Part shown: positions 1 to 55,014 of the stretch, piece after piece
Layout: the number at the start of each line of letters is the position of its first letter
How positions within the stretch are numbered: the first letter of the stretch is position 1
Assembly (NCBI RefSeq): GCF_016907055.1
Contig: NZ_JAFBBG010000010.1
Coordinates: 1 to 55,014, forward strand
Reading direction: 5' to 3'
Origin: Paracholeplasma morum
GTDB taxonomy: Bacteria; Bacillota_I; Bacilli_A; Acholeplasmatales; UBA5453
Length of the DNA: 55,014 nt
Made by a program: the position numbers and the translations under genes
Notes under the pieces: model-generated
Told to the model about the DNA's origin: nothing
The model's input: only the letters and a program-made list of their open reading frames with translations
The model's database searches: none

Positions 1-315
1 AAAAAGAATCCTGGTGCTCAACCAATGTTTCATAGTGACAGGGGATTTCAATACACGAGCAGATCATTTAAAAATCTATTAGATAAACACAATATGGTGC
101 AAAGTATGTCTAGAGTAGGTAAGTGTATTGATAATGGACCAATCGAGAACTTATGGGGCATCATCAAATCTGAAATGTATTATTTAGAAACGTTTGATTC
201 ATCAGAAAAACTCACAAAAGCAATTAAAGATTACATTAAGTTCTATAATCAAGAAAGAATACAACGTAAATTAAAAAGCCATACACCTTTAGAATATAGG
301 TATATGGCCATCTAA
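1..315 (+). CDS. IS3-family transposase OrfB, C-terminal fragment
   Basis: This is the C-terminal third of a DDE integrase-core transposase; the frame is open from base 1, so the start is off the window. The motif HSDRGFQY carries the second catalytic Asp. The segment NGPIENLWGIIKSE carries the catalytic Glu, and the tail with YNQERIQRKLKSHTPLEY is typical of IS3 OrfB C-termini. The second and third catalytic acids are present, so the protein could be active if the missing part is intact. It ends in TAA at 313-315, about 30 bases before the inferred IS end. Confidence 0.9.
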   Translation, partial: KKNPGAQPMFHSDRGFQYTSRSFKNLLDKHNMVQSMSRVGKCIDNGPIENLWGIIKSEMYYLETFDSSEKLTKAIKDYIKFYNQERIQRKLKSHTPLEYRYMAI

Positions 316-345
316 TTTTATATTATTTACCGTGTCTACTTGACA
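1..345 (+). mobile_element. Right end of an IS3-family insertion sequence
   Basis: The window opens inside an IS3-family element. The transposase reading frame is open from base 1 and stops at 315. A plausible terminal sequence follows, ending in 5'-GTGTCTACTTGACA at 332-345. Read on the minus strand this begins TGTCAAGTAGACAC, which matches the TG...CA ends usual for this family. The left end lies outside the window, so the full inverted-repeat pair and target duplication cannot be checked. The exact right boundary (345) is inferred from the terminal CA. Confidence 0.7.
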
Positions 346-1480
346 AGAGGCTGTTCAATTCGTCTTCTTTTGATTTTTTATCCGCATACATATCCTGATC
401 TAACTTAGTGATGAAAGCCTCAAACTGATCATGTGGTTGATCAAACAATCCATAGCCAATAGAAATGCTTATCGGGTAATTATGTCGCTTTTCTTCGTTA
501 TATTGGTTTATATTATACCTGATTCTAGTGACCACGTTAACCACTTCTTTTTGAGTAGTAGCACTGAATATTCCTATAAATTCATCCCCACCTAGGCGGG
601 CAACGACATTGCTTTCTGGAAGGCTCTTCTTAACAATCTCAACGGTTTTCTTAAGAGCGAAATCCCCTTGTTCATGCCCGTACTGGTCATTGATTGTTTT
701 TAAGTTATCCAAATCGAAATATATCACTCCGAATGGTTTTTTAGACGACTCCATGTTAAAACTAATGAATTGGAAAAAGGATTCTCTCGACCAAGCATTT
801 GTCAAATAATCATGATGAATGACTCTTTGTTGTAAAAAGAGATATAAAATGATTAAAGAAAATCCTACACTTGGCCATATTAATAATAACCCATAGAATA
901 GCCCTTGAAGGATACCTCCAAGCACTGGCAATGCCGTAGCTACAGCCAATAACAGCAAGTCTTCTTTGACCACTTTTTTCCGATTAGACAGTATCAAAAC
1001 GAATGTAAGTACAATGTAGTAATACGTTAGTATCATCGTTAAAAAGAATAAATCGCCTCGATGATAGACGCCAAATTCATCTATATAAAAGACCGTGTCG
1101 AAAAAAATAGTCGATATTACTAAAATGACATTTATGATTTGTGGAAGGTAAACTATAAGCTTTGTTATTGGTTTAACAGTCATTTTTGGAACAAACATTT
1201 TCTTGATTAGCTTAAACCACATCATAGCTAAAAATGGTCCAATGATAAAAATGACAAAACTGATTGAAAATCTCAACCAAATCATGTTAAAAGTGGTTTG
1301 TTTATCTAAAATAACTGAGAATGCTTCTAGGATTAACTGAATAATGATAATCGCTGACATCACTAAATATGCTTTTGATAATTTGTCTCTGTGATTTAAC
1401 CTAATAAAAGCAATTATGGATACTAATGATAGAATGAAAGCAGTCAAGAAATTGATATCAACATGATGAATTAATTGCAT
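323..1480 (-). CDS. Membrane-bound diguanylate cyclase (GGDEF domain)
   Basis: This protein should make cyclic di-GMP from two GTP at the membrane. Residues 1-220 form about six or seven hydrophobic segments. Residues 224-375 are a GGDEF domain with the metal/substrate motif DLDNLKTIND (256-265) and an intact GGDEF at 297-301. The inhibitory I-site RxxD expected just upstream reads PESN (288-291), so product inhibition through this site is probably lost. The start has a strong Shine-Dalgarno (GGGGGGA). The stop codon and roughly the last seven residues lie inside the inferred IS3 end (323-345), so the original C-terminus was probably replaced, though only beyond the folded domain. Membrane sensor input is unknown. 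Confidence 0.85.
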   Translation of the reverse strand: MQLIHHVDINFLTAFILSLVSIIAFIRLNHRDKLSKAYLVMSAIIIIQLILEAFSVILDKQTTFNMIWLRFSISFVIFIIGPFLAMMWFKLIKKMFVPKMTVKPITKLIVYLPQIINVILVISTIFFDTVFYIDEFGVYHRGDLFFLTMILTYYYIVLTFVLILSNRKKVVKEDLLLLAVATALPVLGGILQGLFYGLLLIWPSVGFSLIILYLFLQQRVIHHDYLTNAWSRESFFQFISFNMESSKKPFGVIYFDLDNLKTINDQYGHEQGDFALKKTVEIVKKSLPESNVVARLGGDEFIGIFSATTQKEVVNVVTRIRYNINQYNEEKRHNYPISISIGYGLFDQPHDQFEAFITKLDQDMYADKKSKEDELNSLLSSRHGK

Positions 1481-1512
1481 GATATCCCCCCCTGTATAAA
1501 TTCATTATATCA

Positions 1513-1983
1513 CTATTTGATTTTACATTGCGTTGTTTTTATCTCTTTTAGGAGCCAAAAATAGCCAATAATTAATAATGCTAGAGAAACCAGTTTGTAT
1601 GGCAGTCCCGCTAAAGGTAGGACAGCAACAGAAAATGTAATCCCGATTACTGCAAAAAAAGCAATAACGCATGATGTACAGCCATAAGTTAGGACACCGA
1701 AGAGCACTGAGAACATGGTCATAAATGTGCCCTTTCCTTCTTTTTTTGTTAAAGAGACTAAAGCACTGGATAGATTAAACATATGAGCAGAAAACAAACT
1801 CATAACAACATTTAAACTGATATTAATTATGACTAAATATATACCATAATCTGCTTTCATTTTAGAAAATCCCCCATTGAGGTTATCTAATAGAAAGTAA
1901 ATAAATAGAAACAGTCCTGAATAAAGGACAAATGAGAAGACAAACTTCTTTTTCAACTGCATTTGATAGACTAAAGGTAACAT
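1513..1983 (-). CDS. Small polytopic membrane protein with CTSC motif
   Basis: I do not recognise a named family. The 156 residues contain about four or five hydrophobic helices. A CxxC pair, YGCTSC (Cys102 and Cys105), sits at the start of the third or fourth helix and is followed by a Gly- and Pro-containing hydrophobic stretch and a Lys-rich C-terminus. A membrane-embedded CxxC suggests thiol-disulfide or metal chemistry, but that is only inference. The start is supported by a GGAGG site and an extended -10 promoter upstream. The gene stands alone, 32 bases upstream of the diguanylate cyclase on the same strand, so the two may be co-transcribed. Confidence 0.6.
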   Translation of the reverse strand: MLPLVYQMQLKKKFVFSFVLYSGLFLFIYFLLDNLNGGFSKMKADYGIYLVIINISLNVVMSLFSAHMFNLSSALVSLTKKEGKGTFMTMFSVLFGVLTYGCTSCVIAFFAVIGITFSVAVLPLAGLPYKLVSLALLIIGYFWLLKEIKTTQCKIK

Positions 1984-2012
1984 GATTATCCTCCTATGTA
2001 CCGATTAGTGTG

Positions 2013-2018
2013 ATTATA
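2013..2018 (-). promoter_or_regulatory. Extended -10 promoter for the CTSC membrane protein
   Basis: Reading the minus strand, the sequence is TGGTATAAT, an extended -10 element (TGn plus a perfect TATAAT), about 30 bases before the start codon at 1983. No good -35 is visible, as expected for extended -10 promoters. Confidence 0.55.
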
Positions 2019-2071
2019 CCAAATTAATCACTTTGGTTCACTTCTTTTGCGTTATACCCGACATAAGCAAA

Positions 2072-2101
2072 AAAGATTAACGCAAATATGCATTAATCTT
2101 T
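2072..2101 (-). terminator. Rho-independent terminator of yaaA
   Basis: AAAGATTAA and TTAATCTTT form inverted arms around a 12-base loop. On the minus strand the hairpin is followed by a T run. It overlaps the yaaA stop codon (2093-2095) and ends the transcript before the CTSC membrane-protein promoter. Confidence 0.7.
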
Positions 2102-2791
2102 GTAGTACTCAATTTGGTTTAGTTTCATTTCTAGACGATACCCAAAAAAAGATTTAGGCAACGCTTGAATGTCTTTAATCTCGTGTTCAATAATGAATCT
2201 AAGCAGTTCCCCCCGGTGATGTTTATTATACATACTGACTGCTTTATAGGATCCATTTATAAGATTATAGAAGGTAACTTCATAAAGGTTTATGTGTTCT
2301 CGATCTATTAAACTGGAGAACTCTTTTGAAGCCAAACTCAATACAGTATTTGTTTCTTTTAATAAAGCTTTATTGATTTTATCCTTCCAAAATGATCTTA
2401 GGTCAAATCCCTTGAATAAAAAATCTAATCGATACGGCCTAATGACGTCGTTAGGCTTTAATAAACCATATAGTGCATCAACAATATATACATTTTCTTG
2501 AAGAAAACTTCTATTTTCATTCGAAAGAGACTCAACCTTCAAGGCTTTATATGCTTCGCCTTTAAACATAGAGATTGCTTCAAACCCTTGTTCTTTATCA
2601 AACCCATGAATATAGTTTTTCACTTCTGACAAGAGCTTATCGCTAATCGAATAATGTTTTATGAGTTCTTCTTCTTTATATGACTTAAGCATTTCTTGAA
2701 GTGAATTCGATTCTTTCACAAATCTATAGTTTAGAGGCTTTTCATCTAGTTTTAAGTTAAATGTTTTTGCTGGAGCAAATAGTATTTTCAT
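2093..2791 (-). CDS. yaaA: YaaA/UPF0246 peroxide-stress protein
   Basis: It belongs to the YaaA (DUF328) family, which in E. coli limits free iron and DNA damage during peroxide stress and has a DNA-binding fold. Family hallmarks visible are the N-terminal MKILFAPAKTF, the central RPYRLDF and YNKHHRGELLRFII near the C-terminus. At about 232 residues it is slightly shorter than the E. coli protein. I place the start at the ATG at 2791 because GGTGA lies at suitable spacing; an ATG six codons upstream would put it before that site. It begins 34 bases after the ABC ATPase stop with no terminator between, so it is probably the last gene of the T-box-controlled transport operon. Confidence 0.85.
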   Translation of the reverse strand: MKILFAPAKTFNLKLDEKPLNYRFVKESNSLQEMLKSYKEEELIKHYSISDKLLSEVKNYIHGFDKEQGFEAISMFKGEAYKALKVESLSNENRSFLQENVYIVDALYGLLKPNDVIRPYRLDFLFKGFDLRSFWKDKINKALLKETNTVLSLASKEFSSLIDREHINLYEVTFYNLINGSYKAVSMYNKHHRGELLRFIIEHEIKDIQALPKSFFGYRLEMKLNQIEYYKD

Positions 2792-2825
2792 CATATCACC
2801 AAAATCCATTATACATGAAACTTCG

Positions 2826-3572
2826 TTATTTGTTTAATACGCTATCTAAGAATGCAATCGTTCTTGGATGTTTTGGGTTAGTAAATACTTGTTCAGAAGT
2901 GCCTTCTTCGATGATTCTACCTTTATCCATGACAACGATATGGTCCGCAAAGTGTCTAGCGAATCCCATCTCATGGGTGACTACGATCATCGTCATTCCA
3001 CTTTCCGCCAGTTTTTTCATAACCATCAGTACCTCTTTGATCATTTCTGGATCTAGTGCAGAAGTCGGTTCATCAAATAACATAACTTCTGGGTTTAATG
3101 CAAGCGCCCTTGCAATCGCGATTCTTTGTTTTTCACCACCAGATAGTTGATTAGGATAATTGTCTTTTTTGTGCAGCAATCCAACTTGCGATAAAAGCAT
3201 TAGAGAGTTTTCGGTAGCTTCTTTCAAGGTTTTTTTCTTGACGCTTTGTTGAGCAAGGTTGATGTTATCGATGACTTTCAAATGTGGGAACAAATTAAAG
3301 CTTTGAAATACCATTCCAGTCGATTCACGGTGGTGTCTCAAATCATTTGACTCACTAAGAATCGATTTTCCATCAAATAAGATTTCGCCTTTTGTAGGTG
3401 TTTCTAGCAGATTTAACGAACGTAATAAAGTCGATTTACCTGAACCAGAAGGCCCAATAATCACGCTGACTTTACCATATAGAAAAGAGACTGAACAGTC
3501 ATCAAGCGCTTTTGTGCCATCTTTGAATGATTTGGATAGATGGATGACATCGATGGTTTTATTTTTGTTCAT
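2826..3572 (-). CDS. glnQ: Polar amino-acid ABC transporter ATPase
   Basis: This is the ATP-hydrolysing subunit of an amino-acid importer of the GlnQ/HisP type, acting at the inner face of the membrane. All motifs are present in order: Walker [10 protein letters not shown] (40-48), Q-loop Gln90, signature LSGGEKQR (143-150), Walker [13 protein letters not shown] (163-174) and the switch His200. The length of 248 is normal. Its start overlaps the permease gene by 14 bases, so translation is probably coupled. The glnQ symbol reflects family similarity; the transported amino acid is not known from sequence. Confidence 0.92.
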
Positions 3573-4236
3573 TCGCTTTCAGTCTCCTTTCAATATAACC
3601 CATCCATTTGGATGTTGGGAAAGTTAGTAAGAAATACATTAATGCCACCACAATATAGGTTTCTTTTACTCGATATGTCTCACTTCTAATCATCATTGCG
3701 CTGTACATAAGTTCAGCAATCCCTAAGTACATGAATATGGATGTTTCTTTAATCATTGTCACAAATTCATTACCTAGAGCTGGAATGATATTTTTAACTG
3801 CTTGAGGCAGAATGATTTTATACATGACGGTGGACTCTTTTAATCCTAAACTCAATGCAGCTTCTTTTTGGCCTTTGTCGACAGAGAGAATGCCCCCTCT
3901 AATCACTTCAGAGACATACGCACTTGAATTAATGAGTAATGCAAGCATCCCTGGAATGAAACTGGATAGATCAATCCCCATAACCATAGTCACTTTTAAT
4001 TTGACAAATGAATATATTAACAATACTTGAACAAGCAACGGGGTACCTCTGATGATTTCTACATAAGCTGAGCCAAGAAATCTTAGCACTTTATGTTTAG
4101 ATAATCTAAAGAATGCTGGTATTAACCCAAGCAATGATCCAAGTACGACGGAGATAACTGCTAAAAGGAGCGTCATCAACAACCCTTTAAACAGTATTTC
4201 TAAGTAATATGCTTCAAAAACAAACGAAAAATCCAT
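3559..4236 (-). CDS. Polar amino-acid ABC transporter permease
   Basis: This is a HisMQ/GlnP-type membrane subunit of 225 residues with about five transmembrane helices. The cytoplasmic EAA loop, which docks on the ATPase, reads [20 protein letters not shown] near residues 133-152. Only one permease gene is present, so the transporter probably uses a homodimer. It overlaps the binding-protein stop codon by one base and the ATPase start by 14 bases, forming one operon with them. Confidence 0.92.
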
Positions 4237-5030
4237 TATTTGTTTAATGAAATCATTTCAACAACGATTTCTTCTAGTTTACCAGAGGTGATTAATGAAT
4301 CAATGACTGAGTTGATGACATCTAGGAACGCTTGGTCTCCTTTTTTAACTGCGACTGCTGAACCGCCATCTGGATCTCCGATTACAATATCAGCAATGAC
4401 TAAACCTTTTTGATTTGCTACATACCCATCAGCAACAGGTTTTTCAACAATGACAGCATCAATTTGGTTATCGCCTAAACGCATCATTAAGTCTGGAATG
4501 GCTTGAATGTATTGTTTTTGTGCGTTTGTAAAATCCTCAGCAAGTTCTTGTTGAATAGACCCTAATTGTGCCCCGATTCTAACAGATGCTTGGTTTAGGG
4601 ATTCAAAATCAATCAACGTGTCTTTGTTTTTCTCATTGATTAAGATGACTTGGATGGCTTCATAGTATACTTTTGAGAAGTCTACTTCTTCTTTACGCTT
4701 ATCTGTTGGTGTCATACCCGCCAAGACAAAATCCACCTTACCTTGCTTTAAATCTTCTAAAAGAAAATCAAAGCCTTTGTTTACAACCTTTAAGTTCTTC
4801 TTCATGGCATGCGCAATTTCTTTCGCGATTTCAATGTCGATTCCAACCAATTCGGATTTGCCATCTACTTTCTTAATCCACTCATAAGGTGCATAATCTG
4901 CTGATGTCCCTAATGTAATGAACCCATCATAGGATTCATCCAATGTAAATGTATGCAAGTTTGATTGACCACATCCTTGTAAAACGACTAAACTCATAAC
5001 TAACATAACTACTGCTACGATCTTTTTCAT
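4236..5030 (-). CDS. Amino-acid ABC transporter substrate-binding lipoprotein
   Basis: This extracellular ligand-binding protein (SBP_bac_3 family, periplasmic-binding type 2 fold) has a lipoprotein signal ending in LQGC near residue 20, so it is anchored to the outer face of the membrane. Ligand-pocket landmarks include SADYAPYEW, GIDIEIA and MTPTDKRKEEVDFS; the Arg in the last normally grips the ligand carboxylate. Length 264 is normal. The start follows AAAAGGAG. It is the first gene of the operon and lies directly behind a tandem T-box leader, so its expression should respond to charging of a specific tRNA. Ligand identity cannot be fixed from sequence. Confidence 0.9.
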   Translation of the reverse strand: MKKIVAVVMLVMSLVVLQGCGQSNLHTFTLDESYDGFITLGTSADYAPYEWIKKVDGKSELVGIDIEIAKEIAHAMKKNLKVVNKGFDFLLEDLKQGKVDFVLAGMTPTDKRKEEVDFSKVYYEAIQVILINEKNKDTLIDFESLNQASVRIGAQLGSIQQELAEDFTNAQKQYIQAIPDLMMRLGDNQIDAVIVEKPVADGYVANQKGLVIADIVIGDPDGGSAVAVKKGDQAFLDVINSVIDSLITSGKLEEIVVEMISLNK

Positions 5031-5051
5031 ATTTTTTCTCCTTTTATATAT

Positions 5052-5084
5052 AAAAAGCCCCTGGCATTATTAAATGCCAAGGGC
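5052..5084 (-). terminator. Second T-box terminator hairpin
   Basis: On the minus strand the arms GCCCTTGGCATT and AATGCCAGGGGC close a five-base loop and are followed by a run of T. It directly follows the second T-box motif and competes with that antiterminator. It is about 20 bases before the binding-protein start. Confidence 0.85.
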
Positions 5085-5189
5085 GAATTAACCGCGGTAC
5101 CACCTTGTTTTTCCCAATACTAAAAAAGGGCTTAATAATAGTTAACGCCTACTTACGTTTAAACCTCATGTTTGAAATGTACCTTAAAT
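5052..5189 (-). promoter_or_regulatory. Partial second T-box unit lacking Stem I
   Basis: This is a second antiterminator/terminator module, with the T-box motif AAGGTGGTACCGCGG on the minus strand at 5093-5107 and the terminator at 5057-5084. The roughly 80 bases upstream match the region after Stem I in the first unit (GAGGTTTnAACGTAnG...GCGTTAA shared). However, there is no room for a Stem I with AGTA/GAA specifier loop between the first terminator and this motif. It looks like a tandem duplication of the 3' half of a T-box, giving a second checkpoint read by the same or another tRNA through its acceptor end only. Confidence 0.7.
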
Positions 5190-5221
5190 AAAAAAAGTCC
5201 CTAGCTATAATAGCTAAGGAC
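5190..5221 (-). terminator. First T-box terminator hairpin
   Basis: Minus-strand arms GTCCTTAGCTA and TAGCTAGGGAC form a strong stem followed by seven T. It follows the first T-box motif (5230-5244), with which its 5' arm region competes. Confidence 0.85.
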
Positions 5222-5415
5222 GAGATTACCCGTGGTACCACCTTAGTTCTAGGTAAAATACCTAGCACTTATACCTTTAACGCAGGCATACGTTCAAACC
5301 TCAAACTTCGATTTAAAAGCTCCCAAGCACGTTCAGTAATTGTTTCTGCTAATTTACACCAACCATTAGCTCTCTTTGAAAAACAGTGTTACTTACTACT
5401 CTTGTTCATCGCAAG
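5190..5415 (-). promoter_or_regulatory. T-box riboswitch (complete unit) upstream of amino-acid ABC operon
   Basis: This is a tRNA-sensing transcription-antitermination leader. On the minus strand Stem I starts near 5412. The lower helix pairs CAAG (5401-5404) with CTTG, and the upper helix pairs AGTAA with TTACT. Between them lies a specifier loop with AGTA on the 5' side and GAACGTG on the 3' side (5328-5334). By the usual spacing (GAA, one base, codon) the specifier is GTG for valine at 5328-5330. Shifted readings CGT (Arg) or TGC (Cys) cannot be excluded. GAGAG and GGTTGGTG elements of the Stem I apex are visible, and the T-box motif AAGGTGGTACCACGG lies at 5230-5244. A promoter lies just upstream. 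Confidence 0.88.
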
Positions 5416-5419
5416 TTCT

Positions 5420-5447
5420 ATTATAAATACAATGGGTCTAATTTCAA
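5420..5447 (-). promoter_or_regulatory. Promoter of the T-box/ABC transporter operon
   Basis: On the minus strand TTGAAA (5442-5447) and a perfect TATAAT (5420-5425) are separated by 16 bases. Transcription would begin near 5412, right at the base of T-box Stem I. Confidence 0.75.
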
Positions 5448-5470
5448 GACATTAAAAAATGAAAACGTTT

Positions 5471-5953
5471 TTACTCTACTTTGATCGTTTTAGCATAGTC
5501 GAAGAACTTTTCTTTAAAATCTTCTAACTTGTTAGCTAAACAACCAAAATTCATTGAATAAAAATGATCTTTACCTTCAAAAGTCAATAACATATAACCA
5601 AACGTTTGATCATTGACCTCTGATTCATAATAAGCATACTTATAAACTAAATCGCCTTCTTCTTTGGATTTAACTGTTGAATTTTTCCCATGGTTATTTA
5701 ATACTGCCTCAATATAATCATCAAGTGTCGAAATCCCATAACCAGCCAATGAACTTTTGGTTTCTCTTAATGCCATAAATATTTGTGTAGGAGATTCTAA
5801 GTACAAAGGTGCTTGAACCACTTCTTTTTCGACGAACGCTTCTGTCAGTGTAATTGTCACACCTGCTCCTGTGAAAGTTTTTTCAGCCTTTCCACAACCT
5901 ACTAATCCAACCAATAAAGACATAAAAACAACTAAAAACATTATTTTTTTCAT
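5471..5953 (-). CDS. Lipoprotein of unknown function
   Basis: I do not recognise a family. The N-terminus MKKIMFLVVFMSLLVGLVGC is a lipoprotein signal with lipobox LVGC, so the mature protein of about 140 residues is probably tethered outside the membrane. The remainder is soluble and of mixed alpha/beta character, with a compact run of beta-like segments near the C-terminus. The start follows TTGGAGGA and an extended -10 (TGTTATAAT at 5973-5981). It stands alone between the flotillin and the T-box operon. Function is unknown; a role in surface binding is only a guess. Confidence 0.7.
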   Translation of the reverse strand: MKKIMFLVVFMSLLVGLVGCGKAEKTFTGAGVTITLTEAFVEKEVVQAPLYLESPTQIFMALRETKSSLAGYGISTLDDYIEAVLNNHGKNSTVKSKEEGDLVYKYAYYESEVNDQTFGYMLLTFEGKDHFYSMNFGCLANKLEDFKEKFFDYAKTIKVE

Positions 5954-5972
5954 TTATTTATCCTCCAAAAAT

Positions 5973-5981
5973 ATTATAACA
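5973..5981 (-). promoter_or_regulatory. Extended -10 promoter of lipoprotein gene
   Basis: The minus strand reads TGTTATAAT, a TGn plus TATAAT element about 20 bases before the lipoprotein start. Confidence 0.5.
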
Positions 5982-6026
5982 CTAATCTATTAAATAATTA
6001 ATAATCTTTTTGTATTTAAAATAATA

Positions 6027-6054
6027 AAACGAGTTTGAATTAACAAACTCGTTT
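6027..6054 (-). terminator. Terminator of flotillin gene
   Basis: AAACGAGTTTG and CAAACTCGTTT are perfect 11-base arms around a six-base loop, just past the flotillin stop at 6060. The following minus-strand sequence is T-rich but broken by A. Confidence 0.7.
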
Positions 6055-6059
6055 AAGCT

Positions 6060-7454
6060 TTATTCTTTTTCTTTTACAACTTTTCCAGTTGCATATCCAG
6101 CAAGTAATGATGCTAAATCAATGCCTGTAGATTCTTTGATGGATTCTAATACTTTCGTTGAAGTGTTGACAATATCTCCCACAAGTTTTGTATTGTTTCC
6201 ATCACCATACATTGTGATCTTGTCGACTTTAGAAAGAGGTTCTGAAGCCGCTTTTACAATATTTGGTAACACATTTGAGTTCAAGACTAATTCTAGAACG
6301 GCTGCACTTTCCATCTTCTTCATCGCTAGTGCTTTCTTTTCGATAGCTTCAGCTTCAGCAATACCTACAGCTTGAATACCGATTGCGCGTTGTTCTTGAG
6401 CAAATCTGTCTGCTTCAGCAGCAAGTTTGATTGCTTGTGCACGTCTTTCTTCTTCAGCAAGTTTTGCTTCTGCTTCTTTGGTTCTTACATAAAGATCAGC
6501 ATCCGCTCTTTGTTCTTGAGCGTATCTGTCTGCTTCAGCAGCTTTCTTGATGTTCGCTTCAAGGGTTTTTTCTTCGACTTCTACTTCTTTAGTTCTTAGT
6601 TCAATTTCCTTTTCTCTACGAGCAATTTCCGCATTTTGCTTAGAAATATTGATGGTTTTTGCTTCATTGGCATATTGAATTTCATAAGAAGCATCTGCTG
6701 TCGCCTTAGCAATATCTGCTTTTTGTTTAAGTTCTGCTTGTCTTAAGGCAAGTAAGTTGTTTTGTTGCTCAATTTCTAGTTCAGCTTTAATTCTTGCATC
6801 GTTGGCAAGTTCCTTAGCCTTTGAAGTAGCAATTTCAACTTCTTTTTCAGAGTTAGCTCTTGCGATACTTGCATCCTTACGGATTTGAGCAATATTGTCT
6901 ACCCCAAGGTCATCAATAACGCCGTTTTTATCCGCGAAGTTTTGAATGGTAATGTTGACGATGTCTAACCCCATTTTCTTCATGTCTGCTAGAGCTGATA
7001 GTTTAACTTGTTCTGCAAACTTATCTCTGTTTTGAACTAACTCACGTAATTTCATTTGTCCGATGATTTCACGCATGTTACCTTCTAGGACTTCTTTCGC
7101 AATTTGCTTAACATCATCCAGTGAACGCGTTAAAAAGATTTCACCAGCCAGACGAATAGAAGCTTCATCAGATTGAATTTTGATGTTTGCAACCCCATCG
7201 ACGAAAATATTGATAAATTCGTTTGTTGGCACTGCTGAACTTGTACGGATGTCTACTTGAATAAGGTCAAGTGGCAAAAGGTCAATTCTTTGGAAGAACG
7301 GAATTCTGATGGTTGCCTTCCCTGTGACAACTCTTGATCCTTTCGGACCAGTGATGATTACTGCTTTATCTGGACGGACCTTAACATATGAGGACACAAA
7401 CAAAATAGCGAGTAAAACAAGCACTATGCCAATAATAATTAATACTGTTTCCAT
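6060..7454 (-). CDS. floT: Flotillin-like membrane scaffold protein
   Basis: This SPFH/Band 7 protein of the flotillin (YuaG/FloT) type organises membrane microdomains in bacteria. Residues 1-22 form one N-terminal membrane anchor, and an SPFH domain follows to about residue 190. A long Ala/Glu/Lys-rich coiled coil runs to about 380, with a conserved tail containing LVGDIVN. The coiled coil contains an internal repeat, AAEADRYAQEQR near 304 and AAEADRFAQEQR near 343. No NfeD partner gene is adjacent, unlike the usual B. subtilis yuaFG arrangement. A TTGATA-17-TATAAT promoter lies upstream. The symbol is by similarity. Confidence 0.88.
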   Translation of the reverse strand: METVLIIIGIVLVLLAILFVSSYVKVRPDKAVIITGPKGSRVVTGKATIRIPFFQRIDLLPLDLIQVDIRTSSAVPTNEFINIFVDGVANIKIQSDEASIRLAGEIFLTRSLDDVKQIAKEVLEGNMREIIGQMKLRELVQNRDKFAEQVKLSALADMKKMGLDIVNITIQNFADKNGVIDDLGVDNIAQIRKDASIARANSEKEVEIATSKAKELANDARIKAELEIEQQNNLLALRQAELKQKADIAKATADASYEIQYANEAKTINISKQNAEIARREKEIELRTKEVEVEEKTLEANIKKAAEADRYAQEQRADADLYVRTKEAEAKLAEEERRAQAIKLAAEADRFAQEQRAIGIQAVGIAEAEAIEKKALAMKKMESAAVLELVLNSNVLPNIVKAASEPLSKVDKITMYGDGNNTKLVGDIVNTSTKVLESIKESTGIDLASLLAGYATGKVVKEKE

Positions 7455-7480
7455 AATAATACACTTCCTTTCATGTAATT

Positions 7481-7509
7481 ATTATAGTTTAATATCCGGG
7501 TTATATCAA
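7481..7509 (-). promoter_or_regulatory. Promoter of flotillin gene
   Basis: On the minus strand TTGATA (7504-7509) and TATAAT (7481-7486) are separated by exactly 17 bases, 27 bases before the start codon. Confidence 0.65.
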
Positions 7510-7598
7510 TCGTTTTTTTATAATCTTTTTTGAACGATTAGACGCGATTTTCTTCTCTTTCCTTTTTTAGTATGGTATAACGAAAATAGGTGAGATAA

Positions 7599-8258
7599 AT
7601 GCCAAGAATCGCTAGAAGTAATTACCAAACAACTTTATACCATATCATTCAAAAAAGTCCCGTACAACTGTTTAGAAATGTCAAAGACCGAAAGGCTTTC
7701 ATTGAGATCTTAAAAGAGGCAAAAGCCCTCTTTCAGTTTAACTGTTACGGTTTTTCTTGTTGTTTAGATGATAAGTTTGAACTCATTATCCATGTGAAAT
7801 ATCAATCAATTTCAAAAATTATGCAGAGTATATTAATATCTTATGCCAAATACTATCAAAATCAGACTACACTATTTCCAAGAAGGTATCAAAGCATTCC
7901 ACTATACAGTCCAAAAGAAGTCAGTCTAGCTTTAGAAAACATCAATGAAGAACTTGGTGAGCAGTCTTTATGTCACTTTATCGGTATGAAGGATGATTCT
8001 TATAAAGTAATTGACTTCTTCTCGAATGAAACCACAGAGTTAGACTTTGAGGTCAGAAAGGCGTCTTTTGAAGAAGTCATCTCATCATATATTGAAACTA
8101 ATGGGTGTGACGAGTCAAAGATCCATTCAGATATCAGTTTAAGAAACACCTGTATTAAGAAATTGTATCAAGATACTGGTTGTACGTTGAAAGAGATTGC
8201 CAAGAAGTTTGAGCTATCACCTTCTATGGTAAGTAAAATTCTTAAAGACAAAGCATAG
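7599..8258 (+). CDS. RAYT/Y1-transposase-derived protein with C-terminal HTH, HUH lost
   Basis: The sequence follows the REP-associated tyrosine transposase (TnpA_REP, Y1/HUH) layout. It begins MPRIAR, then YHIIQKSP at 14-21 (normally YHxxxRG), then YGFSCCLDDKFELII at 50-64, where active family members have a NHVHLLI-type motif. ISKIMQSI...YAKYY and FPRRYQSI then match the region that includes FQxRYxS. Both metal-binding His of HUH are replaced (Lys59, Glu61), so DNA nicking by the usual mechanism should be impossible. A helix-turn-helix-like tail (TLKEIAKKFELSPSMVSKIL, 197-216) is intact. It is probably a domesticated DNA-binding protein. The start follows AGGTGA and an extended -10-like TGGTATAAC. 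No IS ends were seen. Confidence 0.75.
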   Translation: MPRIARSNYQTTLYHIIQKSPVQLFRNVKDRKAFIEILKEAKALFQFNCYGFSCCLDDKFELIIHVKYQSISKIMQSILISYAKYYQNQTTLFPRRYQSIPLYSPKEVSLALENINEELGEQSLCHFIGMKDDSYKVIDFFSNETTELDFEVRKASFEEVISSYIETNGCDESKIHSDISLRNTCIKKLYQDTGCTLKEIAKKFELSPSMVSKILKDKA

Positions 8259-8261
8259 TTT

Positions 8262-8290
8262 TTGCAATTCAACTTCTGTCCCCTTATAAT
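8262..8290 (+). promoter_or_regulatory. Promoter of trxB operon
   Basis: TTGCAA (8262-8267) and TATAAT (8285-8290) are separated by 17 bases. This places the start of transcription near 8297 and supports the trxB start at 8316 rather than the in-frame ATG at 8262, which lies inside the -35. Confidence 0.75.
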
Positions 8291-8315
8291 GATAGGTGGA
8301 GAAAGGAATGATTTG

Positions 8316-9266
8316 ATGTTTAACTTTTCGATTGAACAAACCAAACCAATCGCTAATGATATCTTATATGACTTTATCGCTCTTGGTGCAGGCCCAGCTG
8401 GATTAAATGCTGCGCTATATGCTCAGAGAAAAGGTCTAAAAACATTGATTATTGGCAATGAAATTGGTGGACAACTCAAAAACACATCCGACGTTGACAA
8501 CTACTTAGGTTTCGGACTTGTAGATGCCGAAACGCTAATCAATAAGTTTCTTGATCATGTAAAAGCCCTAGAGATTCCAATACTGTCCGGTGTTTATATT
8601 AATGAGATTACCAAAGATGAACATTTTACAATTTCTTTGACTAATGGCCAAGTATTCAAAACAAAAACGGTCTTATACGCTTTAGGAGGGTCACCTAGAA
8701 AACTTGGTGTTCCTGGAGAAGACATATTATCTAGCAAAGGCGTTTCATACTGTGTGACATGCGATGCACCATTCTTTAAACAAAAAGAGGTTGTGGTTGC
8801 TGGTGGTGGAAACAGCGCAGTGGACGCTGCTATCGACTTAGCTAGACTCGCTAAGAAAGTAACCATTATTCATAGAAGCCAGTTTAGAGCTGATCAAAAG
8901 AGTATCGATAAATTGCTCAGTTTTGATAACGTCTCAGTCATGCTTGAAACACAAATTATGTCTATTAATGGCAATAAGAACCTTGAAACACTTACGATAT
9001 TAGATAAGAAAACTAATCAAGAACACCTATTTAAAACAGATGGGTTATTTGTAGAAATTGGGTCTATACCTAATACGTCCTTGATAAAGGACCTTGTTAG
9101 TTTATCACCTTCAGGTGAGATTATTGTAGATGAATACCAAAAAACCAACATTGAGGGTTTATATGCTGCAGGAGATGCAACCATAAACCCACACAAACAA
9201 GTGATTATTGCTGCTGCTGAAGGGGCTAAAGCCGCTTTAGAAGCTGCTAAATATATCAATAAATAA
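8316..9266 (+). CDS. trxB: Thioredoxin reductase
   Basis: This FAD- and NADPH-dependent disulfide reductase is about 316 residues long. It has the FAD motif GAGPAGLNAALYA (24-36), the redox pair CVTC (Cys146, Cys149), the NADPH motif GGGNSAVDAAIDLA (163-176) and the C-terminal FAD signature YAAGD. I choose the ATG at 8316 because AGAAAGGA lies eight bases upstream and the promoter occupies the earlier in-frame region. The next gene, a two-domain thioredoxin-fold protein, starts ten bases after the stop, so the two form a reductase/partner pair. Confidence 0.93.
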   Translation: MFNFSIEQTKPIANDILYDFIALGAGPAGLNAALYAQRKGLKTLIIGNEIGGQLKNTSDVDNYLGFGLVDAETLINKFLDHVKALEIPILSGVYINEITKDEHFTISLTNGQVFKTKTVLYALGGSPRKLGVPGEDILSSKGVSYCVTCDAPFFKQKEVVVAGGGNSAVDAAIDLARLAKKVTIIHRSQFRADQKSIDKLLSFDNVSVMLETQIMSINGNKNLETLTILDKKTNQEHLFKTDGLFVEIGSIPNTSLIKDLVSLSPSGEIIVDEYQKTNIEGLYAAGDATINPHKQVIIAAAEGAKAALEAAKYINK

Positions 9267-9275
9267 GGAGATATT

Positions 9276-9917
9276 ATGAATAAATTATTTAACGCAGAAG
9301 TTAGTGCACAAATTAAATCCATTCTTGACGGAATGATTAATCCTATTACAATAAAACTATTTGTAGATGGCGATTGTGATACATGTCAAGAAACCAAGCA
9401 ACTATTAACCGAAACCGCAGAGTTATCGGATAAAATTACTTTGATCACTCAAGAAGTGAGTGATGCTTCAGACGATCTAGTCACTTATAATATTGAGATG
9501 ACTCCAAGCTTTGTTTTCCTAGATGCTGATTTAAACTACCGTGGGGTTAAGTTTAACGGTATTCCTGCTGGACATGAAATCAACTCATTCTTATCCGCTA
9601 TTATGGAAATGTCTGGTGTGACATATGAATTAAGTAATGACGTTTTAAAACGTATCGAAAAAATCAACAAACCGGTCGATATAAAGGTGTTCGTTACCCT
9701 ATCTTGTCCACATTGCCCAGGTGCAGTTCAAACCGCTCATCGTATCGCAATGCTTAATCCAAACGTAAAAGGACAAATGATTGAAGCCCAAACCTTCTAT
9801 GATTTATCCAATAAGTTTAACGTTTCTGGCGTTCCAAAAATCATCATTAATGATTCATTAGAACTTTTGGGCAATCAACCTATTGAAGAATTTTTAAAGA
9901 AAATCGAATCACTTTAA
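9276..9917 (+). CDS. Two-domain thioredoxin-fold oxidoreductase (PDO/AhpF-N type)
   Basis: This 213-residue protein contains two thioredoxin folds in tandem, like archaeal protein disulfide oxidoreductase and the N-terminal part of AhpF. The first has CDTC (Cys34, Cys37) with cis-Pro motif MTPSF. The second has CPHC (Cys144, Cys147) with GVPKI. Both active sites look intact. Its position directly behind trxB suggests TrxB supplies electrons to it, in place of or alongside an ordinary thioredoxin. It is preceded by AAGGAGA at good spacing and followed by a terminator. It resembles a split AhpF without the peroxiredoxin. Confidence 0.82.
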   Translation: MNKLFNAEVSAQIKSILDGMINPITIKLFVDGDCDTCQETKQLLTETAELSDKITLITQEVSDASDDLVTYNIEMTPSFVFLDADLNYRGVKFNGIPAGHEINSFLSAIMEMSGVTYELSNDVLKRIEKINKPVDIKVFVTLSCPHCPGAVQTAHRIAMLNPNVKGQMIEAQTFYDLSNKFNVSGVPKIIINDSLELLGNQPIEEFLKKIESL

Positions 9918-9924
9918 TTCTATT

Positions 9925-9959
9925 AAGGAGTATGTTTAAAACATTCTCCTTTTTATTTT
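9925..9959 (+). terminator. Terminator of trxB operon
   Basis: AAGGAGTATGTTT and AACATTCTCCTT form a hairpin with a single T-T mismatch, followed by a run of T to 9959. Confidence 0.8.
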
Positions 9960-9992
9960 CAAATAAAATAATAAGTTAACCGATTAATTCGA

Positions 9993-9998
9993 TATAAT
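9993..9998 (+). promoter_or_regulatory. -10 element for buk-ptb
   Basis: A perfect TATAAT stands 24 bases before the buk start. No good -35 is seen. Confidence 0.45.
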
Positions 9999-10021
9999 GG
10001 AAGTATGAAGGTGGGTATTTT

Positions 10022-11095
10022 ATGGAAAAAAACTTAATTCTTGTAATCAATCCAGGTTCTACATCAACTAAGGTCGCTTTGTTTAAAGATAAAGAGATGC
10101 TCTCTACTACCAGTATTCAACACGATTCAAAGGAGCTCATCAAGTATAACAAAATCATTGATCAATTGGATTATCGGATGTCCATGCTTAATGATGCAAT
10201 CGAATCATATGGTTTAAATCTATCTAGTCTTAGAGCAGTTGTCGGACGCGGTGGCATGTTGAAATCAATTGAAAGTGGCACCTATCTGATCAATGATCGC
10301 GTTATTGAAGATCTGTTGGAGGCAAAAAGAGGCGAACATGCTTCTAACTTAGGCGCTTTGATGGCAAAAAGAATATCTGACCCCCTAAACATTCCAGCAT
10401 TCATCGTGGATCCAGTTGTTGTCGATGAAATGAATGATATAGCTAGAATATCTGGGATGAAAGAAATTGAAAGGACTTCCATCTTTCATGCACTAAACCA
10501 TAAGGCAGTTGCTAGAGTCGTATCAGAAAAATTAGGACGTCCATATCAAGACTTGAACCTAATCATCGCACATCTTGGCGGTGGAGTTAGTGTTGCTGCA
10601 CATGGAAAAGGTCGAGTCATCGACGTTAATAATGCACTTGACGGTGATGGCCCAATGAGTCCCGAACGTAGTGGAACAGTCCCACTTGGGCCACTTTATA
10701 CGATGTGTTTTTCAAACGAGTACTCATTAAAAGACATTAAGCGTAAAAATTATGGGGCAGGCGGCTTGGTTTCCTACCTAGGAACGAGTAATGCTAAAGA
10801 GGTCTTAAAAATGATCGATAATAATGATTCCTATGCAAAACTGATAATGGATGCGATGTGCTATCAAATTTCCAAAGAAATTGGCGCAATCTCCACTGTC
10901 TTAAAAGGTAGAGTAGATGCGATTGTATTAACAGGAGGATTGGCACACAACCCTTATATCACTCGTTATATCACTGAAAGTGTTAGTTGGATTTCAACCG
11001 TTCATGTTTATCCAGGTGAAGATGAGATGAGTGCTTTAAATGAAGGCGCATTACGTATATTAAACCATGAAGAACAGGTGAAACTATATGAATAA
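10022..11095 (+). CDS. buk: Butyrate kinase
   Basis: It converts butyryl-phosphate (or a branched-chain acyl-phosphate) and ADP to the acid and ATP. It is an ASKHA-fold kinase of the acetate/butyrate kinase family. The phosphate-1 motif INPGSTSTKVALF is at the N-terminus, VGRGGML lies near 79-85, HLGGGVSVAAH near 184 and LTGGLAHN near 300. At 357 residues it has the butyrate-kinase length; acetate kinases are near 400. The start follows GAAGGTGGG. It overlaps ptb by eight bases, the usual partner in this ATP-forming pathway. Substrate choice between butyrate and branched-chain acids is not decided by sequence. Confidence 0.93.
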   Translation: MEKNLILVINPGSTSTKVALFKDKEMLSTTSIQHDSKELIKYNKIIDQLDYRMSMLNDAIESYGLNLSSLRAVVGRGGMLKSIESGTYLINDRVIEDLLEAKRGEHASNLGALMAKRISDPLNIPAFIVDPVVVDEMNDIARISGMKEIERTSIFHALNHKAVARVVSEKLGRPYQDLNLIIAHLGGGVSVAAHGKGRVIDVNNALDGDGPMSPERSGTVPLGPLYTMCFSNEYSLKDIKRKNYGAGGLVSYLGTSNAKEVLKMIDNNDSYAKLIMDAMCYQISKEIGAISTVLKGRVDAIVLTGGLAHNPYITRYITESVSWISTVHVYPGEDEMSALNEGALRILNHEEQVKLYE

Positions 11096-11990
11096 CTACC
11101 TAAACTCTATCGATGAAATCATTCATCGATCCAAAGCTTGTCCAAAACAAAGATTGGTTGTAGCTGTTGCTCAGGATCCTTATGTCTTAGACGCTGTTAA
11201 ACTAGCCTTTGAAACATTAACCCTTAATGTAACGTTAATCGGGGATGAACAAGAGATACGTGAACTTCTTTTAGAATCCAAAGTATTTCATCCCTATGAA
11301 ATCATGGATATTAAAGACAAAGCTCAAGCGTGTATCGAAGCTGCTAAGCTTGTACATAGTGGATACGCACATATTTTGATGAAAGGCCTTGTGGATACTT
11401 CTATCCTTTTAAAAGCCGTACTTGATAAAACCTATGGACTTAAAACAGAGAAACGTTTGTCACATATATCGTTGATAGAAAATAGCCATTATCCAAAACT
11501 GTTCATGATTAGTGACGCGGCAATGAACATGTATCCAGATGTGTTAATAAAAAAAGACATCATCCTTAATGGCGTTGATGTCTTACATAGATTAGGCATT
11601 ATGAAACCCAATGTTGGTATACTTGCAGCAATTGAAAAAGAAAACCCTAAAATGCCCGCAACTATAGATGCAATCTTACTTAAGAAAATGAATGAAGATG
11701 GCATAATCGCTAATTGCATTGTGGATGGCCCGTTTGCCCTTGACAATGCTTTAAGTAAGGAAGCTGCAGTCCATAAGGGCGTCACATCTCCCATAGCAGG
11801 TGATGTAGATTTTCTATTAGTACCAACCATTGATGCTGGCAATATATTATATAAAAGCTTGATGTTCTTATCCAATTCAAAAAGCGCAAGCGTTGTCTAT
11901 GGCGCTAGTGCTCCGATTGTCGTGACTTCAAGGGCAGACGGCATAATGACTAAATATGCCTCAATCGCTTTAGCAAAACTATTAGTATAA
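11088..11990 (+). CDS. ptb: Phosphate butyryltransferase
   Basis: It transfers the acyl group of butyryl-CoA (or related acyl-CoA) to phosphate, making the substrate of the neighbouring kinase. It belongs to the phosphate acetyl/butyryltransferase family and, at 300 residues, fits Ptb rather than the longer Pta. The start overlaps the end of buk, so translation is coupled. The C-terminal half carries conserved stretches VDGPFALDNAL and GNILYKSLMFL. No acyl-CoA-forming genes lie nearby, so the source of acyl-CoA is not shown here. A strong terminator follows. Confidence 0.92.
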   Translation: MNNYLNSIDEIIHRSKACPKQRLVVAVAQDPYVLDAVKLAFETLTLNVTLIGDEQEIRELLLESKVFHPYEIMDIKDKAQACIEAAKLVHSGYAHILMKGLVDTSILLKAVLDKTYGLKTEKRLSHISLIENSHYPKLFMISDAAMNMYPDVLIKKDIILNGVDVLHRLGIMKPNVGILAAIEKENPKMPATIDAILLKKMNEDGIIANCIVDGPFALDNALSKEAAVHKGVTSPIAGDVDFLLVPTIDAGNILYKSLMFLSNSKSASVVYGASAPIVVTSRADGIMTKYASIALAKLLV

Positions 11991-12006
11991 CGGCTTAACA
12001 ATGAGA

Positions 12007-12029
12007 AAAACCGCAATTGCGGTTTTTTT
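12007..12029. terminator. Bidirectional terminator between ptb and the EEP-family gene
   Basis: AAAACCGCAATTGCGGTTTT (12007-12026) is a perfect palindrome. It has T after it on the plus strand and A before it, so it can end both converging transcripts. Confidence 0.85.
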
Positions 12030-12030
12030 C

Positions 12031-13098
12031 TTAGTTTAATTTAAATGTAATCTCAATCGGATTATGATCTGAATACAAGAATCCGTGATTTAGATTTACT
12101 ACATCCGTAACTGAAATATTATCAGAAACAATAAAACCGTCAATGATATAATACTGTGTATTTGAATCTAATGGATCATATGGTTGATTCAAAAGGCGGC
12201 AACTAGGGTGTGTCAAATCCAATTCAAAACTGTATCCTTCGGGTAAAAAATCTGTTTCCATATCATAAGCTACCCAAATATCTTGAGTAGGCGGATAGAT
12301 TCCAATTGCTTCGGGGAATGTTTGATTAAAGTCTCCACCAACCATTACATAGTTACCTAATGTCTTTTGTTCATTTAGAAAGGCCTTTAAATAGGCCATT
12401 TCTTGTTCACGAAGGGTTCCATCCCCATCGTAAGCTGACATATGTAAGTTAACTAATATAAACTTCTTGTCTGACCCTTCAATACTATATTCATGTACAA
12501 CCATCGCACGTTTCAAGTTAGCTATTCTAAGTGGCCATGAGAATTCACCTGGAAACTGGTGTCTTACTGCTTCATCCATTTTGAACTTACTGAATGTTTG
12601 AAGTCCGCTTTCAACATACCCAATATAATCGGTAAATGATACTGGAAATGGTACAAATTGAGCTTTAAAGTTATAGGCAAATGTGTAAGCGTATGAATCT
12701 CCTAGCGCTTCTGCATTGCTCAATACTTGGTTTTCGTTATAGCTTCTTCTAGATTTTTGATCGACTTCTTGAAGTAAGTAGAAATCTGAATTCGAACCTA
12801 AAAGAATGTTTTGAATGCCTTCTAAATACCCTTGCATAACGGATTTACTGTCGGTTCTCCCCTTAGAACCCCCATCCATTACAAAGTCTTCATCTTTACC
12901 CAATGAAGCGTAACCAATGTTAAAGGTTAAGCTCTTATAAGTTTCGTTTAATTTTAACACTTCTGTTTGATTATTTTTTACACTAGTAGTGCTTTGTTGT
13001 TTAGGTCGATATTCAACAATTGTAAGATACCCTAATAAAATCCCGACTAAAACTACAAGACTAAACAGTACAATGACGATTTTTTTCAGTATTTTCAC
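12031..13098 (-). CDS. Membrane-anchored endonuclease/exonuclease/phosphatase-family protein
   Basis: Residues 7-28 are a single N-terminal membrane anchor or uncleaved signal, so the enzyme domain should lie outside the cell. The rest is the EEP fold used by DNase I-like nucleases, sphingomyelinases and inositol phosphatases. The metal/catalytic landmarks are present in order: LQEVD, NLHMSAYD, GGDFNQ, DGFIVS and SDHNP. The exact substrate, whether nucleic acid, phospholipid or phosphoester, cannot be read from the sequence. In a wall-less cell either nutrient scavenging or lipid hydrolysis is plausible. It converges on ptb over a shared terminator. Confidence 0.85.
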   Translation of the reverse strand: MKILKKIVIVLFSLVVLVGILLGYLTIVEYRPKQQSTTSVKNNQTEVLKLNETYKSLTFNIGYASLGKDEDFVMDGGSKGRTDSKSVMQGYLEGIQNILLGSNSDFYLLQEVDQKSRRSYNENQVLSNAEALGDSYAYTFAYNFKAQFVPFPVSFTDYIGYVESGLQTFSKFKMDEAVRHQFPGEFSWPLRIANLKRAMVVHEYSIEGSDKKFILVNLHMSAYDGDGTLREQEMAYLKAFLNEQKTLGNYVMVGGDFNQTFPEAIGIYPPTQDIWVAYDMETDFLPEGYSFELDLTHPSCRLLNQPYDPLDSNTQYYIIDGFIVSDNISVTDVVNLNHGFLYSDHNPIEITFKLN

Positions 13099-13189
13099 AT
13101 TAAATCCTCTTTTCTTACTTACCTACATTATACCAAAAGCCAAACGAAACAGCCAAAAAAAATATCCTTGTTTTTGATAGATTAAATTG

Positions 13190-13217
13190 TTGACTTTTTA
13201 ATTTAAAGTGTTATAAT
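13190..13217 (+). promoter_or_regulatory. Promoter of pgpA
   Basis: TTGACT (13190-13195) and TATAAT (13212-13217) with 16-base spacing; AAAAGGAGAT follows ahead of the ATG at 13260. Confidence 0.75.
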
Positions 13218-13259
13218 TAATTTCCATCACACACTACAAGAAAAGGAGATGAAACATAT

Positions 13260-13787
13260 ATGTCTGATCATTTATTAAGTAAAAAAGAATACAATCGTTT
13301 AAATGATACAAAAAAATACGACATCATTAAAGAACGCTTAAGTCAAAGAGGTATCGAGTTAATTGATATGGCAAGATTAACTTACGATTTACAAAAACCT
13401 TATGTCCCAGAACTCACTTTAGAGATATGCTTAGAACACATTGATCGTGTTGTATTAAAAAGAGAAGTTCAACACGCCGTTCTAGTTGGGATTGAACTTG
13501 ACGTATTAGCTGAAGAAAAGAAATTATCTGAACCACTATTAAGTATGTTACTAGGCGATTATGGCCTATTTGGAATTGATGAAATCTTAGCTTTATCTAT
13601 TGTTAACGTTTATGGTTCTATTGGATTAACTAACTTCGGTTATGTTGATAAATTAAAACCTGGTATCATTGGCGAAATTGACAATGCTGGTAAAGAAGAA
13701 GGTCGCTGCAATACATTCTTAGATGATATTGTTGGCGCGATTGCTTCTGCTGCTGCAAGCTCAATTGCTCACAAGTACTCAAAATAA
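13260..13787 (+). CDS. pgpA: Phosphatidylglycerophosphatase A family protein
   Basis: This family (PgpA/YutG, COG1267) removes the phosphate from phosphatidylglycerol-phosphate to give phosphatidylglycerol. The family core is visible: a GDYGLFGIDEILA segment, then NFGYVDKLKPGIIG, then NTFLDDIVGAIASA near the C-terminus, with the acidic pair in the last. At 175 residues it matches the soluble Gram-positive YutG form rather than the membrane form. It is monocistronic with its own promoter and terminator. Together with the cardiolipin synthase at 26972 it would supply the acidic phospholipid branch. Confidence 0.85.
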   Translation: MSDHLLSKKEYNRLNDTKKYDIIKERLSQRGIELIDMARLTYDLQKPYVPELTLEICLEHIDRVVLKREVQHAVLVGIELDVLAEEKKLSEPLLSMLLGDYGLFGIDEILALSIVNVYGSIGLTNFGYVDKLKPGIIGEIDNAGKEEGRCNTFLDDIVGAIASAAASSIAHKYSK

Positions 13788-13813
13788 AAACTGCAAAATT
13801 TGCAGTTTTTTTT
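13786..13813 (+). terminator. Terminator of pgpA
   Basis: AAAACTGCAAA and TTTGCAGTTTT arms with a T run after; the 5' arm begins at the stop codon. Confidence 0.85.
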
Positions 13814-13864
13814 GTATAGTCTTAAGAGGAACCATCACTCGATTAATGAGGATGGTTGATTTCT

Positions 13865-15034
13865 TTATTTGTTAAACATGATTTTCTCTGAATTAAACAT
13901 TCTTGTTAATCCAATAACCCCTAATAGGACTACGAGTAGATTAACCACAATCGTTATCGCGAGATTAAGCATATCTACTTCTAAGCTGAGTATGCTAATA
14001 ATGCTTTGAACAGAGTTATATACTGGAATTGCATATAAGACTGGTTTAGAAGTGCTTGCTCCAATCATGGATGAAATCCCGACTAACATGTTTAGAATCA
14101 TTAATGGTACTGCATAGGTTCCTGCTTCTTTGATGGATTTCGCATAGGCAGATACGAGTGCAAGTAACACAACATATATCAAGACAGTTGAGATAATGAC
14201 TGCGAATAGTAGGATATATGTACCAGCGCCATACATATTGATTGAGAAATCAGCGCCTTCCATCAATTTAGGTAAGGAAAGCATTAATCCTGTAAAACTT
14301 GACGCTGCACTCACAAGTGTAATGATACTTAGAGAGACAATCTTACCAATAGCGATTTCGCTTTTTTTAGTTGGGGTAATTAGAAGTGTGGCGAAAGTGC
14401 CTCTTTCTTTTTCACCAGCGATGGACTCACTCGCTACGCTCATAGCGCCTGAGAATAAGAACGTTAATAGTAGGAAAGGGAGTAACGAGGTAATGATTTG
14501 AATGGACACATCATCTTCTGAGGCCATATCGTATTTCTCACTTGAACGATTAATATCGAATTTATTAGATAACGTTGACTCTAGGATGGATAATTCTCTC
14601 ACATAGTGGTCGAATAACAATCCGGATTCAGATTTAGTCGAGTTATAGTAGATTTCTACTTCTGGTGCTAATCCATTGCCAACGGTATAATTTACCATCT
14701 TCGTGTAAAAGTCTTCTTCGTAGAAAATGACTAAATCAATTTCTTTTTGTTCAAGTTTCTCCATCAATTCATCTTTTGAATAGGTTTCTGTAATCAAACT
14801 AACATTGAACAGTGGATTATTTCGAATGGATTCTAGTTCCGTCGGCTCATTGGTAACATAAACACTGTAAACATGATTTTCATCCACTTCAAACATTTGT
14901 GAAGTCATATTCCCCATAAAGGAATATAGTACATAGATCAATAACCCAGGAAGGATTAATGAAACCAACATACGTTTATCTGTAAAGAACCTTGTCAGTT
15001 CTTTTTTAATCATGGTAAAAACATTCTTACTCAT
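13865..15034 (-). CDS. ABC-2 type export permease (NatB-like)
   Basis: This 389-residue membrane subunit has one helix near residues 25-45, a large extracytoplasmic domain (about 50-170) and five or six helices after residue 175. The loop AGEKERGTFATLLITP near 208-223 is the typical cytoplasmic motif of NatB/YhaP-type ABC-2 exporters. It overlaps the ATPase gene by eight bases. With that ATPase, the four-helix protein and the XRE regulator it forms a four-gene export operon. Sodium or drug export is possible from NatAB homology, but the cargo is unknown. Confidence 0.87.
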   Translation of the reverse strand: MSKNVFTMIKKELTRFFTDKRMLVSLILPGLLIYVLYSFMGNMTSQMFEVDENHVYSVYVTNEPTELESIRNNPLFNVSLITETYSKDELMEKLEQKEIDLVIFYEEDFYTKMVNYTVGNGLAPEVEIYYNSTKSESGLLFDHYVRELSILESTLSNKFDINRSSEKYDMASEDDVSIQIITSLLPFLLLTFLFSGAMSVASESIAGEKERGTFATLLITPTKKSEIAIGKIVSLSIITLVSAASSFTGLMLSLPKLMEGADFSINMYGAGTYILLFAVIISTVLIYVVLLALVSAYAKSIKEAGTYAVPLMILNMLVGISSMIGASTSKPVLYAIPVYNSVQSIISILSLEVDMLNLAITIVVNLLVVLLGVIGLTRMFNSEKIMFNK

Positions 15035-15806
15035 TTAAATCACCTCTAGATGCCTCATATAAATTGAAGAATAAATCTTCTAATGAGCTATTTTTCATAA
15101 TATCATTGACATAGCCTTCATAAGCCATTTTTCCGTCAATGATGATACCAACTCTATCACATAGTTTTTCAACAAGTGAGAAAATATGTGTTGAAAGAAT
15201 CAAGGTTTTGCCTTCTTTCTTTAAATCCAATAAAAAATCTGTAACAATCTTCGCAGTGATAATATCTAACCCGTTGGTAGGTTCATCAAAGATGATGATG
15301 TTAGGGTTATGAACAATTGAGATGACTAAAGAAACCTTTTGCTTCATACCAGTCGATAATTCTGAAACCTTAACTTCTCTAAATTCGTCAATCCCAAACT
15401 TTTTGAATAGTGCTTCTTTTCTCACTTTCGCAACTTCTTTATCCACATGGTGAAGTTCACTGAAGTAATCATATAGATAATTCGGGGTGAAAAAGTCCTC
15501 TAGTTTCAATTCACTGGTTAAGAAGCCTATTTTACTGTGTACCATATCTGGATCTTTTGATACAGATACACCATCCACAATCGCTTCCCCTTCATCCGGT
15601 TTAATTAAAGCAGAAATGATTCTTAGTGTTGTTGTCTTACCAGCACCATTTGGCCCTAATAGCCCATAAATCTCGCCTTTATAAGCTCTAAATGATAAAT
15701 GATCAACAGCTGTTTTACGTTTATCTTTCGTCTTTTGAAGACGTTGTTGTTTCTTGGATAGACTAAATGTCTTCACCAAATCTTTTACTTCTAACAATGC
15801 ACTCAT
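15027..15806 (-). CDS. ABC transporter ATPase (NatA-like)
   Basis: This ATPase energises the adjacent ABC-2 permease. Walker A GPNGAGKT lies at 51-58, signature LSTGMKQ at 150-156, Walker B IIIFDEPTNGLD at 170-181 and switch His207. The LSTGM form of the signature is common in ABC-2 exporters. An insertion rich in Lys and Gln near residues 17-31 precedes the core. It sits 12 bases after the four-helix membrane gene and overlaps the permease. Confidence 0.9.
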   Translation of the reverse strand: MSALLEVKDLVKTFSLSKKQQRLQKTKDKRKTAVDHLSFRAYKGEIYGLLGPNGAGKTTTLRIISALIKPDEGEAIVDGVSVSKDPDMVHSKIGFLTSELKLEDFFTPNYLYDYFSELHHVDKEVAKVRKEALFKKFGIDEFREVKVSELSTGMKQKVSLVISIVHNPNIIIFDEPTNGLDIITAKIVTDFLLDLKKEGKTLILSTHIFSLVEKLCDRVGIIIDGKMAYEGYVNDIMKNSSLEDLFFNLYEASRGDLNE

Positions 15807-15818
15807 AAGTATCTCCTT

Positions 15819-16226
15819 TTAATATTTTTTCATGTATACGGAACCAATGATCGAATTGAAAATGGTTTCTATCAAAAATAAGCCTGCAAGAATTGTAGAA
15901 ACGACCATCGTTTCTTCAAAGAACCCAAAACCAATGATTCCAAAAACAGTTAGAATCATGTGGAAATAATACCCAGCGGTATATGTTTTTTCTCTAATCA
16001 TAACCATACGTTCATCTTTAGCTTCTAACTCACTTTTCGCTAAATACTTTTTATTCTTACCCATTACTAAAGAAACAAGTATTAACGATAACCCAAAAGA
16101 CATAAAGAATCCTTTCAGATAATCTGTTAGAAACGGTCTGATAAAATCGATGCTAAAAAGCAGTAATGATATTATACCAATAATCAACATTAAATTTAAA
16201 TACTTCTTTACACTAAATGATCTCAT
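15819..16226 (-). CDS. Four-helix membrane protein of an XRE/ABC operon
   Basis: This 135-residue protein has four predicted membrane helices in two hairpins. They are separated by a cytoplasmic loop with KDERMVMIREKTYTAGYY, a DERxxxIxxK pattern common in small membrane proteins encoded beside XRE regulators (DUF2178-like). I do not know its function; the family assignment is by pattern only. Its ATG directly follows the regulator's TAA, so the two are translationally coupled. Confidence 0.6.
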   Translation of the reverse strand: MRSFSVKKYLNLMLIIGIISLLLFSIDFIRPFLTDYLKGFFMSFGLSLILVSLVMGKNKKYLAKSELEAKDERMVMIREKTYTAGYYFHMILTVFGIIGFGFFEETMVVSTILAGLFLIETIFNSIIGSVYMKKY

Positions 16227-16430
16227 TTAAATCTCTCCTTCTTCAACCATGAAAATTTCTTCGATTGCTTTATCAAAATATCTAGCAATCTTAAATGCCA
16301 ATAATATTGAAGGGTTATACTTACCCTTCTCCAGTGATATGATGGTTTGTCTAGACACACTTAACGCATTCGCTAAATCTTCTTGGCTAATCATCTTATC
16401 TTTGCGAAGTTCTTCTAATATGTTCTTCAA
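16227..16430 (-). CDS. XRE-family transcriptional regulator
   Basis: This 67-residue protein is essentially a single helix-turn-helix domain (QEDLANALSVSRQTIISLEK), followed by the IEEIF segment usual in the short YozG/YvaO-type regulators that control small membrane-protein operons. The start is a TTG at 16430 preceded by GGAG at seven bases; no in-frame ATG with a better site is present. A near-consensus promoter and a perfect inverted repeat lie immediately upstream, suggesting autoregulation of the whole export operon. Confidence 0.88.
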   Translation of the reverse strand: MKNILEELRKDKMISQEDLANALSVSRQTIISLEKGKYNPSILLAFKIARYFDKAIEEIFMVEEGEI

Positions 16431-16442
16431 GTTATCACTCCA

Positions 16443-16495
16443 ATGTAAAACGAACTTTACATTCTCATTATAAATCTAACTTTTTGTAATGTCAA
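16443..16495 (-). promoter_or_regulatory. Consensus promoter with palindromic operator for XRE/ABC operon
   Basis: On the minus strand TTGACA (16490-16495), 17 bases and TATAAT (16467-16472) form a perfect sigma-70 consensus promoter. Just downstream of the -10, ATGTAAA (16443-16449) and its exact inverse TTTACAT (16456-16462) flank six bases, ideal for a dimeric regulator. A related TGTAA...TTACA arrangement surrounds the -35. The regulator gene starts 13 bases further on. Confidence 0.75.
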
Positions 16496-16525
16496 GCACA
16501 CTTTACATTTTTTTCGAGATAAAAA

Positions 16526-16563
16526 AAACCACAACTTTGATTTTTAAATAAATTTGTGGTTTT
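16526..16563 (-). terminator. Terminator of rlmCD-type gene
   Basis: Minus-strand arms AAACCACAAA and TTGTGGTTTT enclose an AT-rich loop and are followed by T residues, ending the methyltransferase transcript. Confidence 0.65.
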
Positions 16564-16570
16564 ATCTAGT

Positions 16571-17929
16571 TTATTTCAATGAAAGCAATGTTACGCTCTC
16601 AACTTGTGCAGTGAAAGGGAACATGTCAAATGGTGTGATTGATTCGATGTTGTACACTTTTGATAACATGTTTAAATCCTTAGCGAGTGTAGATGGGTTA
16701 CAAGATACATAGATAATCTTTTTCGTCTTTTGTTTGATTAAGAACTCACATAGACTTTCTCCTAAACCTGTTCTAGGTGGGTCAAAGACAATGATATCTG
16801 GAGAAACCTTCTTTTGCTTGAGTAAAACTGCTACATCTCCTTTAAGTAAGTCGATGTTCTTATTGACGTTTTGAATGATGGTTTCTTTTGCACTTTGGTA
16901 GGATGCATCAACAGATTCAATAGCGTATACGCGTTTCACATGTGGTGCGATATACTGTGCAATTGGAGCGATACCGCTATAGGCATCAACAACCACATCA
17001 GTTTTCTTGAAGTTTCCTAACTCAGTAATCTTATTGTAGAGTTGATTGGCTTGTCTAGGGTTTAATTGGAAGAAAGCATCTGGTTTAAGTGAGAATACAA
17101 CATCATTTAAGACTTCATTAATTGTTTCTTTACCTGCAATAAGGTGTGTATCTTTGGTGAAGAATTCTCTTGATTTCAAGTCATCATTAATGACTGCATA
17201 TACAGATACGATTTCTTTAATTTTTTCTACTAAATATGCCCCTAACTTAGTGACTTCTTCGTCTTTTTCTTTTAAGATAAACGTTACTTGTACTTCACCC
17301 GTAGCAAGTGCTTTTCTGATGATAATAAAGCGAACAGTTCCTGTTTTTGAAGTGTTGTTATAGGCAAGCATTTTACGCTTATCCATTTGATTTAGGATTA
17401 ATGTGTAAAACTTATTGATGTCTTCTTCTTGAACTGGACAATCATTGATTTCTACTAAATGATTTGAGTTTGGTTTATACATACCAATGATGTTTTTACC
17501 TTGTTTGTATTGTAAAGGTAAAGAAGCTTTGTTACGATAATGAGTCTTGTCTGGAGATGCTACCGCTTGTTTAATCGATCTTAAGTCAAACGGGTTTTTG
17601 TAGTAACGTTTTAAAGCCTGAATGATTAAATCCCTCTTCAATACGAGTGTTTCTTTATAATCTAAGTGTTGAAGTTGGCATCCACCACATTCATGGTAAA
17701 CTGGGCAAAACGGATCAACACGTTTTGGATTTCTTGTTTTAATATCGACAAGTTTAGCTTTATAGTAAGTGTTATTATCTTCTAATATTTCCGCAGTTAT
17801 GGTTTCTAATGGTAAGGCAAAGTCTACAAATACTGCCTTTTTCTCGTGATATCCAATACCTTCTCCATTGATCCCTAGTCTTTTAATTTCTAAATCTATT
17901 ATTGTTCCTGGTCTAAGTCTATTTTCCAT
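16571..17929 (-). CDS. rlmCD: 23S rRNA (uracil-5-)-methyltransferase, RlmCD/TrmA family
   Basis: This SAM-dependent enzyme methylates C5 of uridine in 23S rRNA (RlmC/RlmD type). Domains in order are an N-terminal TRAM domain (about 1-65) and an iron-sulfur cluster site with CPVYHECGGC and the later NDCP. The catalytic domain has the SAM-binding VDAYSGIAPIA near 310, the FDPPRTGL motif near 380 and the nucleophile in VSCNPSTLAKD near 405. At 452 residues it is full length. An extended -10 promoter (TGGTATAAT, 17947-17955) lies upstream. Which uridine it modifies cannot be read from sequence; Gram-positive homologues may do two. Confidence 0.88.
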   Translation of the reverse strand: MENRLRPGTIIDLEIKRLGINGEGIGYHEKKAVFVDFALPLETITAEILEDNNTYYKAKLVDIKTRNPKRVDPFCPVYHECGGCQLQHLDYKETLVLKRDLIIQALKRYYKNPFDLRSIKQAVASPDKTHYRNKASLPLQYKQGKNIIGMYKPNSNHLVEINDCPVQEEDINKFYTLILNQMDKRKMLAYNNTSKTGTVRFIIIRKALATGEVQVTFILKEKDEEVTKLGAYLVEKIKEIVSVYAVINDDLKSREFFTKDTHLIAGKETINEVLNDVVFSLKPDAFFQLNPRQANQLYNKITELGNFKKTDVVVDAYSGIAPIAQYIAPHVKRVYAIESVDASYQSAKETIIQNVNKNIDLLKGDVAVLLKQKKVSPDIIVFDPPRTGLGESLCEFLIKQKTKKIIYVSCNPSTLAKDLNMLSKVYNIESITPFDMFPFTAQVESVTLLSLK

Positions 17930-17989
17930 TTTATATCACCGATTCAATTATACCACGCGAATAGAATATCTAACCCACAAACTAGAAAA

Positions 17990-18014
17990 AAACGGATGAA
18001 GTCATCATCCGTTT
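17990..18014 (-). terminator. Terminator of ackA
   Basis: ACGGATGA and TCATCCGT arms; the minus-strand hairpin is followed by TTTTTTT. Confidence 0.85.
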
Positions 18015-18021
18015 ATATGGG

Positions 18022-19200
18022 TTATTTGTGTGAAATTCTGATAGTGTCTCTTGCAATCATGACTTCTTCATCGGTTGGAATGATGAAAACCTTGACTTTA
18101 GAGTCAGCTGTTGAGATTAGTCTTTCGCCTCTGAGTTTATTGAGTTCAGCGTCTAGTTTTACCCCTAATACTGCTAAGCGATCAATAATCATTTGTCTTA
18201 ATACAGAGGAGTTTTCACCGATACCTGCTGTGAAGCAAATAGCGTCTAATCCACCCATGTAGATGTGGTAAGAACCGATGTAATCAGCGATTTGTTTAGC
18301 TTGAACATCGAATGCAAGTCTAGCACGTTCATTGCCTTCTACGATGGCTTGTTCGATGTCTCTGGCATCATTAGAAATACCTGAGATACCAAGGTACCCA
18401 GACTTCTTGTTTAGGATGTCTGTGATTTCTTGAGCAGATGCATTTAACTTATTAGCCATATAAGATGTGATAGCTGGATCGATTGAACCAGATCTTGTCC
18501 CCATTGGGAAGCCTTCAAGTGGTGTGAATCCCATTGATGTATCGACGCAATGACCATCCTTAACTGCTGATAATGAAGCACCGTTACCAATGTGACAAAC
18601 GACAACTTTAGTATCTGTGGTTCCCATTAGTTGGTTTGCTTTTTCAGATACATATTGATGGCTTGTTCCATGGAAACCATATTTACGAATGCCATATTTT
18701 GTATACCATTCATAAGGTGTTCCATATAAATAAGCGTCTTTGTCCATAGTTTGATGGAATGTTGTGTCAAATACTGCTACTTGAGGTACATTTGGTAATA
18801 CCGCTTTAAAAGCTTTAATGCCTGTTGCGTTTGCTGGGTTATGAAGAGGTGCCATTTCGCCTAAATCAACGATTTGTTGTAATACTTTTTCATCGATTAG
18901 TACGGAATCTTTAAACACTTCTCCGCCTTGAACAACTCTATGTCCAACGCCTTCGATTTCGTTGATGTCTTTAATTACGTGATGTTTGATTAGACCTTCT
19001 AGTATTAAGTTTACCCCAACACCATGATCCAAAATACTTGTTTCAACTACATGTTTTTCACCGTTGTATTTGATGGTGAATAATGCATTTTCTGATCCAA
19101 TTCTTTCCACGATACCCGAAGTGATTTGTGTTTCACTTGGCATATCGAGTAATTGAAATTTAATGGATGAACTGCCCGCATTGACTGCCATTACTTTCAT
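18022..19200 (-). CDS. ackA: Acetate kinase
   Basis: It interconverts acetyl-phosphate plus ADP with acetate plus ATP. The ASKHA motifs are intact: VNAGSSSIKF at the N-terminus, KYGFHGTSHQYV (catalytic His) near 170, RSGSIDPA near 240 and FTAGIGENS near 320. About 392 residues is the standard length. I place the start at the ATG at 19200, where AGGAG has ten-base spacing; the upstream ATG at 19209 sits one base from that site. There is no phosphate acetyltransferase gene beside it. A second, separate acyl-kinase system (buk/ptb) lies at 10022-11990. The promoter region contains a nine-base inverted repeat. Confidence 0.95.
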   Translation of the reverse strand: MKVMAVNAGSSSIKFQLLDMPSETQITSGIVERIGSENALFTIKYNGEKHVVETSILDHGVGVNLILEGLIKHHVIKDINEIEGVGHRVVQGGEVFKDSVLIDEKVLQQIVDLGEMAPLHNPANATGIKAFKAVLPNVPQVAVFDTTFHQTMDKDAYLYGTPYEWYTKYGIRKYGFHGTSHQYVSEKANQLMGTTDTKVVVCHIGNGASLSAVKDGHCVDTSMGFTPLEGFPMGTRSGSIDPAITSYMANKLNASAQEITDILNKKSGYLGISGISNDARDIEQAIVEGNERARLAFDVQAKQIADYIGSYHIYMGGLDAICFTAGIGENSSVLRQMIIDRLAVLGVKLDAELNKLRGERLISTADSKVKVFIIPTDEEVMIARDTIRISHK

Positions 19201-19259
19201 ATTAGTCATTCTCCTTCTATTCTCACATTAATCTTAATATAAATTTAACTTTATTGCAA

Positions 19260-19292
19260 GTGAATAAACATAAATTATGAATATTTATTCAC
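19260..19292. repeat. Nine-base inverted repeat upstream of ackA promoter
   Basis: GTGAATAAA (19260-19268) and TTTATTCAC (19284-19292) are exact inverse copies around a 15-base AT-rich spacer. It lies directly upstream of a TTGCAA -35 on the minus strand and has no T tail, so an operator is likelier than a terminator. Confidence 0.45.
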
Positions 19293-19313
19293 CTAGTTAA
19301 CGAATCTAACTTT

Positions 19314-19946
19314 TTACATCAAATACCCATAAATTGCAATAAAATGTAATAAAGTTCCTAAAAAAACGAATATATGCCATACAAAGTGACTATACTTAAA
19401 TACCCTAGAGAGTGCATAGAATATTACGCCAATCGTATAGGCAATGCCACCAGCTAAAATGTAATAAAATGCGCTAGATGAAAAGGTGTATAATGGTCCA
19501 AATAGTGATAAACCACTCCATCCTAATAACAAGTAAAGCATTAAATGTGGCACTTTAAATTTATTAATTTTTATCGCTTTAAAGATGATCCCTAAAAGGA
19601 TTAAAACCCATTGACCAACTAAATAATACCAACCAAGCGGTTTATCGACAACCATAATGAATATCGGCGCGAATGTTCCACCGATTAACACATAAATGGA
19701 TATATGGTCAAAACGTTTGAATACGCGTTTAACTTTTGAATCGTTTCTAAATGCGTGATAAAGGGTACTCATGGAATAAAGCGTAATAATCGATAATCCA
19801 AATACTAGACTACCAAATACCTCATAGCCATTTGTTGATTTTAATAACATCAATACTAAGGCAATAATTCCTAGTATCGCGCCAATTCCATGGCTAATCG
19901 CATTGGCGATTTCCTCACCTAATGTTTGAGTCTTTTTCAATTGCAT
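19314..19946 (-). CDS. Hemolysin III family membrane protein
   Basis: This member of the HlyIII/PAQR (YqfA) family has 210 residues and seven membrane helices. The conserved polar sites are present: NAISHG in the first part, YHAFR and FDHISIY near the middle, and SHFVWH...LLHFIAIY in the last helices; the His and Asp are thought to bind zinc in relatives. A hydrolase-like role on lipids has been proposed for PAQR proteins, but the bacterial function is unclear. Its start lies inside the end of the pyroglutamyl-peptidase gene, the last step of a five-gene operon. Confidence 0.88.
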   Translation of the reverse strand: MQLKKTQTLGEEIANAISHGIGAILGIIALVLMLLKSTNGYEVFGSLVFGLSIITLYSMSTLYHAFRNDSKVKRVFKRFDHISIYVLIGGTFAPIFIMVVDKPLGWYYLVGQWVLILLGIIFKAIKINKFKVPHLMLYLLLGWSGLSLFGPLYTFSSSAFYYILAGGIAYTIGVIFYALSRVFKYSHFVWHIFVFLGTLLHFIAIYGYLM

Positions 19947-20427
19947 AAATGATCTCCTCTACTTTCGTTAGCGTATGTTCAGATTCCATAATCGGAACGT
20001 GAATGAAAAGTGTATTGGGGTTTTTAAGTAAAACCTTGTAATAAACGTAATTACATAAATACCTACCTGGATCAACAGAGATCTCTTCCGGTTTTAGAAT
20101 AGATTCTAAAGCCAAAGAGGTTTTCAGTATAATTCCATCTTCAATAATGACCGTATTCTTAATTTGGATATTTCTATTATCCGGAATGCGCATATTGAGT
20201 TCGTTATAGGCATATTTCTCCGCTGTTACAAACTCTCTATTGGCCTCACCCAACATAATTATCCAGTCATATGACTCTAAGTTAATTTCGTCAAGTGCTT
20301 TAGTGGCCTCACGTACAGATACTGGTAAAACTATCTTAGAATAATGTTGATTTAACTTTTCCAAAATCTCTTCTGACTGATTTGTAGGTCTATTATCAAA
20401 CGGTTCAAATGCAGTAATCAATGTCAT
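19915..20427 (-). CDS. pcp: Short pyroglutamyl-peptidase I family protein
   Basis: The Pcp family (peptidase C15) removes N-terminal pyroglutamate from peptides. The N-terminal LITAFEPFDNRPTNQS matches the family start. An AEKYAYN segment fits the catalytic Glu region, Cys lies in DPGRYLCNYVYY, and His in FIHVP. So the Glu-Cys-His set seems intact. At 170 residues it is shorter than the usual 210-220, mainly at the C-terminus and in loops, and may have a different substrate. The start overlaps trmL as ATGA, and the 3' end overlaps hlyIII by 32 bases. Confidence 0.75.
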   Translation of the reverse strand: MTLITAFEPFDNRPTNQSEEILEKLNQHYSKIVLPVSVREATKALDEINLESYDWIIMLGEANREFVTAEKYAYNELNMRIPDNRNIQIKNTVIIEDGIILKTSLALESILKPEEISVDPGRYLCNYVYYKVLLKNPNTLFIHVPIMESEHTLTKVEEIIYAIEKDSNIR

Positions 20428-20945
20428 TTAAACTGATCCAAGAAGTCCTTTCCTTTTAAAGTCGCTGGTTCTTCTTTAAATAATCCTTCAAACCCAGTTT
20501 GTCTTAAGACTTCAAATGATACCAATGCAACACAGTTTGATAAATTAAGACTTCTAATCTTGTCAGTGGTTGGAATTCTAAAACACGTATCAATATGCTC
20601 AGCTAGTATGGTTCTATCAACACCAGTGGATTCCTTGCCAAAAATGAGATAAACCGGACCTTCAAGTTTTGTGAAATCGAAGTCACTATAGGTTTTATGC
20701 CCATATCTGGTTAAGAAAAAATAATTGCCTGGATTTTTGGATTGAAAGTCGTGATAGTTCTCATAGAGTGTATAGTCAAGATGAACAATATAGTCTAGTG
20801 CACTTCTTTTTAGATACTTTTCATCAAGAGAAAACCCAAGTGGTTTGATTAAGTGCAGTTTGGCATTGATACCAACACAAGTACGCATGATATTGCCAGT
20901 ATTTTGTGGGATTTCCGGTTCAAATAAGACGATGTTTAAATCCAT
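20424..20945 (-). CDS. trmL: tRNA (cytidine/uridine-34-2'-O)-methyltransferase
   Basis: This SPOUT-fold, SAM-dependent enzyme of the TrmL/YibK/CspR family methylates the ribose of wobble base 34 in tRNA-Leu. The trefoil-knot motifs are present: FEPEIPQNTGNIMRTC near the N-terminus (12-24), YLIFGKESTGVD near 97 and IRSLNLSNCVALVSFE near 130. The length of 173 is normal. The start follows AAAAGGAG. It ends in TGA that overlaps the next ATG, direct evidence that TGA is a stop codon here. Confidence 0.93.
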   Translation of the reverse strand: MDLNIVLFEPEIPQNTGNIMRTCVGINAKLHLIKPLGFSLDEKYLKRSALDYIVHLDYTLYENYHDFQSKNPGNYFFLTRYGHKTYSDFDFTKLEGPVYLIFGKESTGVDRTILAEHIDTCFRIPTTDKIRSLNLSNCVALVSFEVLRQTGFEGLFKEEPATLKGKDFLDQFK

Positions 20946-20946
20946 A

Positions 20947-21876
20947 TTATACTCCTTTTAGGTTTTTTAAAACCTTTTGTGCCGTGTCTTGATACCACGG
21001 CATATCGTATTTCATCAATGAAGCTTCAATCAGTTCATTGTATAATGTATTTTTTGTTTTGTTTAAGACTAATAGGGCATTTCTCATTAAAAGTGTTTTA
21101 CCCTTCCAAAGGTATGCCATATTTCGATACTTTAGCTTGAATGCTTTGTCTGAAAGTGTGAATAGGTCAATAACCGATACTGCTTCTTTCCCTGACAACT
21201 CAAACTCTGGATGGATTTTTTTTCCTTTATTAATGTTTTTCGGACAAACCATTTGGCAAATATCACAGCCAAATAGTGCATAGTTTTTAGACATTTCAAA
21301 CTCGGTCAGTGGACGTTTGGTTTGGTTAAAATGACTAATACATTTAGACATCTCATACCCAGACTCCTTGATTGCGCCAGTAGGACATGCATCGATGCAG
21401 ATATGACAGTCCCCACAATCATCCAAAACCTCTAACACAAAAGGATTACTTAACTTCATATCAATGAAGATCATCCCTAAGAAGATGTAAGAGCCATACG
21501 TATCATTAATAATTAATTGATTCTTTCCAAAGAACCCTAACCCCGCTAAGACTGCAGCTAGTCTTTCATCATGTGGGTGATTATCTATTCCATAACTATA
21601 GTTGATAGGAGAGTCTTTAAATACTTGTTTAACACGTTTTGACAAAACCTCGTGGTAGTCTTGTCCAAATGTATAAAAAGAAGGAACTAAATGGGATAAG
21701 GAATGTTTAATGGTCCTTCTTGGATAGGACAACCCAACAACAGCAATCGTGTCATAAGGAATATCCAAAGAGTCTTTTCCTTTCTTTTTAAGTGCAGACT
21801 GATAGGTTTCCTTATCAATCAAACCAAATAGATCAAAGGATTCACTTAATCTTTGTTTAAGTGCTTCTAATGTCAT
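20947..21876 (-). CDS. queG: Epoxyqueuosine reductase-like iron-sulfur protein
   Basis: It resembles QueG, which reduces epoxyqueuosine to queuosine at tRNA position 34 using cobalamin and two [4Fe-4S] clusters. Cluster motifs are CGDCHICIDACP near 163-174 and, in the second, CISHF with CDICQMVCP. At 309 residues it is shorter than typical QueG and lacks the C-terminal HEAT-like repeats. No other queuosine genes are in view, so queuosine precursors would have to be imported or the genes lie elsewhere. It overlaps the MATE gene by 20 bases and sits one base from trmL. Confidence 0.8.
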   Translation of the reverse strand: MTLEALKQRLSESFDLFGLIDKETYQSALKKKGKDSLDIPYDTIAVVGLSYPRRTIKHSLSHLVPSFYTFGQDYHEVLSKRVKQVFKDSPINYSYGIDNHPHDERLAAVLAGLGFFGKNQLIINDTYGSYIFLGMIFIDMKLSNPFVLEVLDDCGDCHICIDACPTGAIKESGYEMSKCISHFNQTKRPLTEFEMSKNYALFGCDICQMVCPKNINKGKKIHPEFELSGKEAVSVIDLFTLSDKAFKLKYRNMAYLWKGKTLLMRNALLVLNKTKNTLYNELIEASLMKYDMPWYQDTAQKVLKNLKGV

Positions 21877-23257
21877 CTAAATGCACCTTTCTCTCAAAAT
21901 CAATCTTAGTATAGAAATAGTGACCGACAAATAAAATGATTATATTAGATAAAACCATCGCATACCAAATACCCGCATAACCAACTTCGGTAGCATACAT
22001 AAAGAATAAGACTAGTGGCACCCTAAGGATCCATAATCGAGTGAATGTCATCGCAAAAGCATATTTATTATTGCCTGAACCATTGAAGACAGATAAGTAG
22101 GTTTGGAATAAAGACATTAATGGCTGAGTCCCCAAAATCCAAATAGAGTATTCAACGGTTACATCCACAATCGCTTTGTTTTTTGAACCTACGATGAACT
22201 CAGCAATTGGTTTTGAAACCGGAATGATCAGTAAGACACCAATAAGCATTAAGATTACGGATAAGTTTCTTGCCAGTTTATAAGATTCTCTAGCCCTAGT
22301 AGGGTTATTATTTCCGATATTTTGGCCGATATATGCGGTAGCTACAGAGCCAATTGCCATAACTGGGTTTAGTAGTAAAGACGAGATTCTATTCCCGGTT
22401 GAAAAACCTGATGAAACCACATCACCATAACTTAGAATCATCGACTGAATCACCGCAAACCCTAATGAACTGAAGGCTTGTGCAGCAGCCGATGGCATTG
22501 CATATTTTGAAATTTCTTTAATGATAGGTAAATCAAATCCAAGATCTTTAATCGTAAGTCTTGAATGTTTTTTACTAAAGAATAAGTCATATATCGCAAA
22601 GGGTACAATCACAATCTGGCTAATTAAAGTAGATAAACCTGCACCATGTATGCCCATATTTAACACACCAATGAAAAACCAGGTTAATACAATATTTAGT
22701 AAGATAGCAACCACAGATAATATCACTGGAGATAATGTGTCCCCACTTGCTTGTCTAATGGCTTGATAAGCTAAAAACACATAAACGAAAACAAACTCGA
22801 TAGATCGGTATCTAAAATAAACAATCGCAAACTCAAGTGTATCGCCTTTCGCACCCATCCAGCTTGCAATCAAAGGGGCGCCAAAGAATAATAAAGCGTT
22901 AACTACTAATCCAAGAACCACACTATAACTAATCAACTTACCACCATAAGTCCTAGCTAGGTTGTCTTTACCTGAACCGATGTATTGACTTATGATTCCA
23001 ATACCAGCAATTCCTAATCCAACCCCTAGTGCGTTAAATATGTTATAAATTGGCCAGTGAATGTTAATCGCTGCTAAAGTAGATGCAATCACTTCTTCTG
23101 AGGTATCCATTCTCGCAAGGAAATAGGAGTCTACAATATCATGAAGTGACTTGAGCATGTTGCTGAAAAAAAGTGGCAATGCCAGTATTATTAGACCTTT
23201 TAGGATCTTAGAATCATGTAATATCAAATGTTTTCGGTCTTGTTTTTCGTTTTGCAT
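21857..23257 (-). CDS. MATE-family efflux transporter
   Basis: This multidrug and toxin extrusion protein of about 467 residues has 12 predicted membrane helices in two repeats. It resembles the DinF/NorM branch, exporting drugs or metabolites in exchange for sodium or protons; the cargo is not known. I choose the ATG at 23257 because AGAGG stands eight bases before it; an in-frame ATG ten codons upstream lies ahead of that site. A TTGAAT-17-TATAAT promoter precedes it. It is the first gene of a tightly overlapping operon with queG, trmL, pcp and hlyIII. Confidence 0.88.
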   Translation of the reverse strand: MQNEKQDRKHLILHDSKILKGLIILALPLFFSNMLKSLHDIVDSYFLARMDTSEEVIASTLAAINIHWPIYNIFNALGVGLGIAGIGIISQYIGSGKDNLARTYGGKLISYSVVLGLVVNALLFFGAPLIASWMGAKGDTLEFAIVYFRYRSIEFVFVYVFLAYQAIRQASGDTLSPVILSVVAILLNIVLTWFFIGVLNMGIHGAGLSTLISQIVIVPFAIYDLFFSKKHSRLTIKDLGFDLPIIKEISKYAMPSAAAQAFSSLGFAVIQSMILSYGDVVSSGFSTGNRISSLLLNPVMAIGSVATAYIGQNIGNNNPTRARESYKLARNLSVILMLIGVLLIIPVSKPIAEFIVGSKNKAIVDVTVEYSIWILGTQPLMSLFQTYLSVFNGSGNNKYAFAMTFTRLWILRVPLVLFFMYATEVGYAGIWYAMVLSNIIILFVGHYFYTKIDFERKVHLDDIRST

Positions 23258-23285
23258 TTCCATACCCTCTTTAAATAACATATTC

Positions 23286-23314
23286 ATTATACATAATTAG
23301 TGACGTCGATTCAA
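23286..23314 (-). promoter_or_regulatory. Promoter of the MATE-queG-trmL-pcp-hlyIII operon
   Basis: On the minus strand TTGAAT (23309-23314), 17 bases, TATAAT (23286-23291). Confidence 0.65.
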
Positions 23315-23495
23315 TCATATATATTTATATATGGGAAATATTCTTTTTCGATTATCAAATTGTTTAATTTATATTAATATTCTAACTAAATCGTCTATTA
23401 CTACAAACGATTCTCTAATTAAGATAAATATCGTCATTAAGCCTTTCTTAATTAGTTTTTTTAGGCTATAATAGGTATGAAAGTGAGGCTTTATT

Positions 23496-24629
23496 ATGAA
23501 ACTAATTGATGATTATATTGATAAATTAATGGCCGGTTCCACCCCAGATAAACCGCTTTGGAACATTGAAGCCATTAGGCATGGTAAAACACCAGCTTGG
23601 AACTATGTGGATGGGTGTATGATGACATCACTTCTGTCCTTATATGACCAAACAAAAGATGAAAAATATTATGAGTTTGTCGAGAATTTTGTCGATTACT
23701 ATGTATTTGAAGATGGCTCATTAAGAGGCTATGAACAACATACCTATAACCTAGACGATATTTGTGAATCTAGAGTTTTATTTGATTTGTTCGAAAGAAC
23801 CAAAAAAGAAAAATACTCAAAAGCAATTGAACTTACCTATAGACATGTCTTAAGACAACCAAGAACAAAAGAAGGCAGTTTTTGGCATAAATTAATCTAC
23901 CCACATCAAGTATGGCTAGATGGACTATTTATGGCTCAACCTTTTTATACGCGCTATGAATCTTTACGTAACAATCAAAGAAACTACGAAGATATTTTAA
24001 ACCAATTTAAGGTCGCAAGAAACAATTTGTTTGATGAAAACCATCAGTTATACTATCATGGTTATGATGCGTCAAGAACTGCATTTTGGGCAGACAAAAC
24101 TACTGGATTGTCACAAAACTTTTGGTTACGTGCTACTGGTTGGTATGTAGTAGCTATCACCGATGTTATCGGCTATTTGGATCCGTCATATGAACCTAGA
24201 CAATCCTACTTCTTTCCACTCTTAAAAGAAGCGATTGATGGGCTTTTGTCTTATCAAGACCAAAAATCTAAGCTCTTCTATCAAGTCATTAACCATCCGA
24301 ATGAACCTCAAAACTATTTAGAATCCTCTGGGTCTTCCTTAATTGCTTATGCCATTTTAAAAGGCGTGAGATTAGGGGCATTACCTAAATCATATATCGA
24401 AAAGGGCCTGGAAATATTTGACGGAATTACAAAAACCTATATCACCAATAAAAATGGTGATCTAAACATGGGTGGCATTTGCCTAGTAGCTGGTTTAGGA
24501 CCAGACAATAATTTAAGAAGAGATGGCAGCATCCCTTATTATTTATCAGAACCTATTGTAGAGAATGATGCAAAAGGCGTTGGCCCTTACATCATGGCAT
24601 ATACCGAAGTCAAAAAAATTAGAGAATAA
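23496..24629 (+). CDS. Glycoside hydrolase family 105-type unsaturated glycuronyl hydrolase
   Basis: It resembles YteR/YesR unsaturated rhamnogalacturonyl hydrolases, cytoplasmic (alpha/alpha)6-barrel enzymes that hydrate the 4,5-unsaturated sugar left by polysaccharide lyases. WNYVDGCMM (35-43), YNLDDI (84-89) and VWLDGLFMA (139-147) are visible; Asp88 and Asp142 match the catalytic pair of YteR. No signal peptide. No lyase, sugar transporter or regulator lies beside it, which is unusual for this function. The start follows GTGAGG; a TATAAT lies at 23467-23472. A terminator follows. Confidence 0.85.
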   Translation: MKLIDDYIDKLMAGSTPDKPLWNIEAIRHGKTPAWNYVDGCMMTSLLSLYDQTKDEKYYEFVENFVDYYVFEDGSLRGYEQHTYNLDDICESRVLFDLFERTKKEKYSKAIELTYRHVLRQPRTKEGSFWHKLIYPHQVWLDGLFMAQPFYTRYESLRNNQRNYEDILNQFKVARNNLFDENHQLYYHGYDASRTAFWADKTTGLSQNFWLRATGWYVVAITDVIGYLDPSYEPRQSYFFPLLKEAIDGLLSYQDQKSKLFYQVINHPNEPQNYLESSGSSLIAYAILKGVRLGALPKSYIEKGLEIFDGITKTYITNKNGDLNMGGICLVAGLGPDNNLRRDGSIPYYLSEPIVENDAKGVGPYIMAYTEVKKIRE

Positions 24630-24630
24630 T

Positions 24631-24676
24631 TAAAAAAACATCATCTGGGGATTATCCCTCCAAATGATGTTTTTTC
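24631..24676 (+). terminator. Terminator of GH105 gene
   Basis: AAAAAACATCAT and ATGATGTTTTTT arms with an inner GGGGA/TCCCT pairing; the T run follows on the plus strand. It may also serve the converging pncB transcript. Confidence 0.8.
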
Positions 24677-24677
24677 T

Positions 24678-26114
24678 CTATTGTTTTTTAGAATACTGTT
24701 CAATTAAGTCTTGTTTTAAATCCCAAAGCTTTCTTGAAAGGTCCACATAATATGGATGTGGTTTTTCAAAACGTTTAACTTCTGCCCATAATGTGTTGAT
24801 TTGGACTTCATAGTGGGCTTTAATCTCTTTTAGTGTTGGCTTATCATAGACAAGTTTACCTTTAATAAAGATTGGTTCTAGTAATGAAACCGCTGTAAAG
24901 TTTGAGACCATTTTCTTCTTCCATGGGAAGTTTGGATCAAATAGTAAGTATGGTTTCTTATTATCGATGATTTCATCTTCTAAGGTAACCACGTCTGCGA
25001 TAGCCATTTTCGATTCATTATCAAATAAACGGTATAGTTTCTTAGAACCTGGATTCGTCGTTTTGACAACGTTGTCTGAAAGTTTCATCTTTGGAATGAG
25101 TTTGCCATTATGGTTTAGTGCTGCAAGCTTATATACACCACCAAATACAGAATCACTTTTAGAAGTAATTAAACGTTCACCTACACCAAAAGCATCAATC
25201 GCTGCACCTTGTTCAACTAAATTACTAATTGAGTATTCATCTAGTGAGTTAGATACCGTGATTTTTGTATCTGTCAAACCTGCTTGATCAAGCATTTCTC
25301 TAGCTTTAATTGACAAATAGGCAAGGTCTCCACTGTCGATACGAATGCCTTTTAATGGATACCCATTTGGTTTTAAATAGTCTTGATATACTTTGATGGC
25401 ATTTGGAACCCCTGAATTAAGGGTCGAGTAAGTATCCACTAATAACACTGTATCATTTGGATAAGTATGTGCATAGGCTAAGAATGCTTCATATTCAGAA
25501 TCAAAGCTTTGAACATAAGAATGCGCCATTGTCCCTAATGCAGGGATGGAGAAGTCTCTGTCCGTAATCGTATTTGAACTTCCGGCTGCACCTGCAATGT
25601 AAGCGGCACGGGCACCAAAGGTTGCCGCATCATAGCCCTGTGCTCTTCTAGAACCAAACTCTAATACAGCTCTGCCTTTGGCTGCCGATACAATTCTAGA
25701 TGTTTTGGTTGCGATTAAGCTTTGATGGTTAATCGTTAGTAATAACATGGTTTCAATCAATTGGCATTCAATGATTGGCCCTCTTACAGTTAAGACTGGT
25801 TCATTAGGAAAAATTGGTGTCCCTTCTTTAACTGCATACACGTCACAAGTAAATTTAAAGTGTCTCAAGTAGTCTAAAAAGCCTTCATCAAATAAATTTC
25901 TTGATCTTAAATAAGTAATGTCTTTCTCGGTAAATGACAATTCTTGAATATACTGGATTGCTTGTTCAAGACCTGCCATAATGGCATAACCACCTTCATC
26001 TGGAACCGATCTAAAGAATAAATCAAATACTGCTTCTTCGTTTTTATTATGAGCAAAATAGCTATTTGCCATTGTTATCTCATAGAAATCAATTAACATG
26101 GATAAATTTCTCAC
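24678..26114 (-). CDS. pncB: Nicotinate phosphoribosyltransferase
   Basis: It makes nicotinate mononucleotide from nicotinate and PRPP, the entry of the NAD salvage pathway. Family motifs: FYEITMANSYF at the N-terminus, the SRRAQGYDAA segment near 155, and IRIDSGDLAYL near 265. At 478 residues it belongs to the longer Gram-positive form. I choose the GTG at 26114 because GGAGGG lies six or seven bases upstream; the longer in-frame reading lacks such a site. No de novo NAD genes are visible, consistent with salvage. Confidence 0.92.
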   Translation of the reverse strand: MRNLSMLIDFYEITMANSYFAHNKNEEAVFDLFFRSVPDEGGYAIMAGLEQAIQYIQELSFTEKDITYLRSRNLFDEGFLDYLRHFKFTCDVYAVKEGTPIFPNEPVLTVRGPIIECQLIETMLLLTINHQSLIATKTSRIVSAAKGRAVLEFGSRRAQGYDAATFGARAAYIAGAAGSSNTITDRDFSIPALGTMAHSYVQSFDSEYEAFLAYAHTYPNDTVLLVDTYSTLNSGVPNAIKVYQDYLKPNGYPLKGIRIDSGDLAYLSIKAREMLDQAGLTDTKITVSNSLDEYSISNLVEQGAAIDAFGVGERLITSKSDSVFGGVYKLAALNHNGKLIPKMKLSDNVVKTTNPGSKKLYRLFDNESKMAIADVVTLEDEIIDNKKPYLLFDPNFPWKKKMVSNFTAVSLLEPIFIKGKLVYDKPTLKEIKAHYEVQINTLWAEVKRFEKPHPYYVDLSRKLWDLKQDLIEQYSKKQ

Positions 26115-26146
26115 TGTATCCCTCCGCTTTAGGTCTATTATATCAA

Positions 26147-26181
26147 AAAACACTTCTTTCGTACGAAAAAAGTGTTTTCAT
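26147..26181 (-). terminator. Terminator of DsbA/FrnE gene
   Basis: On the minus strand AAAACACTT and AAGTGTTTT arms with nearly complete pairing to a two-base centre (TTTCG/CGAAA), followed by TTTTTT. A -10-like TATAAT for pncB follows immediately. Confidence 0.75.
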
Positions 26182-26873
26182 TATTTGCGATTACAGTTGT
26201 CACCAACACAATATTCTGTCTTGGAGTGATTCTTTGGTCTTTCCTCATAATATAGGTCTTCAAGCATCTCTAAAAATACATAAGTAGGTTGCGCTCCAGG
26301 TAGTCCGTATTTGTGATTTGCTACAAAGAAAGGAACGCCATTAACACCGATTTTTTCTGCTTCGATGATGTCTTCTTGGATTGCATCATTGTGTGCTACA
26401 GAATGATAGCATTCAATAATTCTTTCCTTAGTGAGTCCAGCTAATAAACCGTACTTAATTAATACTTCTAAGGATCCAATGTTCTCACCAAGTTCAAAAT
26501 GGGATTGATAGATTGCATTAATGAACAGAGTTTGTTGATCTTGACCGTGAATTTCTTTTAGTATCTTATGTGCAAAAAGGGTAGTTGTTGGAATCAAATC
26601 TTCAAAATTCATTTTAATCCCATCTTCAAAGGCCATTTGTGCCAGTCTGTTTTGAATACTAGTTGCTTCTTCTACACTAATGTCTTTGTGCCTTGCTAAT
26701 ACCTCTGCGCTTGATTGAGTTTCTTCTGCCGTGATATAAGGTTGTAATAGATAGCTTTTATAAGAAATGGTAACATGAGAATCTTTTTTTAGTTTTTTAA
26801 GGGCATCTTCAAAGCGTTTCTTTCCGATGTAACAAAAAGGACAGCTGAAGTCTAGCCAAATATCGATATGCAT
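26181..26873 (-). CDS. DsbA-family oxidoreductase (FrnE type)
   Basis: This thioredoxin-fold protein with an all-alpha insertion belongs to the DsbA/FrnE/2-hydroxychromene-2-carboxylate isomerase superfamily. The active site is CPFC (Cys11, Cys14) at the start of the first helix. The cis-proline motif is NGVPFF near 182, and GLPGAQP follows as in FrnE. No signal peptide, so it acts in the cytoplasm. The C-terminus adds a second pair, CVGDNC, just before the stop; whether it is redox-active is not known. RBS TAGGAGGT gives a confident start. Confidence 0.88.
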   Translation of the reverse strand: MHIDIWLDFSCPFCYIGKKRFEDALKKLKKDSHVTISYKSYLLQPYITAEETQSSAEVLARHKDISVEEATSIQNRLAQMAFEDGIKMNFEDLIPTTTLFAHKILKEIHGQDQQTLFINAIYQSHFELGENIGSLEVLIKYGLLAGLTKERIIECYHSVAHNDAIQEDIIEAEKIGVNGVPFFVANHKYGLPGAQPTYVFLEMLEDLYYEERPKNHSKTEYCVGDNCNRK

Positions 26874-26971
26874 AATTACCTCCTATATTAATTATAGTGA
26901 ATCCAAACATAAAAGACAAAAGATTTACCCTACAAGCGCCATTTAGGTTATAATTAGACTAGGTGATTATA

Positions 26972-28483
26972 GTGGAAAAATTAATACGCTTCTTAACACA
27001 TAGAATAACCATTGTTGGTATTTTAATCCTTATACAACTATTTGTGTTTGGATATTTAGTATTATCCGCATCTAGATATGCAAAACCTGTGCTTTACACG
27101 TTAGAAGTTCTAAGTTACGTGGTTGTTTTTTTTGTCATAATCTCAGATGAATCTCCAAATTATAAAATAGGTTGGATCATCCCAATATTGGTTGCGCCAA
27201 TATTTGGTGGGTTCTTCTACATTCTCTTTAAACAGCATAAACTCTCAAGAAAAGTTCGAAGTCTATTCATTAAGATTGACTCTGTAAGAAAAGAAATACT
27301 CCCTAATCAATCTGAACTGTTATCAATGTCAGATCCACTCATCAATAAACAAGTTGTTCATCTTCTAAATGATCACTGGCCTTTATATCAAAATACGAAA
27401 GCAACATTTATCGCTTCTGGAGATCAAAAGCTTATTCATTTATTAGACATACTAAGAAAAGCTGAACACTATATTTTTATGGAGTATTTCATTGTCAATA
27501 CTGGACAAGTATGGAATGACATCTATGAAGTGCTTAAAGAAAAGACGAAACTAGGTGTGAAGGTTGTCTTAATCTATGATGATTTTGGTAGTTCCCTTAA
27601 TCTTCCCAATCGTTTTGATAGAGACTTGAGAAAGCATAATATAGATGTCATTAAATTCAATCCGATGAAACCTAGACTTAACCTGATGATGAATTACCGT
27701 GACCACAGAAAAATAGTCGTGGTTGATGGCAAATATGGGCTTACTGGTGGCATGAACATTGCGGATGAATATATGAATCTAAAAGAACGATTCGGTCATT
27801 GGCAAGATGCAGCAATATTGCTCGAAGGTGAAGCAGTTCACACTCTAACTCAAATATTCTTACAAACTTATCGAATATACCAAAAAAATGTGGATTTTAG
27901 TCTATATCAAACCAAACATTCTGTTCTTGATAATGGCTATGTAATCGCATTTGCTGATTCTCCTTTAGATAAAAACCCTATTACAAAACATACATACATG
28001 CAAATGATTCAGTTTGCCAAAAAGCAAATCATCATCACAACACCCTATTTCATTATTGACCAAGAACTACAGACAGCGCTGAAACTGGCTGCATTATCTG
28101 GTGTTAGAGTCGATATAATTGTTCCAGGCATTCCTGATAAAAAGTATGTTGCTGTTGTTTCCGAACACTATTATCAACTGTTAATCGGATTACCAAATGT
28201 GTATATCCATAAATATAAAAAAGGATTCATCCATTCCAAAATCTTGTATGTTGATGATGAGGTCGCAGTTATCGGAACGACCAACTTTGACTTTAGAAGC
28301 TTATACTTACACTTTGAAAACTCTGTGTGGCTATACAAATCAGATGCACTCATCGATATGAAACAGTACCTTGTTGAGTCCATGAAAGCCTCTGTACTCT
28401 TAACCCAAAGTGATTTAAACAAACGAGGCGTAATCTACAGACTATACCAAATGGTTTTAGTTGCCTTCTCTCACTTACTATAA
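26972..28483 (+). CDS. cls: Cardiolipin synthase
   Basis: It condenses two phosphatidylglycerols to cardiolipin plus glycerol at the membrane. Two N-terminal membrane helices are followed by two phospholipase-D domains. Each has its HKD motif, HRKIVVVD near 244 and HSKILYVD near 420, both intact and followed by the conserved GG or TTN. The start is taken as GTG at 26972, where AGGTGA lies five bases upstream; a GTG three codons earlier is inside that site. It fits with PgpA at 13260 in acidic phospholipid synthesis. Confidence 0.93.
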   Translation: MEKLIRFLTHRITIVGILILIQLFVFGYLVLSASRYAKPVLYTLEVLSYVVVFFVIISDESPNYKIGWIIPILVAPIFGGFFYILFKQHKLSRKVRSLFIKIDSVRKEILPNQSELLSMSDPLINKQVVHLLNDHWPLYQNTKATFIASGDQKLIHLLDILRKAEHYIFMEYFIVNTGQVWNDIYEVLKEKTKLGVKVVLIYDDFGSSLNLPNRFDRDLRKHNIDVIKFNPMKPRLNLMMNYRDHRKIVVVDGKYGLTGGMNIADEYMNLKERFGHWQDAAILLEGEAVHTLTQIFLQTYRIYQKNVDFSLYQTKHSVLDNGYVIAFADSPLDKNPITKHTYMQMIQFAKKQIIITTPYFIIDQELQTALKLAALSGVRVDIIVPGIPDKKYVAVVSEHYYQLLIGLPNVYIHKYKKGFIHSKILYVDDEVAVIGTTNFDFRSLYLHFENSVWLYKSDALIDMKQYLVESMKASVLLTQSDLNKRGVIYRLYQMVLVAFSHLL

Positions 28484-28489
28484 CAAAAG

Positions 28490-28524
28490 CCTCCTGTAAT
28501 GGCTCATTACAGGAGGTTTTTTAT
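28490..28524. terminator. Bidirectional terminator between cls and the SGNH hydrolase gene
   Basis: CCTCCTGTAAT (28490-28500) and ATTACAGGAGG (28506-28516) pair perfectly, with T after and A before. Confidence 0.85.
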
Positions 28525-29207
28525 TAGAAATTGCGATTGGTTGTTTTATCTAAATGAGACTTGAATGTTTCATAAATCAAACCTTGACCCTTTTCGTTTA
28601 GATGCATACCATCTAAGCAATATAAACTTTCGACATCGCCTTGTTGTTCGACGGCTTCTCTTAGAGGAATAACCTCAACCTGATAGGCATTTGCGAGTTT
28701 AAGTATCACTTCATTATAAGCTTTTTGATGTTCATAGATTTTTCTCTTTGTCCCGAGAAAACTCAAAATGCTATCTTTGTCACGATTTTCAGAGATAAAG
28801 TTATAAAATAAATTATGATCTAATGGTGGGATGCTAACCAATACAGGCGTAATACCTTGAGTTATCAAACGCTCGATTAGGCCACTTAGTTCTACTTCAA
28901 AGATATCTAGAGGTGTTTTGGTTTGATGAATCCCATATGGATTTCGACTAACTTCATCCCAATTGTAATCACAGTCATTTCCACCAATTTCTAGAATGAT
29001 TTTACTGTTGGTTTCAAGCGTGTCTTGTTCAATGATTCGTTTTGCTTTTTCAATGGTTAATCCAAACTTGGCATAATTTTCTAGTGTATATCCATGTTCA
29101 ATCAATTGATTGATTCCAGAGTTCTTTAATAACATGTGTTTCTTTTCTTTTTCATCATAGATAACACCTTTTAACAATGAATCACCAATAACTATAATTT
29201 TACTCAC
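28524..29207 (-). CDS. SGNH/GDSL-family hydrolase
   Basis: This 227-residue esterase/lipase-like enzyme has the four conserved blocks: GDS with the nucleophile Ser10 in VIGDSLLKG, the oxyanion Gly in the central region, GGNDC near 75 and DGMH (Asp-His of the triad) near 206. No signal peptide, so cytoplasmic. The start is a GTG at 29207 behind GGAG. The substrate is unknown; such enzymes often deacylate lipids, thioesters or sugars. It converges on cls. Confidence 0.88.
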   Translation of the reverse strand: MSKIIVIGDSLLKGVIYDEKEKKHMLLKNSGINQLIEHGYTLENYAKFGLTIEKAKRIIEQDTLETNSKIILEIGGNDCDYNWDEVSRNPYGIHQTKTPLDIFEVELSGLIERLITQGITPVLVSIPPLDHNLFYNFISENRDKDSILSFLGTKRKIYEHQKAYNEVILKLANAYQVEVIPLREAVEQQGDVESLYCLDGMHLNEKGQGLIYETFKSHLDKTTNRNF

Positions 29208-29318
29208 AAGCTCATCTCCTTTATATTTATATCATCTAGTTTTCAATACTAGTATACAACATAACAAAGACTATTTCAAGAGAATGATACTTTTTTATTG
29301 TTTTTTTAGTAATCATGT

Positions 29319-29324
29319 TATAAT
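29319..29324 (+). promoter_or_regulatory. -10 element of DUF1836 gene
   Basis: TATAAT 15 bases before the ATG, with a TTGTTT at 15-base spacing as a possible -35. Confidence 0.4.
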
Positions 29325-29339
29325 ATTTTTGGTGATACT

Positions 29340-29903
29340 ATGAATGAAATAAAGTCATTATTCGAATTACTCGAAATGTTTAAGACACCTAGCTACGATA
29401 AGATACCTGATATTGAGTTGTATATGGATCAAGTGTTGACCTATATCAAAAAACAACTTCCACCAGTTAAACCTCAAGATAAAGAGATTTTGACTGGTTC
29501 TATGATTAACAACTATGTTAAAGACAACGTCATTAAAAATCCTAAGGATAAAAAGTATGACAAAGATGCAATAGCTCTTCTAATCATGGTAGCGAACCTA
29601 AAGAGGGTTTTACCGATTTCTGATATCAAACAAATCTTCCAACAAAAAGATGGGTTTACAGAAAATCTATATGCAATATACCAAAAACAACTTGAAACTG
29701 TCATCAAAGACATTGAGTCTGCTGGACCATGGGTAAACCATAGCTCTGAGCTCGATTTAACAGAGATTGCATTATCACTTGCTGTGGATGCTTCTATCAA
29801 GTCGTACATCGCTCATGTGATTATTAGCGGGACAAATCCAGAACCTGTGAAAGAAAAGAAGAAAAAAGAACCTAAAGACAAAGAAAAAAACGTTCATGCC
29901 TGA
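29340..29903 (+). CDS. DUF1836 family protein, probable DNA-binding
   Basis: It matches the DUF1836 family, whose hallmark is PDIELYMDQVLTYI in the first third followed by ILTGSMINNYVKDNVI. The latter resembles the winged-helix/MerR-like recognition region, with KYDKDAIALLIMVANLK after it. Function is not established. The C-terminus is highly charged (KEKKKKEPKDKEK) and may be unstructured or bind nucleic acid. Its stop codon sits inside the shared terminator and its 3' end overlaps the opposing gene by ten bases. Confidence 0.82.
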   Translation: MNEIKSLFELLEMFKTPSYDKIPDIELYMDQVLTYIKKQLPPVKPQDKEILTGSMINNYVKDNVIKNPKDKKYDKDAIALLIMVANLKRVLPISDIKQIFQQKDGFTENLYAIYQKQLETVIKDIESAGPWVNHSSELDLTEIALSLAVDASIKSYIAHVIISGTNPEPVKEKKKKEPKDKEKNVHA

Positions 29904-29910
29904 ACGTTTT
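29887..29910. terminator. Bidirectional terminator overlapping two stop codons
   Basis: AAAACGTTCA and TGAACGTTTT arms (29887-29896, 29901-29910) around a four-base loop. Both converging genes end within it (stops at 29901-29903 and 29894-29896). Confidence 0.8.
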
Positions 29911-30979
29911 TATATTTTTCAAGGGCATTACCAATGGTGTATACCTTATATTCGCTTGTTTGACTCTTAAGCCAGTTTAGAAGTTTTCTTGCTTTTGAAT
30001 TACTTTTAGTTAAGCTAATCATATGTAGTAAATTTGACTCATAATAAGGATGATCATAGTCTTTTAAAGTCTTAATGTGTGTCGCCCTATTTTCATCTTC
30101 TTTGATGAATCTAAAAAATGCTTTTAGAAGTTCAGGCGTTGGTTGAGTTAATAACATTGGCGCTTTATTCTCAATAATAGAAGTCATTTCATAGAGTTTA
30201 TTTGCTTGTTGGAGTTTCATATAGCGAACGAACTCTTTTTTTTCTGGATCGACTTCTTTCCAATTATCAAGCATTTCAAGTAAGGATATACGCCATAATA
30301 CTCTGTTGTGACTCTCTTTTTTTATGTTTAAGTCCTTAGAATAGTTATCCTTTATCTTTTGTAGTAATCCATAATCAAAGGTGTCTAATAGTAGGGTTTC
30401 ATAAAATTGTAATGACATATTCGATAATTCACTAAAGATGATATCTTTCGATAGATGCGAATAAACTTCATTAATGATGACACTAGCTTCACTACGATAG
30501 TCATCAATTAAATCCAATGTATCTATTTTGCGGTATCTAACTTCATGCATTTTCTTGTTGAAAAAGTGTGTTTCGTAGACAATCATTTTCATACTTGTCT
30601 GATCTAAAGACATGGTTGAAAACCCGACTCCACCAGTTTGATAGGTTCGGTGGGTTGGATGACCGACAATATCATTTCTAATATACTTAAGTTCATGCAG
30701 GTTTTTGTTCATGTTGATGTTAATTGAGTATTTATGGCTCATCGTAATTCGAGTCATATCGTATAACGCGTCAATTGAGACAAACAAGTTTTGAAGTAAT
30801 CCAAAGATATTTATTAATAATTTGGGCGTATTTTTTTCGGTTAACTGGTCTAAAAAAGCATTATTGATGTGTTCGGATTGCTTCAGTGCCTGTATACAAG
30901 CGATCAGTTTGTAGTAATTTTGAGTGTCTTTCTCAAACCCATTCATCGATTTGATTTTATCGAGTAGTTCAATGCTCAC
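29894..30979 (-). CDS. Protein with HEPN-like Rx5H motif, operon partner of a degenerate GGDEF/EAL protein
   Basis: I do not recognise a named family. The sequence is almost wholly helical. A segment of two helices (about residues 50-110) ends in KYIRNDIVGHP, with Arg101 and His107 matching the Rx4-6H catalytic pattern of HEPN ribonucleases, where the consensus often reads RNxxxH. The C-terminal 200 residues are helical, with no further motif I can name. It starts at GTG with GGAG seven bases upstream, overlapping the upstream gene's TGA (GTGA). The HEPN identity is inference from one motif; a structural scaffold is the alternative. Confidence 0.55.
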   Translation of the reverse strand: MSIELLDKIKSMNGFEKDTQNYYKLIACIQALKQSEHINNAFLDQLTEKNTPKLLINIFGLLQNLFVSIDALYDMTRITMSHKYSININMNKNLHELKYIRNDIVGHPTHRTYQTGGVGFSTMSLDQTSMKMIVYETHFFNKKMHEVRYRKIDTLDLIDDYRSEASVIINEVYSHLSKDIIFSELSNMSLQFYETLLLDTFDYGLLQKIKDNYSKDLNIKKESHNRVLWRISLLEMLDNWKEVDPEKKEFVRYMKLQQANKLYEMTSIIENKAPMLLTQPTPELLKAFFRFIKEDENRATHIKTLKDYDHPYYESNLLHMISLTKSNSKARKLLNWLKSQTSEYKVYTIGNALEKYKNVQA

Positions 30980-33960
30980 ACTACCACTCCTTTGATTTTA
31001 TTAATCATAGATAACTCATTCATCTTCTTTCTTGAATCCAATTGATAGATTGGTGAGTACTGCTTCAACTTATGTAAATCCTTATCTTCTAATCTGTCGA
31101 AAACCAGTCCTATGCCATGATGCTCAGCATATTCTTTTTGAGCAAATAGATAATCAAAGACTTTGCTGTCATCGAGTTTAAAACGGTCTGTCAAATGCAC
31201 AAAGTGAATGTCTTTAATCATATAATTAAATGACTCAACACCAATATGAATACCTAAATCAGACAGTTCTTTCAACCTTAGAAAATCTAGGTCAGATAGA
31301 CGGTCAGATTTAATTCTAAGCTCATATAATGTATAAGGCAAATCATGCTGTTTCAACAATCCGATGAAAAAAGGATTAAACTCTTTGGATCTAACCGTTT
31401 CTTCATCAATATCAATTGAGAGCCTAATGTACTTACCGGTTTCTTTTTCGAGTTTTTGAAGAAACTTAGCACTGGTTTTCAAAATATATCGGTCAAATCT
31501 TTCGATGATTGAGCGTTTTTTAGCAATTAGACTGTAATAGTTAGAATCCACCATTAAATTAGGAACGCAGGGATAAACTGAGTATCCAAACACTTTATTG
31601 GATTTAAGATGAATAATTGGCGAGAATTGAATTTCTAAGGACTCATTCATAATGCCCATGTTCATTTGTTCAATAATCGAGAGTTCAAAATGTTCTTCTT
31701 TGTAATCTTCAAAATCAAAATAATGATAGAACGATTTTTGGCCACGTCTTTTAGCTCTTTCCAGGGCTAGACCCAAGAAGCTATATAGTTTCTCAGATTT
31801 GGTTTCTGTTGTATTAATCGGATACCTAATGACCCCTGAATTGAAACTGAAGTGTTCATTAATGCCATCAGAATGGGCGATAAGTGCTTCGCCGTAGTCC
31901 CTCATCGCTTTTTCAACTGCTCTAACATCATTAATCGGCAATACGATTAGTAACTTGTTGTTATCAATCAGGTAAACATCTTGTTTAAAGTGGTTAAGAT
32001 GTGCTTCAATAAAGTGTTTAAAGAAACTATCGACTTTGGATAATCCATATAGGGCTTGAATGTTTTCAAGGCCATTTAACTCTGTTAATATGAAAGTTGT
32101 TTTTTGATTGGTAAAAAAAGACAATTTCTCCTCAAATGCAAATCGATTGGCCACGTTGTTCTTTTGGTCAATTAAAGCTGTTTTTAGTAAGTTATCTTCG
32201 TAGTTCTTTTGTGAGGTAATATCTTTAAACTTGCTTAGGATGATGCGTTTATTATCGACGATGATAAGCGTGGATGTTTCTTCAATATCCTTATCTTGAT
32301 ACTGATAGTTAATCGTCGATTTCCCCGTAAGGGTGGATAAGAAGTTTTTATATCGAATTTGATCTTCGCCTCGTAGTTGCTGATTAAATGCTGATATTGG
32401 CGCATACTTTGGAAAATCAAATAGTATAAGTGCTTGTTTATTAAATCGCATTAAGTCGTCTTCGACTACGCGATAGGCTGTCAAATCACTTTGATATATG
32501 GCTTTAAATAGGTCTTTTTCAAGTTCTAAAGAATGAAGAACAATATCTTTTTTGATTACGTTAAATACCAATACAGATAGCATGTTGAAGAAATCATCTT
32601 CAATAAATACATTCTTTGTTTCAGTTTGATAAAATACGATTGACCCTGTTGAATCATGATAAGTATAAAGTTGATTGATATGATCTTCATAAGGTTTTCC
32701 AGTGAGGACATCAATTGGCCATCTTACGAGGGTACGTGATTCAATGATGTCTTCCTGTCTATCAAAGGCTACATGCAAAACACTCTTAAAAAAATGTTCT
32801 TTTAACAGGGGTTTTTCATATAGTCTTCCCATTTTATAATGGTATAGTTTGTTAGGATCAACGTATATTACAGCTTCTTTAAATGGGTATTTCTTTTCAG
32901 CAATCATCAATAATTGACGTATTTTCTCTCTTAACCCTTTTATTTGATAGATTTCGATATCCTTATTTAATAGTGAACGGATGTAATCAAATGCTTCAGA
33001 CTGTTTAACTTTATTGACTTCAATGATTTTTTCTTTGATTTCTATTTTAAATGGTTCTGATTCTAATTCTTCTTTTTTAATCTGTTTAGGTTTAACAGGG
33101 GTGTCGATTTTAGGTTCTTGTTTTTTAAGAGACTTCAGTTTTTTTGAATAGTTTTCTAAGGATAATTTATCATTTTGCCTCTTATAAACATCGATTAATA
33201 ATTCATAAATCTTTTTTTGTGTTTCATAGTCTAATTGTTCAAAACGATGCTCATGTTCAACTTCGTACAAAGAAGCCTGACGATACTTATCAGAAAGAAC
33301 ATAGAGTTTTAAATAATAGTAGTCAAAGCTAGCATCCGTTTTACCTTCAAGAAGTTTTTCAAGCATTACGACATCAGCTTTTTCAACATAGATGTCTAAC
33401 TCTATTTTTTCTAGTCTAAATCTGGTTTGTGGGTCAAGTTTAGTATTTTTAAGTGAGTTAATGCTTAAAAGTGCTAAATCAAATTCATGATTGCCTATGT
33501 ACTTATCGACTTTTTCAATTAAGAAATTCGATTTAATTTCATCAGGCAACACTTCTTCTAGTGCTTGATCAATTAACTCAAAATAAGGCATATTAAGTGC
33601 TTTATGGAGCTTGATTAAGTCTAAATAATACAAATAGTGCTTAAGAATAGGCAACGTCTTTCTGCGTTGATTAATGGCTTCAATCGCATTATCATAGTCT
33701 TTCTTTTCAATATATGCATCGACGGTTTGTCTTAGTGCTTTTTCATAAAGAGGATCGTCTTGTCGGTTTTTTAAAGATGTCATAATATGCGTCAATAGTT
33801 GTATAGCAGTATCTGAGTTGCCATATTCAATCAATATATCAGCATAAAAAGATTCTACTAAGAGAATCTCATTTAAGTCGTGTGTTTCGGCTAGAAAAGC
33901 CTCTATTTCTTTAAAACTCTCTTCAGTTTTCGGTAGTTTCAATAGGGCTTTAATGTTCAT
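30976..33960 (-). CDS. Multidomain protein with TPR-like, GAF/PAS-like and degenerate GGDEF-EAL domains
   Basis: This 994-residue cytoplasmic protein has four parts. Residues 1-265 are repeated helices resembling TPR. A charged linker follows to about 330. Residues about 335-600 are two sensor-like domains (GAF/PAS-like). Residues 605-745 are a GGDEF-like domain, where DNNKL near 665 replaces GGDEF. Residues 760-985 are an EAL-like domain where EAL reads YSV near 791, and DDFGTGYS-type DD reads ES near 910. All metal-binding motifs I can align are lost, so neither cyclase nor phosphodiesterase activity is expected. It may be a c-di-GMP-independent scaffold or a receptor. It overlaps the HEPN-like gene by four bases. 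Confidence 0.8.
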   Translation of the reverse strand: MNIKALLKLPKTEESFKEIEAFLAETHDLNEILLVESFYADILIEYGNSDTAIQLLTHIMTSLKNRQDDPLYEKALRQTVDAYIEKKDYDNAIEAINQRRKTLPILKHYLYYLDLIKLHKALNMPYFELIDQALEEVLPDEIKSNFLIEKVDKYIGNHEFDLALLSINSLKNTKLDPQTRFRLEKIELDIYVEKADVVMLEKLLEGKTDASFDYYYLKLYVLSDKYRQASLYEVEHEHRFEQLDYETQKKIYELLIDVYKRQNDKLSLENYSKKLKSLKKQEPKIDTPVKPKQIKKEELESEPFKIEIKEKIIEVNKVKQSEAFDYIRSLLNKDIEIYQIKGLREKIRQLLMIAEKKYPFKEAVIYVDPNKLYHYKMGRLYEKPLLKEHFFKSVLHVAFDRQEDIIESRTLVRWPIDVLTGKPYEDHINQLYTYHDSTGSIVFYQTETKNVFIEDDFFNMLSVLVFNVIKKDIVLHSLELEKDLFKAIYQSDLTAYRVVEDDLMRFNKQALILFDFPKYAPISAFNQQLRGEDQIRYKNFLSTLTGKSTINYQYQDKDIEETSTLIIVDNKRIILSKFKDITSQKNYEDNLLKTALIDQKNNVANRFAFEEKLSFFTNQKTTFILTELNGLENIQALYGLSKVDSFFKHFIEAHLNHFKQDVYLIDNNKLLIVLPINDVRAVEKAMRDYGEALIAHSDGINEHFSFNSGVIRYPINTTETKSEKLYSFLGLALERAKRRGQKSFYHYFDFEDYKEEHFELSIIEQMNMGIMNESLEIQFSPIIHLKSNKVFGYSVYPCVPNLMVDSNYYSLIAKKRSIIERFDRYILKTSAKFLQKLEKETGKYIRLSIDIDEETVRSKEFNPFFIGLLKQHDLPYTLYELRIKSDRLSDLDFLRLKELSDLGIHIGVESFNYMIKDIHFVHLTDRFKLDDSKVFDYLFAQKEYAEHHGIGLVFDRLEDKDLHKLKQYSPIYQLDSRKKMNELSMINKIKGVVV

Positions 33961-33963
33961 TTG

Positions 33964-34815
33964 TTATACCTCGTGGTATTCTTTTTCCAGTTGTGTAGCT
34001 TTTTCTAAGTATTTTAAAGCAACCACATCAAACGGAATATGCAATTTTTCAGATAGACCGATTTCATGTTTGAAGGTTGCTACTTGATGCCATTGTAAGG
34101 TTTGAAACATACGGTAGAAAATCAGTTTCTTCATTTCTTCTTTGGTTGGTTTTCTACCCAAATAAACATCCAATAATGCTTTAGCATCACTAAAATCCAT
34201 GTTTCCAAAACATGCTATATCATAATAAGGATCGTTATTTCCTGTGAATTCAAAGTCTACTACTAGGGCACGTTTGTCAGTAATAATGAAATTAGATGGT
34301 TGTGCATCTCCGTGACAAAGTACTAAAGGATCATTCTTATAAAGTTCATATAACTTTAACCAATGGTCTTTTAATACAAAATAGTTATCATTATGAGTAT
34401 GATTCAACTTCTCATACTTCTTTAGTCTGCCAATCATATCGTAATCATTCAACGCTTTTAATCCAGATCTGTGAATTACTTTTAGTGTGTTTGATACAGC
34501 TTCTAAGTGATTATGTCTATCGAGTGTCGATAAAATTTCACCTTCCACATACTGTGCGACTTTAATCCCAGAGACCAAATCTAAATAAACAGTATGATTC
34601 GTTATCCCCAGTGGTTCAACCAGTTCGATATTTTTAAGCTCAATACCACGATCGACAAAGTTTTCTGCCTTTTCACCAGGTAATCTGAATGTGTATTTTG
34701 CACCATCTGCCTCGATGACATAAGTATAATTACTCATCCCACCTAAAAGTCTATGAACAATACACACTTCTTTGTTCAGTATTTGACTTGCTTTTTCAAT
34801 AATTAACGTTTCCAT
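33964..34815 (-). CDS. LicA/choline-kinase-family phosphotransferase
   Basis: This protein of the aminoglycoside-phosphotransferase-like fold has 283 residues. Motifs: the nucleotide-loop region GGMSNYTYVIE near 25, the catalytic loop LCHGDAQPSNFI near 165-176 with Asp and Asn, and the metal-binding Asp in VVDFEFTG near 185. It most resembles LicA and bacterial choline/ethanolamine kinases, but thiamine kinase is an alternative. The start follows AAAGGAG. It is one base from the phosphoesterase gene and three bases from the GGDEF/EAL-like gene. Confidence 0.82.
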   Translation of the reverse strand: METLIIEKASQILNKEVCIVHRLLGGMSNYTYVIEADGAKYTFRLPGEKAENFVDRGIELKNIELVEPLGITNHTVYLDLVSGIKVAQYVEGEILSTLDRHNHLEAVSNTLKVIHRSGLKALNDYDMIGRLKKYEKLNHTHNDNYFVLKDHWLKLYELYKNDPLVLCHGDAQPSNFIITDKRALVVDFEFTGNNDPYYDIACFGNMDFSDAKALLDVYLGRKPTKEEMKKLIFYRMFQTLQWHQVATFKHEIGLSEKLHIPFDVVALKYLEKATQLEKEYHEV

Positions 34816-34816
34816 T

Positions 34817-35260
34817 TTATACTCCTTTTTTTAAAACAATTTGACCATCTTCATAAATCGCATATTCAGGAATAATGTTGGATATTGCGCCTGGATTAAT
34901 CAATATGATATTTTTATAATTTGTTATTTTTTGAACATGTGTGTGACCATAAATGACGTAATCCACTTTGAGGTTTAAAGCGAGATCAATCAATTTATCC
35001 AAACCATACTTAACGTTTTCAGTATGTCCATGTAGTACCAAAAAGCGTTTGTGGTCAATGGTTTTTACAATGTGAATCGGCAATTCTAAAAACCGATCAG
35101 CATTTCCACTAACGGCTTCAATATGCAATTGGTCGTACTCTCTTTGAGTAATCACTAAATCACCTGCATCTAGATGAAGGTCTCTATCTGAGTGTAGATT
35201 TTGAATCATTGATAAACGATCAAATCTACCGTGGGCATCAGATGTGATTAGGATTTTCAC
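34817..35260 (-). CDS. YfcE/MJ0936-family metallophosphoesterase
   Basis: A small two-metal phosphodiesterase of 147 residues. Metal ligands visible: Asp8 and His10 in TSDAHG, SGNADR near 52, LHGH near 77 and YGHTH near 104. Members hydrolyse model phosphodiesters or cyclic nucleotides in vitro, but natural substrates are mostly unknown. Overlaps rdgB by four bases; both are often neighbours in Gram-positive genomes (YsnB beside YsnA in B. subtilis). Confidence 0.88.
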   Translation of the reverse strand: MKILITSDAHGRFDRLSMIQNLHSDRDLHLDAGDLVITQREYDQLHIEAVSGNADRFLELPIHIVKTIDHKRFLVLHGHTENVKYGLDKLIDLALNLKVDYVIYGHTHVQKITNYKNIILINPGAISNIIPEYAIYEDGQIVLKKGV

Positions 35261-35826
35261 TTGAATGACTCCTTAACCAAATCTAGCGCAAGTGCTCTAT
35301 GAGATATCGTATTTTTGGTTTTCGTATCCAGTTCTGCTAAAGTCTTATCCATTCCGGGAATATAGAATACTGAATCATATCCAAATCCGTTTGTGCCTCG
35401 CCTTGACGTTGTAATCAATCCATCTAAACGGCCTTTGAAACTTTGATAGCTTTGGTCCTCAGGGTTGTAAATCACAATGACCGTCATAAAGTAAGCATCT
35501 CTAAACTTAGACCCATTTAATTCGTCTAAAAGTAGATCAATATTCGCTTCATCGCCTAAACCTGAATATCTTTGAGAAAATACCCCTGGTGCACCATTTA
35601 AGGAAGTGACGCATAGTCCTGTATCATCTGCTAAAGTAAGCATGTTATGTTTCTTTGCGAAATAACTGGCTTTTAACAGTGCATTTTCAAAGAATGTGTC
35701 TCCAGTCTCTTTGACATCATCAAAATCTTTAAGGTCTTTTAAAGAGATGATATCAAAAGAATCCTTTAAAATCGCTTCGATTTCTTTTTTCTTAAACTCG
35801 TTTTGTGTGGCAACTAACAATCGCAT
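35257..35826 (-). CDS. rdgB: XTP/dITP pyrophosphatase (RdgB/HAM1)
   Basis: It removes non-canonical purine triphosphates (ITP, dITP, XTP) to their monophosphates, keeping them out of nucleic acids. Motifs: ATQNEFKKKE at the N-terminus, ADDTGLCV with the metal Asp near 67, GFGYDSVF near 143 and SHRALAL near 175. At 189 residues it is full length. Start follows AAAAAGGGGC; an extended -10 (TGATATAAT) lies upstream. It begins a five-gene operon through the HEPN-like gene. Confidence 0.93.
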   Translation of the reverse strand: MRLLVATQNEFKKKEIEAILKDSFDIISLKDLKDFDDVKETGDTFFENALLKASYFAKKHNMLTLADDTGLCVTSLNGAPGVFSQRYSGLGDEANIDLLLDELNGSKFRDAYFMTVIVIYNPEDQSYQSFKGRLDGLITTSRRGTNGFGYDSVFYIPGMDKTLAELDTKTKNTISHRALALDLVKESFK

Positions 35827-35849
35827 AAGAACGCCCCTTTTTGTTTTTT

Positions 35850-35858
35850 ATTATATCA
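35850..35858 (-). promoter_or_regulatory. Extended -10 promoter of rdgB operon
   Basis: Minus strand TGATATAAT, 24 bases before the rdgB ATG. Confidence 0.55.
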
Positions 35859-35872
35859 CAAATTGAAAAGAA

Positions 35873-35895
35873 AAAAATCAGTTAGAAACTGATTT
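35873..35895 (-). terminator. Terminator of ktrA-like gene
   Basis: Minus strand AAATCAG and CTGATTT arms followed by TTTTT, starting at the gene's stop codon. Confidence 0.7.
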
Positions 35896-36547
35896 AGTGT
35901 AAGATACTTTGGAATTTTGAAATACGATCATGTTTTCCAAGCACGATGACAATGTCTTTACTGCGAAGTTCACTATCGGCTTTAGGTAAAATTACATTCT
36001 TACCTCTCTTTATTAGTAGAATGTTTACATCAAAGCGATTTCTAACATCAAGATCAACGACCTTAGTACTCTTAAACGTTTCGCTGATGAATATTTCATA
36101 GACACCATAATCATCTGTAATATTATAGTAGTCTAATACGTTATCAGACAATAGTCTTCTCGCTAAACGTTTACCTGCAGATTTCTCTGAGGATATTACT
36201 TCGGTTGCTCCAACTTTTTCTGCTACTTTTGCATGATAGTCATTGTCAACTTTGACAGTGATTTTATCTACTTTTAAATCCGCAAGAATCATGGTTGTTA
36301 AAATACTATTTTCAACGTTACCCGGGATTGAGACAATCGCATGGTCAGCATGCTGAGCACCAATTTCTCTTAATACGTTGATATCAGTTGAATCTCCAAT
36401 TACCGCATTCTCAACAAACGAAGTAACTCTACTTATAGCTTCTTCTTTTCTATCTAAAGCGATTACGTCAGCACCCAGGCTGGTTAATTCTTCACATAAG
36501 GCTATTCCAAATGTGTCTAGACCTATGACTAAATAGGTTTTTTTCAT
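35894..36547 (-). CDS. ktrA: KtrA/TrkA-type potassium channel regulatory protein
   Basis: This cytoplasmic regulatory subunit of a K+ uptake system has an RCK_N Rossmann domain (1-140) and an RCK_C domain (about 140-217). The nucleotide-binding motif GLDTFGIALCEEL lies near residues 8-20, and ENAVIGDSTD near 47-56 carries an acidic residue that contacts the ligand. It gates a partner KtrB/TrkH membrane subunit in relatives. No KtrB gene is visible here; it may lie elsewhere. Start is confident from GGATGTGATAAT spacing. The divergent gene begins 100 bases away. Confidence 0.88.
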   Translation of the reverse strand: MKKTYLVIGLDTFGIALCEELTSLGADVIALDRKEEAISRVTSFVENAVIGDSTDINVLREIGAQHADHAIVSIPGNVENSILTTMILADLKVDKITVKVDNDYHAKVAEKVGATEVISSEKSAGKRLARRLLSDNVLDYYNITDDYGVYEIFISETFKSTKVVDLDVRNRFDVNILLIKRGKNVILPKADSELRSKDIVIVLGKHDRISKFQSILH

Positions 36548-36614
36548 ATTATCACATCCGATAACATATTATCACAATTTCTGGAATATATCAAAAAAAT
36601 TCAAAGAACTATAG

Positions 36615-36620
36615 TATAAT
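36615..36620 (+). promoter_or_regulatory. -10 element of CPBP protease gene
   Basis: TATAAT 29 bases before the ATG, with a strong AGGAGG ribosome-binding site between. Confidence 0.45.
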
Positions 36621-36649
36621 AGTAATAGTTTATTTAGGAGGATTCATAT

Positions 36650-37783
36650 ATGAAAATTGACGACGAAGACAAAATTATAAACTTTGATGAATTATTCGTT
36701 GAAGAAAAACCGGTTAATGTAGTGATGGTTAATCGCTACGAGAAACCAAAAGCAGCTTTACTACTTGTAATCTATTTCTTGGTTACAATGGTTCTAGCTG
36801 GATTAGTTCAACTCGGGATGTTATCTTTAGCATTAGGAACAAAAACCATTAATGAGACCCAAAGTATGTTTGAAAACGTTGAGGCTTCTACATATAGCAT
36901 TGGTTACTTATCCAAAGCATCTTATGAGCTTTATAAAGCTGACTATGAGAACATCGAAGTACTATACGAAACAGAGGCGTTTGTCGTGTTTGCGAACAAA
37001 GGCAATCGATTTTTATCAGAGTCTTATGAAGCAAATCAAATCACTTCAATCTATGAGGATATTAATCCGAAATGGCCGATTAAAGATGGCTATCATATGT
37101 CCATCAAACGGTTCTTAGGCGATGATAACAGTGCTTTTCTTGAAGCATTTGAAATAGACTTGTCAGATGGAACCTATTACTATCCTAAAGAAGCCACTTA
37201 CTTTACTAACAACGCAAACGCAGTACTAAACTTCATAATTTATGTGATGTTAGCTGCGAGTCTAATCCCAATTACGAAAAAATCACTGGTCGAAGAATTT
37301 AAACAACATTTCCCAAGAGAAAACATTGCAAAAGATCTTGGTTATGGTTACTTAACAATGATTCTTGTAGCTTTTTTTGCAAACATTATCGTAACGATTA
37401 TTAGTAATGGCTTTAAATACTTGCCAGAACAAGCCTTGAATCAGCAGGCGATTGAGTCATCATTTAAATCTCAGTATGGGATTTTGATTCTAGCTGTTAC
37501 CGTAATATTTGCCCCGGTAATCGAAGAACTCATTTTTAGAAAATCATTATTTTCATTGATTAAAAATCCGAAGATCGCGATTGTTGTTTCATCATTGCTA
37601 TTTGGGTTAATCCATGTTGTCGCTGAAACATCCGTTTTGGGATTTGTTACAAACTGGATTACCTATAGTGCGAGCGGATTAGCACTAGGCTATATTTATA
37701 TAAAAAACAACCACAACGTTTGGTCCAGCATCATGGTTCATGCTTTATACAACTTTGTGGCTGTTCTGATTATGATTCTTTAA
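36650..37783 (+). CDS. CPBP-family intramembrane metalloprotease
   Basis: This polytopic membrane protein of 377 residues contains the CPBP (CAAX protease/bacteriocin-processing, ABI) domain in its C-terminal half. The signature is EELIFRK near 292-298 with the two catalytic Glu. His residues occur in FGLIHV near 322 and in MVHALYNF near 364. A first helix near residues 35-57 is followed by a large, probably extracytoplasmic region (about 65-185), unlike minimal members. The target is unknown. Its 3' end overlaps the ankyrin gene on the other strand by 14 bases. Confidence 0.85.
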   Translation: MKIDDEDKIINFDELFVEEKPVNVVMVNRYEKPKAALLLVIYFLVTMVLAGLVQLGMLSLALGTKTINETQSMFENVEASTYSIGYLSKASYELYKADYENIEVLYETEAFVVFANKGNRFLSESYEANQITSIYEDINPKWPIKDGYHMSIKRFLGDDNSAFLEAFEIDLSDGTYYYPKEATYFTNNANAVLNFIIYVMLAASLIPITKKSLVEEFKQHFPRENIAKDLGYGYLTMILVAFFANIIVTIISNGFKYLPEQALNQQAIESSFKSQYGILILAVTVIFAPVIEELIFRKSLFSLIKNPKIAIVVSSLLFGLIHVVAETSVLGFVTNWITYSASGLALGYIYIKNNHNVWSSIMVHALYNFVAVLIMIL

Positions 37784-38720
37784 TTTTTTTGACGAATACG
37801 ACGAGTTTTTCTTTAGACGCATAGTCAACTGCATAAAGATTATAAGCATCTTTTTGATCTTTAATCCCTTTGAGTAAAACTTCATTCAGTAGTAGATAAT
37901 CCTCTTTGAGTACAGCGTACCTAAGGGGATTTTTCTTTATATGACGTTGATAGACTGAGCTGTTTGAATAGGTTTCTAAAATATCTGCCATATCGAAATG
38001 CCCTATTTTTTGAGCATACTCCAGTGGGGTTTCTCCAAATCTATTTTGGATATCCACATAAGACCCTTCTTCTAACAGAAGATTCAACACATCCACTTTA
38101 CCACTTCTAATGGCACAGAAGAGTGGCGTTTCTTTTGAGTTATTTTTCAGATATGGATTATACTTGTCTTTTAAAAGGTAAGAAACGACATCGACATTAC
38201 CTAATTCAGAAGCAATATGAAGTAATGTGTTTCTGTTTTGATCAGGATCTTTAGATTTACATGTTAAGTTCTTGAGAATAAACTCAAAAAATGTGATGCT
38301 TCCACTTTTGATTGCATAATGAACTAAAGAATGTCCTTCATTGGTCTTTAAATCCGTTTTAGAGCCACTTTCCATTAATAACTTAATCATATCTGTATCT
38401 GCTCTCAAAGCCGCTAAATGGATTGGCATTTCACCTTTTTTATTTTGAATATTCACGTTAGCATATTTTTTAATCAGTTGCTTTGCAATGGTCATCTTAC
38501 CTTTTTTTGCACAATCAAAAAGGGCAGATTCTCCATTAGAATCCACTAAGTTAACATCGATATCATTGTCTAGTAAATAACTGATCACTTGAACAGAGCT
38601 GGTTCTGACTGCATAATGCAATAAGCTTTGTCCTCGTTCATCTTGTTGATTTAAGTTTACAGGATTATTAAAAAAATAAAAAACATCATTAGTTAATGCT
38701 TTCATGAAAGCTTCCGTCAT
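37770..38720 (-). CDS. Ankyrin-repeat protein
   Basis: A 316-residue protein made almost entirely of ankyrin repeats, about seven, each with the G-x-(T/S)-x-L-H-x-A or ...DVN/DIQN...GE-T/S-pL pattern (for example GQSLLHYAVRTSSVQVISYL and GETPLEYAQKIGHFDMADIL). Ankyrin repeats bind other proteins. There is no signal peptide, so it is cytoplasmic, and no enzymatic domain is visible. An extended -10 (TGTTATAAT, 38736-38744) precedes it. The partner protein is unknown. Confidence 0.88.
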   Translation of the reverse strand: MTEAFMKALTNDVFYFFNNPVNLNQQDERGQSLLHYAVRTSSVQVISYLLDNDIDVNLVDSNGESALFDCAKKGKMTIAKQLIKKYANVNIQNKKGEMPIHLAALRADTDMIKLLMESGSKTDLKTNEGHSLVHYAIKSGSITFFEFILKNLTCKSKDPDQNRNTLLHIASELGNVDVVSYLLKDKYNPYLKNNSKETPLFCAIRSGKVDVLNLLLEEGSYVDIQNRFGETPLEYAQKIGHFDMADILETYSNSSVYQRHIKKNPLRYAVLKEDYLLLNEVLLKGIKDQKDAYNLYAVDYASKEKLVVFVKKIKES

Positions 38721-38735
38721 AGTATCACCAGAATT

Positions 38736-38776
38736 ATTATAACATAATAAACGGGCTACTTTAGCCCATGTTTATT
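38736..38776 (-). promoter_or_regulatory. Extended -10 and hairpin upstream of ankyrin gene
   Basis: The minus strand has TGTTATAAT (38736-38744). Just upstream, AATAAAC (38746-38752) and GGGCT pair with AGCCC and GTTTATT (38770-38776), with two unpaired bases. The hairpin has no T tail before the promoter, so it could be a regulator site or a weak terminator for HU read-through. Confidence 0.4.
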
Positions 38777-38802
38777 GGTTTTATTAGTAATTCATTAAAT
38801 AA

Positions 38803-38829
38803 GAAAAAAGTGGACTAAAAAAAGTCCAC
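38803..38829 (-). terminator. Second terminator downstream of HU gene
   Basis: GTGGACT and AGTCCAC arms (38810-38829) followed on the minus strand by TTTTTT. Confidence 0.75.
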
Positions 38830-38863
38830 AATAAAGAAACTAGTCTATCTACAAAAGAAAAAA

Positions 38864-38883
38864 AGTCCCCTTATAAGAGACTT
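38864..38883 (-). terminator. First terminator of HU gene
   Basis: AAGTC and GACTT arms with an extended TC/GG pairing, then a T run, immediately after the HU stop codon. Confidence 0.7.
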
Positions 38884-38891
38884 TCACTTGA

Positions 38892-39167
38892 TTATTTTAC
38901 AGCGTCTTTTAAAACTTTACCAGCTTTGAAAGCAGGAGTTTTTTGTGCAGGGATATGAATCGTTTCACCAGAACGTGGGTCACGGCCTTCTCTTTGAGCA
39001 CGATTACGAACTTCAAATGTTCCAAAACCAGTTAGTACTACTTTTTCGCCATGTTTGCCAAGACTTTCAGCAACACTTTCAACAAATGCATTTAAAACTT
39101 CTTCAGCAACTTTTTTTGTTACTTGTGATTTTTCTGCTACTACAGCGATTAATTCTGTTTTGTTCAT
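38892..39167 (-). CDS. hup: DNA-binding protein HU
   Basis: This small histone-like protein bends and compacts DNA as a dimer. The 91 residues match HU through and through: MNKTELIAVVAEKSQVTKKVAE at the start and the beta-arm GTFEVRNRAQREGRDPRSGE with the DNA-intercalating Pro. RBS AGGAGG is strong. The gene is alone between gpsA and the ankyrin gene and is followed by two terminators, consistent with high expression. Confidence 0.97.
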   Translation of the reverse strand: MNKTELIAVVAEKSQVTKKVAEEVLNAFVESVAESLGKHGEKVVLTGFGTFEVRNRAQREGRDPRSGETIHIPAQKTPAFKAGKVLKDAVK

Positions 39168-39273
39168 ATTGAACCTCCTCTTGTCTTTATATCGCCATTA
39201 TATCACGCTTGTTTTTGATATGCAATAAAAATTATGCAATTTGTTAACTATTTTATTGATAATAGTGCGAAAA

Positions 39274-39289
39274 AGTGCCTTTCGGCACT
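39274..39289 (-). terminator. Terminator of gpsA
   Basis: AGTGCC and GGCACT around a four-base loop (39274-39289), with a T run on the minus strand past 39274. Confidence 0.8.
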
Positions 39290-39295
39290 CATTTT

Positions 39296-40297
39296 TTACT
39301 CAATTTTCTCACTTTTCAGTGTACGCGTTAATAATTGCGTGATAGCGCTATCAACGGACATGTCTTCATAAATTACTTTATAGGCAACCTCAATAATCGG
39401 AAGTGATAAACCTTTATGCTTCGCTAGTTGATGTAAAGCTAGAATTGATCTAACTCCTTCAATCGTTTGTTTTTGTTCAGCATAGATTTGATCAAGGCTC
39501 TTACCTTTACCAATTTCTTTACCTGCTTTAAAGTTTCTTGAGTGTTCACTCGTAGCTGTAACAATTAAGTCACCAATACCAGTTAACCCAAATGCACTTT
39601 CTTTTGTTCCACCATAGGATTCAATCACGCGAACCATTTCAAGGATACCACGTGTGATTAATGCTGCTCTTGCATTTTCACCCATGTCTAAACCTGTCGC
39701 AATCCCCGATACAACAGCGATTGCGTTTTTAACTGCGCCACCTACTTCGCATCCAATTAAATCGGTTGAACGGTAGACTCTCATATACGTTTCATTCGAG
39801 AAAACCGTTTGCAGTTCAGTAGCAAGTTCTTCATCGCTTGAAGCGACTGTCAGCAACGTTAGTTTACGTTTTATGACTTCTTCTGCATGAGATGGTCCAG
39901 TCAACACTGCAAATCCTTTTAGATTTTTTGAAGAAACAACTTCAAAAACTATTTCTGAGACACGTTTTTGTGTGTCAGGTTCGATCCCTTTGGATACGTT
40001 AATGAAATACTTAGGTTTATCTAACAAATTGTTAATGGTTGTCAACAAACCACGCATTACCTTTGTTGGTACTGCTAATACGATATAATCTGAATAATTG
40101 AGTGCCACCGATAAGTCATTGGTTGCTACCAGTGACTCTTGAAGAGGCAAATCAAAGAAAGGGTGTATGTGTTTTTCATTGATGACGTCAACAAACGATT
40201 GATTGATGTCATAGATCATTACATCATGACCATTATCAATTAAAAGTTGCCCTAGGGTTGCACCCCATGCGCCACCACCGAGAATAGCTAACTTCAT
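39296..40297 (-). CDS. gpsA: Glycerol-3-phosphate dehydrogenase (NAD(P)+)
   Basis: It makes glycerol-3-phosphate from dihydroxyacetone phosphate for phospholipid synthesis. The nucleotide motif LGGGAWGATLG is at the N-terminus. VSKGIEPD, TGPSHAEEV, GCEVGGAVKN (catalytic Lys) and TGIGDLIVTATSEHSRN follow in the family order. At 333 residues it is normal. It starts two bases after the der stop codon in a housekeeping operon. Confidence 0.96.
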   Translation of the reverse strand: MKLAILGGGAWGATLGQLLIDNGHDVMIYDINQSFVDVINEKHIHPFFDLPLQESLVATNDLSVALNYSDYIVLAVPTKVMRGLLTTINNLLDKPKYFINVSKGIEPDTQKRVSEIVFEVVSSKNLKGFAVLTGPSHAEEVIKRKLTLLTVASSDEELATELQTVFSNETYMRVYRSTDLIGCEVGGAVKNAIAVVSGIATGLDMGENARAALITRGILEMVRVIESYGGTKESAFGLTGIGDLIVTATSEHSRNFKAGKEIGKGKSLDQIYAEQKQTIEGVRSILALHQLAKHKGLSLPIIEVAYKVIYEDMSVDSAITQLLTRTLKSEKIE

Positions 40298-40299
40298 CT

Positions 40300-41610
40300 T
40301 TAGTCCTTCTTTCTAAATATGAGTTTGATTGGTGTTCCTGTAAAATCAAACGCTTTTCTAAATTGGTTTTCTAAATATCGTTGATAGGAGAAGTGAACGA
40401 AATCTGGGTCATTCACAAATATAACAAATGTTGGGGGTTTAGTCGAAACTTGTGTAACATAAGAGAACTTTGCCTTTCCTCTATTAAAAATAGCAGGTGG
40501 ATTCATCGCAACGCTATCTACCAATATGTCATTGATAACATTGGTTGGAATACGTTTGTTGTAGTTTTCAAATGCCTTATTAATTGCTGGATAAATTGTA
40601 TCGATACGTTTAGATTCTTTTGCTGAGACAAAAACTACTTCAGCATAGCTCAAGAATTTGAATGTATCATAGATGGATTGAGTCATCTTATTCATAGTTT
40701 TTTCATCTTTATTGACGATATCCCATTTATTAACAACGACAACACTTGCTTTGGCATAGTCTTGGACATAACCGGCAACGTGCATGTCTTGAGCGATTAT
40801 GTCTCTAGAACCATCGACAACTATTAGTGCAACATCGCATCTTTCGATGGCTTGAAGTGCTCTTAGGACTGAGTACTTTTCAGTACTTTCATATACTTGT
40901 CCACGTTTCTTAATACCGGCAGTATCAATGATTGTGTATTTGACATCATCTTTTGTAAATGGTGTATCAACTGCATCTCTAGTTGTCCCTGCAACTTCGC
41001 TGACGATGGTTCTTTCTTGTCCAAGAATTGCATTGGTCAAACTAGATTTACCAACATTAGGGTATCCAATAACAGCCAACTTTATTGAGTCATCTTCAAC
41101 TTCAATGTTATCCTCAGGCATTTTGGCAACAATCGCATCCATTAATTCACCAACCCCAATACCGTGGTTGGCGGAGATTGCGATTGGATCGCCAAATCCT
41201 AATGCATAGAATTCATAAATCGATTGTTTTAAATCTAGGTTATCGACTTTGTTAACTGCAACAATAACATCTTTATCCGTTGGATATAAACGTTTAGCGA
41301 TGTATAAATCATCATCTGTTAACCCTTGTCTAGAGTCAACAACAAAAACAATCAGATCAGCTTCTTGAATCGCGACTTCTGCTTGTTGTTTGATTTGTTC
41401 TAAAAAAGGGGCATCGCTAATTTCGATGCCCCCAGTATCAATCACTGCGAAACTTTTTGTTAACCATTCTGTTTTGGCATAAATGCGGTCACGCGTTACA
41501 CCAGGAGCATCATTAGTTATGGACAATCTTGAACCTATTAAGCGATTAAACAGGCTCGATTTTCCAACGTTAGGACGACCTACAATAGCTACTTTAAATG
41601 GCAAAGCCAT
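40300..41610 (-). CDS. der: Ribosome biogenesis GTPase Der (EngA)
   Basis: A double-GTPase that assists 50S ribosome assembly. The first G domain has GRPNVGKSS near 9-17, DTGG near 60 and NKVD near 118. The second has GYPNVGKSS near 180 and NKWD near 290; a C-terminal KH-like domain follows. Length 436 is normal. GAGG precedes the ATG at 41610 by only two bases, so a TTG at 41604 is an alternative start with better spacing. Confidence 0.96.
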   Translation of the reverse strand: MALPFKVAIVGRPNVGKSSLFNRLIGSRLSITNDAPGVTRDRIYAKTEWLTKSFAVIDTGGIEISDAPFLEQIKQQAEVAIQEADLIVFVVDSRQGLTDDDLYIAKRLYPTDKDVIVAVNKVDNLDLKQSIYEFYALGFGDPIAISANHGIGVGELMDAIVAKMPEDNIEVEDDSIKLAVIGYPNVGKSSLTNAILGQERTIVSEVAGTTRDAVDTPFTKDDVKYTIIDTAGIKKRGQVYESTEKYSVLRALQAIERCDVALIVVDGSRDIIAQDMHVAGYVQDYAKASVVVVNKWDIVNKDEKTMNKMTQSIYDTFKFLSYAEVVFVSAKESKRIDTIYPAINKAFENYNKRIPTNVINDILVDSVAMNPPAIFNRGKAKFSYVTQVSTKPPTFVIFVNDPDFVHFSYQRYLENQFRKAFDFTGTPIKLIFRKKD

Positions 41611-41618
41611 CACCTCAT

Positions 41619-43043
41619 TTATTTTGTCTTTTTGTCTTTAAGTACGTTTCCGAAAAGATCACCTAAGGTTGTTGTAGCCTCTTCTTGATCATTTAGGAAT
41701 GGTTCGTACTCGCTACGAATATGTTCTTCAGTTACTTGTCTAATTGAAAGCTTTAAATGCCATTCTTTCGGATTGACTTCAATTACTCTTGCAGTGACTT
41801 CATCATTAATTGCAAATAAATCTTCAATCTTATGAACTCTGTCCACTGATAATTCTGATACAGGGATGAATCCAATAACGCCTTTGGCTTCAACATTCAT
41901 ACCTTTATCCGTGATGATTTCAACAACTTTCGCAGTTACGTCTTCACCTTTTTTGAAAGTTACATCTTTCCATGGGTTATCTACCATGGCTTTTCTTGAT
42001 AAGCTAATCTTGCTCTTTTTAACATCGATGCTTAAAATAGCAGATTCTACTTTGTCACCAATTTTTACGAAGTTTGCAAAGTTATCATTTGGATTCCATG
42101 AGTATTCGCTAGCGTGTAATAATCCTCTAACGCCGTCTTCAAACTCAATGATAATACCGAATGGTAGCTTTTGAACGACTTCACCAGTAACAGTTGAGCC
42201 TTTTTTATGGTTTTCAGCAAAGACTTCAAATGGAGTAGGTAATAAAACCTTACGAGATAAGTCTAGTCTCATACCTTCTTTTTTGATAATCTTAACTTCG
42301 ATTTGTTGTCCAAGTTCTAATACATCAGCGATGTTTTCAATGCGTTGATGAGAAATTTGAGAAATTCTCAATAAACCTGCAACATGTTCAAAACGAACGG
42401 TTGCAGCATGTGGGTCTAGTCTTTCAACTGTGCCTACTAATACGTCGCCTGTTTTGATGTTGTCGATTTCTTCTTTTCTAGCTTGTTGTCTTGTTTCTAA
42501 TTCTTGTTGACGTTTTGCTTCGAAAATTTGTTTTCTTGAAGCAATCAATCGTGGTCTGTTAACAGAGCCTTTTACTTCAATTAGGTTTACTTCTAGGTTT
42601 TGACCCTTAAGGGATGCTTTTTGATCAACAAGTTCGCGGTCCAAAAGGCCAAATGGTAAAAATATATCGAAACCAAGGTACTTTAAATGTAGGCCTTTGT
42701 CATCAACTTTGCTAATTTTAGCAAGAATTGTCTTGTTTTCTTTGTATGCCAATTCAATTTGAGCATACTTTTCTTCTTTCAGTAATGGAATTCTTGACAG
42801 CAAAATAAAACTAGGGTCATCATTAATTTTCTTGATGATCGCAGTTACTTTGTCCCCTTCCTTAACAGTTCCGATGAATGAAGTAATAACCCCGTCATAA
42901 AACTCAACGAACATTCTAGCCTCTTCATGGTTTTCAAGGGTTAGTGTAATCACTTTGTCTTCAACTTTGAAAACTGTTCCCTCAACTCTGTCATTTACCT
43001 TCAGTGATACAAGATTAACGTCCTTCATTTGTAGTTCTTCCAT
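41619..43043 (-). CDS. rpsA: S1 RNA-binding domain protein (S1-like ribosomal protein)
   Basis: This cytoplasmic RNA-binding protein contains four S1 domains, at about 13-75, 195-260, 280-345 and 365-435 (for example GSTVTGEVVQKLPFG...HASEYSW). It is an S1-type protein (474 residues), like YpfD of B. subtilis, which also follows cmk. Low-GC Gram-positive S1 homologues are shorter than the six-domain E. coli protein and may not be needed for initiation, so the rpsA symbol is by similarity. Start follows AAAGGAG and overlaps the end of cmk by 29 bases. Confidence 0.87.
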   Translation of the reverse strand: MEELQMKDVNLVSLKVNDRVEGTVFKVEDKVITLTLENHEEARMFVEFYDGVITSFIGTVKEGDKVTAIIKKINDDPSFILLSRIPLLKEEKYAQIELAYKENKTILAKISKVDDKGLHLKYLGFDIFLPFGLLDRELVDQKASLKGQNLEVNLIEVKGSVNRPRLIASRKQIFEAKRQQELETRQQARKEEIDNIKTGDVLVGTVERLDPHAATVRFEHVAGLLRISQISHQRIENIADVLELGQQIEVKIIKKEGMRLDLSRKVLLPTPFEVFAENHKKGSTVTGEVVQKLPFGIIIEFEDGVRGLLHASEYSWNPNDNFANFVKIGDKVESAILSIDVKKSKISLSRKAMVDNPWKDVTFKKGEDVTAKVVEIITDKGMNVEAKGVIGFIPVSELSVDRVHKIEDLFAINDEVTARVIEVNPKEWHLKLSIRQVTEEHIRSEYEPFLNDQEEATTTLGDLFGNVLKDKKTK

Positions 43044-43701
43044 GGTATTTCTCCTTTTTCAATATTTCTTCTATGATACGATTGGTTGTGTCCTCTATTG
43101 TGTAGTGGGTCGTATCAATCACGATAGCATCATCTGCGCATACGAGCGGGGATTCTTTTCTTGTGGAATCCTTTAAATCGCGTTCAATAATTTCAGACTC
43201 TAATGAATCGATATCTTGTTTGATACCTAATTCTTCTTTGTCCTTTTGACGTCGTTTTGCCCTTTCCTTAACCGCAGCTGTTAAGAAAATTTTCAAATCT
43301 GCATTTGGCAACACAACGGTCCCAATGTCTCTTCCATCCATAATTACATCGATGTTTTCAGCAGCTTGTTTTTGAATATGTACTAAGATTTTCCTTACAT
43401 ATGGGAATGAAGAAACTTTAGATACATTTCTGGTCACCAAGTCTGAACGAATAAGACTTGTTACATCTAGGTCATTAACGTAGATTCTTTCTTTTTCATA
43501 TCTCACTTTGACATCTTCCATAAATTTATAACTTTCTTCATCGTCTAAATTTATTTTCTTTTCCAATGCCATATAAGTAATCGCACGGTACATCGCACCA
43601 GTGTCGATATGTGTCAAATTTAATTGTTTAGCAACTCTTTTGCTAATGGTTGATTTACCGCTTCCAGCTGGTCCATCGATTGCAACTTTAAATCCCGGCA
43701 T
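43015..43701 (-). CDS. cmk: Cytidylate kinase
   Basis: It phosphorylates CMP and dCMP to diphosphates. The P-loop GPAGSGKST near 10-18, THIDTGAMYRAI near 32-43, and MDGRDIGTVV near 97-106 (NMP-binding) are all visible. I choose the ATG at 43701, where GGAGG is six or seven bases upstream; the in-frame upstream ATG lacks such spacing. At 228 residues it is normal. An extended -10 promoter (TGATATAAT at 43723-43731) starts the operon with the S1-domain gene, der and gpsA. Confidence 0.95.
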   Translation of the reverse strand: MPGFKVAIDGPAGSGKSTISKRVAKQLNLTHIDTGAMYRAITYMALEKKINLDDEESYKFMEDVKVRYEKERIYVNDLDVTSLIRSDLVTRNVSKVSSFPYVRKILVHIQKQAAENIDVIMDGRDIGTVVLPNADLKIFLTAAVKERAKRRQKDKEELGIKQDIDSLESEIIERDLKDSTRKESPLVCADDAIVIDTTHYTIEDTTNRIIEEILKKEKYHGRTTNEGR

Positions 43702-43722
43702 GATTAACCTCCACACCCCTTA

Positions 43723-43731
43723 ATTATATCA
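43723..43731 (-). promoter_or_regulatory. Extended -10 promoter of cmk operon
   Basis: Minus strand TGATATAAT, 22 bases before the cmk ATG. Confidence 0.55.
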
Positions 43732-43760
43732 CTATATATGTGCAAATTCTATATCTAATA

Positions 43761-44486
43761 CTATTTTTTAATTTCTCCGTAGAGTTTTTTGACCTCATGA
43801 ATTTTGAGTGGTCTATAGCTTCCACGTTCAACACCCTCTAAGGTTAAATCAGCATACCCGACTCTTGTTAAGTTTTTTACTGGGAATCCAACTTTGTCAA
43901 ACATCTGTCTAACTTGTTGATTCTTCCCCTCATGAATGATGATTTCAACCAAGGTGGTCATGTTTCTTTTATCATATTCAACTGCTCTAACTTGGGCAGG
44001 TCTAGTGGTGTAATTATTCTCAATTACTACCCCAGTTTTAAGAGTTTTGATGGCTACTTTTGTAAGCATACCTTCAACCCTAGCAAGATACGTTTTCTTT
44101 ACTTCAAATTCTGGACGTGTCAAGTAATAGGCTAAATCACCATCATTGGTGAAAAGTAGTAATCCAGCTGTATCAAAATCAAGTCTTCCTACAGGGAAAA
44201 TACGATGACTACGATCGACTTCATCAAATAAATCCATAACTGTTTTTCTGTTTTTGTCATCCTTTACGGTTGTTACATAACCGGTAGGTTTATTAAGTAA
44301 ATAATAAACATGGATTTCTTTTTCAATCATTTTGTCATCTACGGTTACCATATCTTTGGGATTAACTGGAAATCCTGGTTCAGTAATGATTTGTCCATTC
44401 ACTTTTACTCTGCCGGATTCAATAACAGAAACAGCACCTCTTCTTGAAGCAATTCCTGCCTCAGCTAATCTTTTTTGTAATCTCAT
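43761..44486 (-). CDS. rluB: Ribosomal large-subunit pseudouridine synthase (RluB family)
   Basis: It converts a specific uridine in 23S rRNA to pseudouridine. An N-terminal S4 RNA-binding domain (1-60) with RLAEAGIASRRG is followed by the catalytic domain, where PVGRLDFDTAGLLL near 96-109 carries the catalytic Asp. GKNQQVRQMFDKVG near 180 is also conserved. I choose the ATG at 44486 because AGGA lies six bases upstream; the longer frame upstream has no such site and lacks family similarity. An extended -10 (TATGCTATAAT) precedes it. Confidence 0.93.
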   Translation of the reverse strand: MRLQKRLAEAGIASRRGAVSVIESGRVKVNGQIITEPGFPVNPKDMVTVDDKMIEKEIHVYYLLNKPTGYVTTVKDDKNRKTVMDLFDEVDRSHRIFPVGRLDFDTAGLLLFTNDGDLAYYLTRPEFEVKKTYLARVEGMLTKVAIKTLKTGVVIENNYTTRPAQVRAVEYDKRNMTTLVEIIIHEGKNQQVRQMFDKVGFPVKNLTRVGYADLTLEGVERGSYRPLKIHEVKKLYGEIKK

Positions 44487-44510
44487 ATAGGTTCCTCGCA
44501 ATTCATTGTT

Positions 44511-44519
44511 ATTATAGCA
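44511..44519 (-). promoter_or_regulatory. Extended -10 promoter of rluB
   Basis: Minus strand TGCTATAAT preceded by TA, giving the full TATGnTATAAT form. Confidence 0.6.
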
Positions 44520-44539
44520 TAACATTACCCATTTCAAGA

Positions 44540-44564
44540 AAAAAAGGGCTAATTTCACCCTTAA
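44540..44564 (-). terminator. Terminator of efp
   Basis: AAGGG and CCCTT around a short loop, followed by T on the minus strand (44540-44545). Confidence 0.7.
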
Positions 44565-44574
44565 GTTTTTTCAA

Positions 44575-45138
44575 TTACTTTTCTCTTGAAACGTATGAGC
44601 CGTCTTGTGTACTTACGATAATTTTTTCGCCTTCTTCAATGAACATTGGTACTTTCACAAGTAAACCAGTTTGAAGAATTGCGTCTTTAAGTGCATTGGT
44701 CTTAGTATCACCTTTAACACCAGGTACAGTCTCAACTACTTGTAGAGTGACTTTGTCTGGTAAGATAATCCCTAATACTTCTCTTTCTTCATAGAACATG
44801 ACATCAACTTCCATACCTTCATAGATATATTTGATTTCATTTTCTACTTGAACTTGAGATAATTCGATTTGTTCATATGTTTCCATATTCATAAATACAA
44901 AAGTATCGCCTGCTGCGTATAAATATTGCATCTTAGTTTTGTCAATTTGGGCTTTTTCCATTTTTTCACTTGCACTGAATGTATAGTCAATAACTGCGCC
45001 AGTTCTTAAATTTCTTAATTTAGAACGAACAAATGCCGCACCTTTTCCAGGTTTTACGTGCATAAATTCAATAATTTGAAAGATGTTACCATCAAAGCTA
45101 ATGGTTAATCCCGTTTTAAAATCGCTTGTGCTAATCAT
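44575..45138 (-). CDS. efp: Elongation factor P
   Basis: It rescues ribosomes stalled at poly-proline stretches. The first domain carries [18 protein letters not shown]; the Lys in PGKG is the tip residue that in some bacteria is modified. The C-terminal OB domains are normal, with length 187. Start follows ATGGAGG. It has its own extended -10 promoter (TATGATATAAT, 45169-45179) within the spacing to aroQ. Confidence 0.96.
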
Positions 45139-45168
45139 ATTGTTACCTCCATAAAAAATACCTTACTT

Positions 45169-45177
45169 ATTATATCA
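45169..45177 (-). promoter_or_regulatory. Extended -10 promoter of efp
   Basis: Minus strand TATGATATAAT, an extended -10 that sits across the aroQ stop codon. Confidence 0.6.
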
Positions 45178-45615
45178 TACATTTGATGATTGTAAATGTT
45201 TTTCGAGCAATTCTTTGATTGCGAAGATATAGCTATACGCTTTTAAGCCTTTATAGTATACATCTGAAATCTCTTTAAATAAATCTATATGTCTAAAAGA
45301 TTCTCTTTGTTCTATGTCCGATAAATGAACAATTGCCTTTTTTGCATGAACCAATTCGAATGCATCTCTAAGTGCTACTGAATAGTGAGCTAATCCTCCA
45401 GGATTCATAACGATGAAATCAATTCCTTCTAATCCTTGTAAGAAATCGATGAGTTGTCCTTCGTGATTAGACTGGTAAAAACTAAATTGAATTGCTGGAT
45501 ACGCCTCTGTAATTAGATGGTTAATATCAGCCAGTGTTAATGACCCGTAATGGTCCTTGTTTCTTTTGCCCAACATGTTTAAGTTAGGGCCATTCACGAT
45601 TACCCCTTTAAGCAT
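45175..45615 (-). CDS. aroQ: 3-Dehydroquinate dehydratase, type II
   Basis: It dehydrates 3-dehydroquinate to 3-dehydroshikimate in the shikimate pathway. This type II fold has NGPNLNMLGKRNKDHYG near the N-terminus (catalytic Tyr in HYG), QSNHEGQLID near 48, NPGGLAHYSVALRDA near 70 and VHLSDI near 96 followed by RESFRH. The 146 residues are normal for the family. It overlaps aroK by eight bases. Only these two pathway genes are in view. Confidence 0.94.
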   Translation of the reverse strand: MLKGVIVNGPNLNMLGKRNKDHYGSLTLADINHLITEAYPAIQFSFYQSNHEGQLIDFLQGLEGIDFIVMNPGGLAHYSVALRDAFELVHAKKAIVHLSDIEQRESFRHIDLFKEISDVYYKGLKAYSYIFAIKELLEKHLQSSNV

Positions 45616-46099
45616 GATGGTTTTCCAGTGCCTTCAGGATTTCTGTGACTGTTTTATCAGGATCAGAATCGTTCGAGACAATAACATCGGCAAAAAAAAT
45701 ATATTTAAGCATTCTTTCATCTTTAAGTGTGCTTAACGTTTTCGTTTTTAATAATGGACGCGGAAAGTCATTTTGGATGCGTTCTTCGATAATATCGAGT
45801 TCTGTATCAATGAATATCACCAATCCATCCATGTAGTTTTTGTTTTCCTTAATGGTGACGATCCCACCACCAGTTGAAATGATTTTATTGGTTCCTGTTG
45901 AGACTTCTTTCAATGCTTTTGTCTCAAGTTCTCTAAAGATTTTTTCACCATATTGTTCAAAAATTACATCAATAAACATTAAAGATTCCTTCTCAATTTG
46001 ATGATCAAGGTCAACAAATTCATAAGATAGCTTCTTAGCCAATAATTTACCAATGGTTGTTTTTCCAGTTCCGGGCATACCGATTAAATAGATATTCAT
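45608..46099 (-). CDS. aroK: Shikimate kinase
   Basis: It phosphorylates shikimate with ATP. Motifs: Walker A GMPGTGKTT near 7-15, FVDLDHQIE near 30 (substrate Asp), the STGGGIV segment near 76 and RPLL in the lid region. I choose the ATG at 46099 because AAGAGG lies four bases upstream and it gives the family-typical N-terminus MNIYLIG; the upstream in-frame ATGs would sit inside miaA. Length 163 is normal. It follows the miaA stop directly. Confidence 0.92.
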   Translation of the reverse strand: MNIYLIGMPGTGKTTIGKLLAKKLSYEFVDLDHQIEKESLMFIDVIFEQYGEKIFRELETKALKEVSTGTNKIISTGGGIVTIKENKNYMDGLVIFIDTELDIIEERIQNDFPRPLLKTKTLSTLKDERMLKYIFFADVIVSNDSDPDKTVTEILKALENHHA

Positions 46100-46100
46100 A

Positions 46101-46976
46101 TTACCTCTTGTAAAATGACTTAATCGCTTCATCAAGCTTGATTAGTGCATCTTCCTTATTTGTTACATCCACAATTAACGCCTTCATTTGGTTTCTAAAC
46201 CAGGTTTCTTGCCTTTTAGCTAAATGACGGGTGTTTTGTTTAATTAAATCGATAGCATCCTCATAATTAATGAGTCCATCTAAGTAATCATTTAATTCAC
46301 GATACCCAAGGATATTGAACGTATGTCCTTTTTCTTTGAGTGAATTAACTTCATCTAGTAAGCCTTCTTCTACCATTATATCTACGCGTTCATTTATACG
46401 GTTATAAAGTTGTTCTCTTGGCATAGTCAAGTAGAGAATTAGGGCATCATATAGAGGTTCATCTTTTTGTTGTAGAGAACTTCTTTTTTTATCATTCGCC
46501 ATCGCGATTGCACGTAAGACACGTCTTCGGTTATTTTTATGAATCAATAACGACGCATCATAATCGAGTTTAACGAGCATTTCAAATAATTCATCATTCG
46601 AAAGCAAATCATATTTTTTTTCTTCTTCAATGTCTCTTTTAGGGGTATCAAACTCATAGTTATAAAGAGCTGCTTTAATGTATAGACCAGTGCCACCCAC
46701 AAGGAATGGTTTTTCGATTTCATCGATTTTCTTCCTAACTTCTTTTTGAAAGGTTGCTACATCATATAAATCACTTGGTTCATACACGTCGATTAGGTGA
46801 TGAACTACCCCTTGTTTTTCTGATTCCTTGATTTTAGCTGATCCGATGTCAAGACCCTTATATACTTGAACAGAATCCCCGCTAATGATTTCAGCTTGAT
46901 ACTTTTTAGCTAACTCGATTGAGAGACTTGTTTTGCCAACAGCGGTTGGACCGCATATTACAACGACTTTTCTCAT
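46101..46976 (-). CDS. miaA: tRNA dimethylallyltransferase
   Basis: It adds a dimethylallyl group to A37 of tRNAs reading codons that start with U. The P-loop GPTAVGKTSLS near 7-17, GDSVQVYKGLDIGSAK near 33-48, the VGGTGLYIKAAL segment near 92, and GYRELNDYL near 240 are present. Length 291 is normal. It overlaps mutL by ATGA. Its product is the substrate of MiaB at the right end of the window. Confidence 0.95.
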   Translation of the reverse strand: MRKVVVICGPTAVGKTSLSIELAKKYQAEIISGDSVQVYKGLDIGSAKIKESEKQGVVHHLIDVYEPSDLYDVATFQKEVRKKIDEIEKPFLVGGTGLYIKAALYNYEFDTPKRDIEEEKKYDLLSNDELFEMLVKLDYDASLLIHKNNRRRVLRAIAMANDKKRSSLQQKDEPLYDALILYLTMPREQLYNRINERVDIMVEEGLLDEVNSLKEKGHTFNILGYRELNDYLDGLINYEDAIDLIKQNTRHLAKRQETWFRNQMKALIVDVTNKEDALIKLDEAIKSFYKR

Positions 46977-48679
46977 ACAATCCTCTTAAAGAGTTTCTCA
47001 ATTTCGTATTGAGTAAACTTAATGACTACAGGGCGTCCATGTGGACAATAATAAGGGTTTTCACAATCCTGTAATCCTAGGAATAAGTGGTTAACTTCAT
47101 CCAGTGATAGTGCTTTATTTGCTTTGATTGCACCTTTGCAACTAATGTCTTTTGCAAGTTGATCTCTAAGTTTAGATAAATCAATCTTTTGATAGTCTCT
47201 TAATTGCTCTATTAAGCCATAAACCATGTAGTCAAGGTCTTTTTCTTCAAGCCAACTCGGGAGGGTTCTAAGTAAGAAAATGTAGTCTCCAAACATCTCA
47301 AAAGTTAATCCATATGATTCAATAAGACTTAAATTTTGACCTAAAATCGTCGCTTCTGAAGGCTTGAATTGATAAGAAATAGGTGTTAATAATTGCTTTT
47401 TATCAATTTTTAAATCGCCTAATCGCTTATAGATTTTTTCATACCGAATGCGTTCTGCCGCAGCATGTTGATCTATTAAATATAAGCCATTTGTGTTTTG
47501 AAATAACAAGTATGTTCCAGCATAACTACCGATGTAATCCATTTCTTCAAGTTTTTGAGTTTGCGGTTTTGAAGGTTCATAGGACTCTTCAAATAGTGGT
47601 AATGTGGGTTCATTCACCGTTTCCATCAAGTATTCAAATCCAGATACTTTTACGTATTTTTCTTCACTCTTTAAGACATCTGGGATGGTTAGTGGTTTAC
47701 TGGAAAATGCATTTCTAATGTTGTCTCTAATTAGGTTGGCGATTAAGTATTCGTTGGAAAACTTTATCTCGCGCTTTTGTGGGTGCACATTGACATCTAC
47801 TAGACTAGTATCTAGTTCAATTCTGATGAGTGCGATCGGATATCTTGAAACCATTAAATGGGTGTGATACCCTTCAATGACACTATTGATTAACAAGTAG
47901 TTTTTGATTGTACGATTATTAACCAATATCACAATATCATTCTTCTTTGATCTAGTGATCACAGGTTTAATCAAATATGAGGTTATTTTTATATCCTCTT
48001 GTTTTGATTCATAAGATATGAGATTTTGGGCAACCTCTGTTCCATAGACAGATGAAAAAAGGTGTTCATAGTTAGAATCTCCATAAGATTGTCTAAGGGT
48101 TTTCCCATCATGGGTCACAAGGAAAGCTATATTAGGGTTTGATAACATCATTTCATCACAAACCTCTAACATATAGGATAGTTCAAGTTGTGGGCTCTTG
48201 ATGTATTTCAATCTTGCAGGAACATTGTAGAAGAGTTCGCTGACTGTTACTGCGGTTCCAATATTGATTGGACTTGGGTGCTCGCTAGAAAGCTTTCCAC
48301 CTTCATAGGTCACTTCATATGGGAGTGAGTCTATCGTTTTTGATGCAATCGTCATTTTGGATACAGATGCGATAGCGGGAATGGCTTCACCTCTAAATCC
48401 TAGACTTTTGATATGAGATAAGTCATACTCGTTTTTGATTTTTGAAGTCGCATGGCGTAAAAAAGCTAAATGAATGTCTTCTTTATCCATTCCAACGCCA
48501 TTATCGATGACTTTAATCTCATCAAGGCCATTGCCTTTTAAATGAATCTCAATTTGGCTTGATTTCGCATCAATCGCATTCTCAAGCAATTCTTTTAGTG
48601 CGCTTGCAGGTCTCGTGACAACTTCTCCAGCAGCAATCATGTTGGATAATCTGTCATCTAGTTTTATGATTTTTGCCAA
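46973..48679 (-). CDS. mutL: DNA mismatch repair protein MutL
   Basis: It couples MutS mismatch recognition to strand removal. The N-terminal GHL ATPase has ENAIDAKSSQIEI near 33, DNGVGM near 58 and GFRGEAI near 92. The C-terminal region carries DQHAAAERIRYE near 400, CKGAIK and CPHGRPVVIKF, the metal-binding nicking-endonuclease motifs of MutH-less bacteria. The start is a TTG at 48679 behind TAGGAGGG. Length 568 is on the short side. It overlaps miaA by four bases. Confidence 0.95.
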   Translation of the reverse strand: MAKIIKLDDRLSNMIAAGEVVTRPASALKELLENAIDAKSSQIEIHLKGNGLDEIKVIDNGVGMDKEDIHLAFLRHATSKIKNEYDLSHIKSLGFRGEAIPAIASVSKMTIASKTIDSLPYEVTYEGGKLSSEHPSPINIGTAVTVSELFYNVPARLKYIKSPQLELSYMLEVCDEMMLSNPNIAFLVTHDGKTLRQSYGDSNYEHLFSSVYGTEVAQNLISYESKQEDIKITSYLIKPVITRSKKNDIVILVNNRTIKNYLLINSVIEGYHTHLMVSRYPIALIRIELDTSLVDVNVHPQKREIKFSNEYLIANLIRDNIRNAFSSKPLTIPDVLKSEEKYVKVSGFEYLMETVNEPTLPLFEESYEPSKPQTQKLEEMDYIGSYAGTYLLFQNTNGLYLIDQHAAAERIRYEKIYKRLGDLKIDKKQLLTPISYQFKPSEATILGQNLSLIESYGLTFEMFGDYIFLLRTLPSWLEEKDLDYMVYGLIEQLRDYQKIDLSKLRDQLAKDISCKGAIKANKALSLDEVNHLFLGLQDCENPYYCPHGRPVVIKFTQYEIEKLFKRIV

Positions 48680-48695
48680 AGAAATTCCCTCCTAG

Positions 48696-51215
48696 TTATT
48701 TTAAATCTTCTTGAAGCTTCTTCAATAGTAACAGTGCTTCAATTGGACTAAGTTCATTGATATTTAGATCTTTAAGCTCATTTAGAACGGTTTCTTCTTT
48801 CAAAGAAACATAAGTTAAGTCATCGACTTCATCGAAATTGAATAAGTTAAGCAGCGCAGTTTGTTTTTTGTCTTTTTCCAAATGATTAAGAATCTCTTCT
48901 GCTCTTCTAATGAGAGGTTTCGGAAGTTTTGCAAGTTCAGCAACATTAATCCCATACGATTTATCAGTTGGACCTTCTTTGATTTTGTGTAAGAAAACAA
49001 TGGTTCTTTTTTCTTCAGCTGCCATAACGTGAATGTTTTTTAAACGTTTAAGAGAGGTCTCTAAAACGGTAAGTTCATGATAATGTGTTGAAAACAACGT
49101 AATGCACTTGATTTTTTCATGGACATATTCGATGATTGCTTGAGCCAAGGCCATACCATCGTATGTGGCAGTTCCTCGACCAATTTCATCAAATATTAAT
49201 AATGATTGATCAGTCGCATGCTTAATGGCATCATTGGTTTCGAGCATTTCAACCATAAATGTGGATTGACCTAAACTTAAGTCATCAGAAGCTCCAATTC
49301 GTGTGAAGATTTGATCGAATAATGGTAATTCTGCACTGTCTGCTGGAATGAATGATCCCATTTGAGCCATGACAACATGTTGGGCAAACATTCTCATATA
49401 AGTAGATTTACCACTCATGTTAGGACCAGTGATCAGTAAAATCCCTTTATCATCAATCACGATGTCATTTTGGACAAAATCGCCTTTAATCGATTGTTCA
49501 ACAACAGGGTGTCTACCATTTTTGATAGAGACACTACGGGTATTCGTAAATGTAGGTCTAACATACCTGTTTTTCTTAGAAACTAAGGCTAGATTTGACA
49601 TTGCATCAATAAATGCAATTTGGTCTGATAATATTTGAAGATTCTTAGTCTCTTTTGAAACCATATCTCTAATTCTCAAAAACAGTTCATACTCAAGCGC
49701 GACTTCTTTTTCACCAGCACTTAAGATAAATGTTTCTTTTTCTTTTAACTCTTCCGTAATGAATCGTTCTGCCCCTGATAGGGTTTGTTTTCTTTGGTAA
49801 CCAAATTCTTCTTTAACTAAATCTAAGCTACCTTTTGTAACTTCGATATAATAACCAAATACACGGTTATATCCTATTTTTAGATTTTTAATTCCTGTTC
49901 TTTCTTTTTCTTTTGATTCAAATTGAACCATCCATGCCTTACCATCGCTGCTGGCATTCTTAAGTTCATCTAAATAAGCGTCATAGCCCAGTTTAATTAG
50001 ACCACCTTCTTTTAAAGTTAGAGGTGGTTCAGCTTCGATGGCAGACTCTAGTAGAGTATATAAGTCATTTAAGTCATAGATTTCATCATTATAGGTATCT
50101 AGTAGTGGGTGATTAAACTGTGAAAGGGCATGTTTTATCTCTGGCACCCTTGATAGAGTTTGTCTCAGTTGTGCCAGGTCTTTACCATTGGCATTTTTGG
50201 TTGCTATTCTGGTTGTGATTCTTCTTAAGTCATATACGCCTTTTAAGGCTTCTTTAAGTTGATGTAACGATACCATTGACGACTGCATCGCTTCAATGAC
50301 ATCAAACCTTTTTTCGATGACGTTTTGTTCTTTACTTGGTTCGTCCATGAACTTTCTTATAAGTCTTGAACCAAGCGCAGTCACACAGTGGTCTAAGACC
50401 TCAATTAGCGTGCTACCTTTGTGATGACTATAGGTGTCTGTAAGTTCCAAACTTAAGCGAGAATGACTATCTAGTTTCAAATAAGAATTTTTCTCAAGTA
50501 CTTTAATCTCGTTAAACTGTTCTAAATCGTTTCTTTGTGTTTCTTTTAAATAGTTCAATAATAAACCCGATGCTTTTTGGGCTTTTGGGTTTAGAGACTC
50601 ATTAAGTGCGTGTTTTAGAATATGATCGGTGCTTGAAAGCAATACGAGTTTATCTAATTTGGCCATCAAGCGGTTTTCATGGGATTCTAAGACTACTTCT
50701 TTTAGATCCAAACGCACAATTTCTTGTATAAGTTCGTCTTCGCCTAACTCAAGAAGTACACTTAAATCCCCTGTGGATAGGTCTGCATATGCAAGGTTAA
50801 AGTGGGCTTCATCGCGAACAATACCTCCGATGTAATTAAATGTGCGTGCATTCAAAATCCCTTCGTCCATAATCATACCTGGTGTAATCAACTTGACAAC
50901 TTCACGTTTTACTAGACCATTTCCTGGTTCAGTCACTTGTTCAACTATCGCGATTTTAAACCCGTTTTGAATCAATTTTTGTGCATATGGGATAACAGCG
51001 TGATGAGGTACACCACACATTGGCACTCGTTCCTCTGCACCTGCATCTCTACCTGTTAACGCAATTTCTAATGTCTTTGAAGCGATTATTGCATCTTCAA
51101 AAAACATTTCATAAAAATCCCCTAATCTAAAAAAGACTATCGCATCCGCGTAGTCCTTTTTAATTTCAAGATACTGTTGCATCATAGGAGTGTATGTTGT
51201 TTCTTTTTTAGCCAT
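48696..51215 (-). CDS. mutS: DNA mismatch repair protein MutS
   Basis: It recognises mispaired bases and short loops. The mismatch-reading motif GDFYEMFFEDA is near 31-41 (Phe and Glu present), and the C-terminal ATPase has GPNMSGKST near 596. EIGRGTATYDG and STHYHELT follow in the Walker B region. Full length, 839 residues. It starts 30 bases after the neighbouring SAP-like gene and ends 16 bases before mutL. Confidence 0.97.
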   Translation of the reverse strand: MAKKETTYTPMMQQYLEIKKDYADAIVFFRLGDFYEMFFEDAIIASKTLEIALTGRDAGAEERVPMCGVPHHAVIPYAQKLIQNGFKIAIVEQVTEPGNGLVKREVVKLITPGMIMDEGILNARTFNYIGGIVRDEAHFNLAYADLSTGDLSVLLELGEDELIQEIVRLDLKEVVLESHENRLMAKLDKLVLLSSTDHILKHALNESLNPKAQKASGLLLNYLKETQRNDLEQFNEIKVLEKNSYLKLDSHSRLSLELTDTYSHHKGSTLIEVLDHCVTALGSRLIRKFMDEPSKEQNVIEKRFDVIEAMQSSMVSLHQLKEALKGVYDLRRITTRIATKNANGKDLAQLRQTLSRVPEIKHALSQFNHPLLDTYNDEIYDLNDLYTLLESAIEAEPPLTLKEGGLIKLGYDAYLDELKNASSDGKAWMVQFESKEKERTGIKNLKIGYNRVFGYYIEVTKGSLDLVKEEFGYQRKQTLSGAERFITEELKEKETFILSAGEKEVALEYELFLRIRDMVSKETKNLQILSDQIAFIDAMSNLALVSKKNRYVRPTFTNTRSVSIKNGRHPVVEQSIKGDFVQNDIVIDDKGILLITGPNMSGKSTYMRMFAQHVVMAQMGSFIPADSAELPLFDQIFTRIGASDDLSLGQSTFMVEMLETNDAIKHATDQSLLIFDEIGRGTATYDGMALAQAIIEYVHEKIKCITLFSTHYHELTVLETSLKRLKNIHVMAAEEKRTIVFLHKIKEGPTDKSYGINVAELAKLPKPLIRRAEEILNHLEKDKKQTALLNLFNFDEVDDLTYVSLKEETVLNELKDLNINELSPIEALLLLKKLQEDLK

Positions 51216-51245
51216 ACAATCACCTTTCTACTTCATATAAGCCCA

Positions 51246-52910
51246 TTAAAATATGTTTCTTACCCAATTCATAAATGCTTCCCAATTGAACATGTATTTT
51301 AGATTGTTTTCCAAATAATGTCTTGTATGTTCAGCAAATTCAAATCCTGGATCAAGAATCTTATCTAGCAATTTACCTGATTTATAAGAACCAATATTAA
51401 TAACACCATAAGTTCTAAGCAATCCAATGGTTAAGTAAACGGCTGCCAATACTATCACAATAAATAGTGTCCATAAAATGAAACGACGTACTGGGTGTTT
51501 TTTCTTTTCTTTCTTTTGTACTTCGTCTTTCTTAGCTTCTACTGGAACCTCTTTATCATGCTTTTCTTCAACAAATCCATTTTCAGATTCTTCAATGGCT
51601 TTTGTTTCTTCTTTTTGAACTTTGCTCCATTCTTTAGAATCAAGCGTTGTTTCATAAGCAGATAAAATGGTTGGTTTTAAAATAGGTTTATGAGCTTTCT
51701 CATAAGCTTTATCTAGCATTAATTGGTGATATTGATTAATATCCATACGTAGTGCTTTAAGTTCATCAACCAATAATTTAATGGTTTCGGATGATACTTG
51801 ATCTGTGACAACTTGTTTTTCAATCACTTTAACAATCTCTTTCTCTATTTTTGGTTCAGGAATTTTCTCTTCTATGAATTTCACTTCTTTAGGAACCACT
51901 TTTTCTTGAGGTTCTTTAGCAATGACACCAACGACTGACTCGATTTCTTCTTTTGGAGCTCTTGCATCTACAAATGCCTCAATTTCTTCTTCAAACTCAA
52001 TTTCTGTCATTGGTTGCTTAATATCATCCATATAAACACGTTCAGTTGGTTTAATCTCTTCATAAACGCCTGGATTAATTGGTACATAGTATTTCTCTTT
52101 AGTTTCTTTTGCGTTCGCTAGAATATACTCAATAATTTCTTCTTTTTTCAGTTCAATGGATGCCTTAATATTATTTTCGATCGCGAAACGTTGAAGTTGA
52201 ATTACTGCCATTTTTTTGACTTTTTCTTCAATATCAGGCTTGTATTGGTTTTGATTTTTGAGCTCACGGATAATGATATCAACCAATTCATTCTTCTTTA
52301 GTCTTCTTGGAACATCCACCCCGTACTTAAGCCCGATTTCACGAAGTTCAACTAAAGTAGAACTCTTAAATAAAACTGGTCTGAATAATTCTGGAGATAA
52401 TCCATCAATTTGGTTTTCATCATCGAAAAATATTGAGTTTAATTTTCCATGATAAACAAGTAAATCTTCTGATAATGGACCGACATTGGCATAATGTGCT
52501 CTAGTTTCATTGACGAATGATAACAGTTCTTTAGAAGGTACTTTTCTATCAATTAGATAAGTTAACAAGCTAAGCCATAACGATTCCAATGTTTTTTTCT
52601 CTAAATCAGAAGATCTAAACTGTGGAATTAAATTAATGAGTTGTGACTCACTAAAATTGTCATACCAAGACAAACGATAGTTCACTTCGTCGGATAGAGT
52701 TTGTTGAACAATTTGTCTAGATGTCACATAACTATCCAGTTCTTTTCGAAGTGCATTCATACGTACCCTTCTTGGAACGGTTAGTCCGATTGATTCAAAA
52801 AATCGAACAACTTTTTCTGCAGGAAAAAACATTAGTGTTTGAATTACACTATCAACTTTAACTTGTTGATCCCCCATCTTAACTTCGCTGTTCATGGACA
52901 AAATTGTCAT
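51246..52910 (-). CDS. Membrane-anchored protein with SAP-like helical segments
   Basis: I do not recognise a named family. Three segments resemble the SAP/LEM-like helix-turn-helix: near 27-64 (VVRFFESIGLTVPRR), near 185-218 (LREIGLKYGVDVPRRLKKNE) and near 238-270 (LQRFAIENNIKASIELKKEE). Each has the small hydrophobic pattern and LKKxE/D tail. A long Glu/Lys-rich, probably disordered region with coiled-coil potential follows. One membrane helix near 477-498 is followed by about 56 external residues. Topology would place the N-terminal DNA/RNA-binding-like part in the cytoplasm. It lies between the YmcA-like gene and mutS. Confidence 0.6.
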   Translation of the reverse strand: MTILSMNSEVKMGDQQVKVDSVIQTLMFFPAEKVVRFFESIGLTVPRRVRMNALRKELDSYVTSRQIVQQTLSDEVNYRLSWYDNFSESQLINLIPQFRSSDLEKKTLESLWLSLLTYLIDRKVPSKELLSFVNETRAHYANVGPLSEDLLVYHGKLNSIFFDDENQIDGLSPELFRPVLFKSSTLVELREIGLKYGVDVPRRLKKNELVDIIIRELKNQNQYKPDIEEKVKKMAVIQLQRFAIENNIKASIELKKEEIIEYILANAKETKEKYYVPINPGVYEEIKPTERVYMDDIKQPMTEIEFEEEIEAFVDARAPKEEIESVVGVIAKEPQEKVVPKEVKFIEEKIPEPKIEKEIVKVIEKQVVTDQVSSETIKLLVDELKALRMDINQYHQLMLDKAYEKAHKPILKPTILSAYETTLDSKEWSKVQKEETKAIEESENGFVEEKHDKEVPVEAKKDEVQKKEKKKHPVRRFILWTLFIVIVLAAVYLTIGLLRTYGVINIGSYKSGKLLDKILDPGFEFAEHTRHYLENNLKYMFNWEAFMNWVRNIF

Positions 52911-52987
52911 AATAATCCCTCCGTTAGTGTTAATCTATTATAATCATACATCAAAACCTCTTATTTAGCAAGTATCCCGACTAATCA

Positions 52988-53028
52988 AAAAAAGCGAATA
53001 CTAGGGTTTTTCCACTAGTTTTCGCTTT
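52988..53028 (-). terminator. Terminator of miaB-ymcA operon
   Basis: Minus-strand AAAAGCGAAAACTAG and CTAGTATTCGCTTTT arms around a loop, followed by T. It overlaps the stop of the YmcA-like gene. Confidence 0.8.
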
Positions 53029-53368
53029 TGAAAATATCATTTGATAATGCCTTATTTATCTCGGTTTCTATAATCTCTTTTACTTCAATTAAAAGTTGAT
53101 TAATCTCATTTTGTAAATCTAAATACGTCTCAATCAAAGGTTCTGATTCGAATTCATTTCTTAACTCACTGTATGTATCTTCAAACTGTTTGATGGCATT
53201 TGATTTTTGGATTGCCTTCGCGTTTACCAGTTGTTTTTGAATTGATTTTAGTTCGGCAAAACGTTTTTTCAAGTCCTTGTTTGAGTTAATTGCTTGTTCA
53301 AATTTTTGGTAAGTTTTAATCTCTTCAATCTCACTTACTAGTTTTATTAGTTCATCTTTTCTATTCAA
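53015..53368 (-). CDS. ymcA: YlbF/YmcA family protein
   Basis: This 117-residue helical protein belongs to the YlbF/YmcA (DUF964) family. In B. subtilis, YmcA, YlbF and YaaT form an FeS-containing complex that affects RNase Y-dependent mRNA maturation. Characteristic is the helix with ELKSIQKQLVNAKA and a long acidic tail. In B. subtilis ymcA also follows miaB (ymcB), so synteny supports YmcA over YlbF. Start is a TTG with GGAG six bases upstream inside miaB; the genes overlap by eight bases. No YlbF or YaaT is visible here. Confidence 0.82.
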   Translation of the reverse strand: MNRKDELIKLVSEIEEIKTYQKFEQAINSNKDLKKRFAELKSIQKQLVNAKAIQKSNAIKQFEDTYSELRNEFESEPLIETYLDLQNEINQLLIEVKEIIETEINKALSNDIFKSEN

Positions 53369-54797
53369 GGGCTTCTCCTATTAAGAACCAAGTTCTTGCG
53401 ATTGTTACTTTAACATCAACGATTTTACCAATTAGAGATTTATCACCTTTAAAGTTAACCAGTTTATTATGTTCTGAATATCCAGCCAAAATATTTTCAT
53501 CATGCTTGGATACCCCATCAACTAATACTTTGATGATTTTGCCCACATACTTAGTGCTTGATTCTAGATAACCATCGTTAACAACTTTGTTTAATCTTCT
53601 TAGTCGTTCTTTTTTTTCGGTTTCAGGAATAACATCTTCAAAACTTGCAGCTGGTGTTCCAGCACGTTTTGAGAATATAAATGTATAAGCACCTTCAAAG
53701 CCAACTTGTTTAACCAATTCTAGTGTTTGAAGAAAATCTTCTTCTGTTTCAGAAGGAAACGCAACAATTAAGTCTGTTGTTAATGAAATATCAGGGCGTG
53801 CTTCTTTCAGTGCCTTAATAACTTCAAGGTAACGCTCTTTGGTATAGTGACGATTCATCTTCTTTAACACACTATTGCTTCCTGATTGAACAGGTAGATG
53901 TAGGTGTGGCATTACAGACTTACATATCTTAAATGCTTCGATGGTTCTCATATCGATATCTCGTGGATGGCTTGTTGTAAAGCGAATTCTTGGGATTCCG
54001 AGTTTATCTAAATCCATTAATAGATTGCCAAAAGTATAATCAATGTCTTTAAAATCTTTGCCGTATGCGTTGACGTTTTGTCCCAAAAGCGTAATTTCTT
54101 GATACCCCTCTTGAACAAGTTCTTTAACCTCTGCAATAATCTCATCTTTGTTTCTAGATCTTTCTTTTCCCCTTGTATAAGGAACAATACAGTATGTACA
54201 AAATTCGTCACACCCATACATGATATTTACCCAAGCTTTAAACTTATGTTCTCGTACTTTTGGTAAGTTTTCTACGATGCTTCCTTCTTCAGAAAATACT
54301 TCAATCACACGTTCTTTGCTGAAGTGAGCTTGCATAATGTAGTTTGGAAGCATGTGAATGTTATGTGTCCCAAATACTAAGTCTACTTGATCATATTTTT
54401 CCAATATACGATTTACCACTTTCTCTTCTTGAGCCATACAACCGCATAAACCTAATAAAAGGTCTGGATTCTTTCTTTTTAGTGGTTTTAACCTTCCGAG
54501 TTCTCCCCAGATTCTGTTTTCAGCATTTTCTCTTATCGCGCACGTATTTATTAATATAACATCTGCTTCTTTTTCATTATCCGTGCTTATATAACCCATA
54601 CTGTTAAGGATACCTGCCATAGTTTCACTATCGGCTTCATTTCCTTGGCAACCGTATGTTTGGATTTTATAGGTTTTCCCAATACCAATCTTTTGATATT
54701 TAGGATCTAATTCATAAGAAACGTATTCAGTATCTTCTTTTGTTCTCTTTCTTGCCTTGGATAAATCAGGCTTGAAATATTTATCAATGTCTACCAT
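53361..54797 (-). CDS. miaB: tRNA-2-methylthio-N6-dimethylallyladenosine synthase
   Basis: A radical-SAM methylthiotransferase that adds a methylthio group to i6A37, made by MiaA. Domains: UPF0004 with Cys in TYGCQGNEAD near 50, INTCAIRENAENR near 86 and LCGCMAQEE near 120; radical SAM with GCDEFCTYCIVP near 195; C-terminal TRAM. Two [4Fe-4S] clusters are thus expected. I choose ATG at 54797, which has GGTGA four to five bases upstream and gives MVDIDKYFKPDL; the longer frame starts in non-conserved sequence. About 478 residues is normal. Confidence 0.95.
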   Translation of the reverse strand: MVDIDKYFKPDLSKARKRTKEDTEYVSYELDPKYQKIGIGKTYKIQTYGCQGNEADSETMAGILNSMGYISTDNEKEADVILINTCAIRENAENRIWGELGRLKPLKRKNPDLLLGLCGCMAQEEKVVNRILEKYDQVDLVFGTHNIHMLPNYIMQAHFSKERVIEVFSEEGSIVENLPKVREHKFKAWVNIMYGCDEFCTYCIVPYTRGKERSRNKDEIIAEVKELVQEGYQEITLLGQNVNAYGKDFKDIDYTFGNLLMDLDKLGIPRIRFTTSHPRDIDMRTIEAFKICKSVMPHLHLPVQSGSNSVLKKMNRHYTKERYLEVIKALKEARPDISLTTDLIVAFPSETEEDFLQTLELVKQVGFEGAYTFIFSKRAGTPAASFEDVIPETEKKERLRRLNKVVNDGYLESSTKYVGKIIKVLVDGVSKHDENILAGYSEHNKLVNFKGDKSLIGKIVDVKVTIARTWFLIGEALE

Positions 54798-54887
54798 TAT
54801 ATCACCACTTAAAAGTATACACGAAAACCCTATAGTATTCAATTGATTGACTAAACTCAAAACCTACAAACAAATGTTCATAAAAGT

Positions 54888-54924
54888 AAAAAGGAATCAT
54901 TCTCATATAAGAGGATGATTCCTT
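54888..54924 (-). terminator. Terminator of a gene beyond the right edge
   Basis: AAAGGAATCAT and ATGATTCCTTT arms close on an AT-rich loop. On the minus strand the stem is followed by TTTTTACTTTT, so it would end a minus-strand transcript from outside the window, upstream of miaB. Confidence 0.65.
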
Positions 54925-54975
54925 TAGCAGTCATTTGACTCAAACATATTCCGTTTAAGCTTCCTATGTGAACTA

Positions 54976-55014
54976 CCCACCACTTAATCGAAGTGGGGGC
55001 TTCCTATCCAAACC
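54976..55014 (+). repeat. Hairpin resembling an IS200/IS605-family end
   Basis: The inner stem CCACTT (54980-54985) and AAGTGG (54991-54996) close a five-base loop, and outer CCC pairs with GGG with one bulged A. It is followed by GCTTCCTATCC. This resembles the conserved hairpin ends seen next to TnpB-encoding IS200/IS605 or IS1341-type elements. No tnpA or tnpB is in the window; any such gene would lie beyond the edge. It is not a T-tailed terminator. Confidence 0.4.

Follow-up and report, generated by a model that had tools for sequence, protein, structure and literature searches.

A degenerate GGDEF-EAL multidomain protein genetically coupled to a putative HEPN-type RNase in Acholeplasmatales

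Related systems and the locus in Paracholeplasma morum

Degenerate GGDEF-EAL proteins are widespread, and few of them have a known output. In type III CRISPR systems, a GGDEF-fold protein controls a HEPN RNase: Cas10 makes a messenger that binds the CARF domain in Csm6/Csx1. LapD and FimX have the GGDEF-EAL fold with catalysis lost; they bind c-di-GMP via retained EAL ligands, with a protease trap or pili as output. The membrane-bound, degenerate GGDEF-EAL protein CsrD of E. coli is needed for the cleavage of CsrB/C by RNase E, a housekeeping enzyme encoded elsewhere (PMC5876332). Known HEPN RNases (RNase L KEN, RloC, PrrC and the HEPN-MNT toxins) combine an acidic residue in helix 2 with an R-polar-x-H site where helix 3 ends (PMC3710099).

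The window analysed here, a stretch of 55,014 nucleotides from the genome of P. morum (1.56 Mb, 29 contigs), contains two overlapping genes on the minus strand: one for a degenerate GGDEF-EAL multidomain protein of 994 residues (30976..33960), hereafter BIG, and one for a HEPN-like protein of 361 residues with a GTG start (29894..30979), whose family occurs in 106 of the 160 Acholeplasmatales genomes surveyed. The 3' end of BIG reads GTG GTA GTG TGA and the HEPN-like frame begins at the last GTG, giving a 4-base GTGA overlap (30976..30979); the coordinates of both reading frames and this stop/start overlap are as the initial annotation had given them. Its placement of the pair in an rdgB operon likewise holds, as the minus strand carries an operon-like run trkA-rdgB-yfcE-like-kinase-BIG-HEPN, in which the four upstream genes (a kinase of the APH/choline kinase fold, a yfcE-like phosphoesterase, rdgB and a trkA-like gene; 33964..36547, minus strand) keep their order in relatives and the pair closes the run. 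A bidirectional terminator-like stem (29886..29911, no strand assigned) ends it where the HEPN-like gene meets a converging DUF1836 gene. Elsewhere in the window are a T-box leader (5213-5418, minus strand; Rfam RF00230, 153.9 bits) and, at the window edge, a second GGDEF domain with a strong match (365-817, minus strand; 112.5 bits).

We read the pair, with moderate confidence, as a sensor/adaptor-effector module for stress-linked control of RNA or translation. CsrD offers, by analogy, a precedent for the logic of a dead GGDEF-EAL protein controlling an RNase: like CsrD, BIG is catalytically dead, and the control of RNA cleavage documented for CsrD (PMC5876332) is what we propose for BIG. The two differ in that CsrD is membrane-bound and works with an unlinked RNase E, whereas BIG, predicted to be soluble and cytosolic, includes TPR-like, GAF-like and PAS-like parts and has a HEPN-like partner of its own, to which it is coupled at the gene level. 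Control of a HEPN RNase by a GGDEF-fold protein, as proposed for BIG, would be shared with Cas10 and Csm6/Csx1, but BIG has a dead GGDEF domain, and the pair lacks a CARF domain.

Domains and lost active sites of BIG

An AlphaFold2 model of BIG built with 48 homologues reached a mean pLDDT of 87.5 but a pTM of 0.44, so that the individual domains appear reliable and their mutual arrangement does not. In the model a helical-repeat solenoid is followed by GAF-like, PAS-like, GGDEF and EAL domains, an order which agrees with the TPR-like part, two sensors, GGDEF and EAL earlier proposed from the letters of the sequence. The TPR-like solenoid (residues 1-280; 33121..33960, all BIG features being on the minus strand) and the GAF-like domain (residues 322-489; 32494..32997) are labelled from secondary structure in the model, together with weak TPR matches in a few members of the family and conservation of YKxxRLYxK in the GAF-like part; a low-confidence linker lies between them at about residues 285-320. 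The PAS-like domain (residues 490-593; 32182..32493) is drawn from the model and from a structural alignment with the PAS-GGDEF-EAL portions of DosP and PA0861 that begins at about residues 474-491. The GGDEF domain (residues 594-742; 31735..32181) and the EAL domain (residues 743-993; 30982..31734) both match Pfam above the cut-offs (1e-5 and 7.6e-11, respectively), the EAL domain aligns with 4rnj (VIA Z 23.5 over 235 residues) and the tandem with 5m3c_B (VIA Z 29.6 over 395 residues, rmsd 7.7). BIG is, by Pfam and VIA together, a GGDEF and an EAL fold in tandem, and Foldseek and VIA group it with the GGDEF-EAL proteins DosP, PA0861, PA0575, LapD and FimX.

The motifs of BIG were compared by alignment to the intact paralogue and EAL protein of the same genome and surveyed in the 48 homologues. 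The intact GGDEF, EAL and DDFG motifs of an active diguanylate cyclase or EAL phosphodiesterase are absent from the BIG of the window: GGDEF is replaced by DNNKL, DDFG by ESFN and EAL by SVY. The first two replacements had been recognised at the outset, and the third had been read as YSV, one residue off. Relative to the genome's own intact EAL protein, BIG also lacks the EAL glutamate, the asparagine, the DD pair and the lysine. Each of the 48 homologues has a degenerate GGDEF and, taken as a whole, a degenerate EAL motif, yet the EAL glutamate is kept in many. Conservation specific to the family lies instead in YKxxRLYxK (residues 375-383; 32812-32838) of the GAF-like domain, in NDxR (residues 677-680; 31921-31932) of the dead GGDEF domain, these two being the most conserved motifs of BIG, and in Y793 of the EAL domain. 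We know of no described counterpart for YKxxRLYxK and NDxR, both of which persist in genomes without the HEPN-like gene.

The fold match to LapD and FimX raises the question of whether BIG is a c-di-GMP receptor of their type that relays c-di-GMP levels to the HEPN-like protein. The P. morum genome has 13 GGDEF and 6 EAL matches; because several of them keep canonical motifs, the cell probably has working c-di-GMP signalling, and 14 GGDEF/EAL proteins have been reported in A. laidlawii (PMC2408644). Intact GGDEF and EAL proteins in the same genome and the absence of the pair from small phytoplasma-like genomes would suit a receptor. However, the EAL ligands through which LapD and FimX bind c-di-GMP appear to be missing from BIG: in an alignment of the BIG of the window, no RxxD I-site precedes the GGDEF position and the usual ligand and metal residues of the EAL domain are not recognisable. 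With these canonical sites apparently gone, a c-di-GMP receptor role would be a guess, and one that we regard as clearly improbable. The output that we propose for BIG, a HEPN protein, also differs from the protease trap and the pili of LapD and FimX.

Motif and predicted fold of the HEPN-like protein

The HEPN-like protein was modelled with 52 homologues (pLDDT 92; secondary structure by DSSP). Its N-terminal domain (residues 1-177; 30449..30979, minus strand) has helices at residues 20-44, 51-80, 92-106 and 154-177 and beta strands within 118-153, and is followed by an all-helical C-terminal domain (residues 178-361; 29897..30448, minus strand), in which R226 is nearly invariant. The Rx5H motif RNDIVGH, residues 101-107 (30659..30679, minus strand), is the putative RNase site; the initial annotation had singled it out as typical of HEPN RNases, and its Arg101 and His107 are indeed conserved. 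R101, N102 and H107 are invariant in 52 of 52 homologues and again in an enlarged set of 58 that includes a family outside the order; G106 is likewise invariant in the 58. All of these sequences show the arginine followed by a polar residue in an Rx4-6H spacing (R101-N102-x4-H107) that is characteristic of the active RNase type of the HEPN superfamily. With members only 24-59% identical to the protein of the window, this invariance, as read from the alignments, is far beyond chance. In the model, at the level of topology only, R101 lies within helix 3 and H107 just after its end, and D70 (30770..30772, minus strand), a candidate acidic active-site residue that is invariant in 58 of 58, lies in helix 2, which corresponds to the published HEPN anatomy (PMC3710099).

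The arrangement also departs from known HEPN RNases. Beta strands follow the motif, and the protein continues into a separate helical C-terminal domain; a beta hairpin directly after the motif has been described in Csx1 (PMC3710099). Unlike in many HEPNs, which have Ex3[KR], no basic residue stands four positions after D70, and the motif continues, as RNxxxGHP, with a family-specific P and R. The partner, BIG, is neither a nucleotidyltransferase nor a kinase, in contrast to known HEPN partners. Searches detected no similarity in sequence or fold: no family in Pfam, NCBIfam or PADLOC covers the protein, no HEPN chain was among the Foldseek and VIA matches to the model, a profile search of PDB sequences returned only chance matches, and the family profile did not match HepT, RiboL-PSP or DUF4145, HEPN families which in this test also missed each other. 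The HEPN fold suggested earlier thus finds a counterpart in the topology of the model and none in the fold searches.

These departures leave some room for another function, in which the HEPN-like protein would be a structural or RNA- or nucleotide-binding helical partner with no RNase activity, RNxxxGHP would serve binding and BIG would act as a scaffold. Such a protein might be expected to show just this lack of a match to known HEPN families or structures, the additional P and R after the motif and the missing Ex3[KR] at D70; a strictly invariant arginine, polar residue and histidine, placed as published, speak against it, and we think it quite unlikely. The predicted topology is favourable to a HEPN-type fold, and the invariant Rx5H motif within it makes the protein probably a (putative) RNA-cutting enzyme.

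Distribution, coupling and proposed role of the pair

A survey of 160 genomes of the order Acholeplasmatales found both genes in 101, BIG only in 20, the HEPN-like gene only in five (mostly incomplete genomes) and neither in 34, mostly of a small phytoplasma-like genus, so that the pair, whose presence in relatives the initial annotation had left to be checked, is common in the order. The co-occurrence has a Fisher p of 1e-15, a value which ignores phylogeny and draws its strength mostly from the phytoplasma-like clade. Nearly all free-living Acholeplasma relatives have the pair, including A. laidlawii, A. palmae and A. oculi; outside the phytoplasma-like genomes it is core, single-copy and not mobile across the Acholeplasmatales. 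Stop and start overlap in 51 of 54 linked pairs, 35 of them by 4 bases, which implies translational coupling. The pair is adjacent again in a family outside the order, there in a different operon, relA-dtd-BIG-HEPN, whereas in Anaeroplasmataceae-type genomes the genes are unlinked and the HEPN-like gene stands directly upstream of typA/bipA in 30 loci. Where one protein has diverged further, the other tends to have done so as well (r 0.83 between the pairwise divergences over 37 genomes, uncorrected for a third gene), which fits mostly vertical inheritance.

BIG alone in 20 genomes means that it has a further role or a second partner. One genus with small genomes (0.6-1.0 Mb; L246, L247, G140-G144) has BIG and no HEPN-like gene, and in two loci of this genus a flavin-oxidoreductase-like gene lies 3' of BIG. 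Hidden HEPNs beside BIG in such genomes were sought and rejected, as the neighbours, judged by sequence, resemble proline-biosynthesis enzymes, NADH:flavin oxidoreductases and an ABC ATPase. A comparison of BIG between genomes with and without the HEPN-like gene, made to find residues lost along with that gene, yielded weak candidates only, and we claim no interface from it. In A. brassicae (G005; L206, 6576-10749) both genes are frameshifted while eleven neighbours are intact, suggestive of joint inactivation; because homopolymer runs lie close to the breaks and the genome was partly sequenced by 454, so that error and true loss look alike, we did not count this as evidence. The HEPN-like gene is also split in L174, L195, G135 and G139, by real inactivation or by MAG assembly error.

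In the main rival to a sensor-adaptor role, the HEPN RNase would be toxic and BIG would inhibit it in the manner of an antitoxin; a toxin-antitoxin-like module would have taken on a housekeeping role, and growth would stop if BIG were lost or switched by its ligand. HEPN domains are frequent toxins (PMC3710099), the two genes are translationally coupled, and the HEPN-like gene rarely occurs without BIG, and then mostly in incomplete genomes. Against this, the genes are single-copy and core, and the linkage is not constant as in toxin-antitoxin modules, since the genes are unlinked in Anaeroplasmataceae and BIG stands alone in 20 genomes. A multisensor protein of 994 residues is, moreover, unlike the usual antitoxins. 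A classical toxin-antitoxin role is therefore disfavoured, and we judge the inhibitor reading as a whole unlikely. The possible anti-phage switch of the initial annotation fares worse. HEPN RNases are frequent defence effectors (PMC3710099), but the genes are single-copy and core, their neighbours (rdgB, relA-dtd, typA) are housekeeping genes, the divergence of both proteins is fairly congruent, and a PADLOC scan of the HEPN-like family gave no coherent match to a known defence system; we consider a defence function very improbable.

The sensor/adaptor-effector reading draws on the dead motifs in 48 of 48 BIG homologues, on R101, N102, H107 and D70 invariant in 58 of 58 HEPN-like sequences with a HEPN-like predicted topology, on the stop/start overlap and the co-occurrence of the genes and on the pair being kept together in two unrelated operons (rdgB-type and relA-dtd). 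BIG alone in 20 genomes and the unlinked genes of the Anaeroplasmataceae count against it, as does the failure to match any solved or curated HEPN by structure or by profile, although the profile test has no power. The sensor-to-effector pair first proposed is backed by the invariant motif, the confidently predicted sensor domains, the dead motifs and the gene coupling; its anti-phage part finds no support. The two proteins are predicted to be made together from the overlapping genes. In the mechanism that we propose, BIG would bind the HEPN-like protein and gate or target its activity, triggered by a ligand sensed by its GAF, PAS or dead GGDEF-EAL domains, and the HEPN-like protein would act as a metal-independent endoRNase, with a logic like that of CsrD, the degenerate protein which makes RNAs susceptible to RNase E. 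Because relA and typA/bipA act at the ribosome or in the stringent response, their neighbourhood suggests a role in stress or translation, and stress-linked control of RNA or translation, as part of the core biology of the Acholeplasmatales, would be the most likely physiological role.

We found no paper that joins HEPN with a GGDEF and EAL domain or with Acholeplasma, in a search that was thin on subscription journals, and co-mentions of HEPN with diguanylate cyclase appeared incidental by title and abstract; the pairing is likely to be new. The evidence suggests a switch, so far undescribed, in which sensing is coupled to the cutting of RNA and which probably serves stress or translation control and not phage defence. 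More tentatively, the HEPN-like proteins could form a new family of HEPN RNases, gated by a pseudo-GGDEF-EAL protein that is dedicated to them and senses a ligand. The pair would then be a core regulatory system of Acholeplasmatales not described before, through which these wall-less bacteria connect what they sense (perhaps the nucleotide or (p)ppGpp state) with RNA cleavage and translation stress. In the BIG family the dead GGDEF-EAL protein has a dedicated partner, coupled to it genetically and with an intact RNase-like site, and both occur in culturable Acholeplasma species, which makes the output of such a protein directly testable. If our reading is true, it would add to the HEPN families one that looks like part of core regulation and not of conflict, and to mollicutes a candidate layer of post-transcriptional control.
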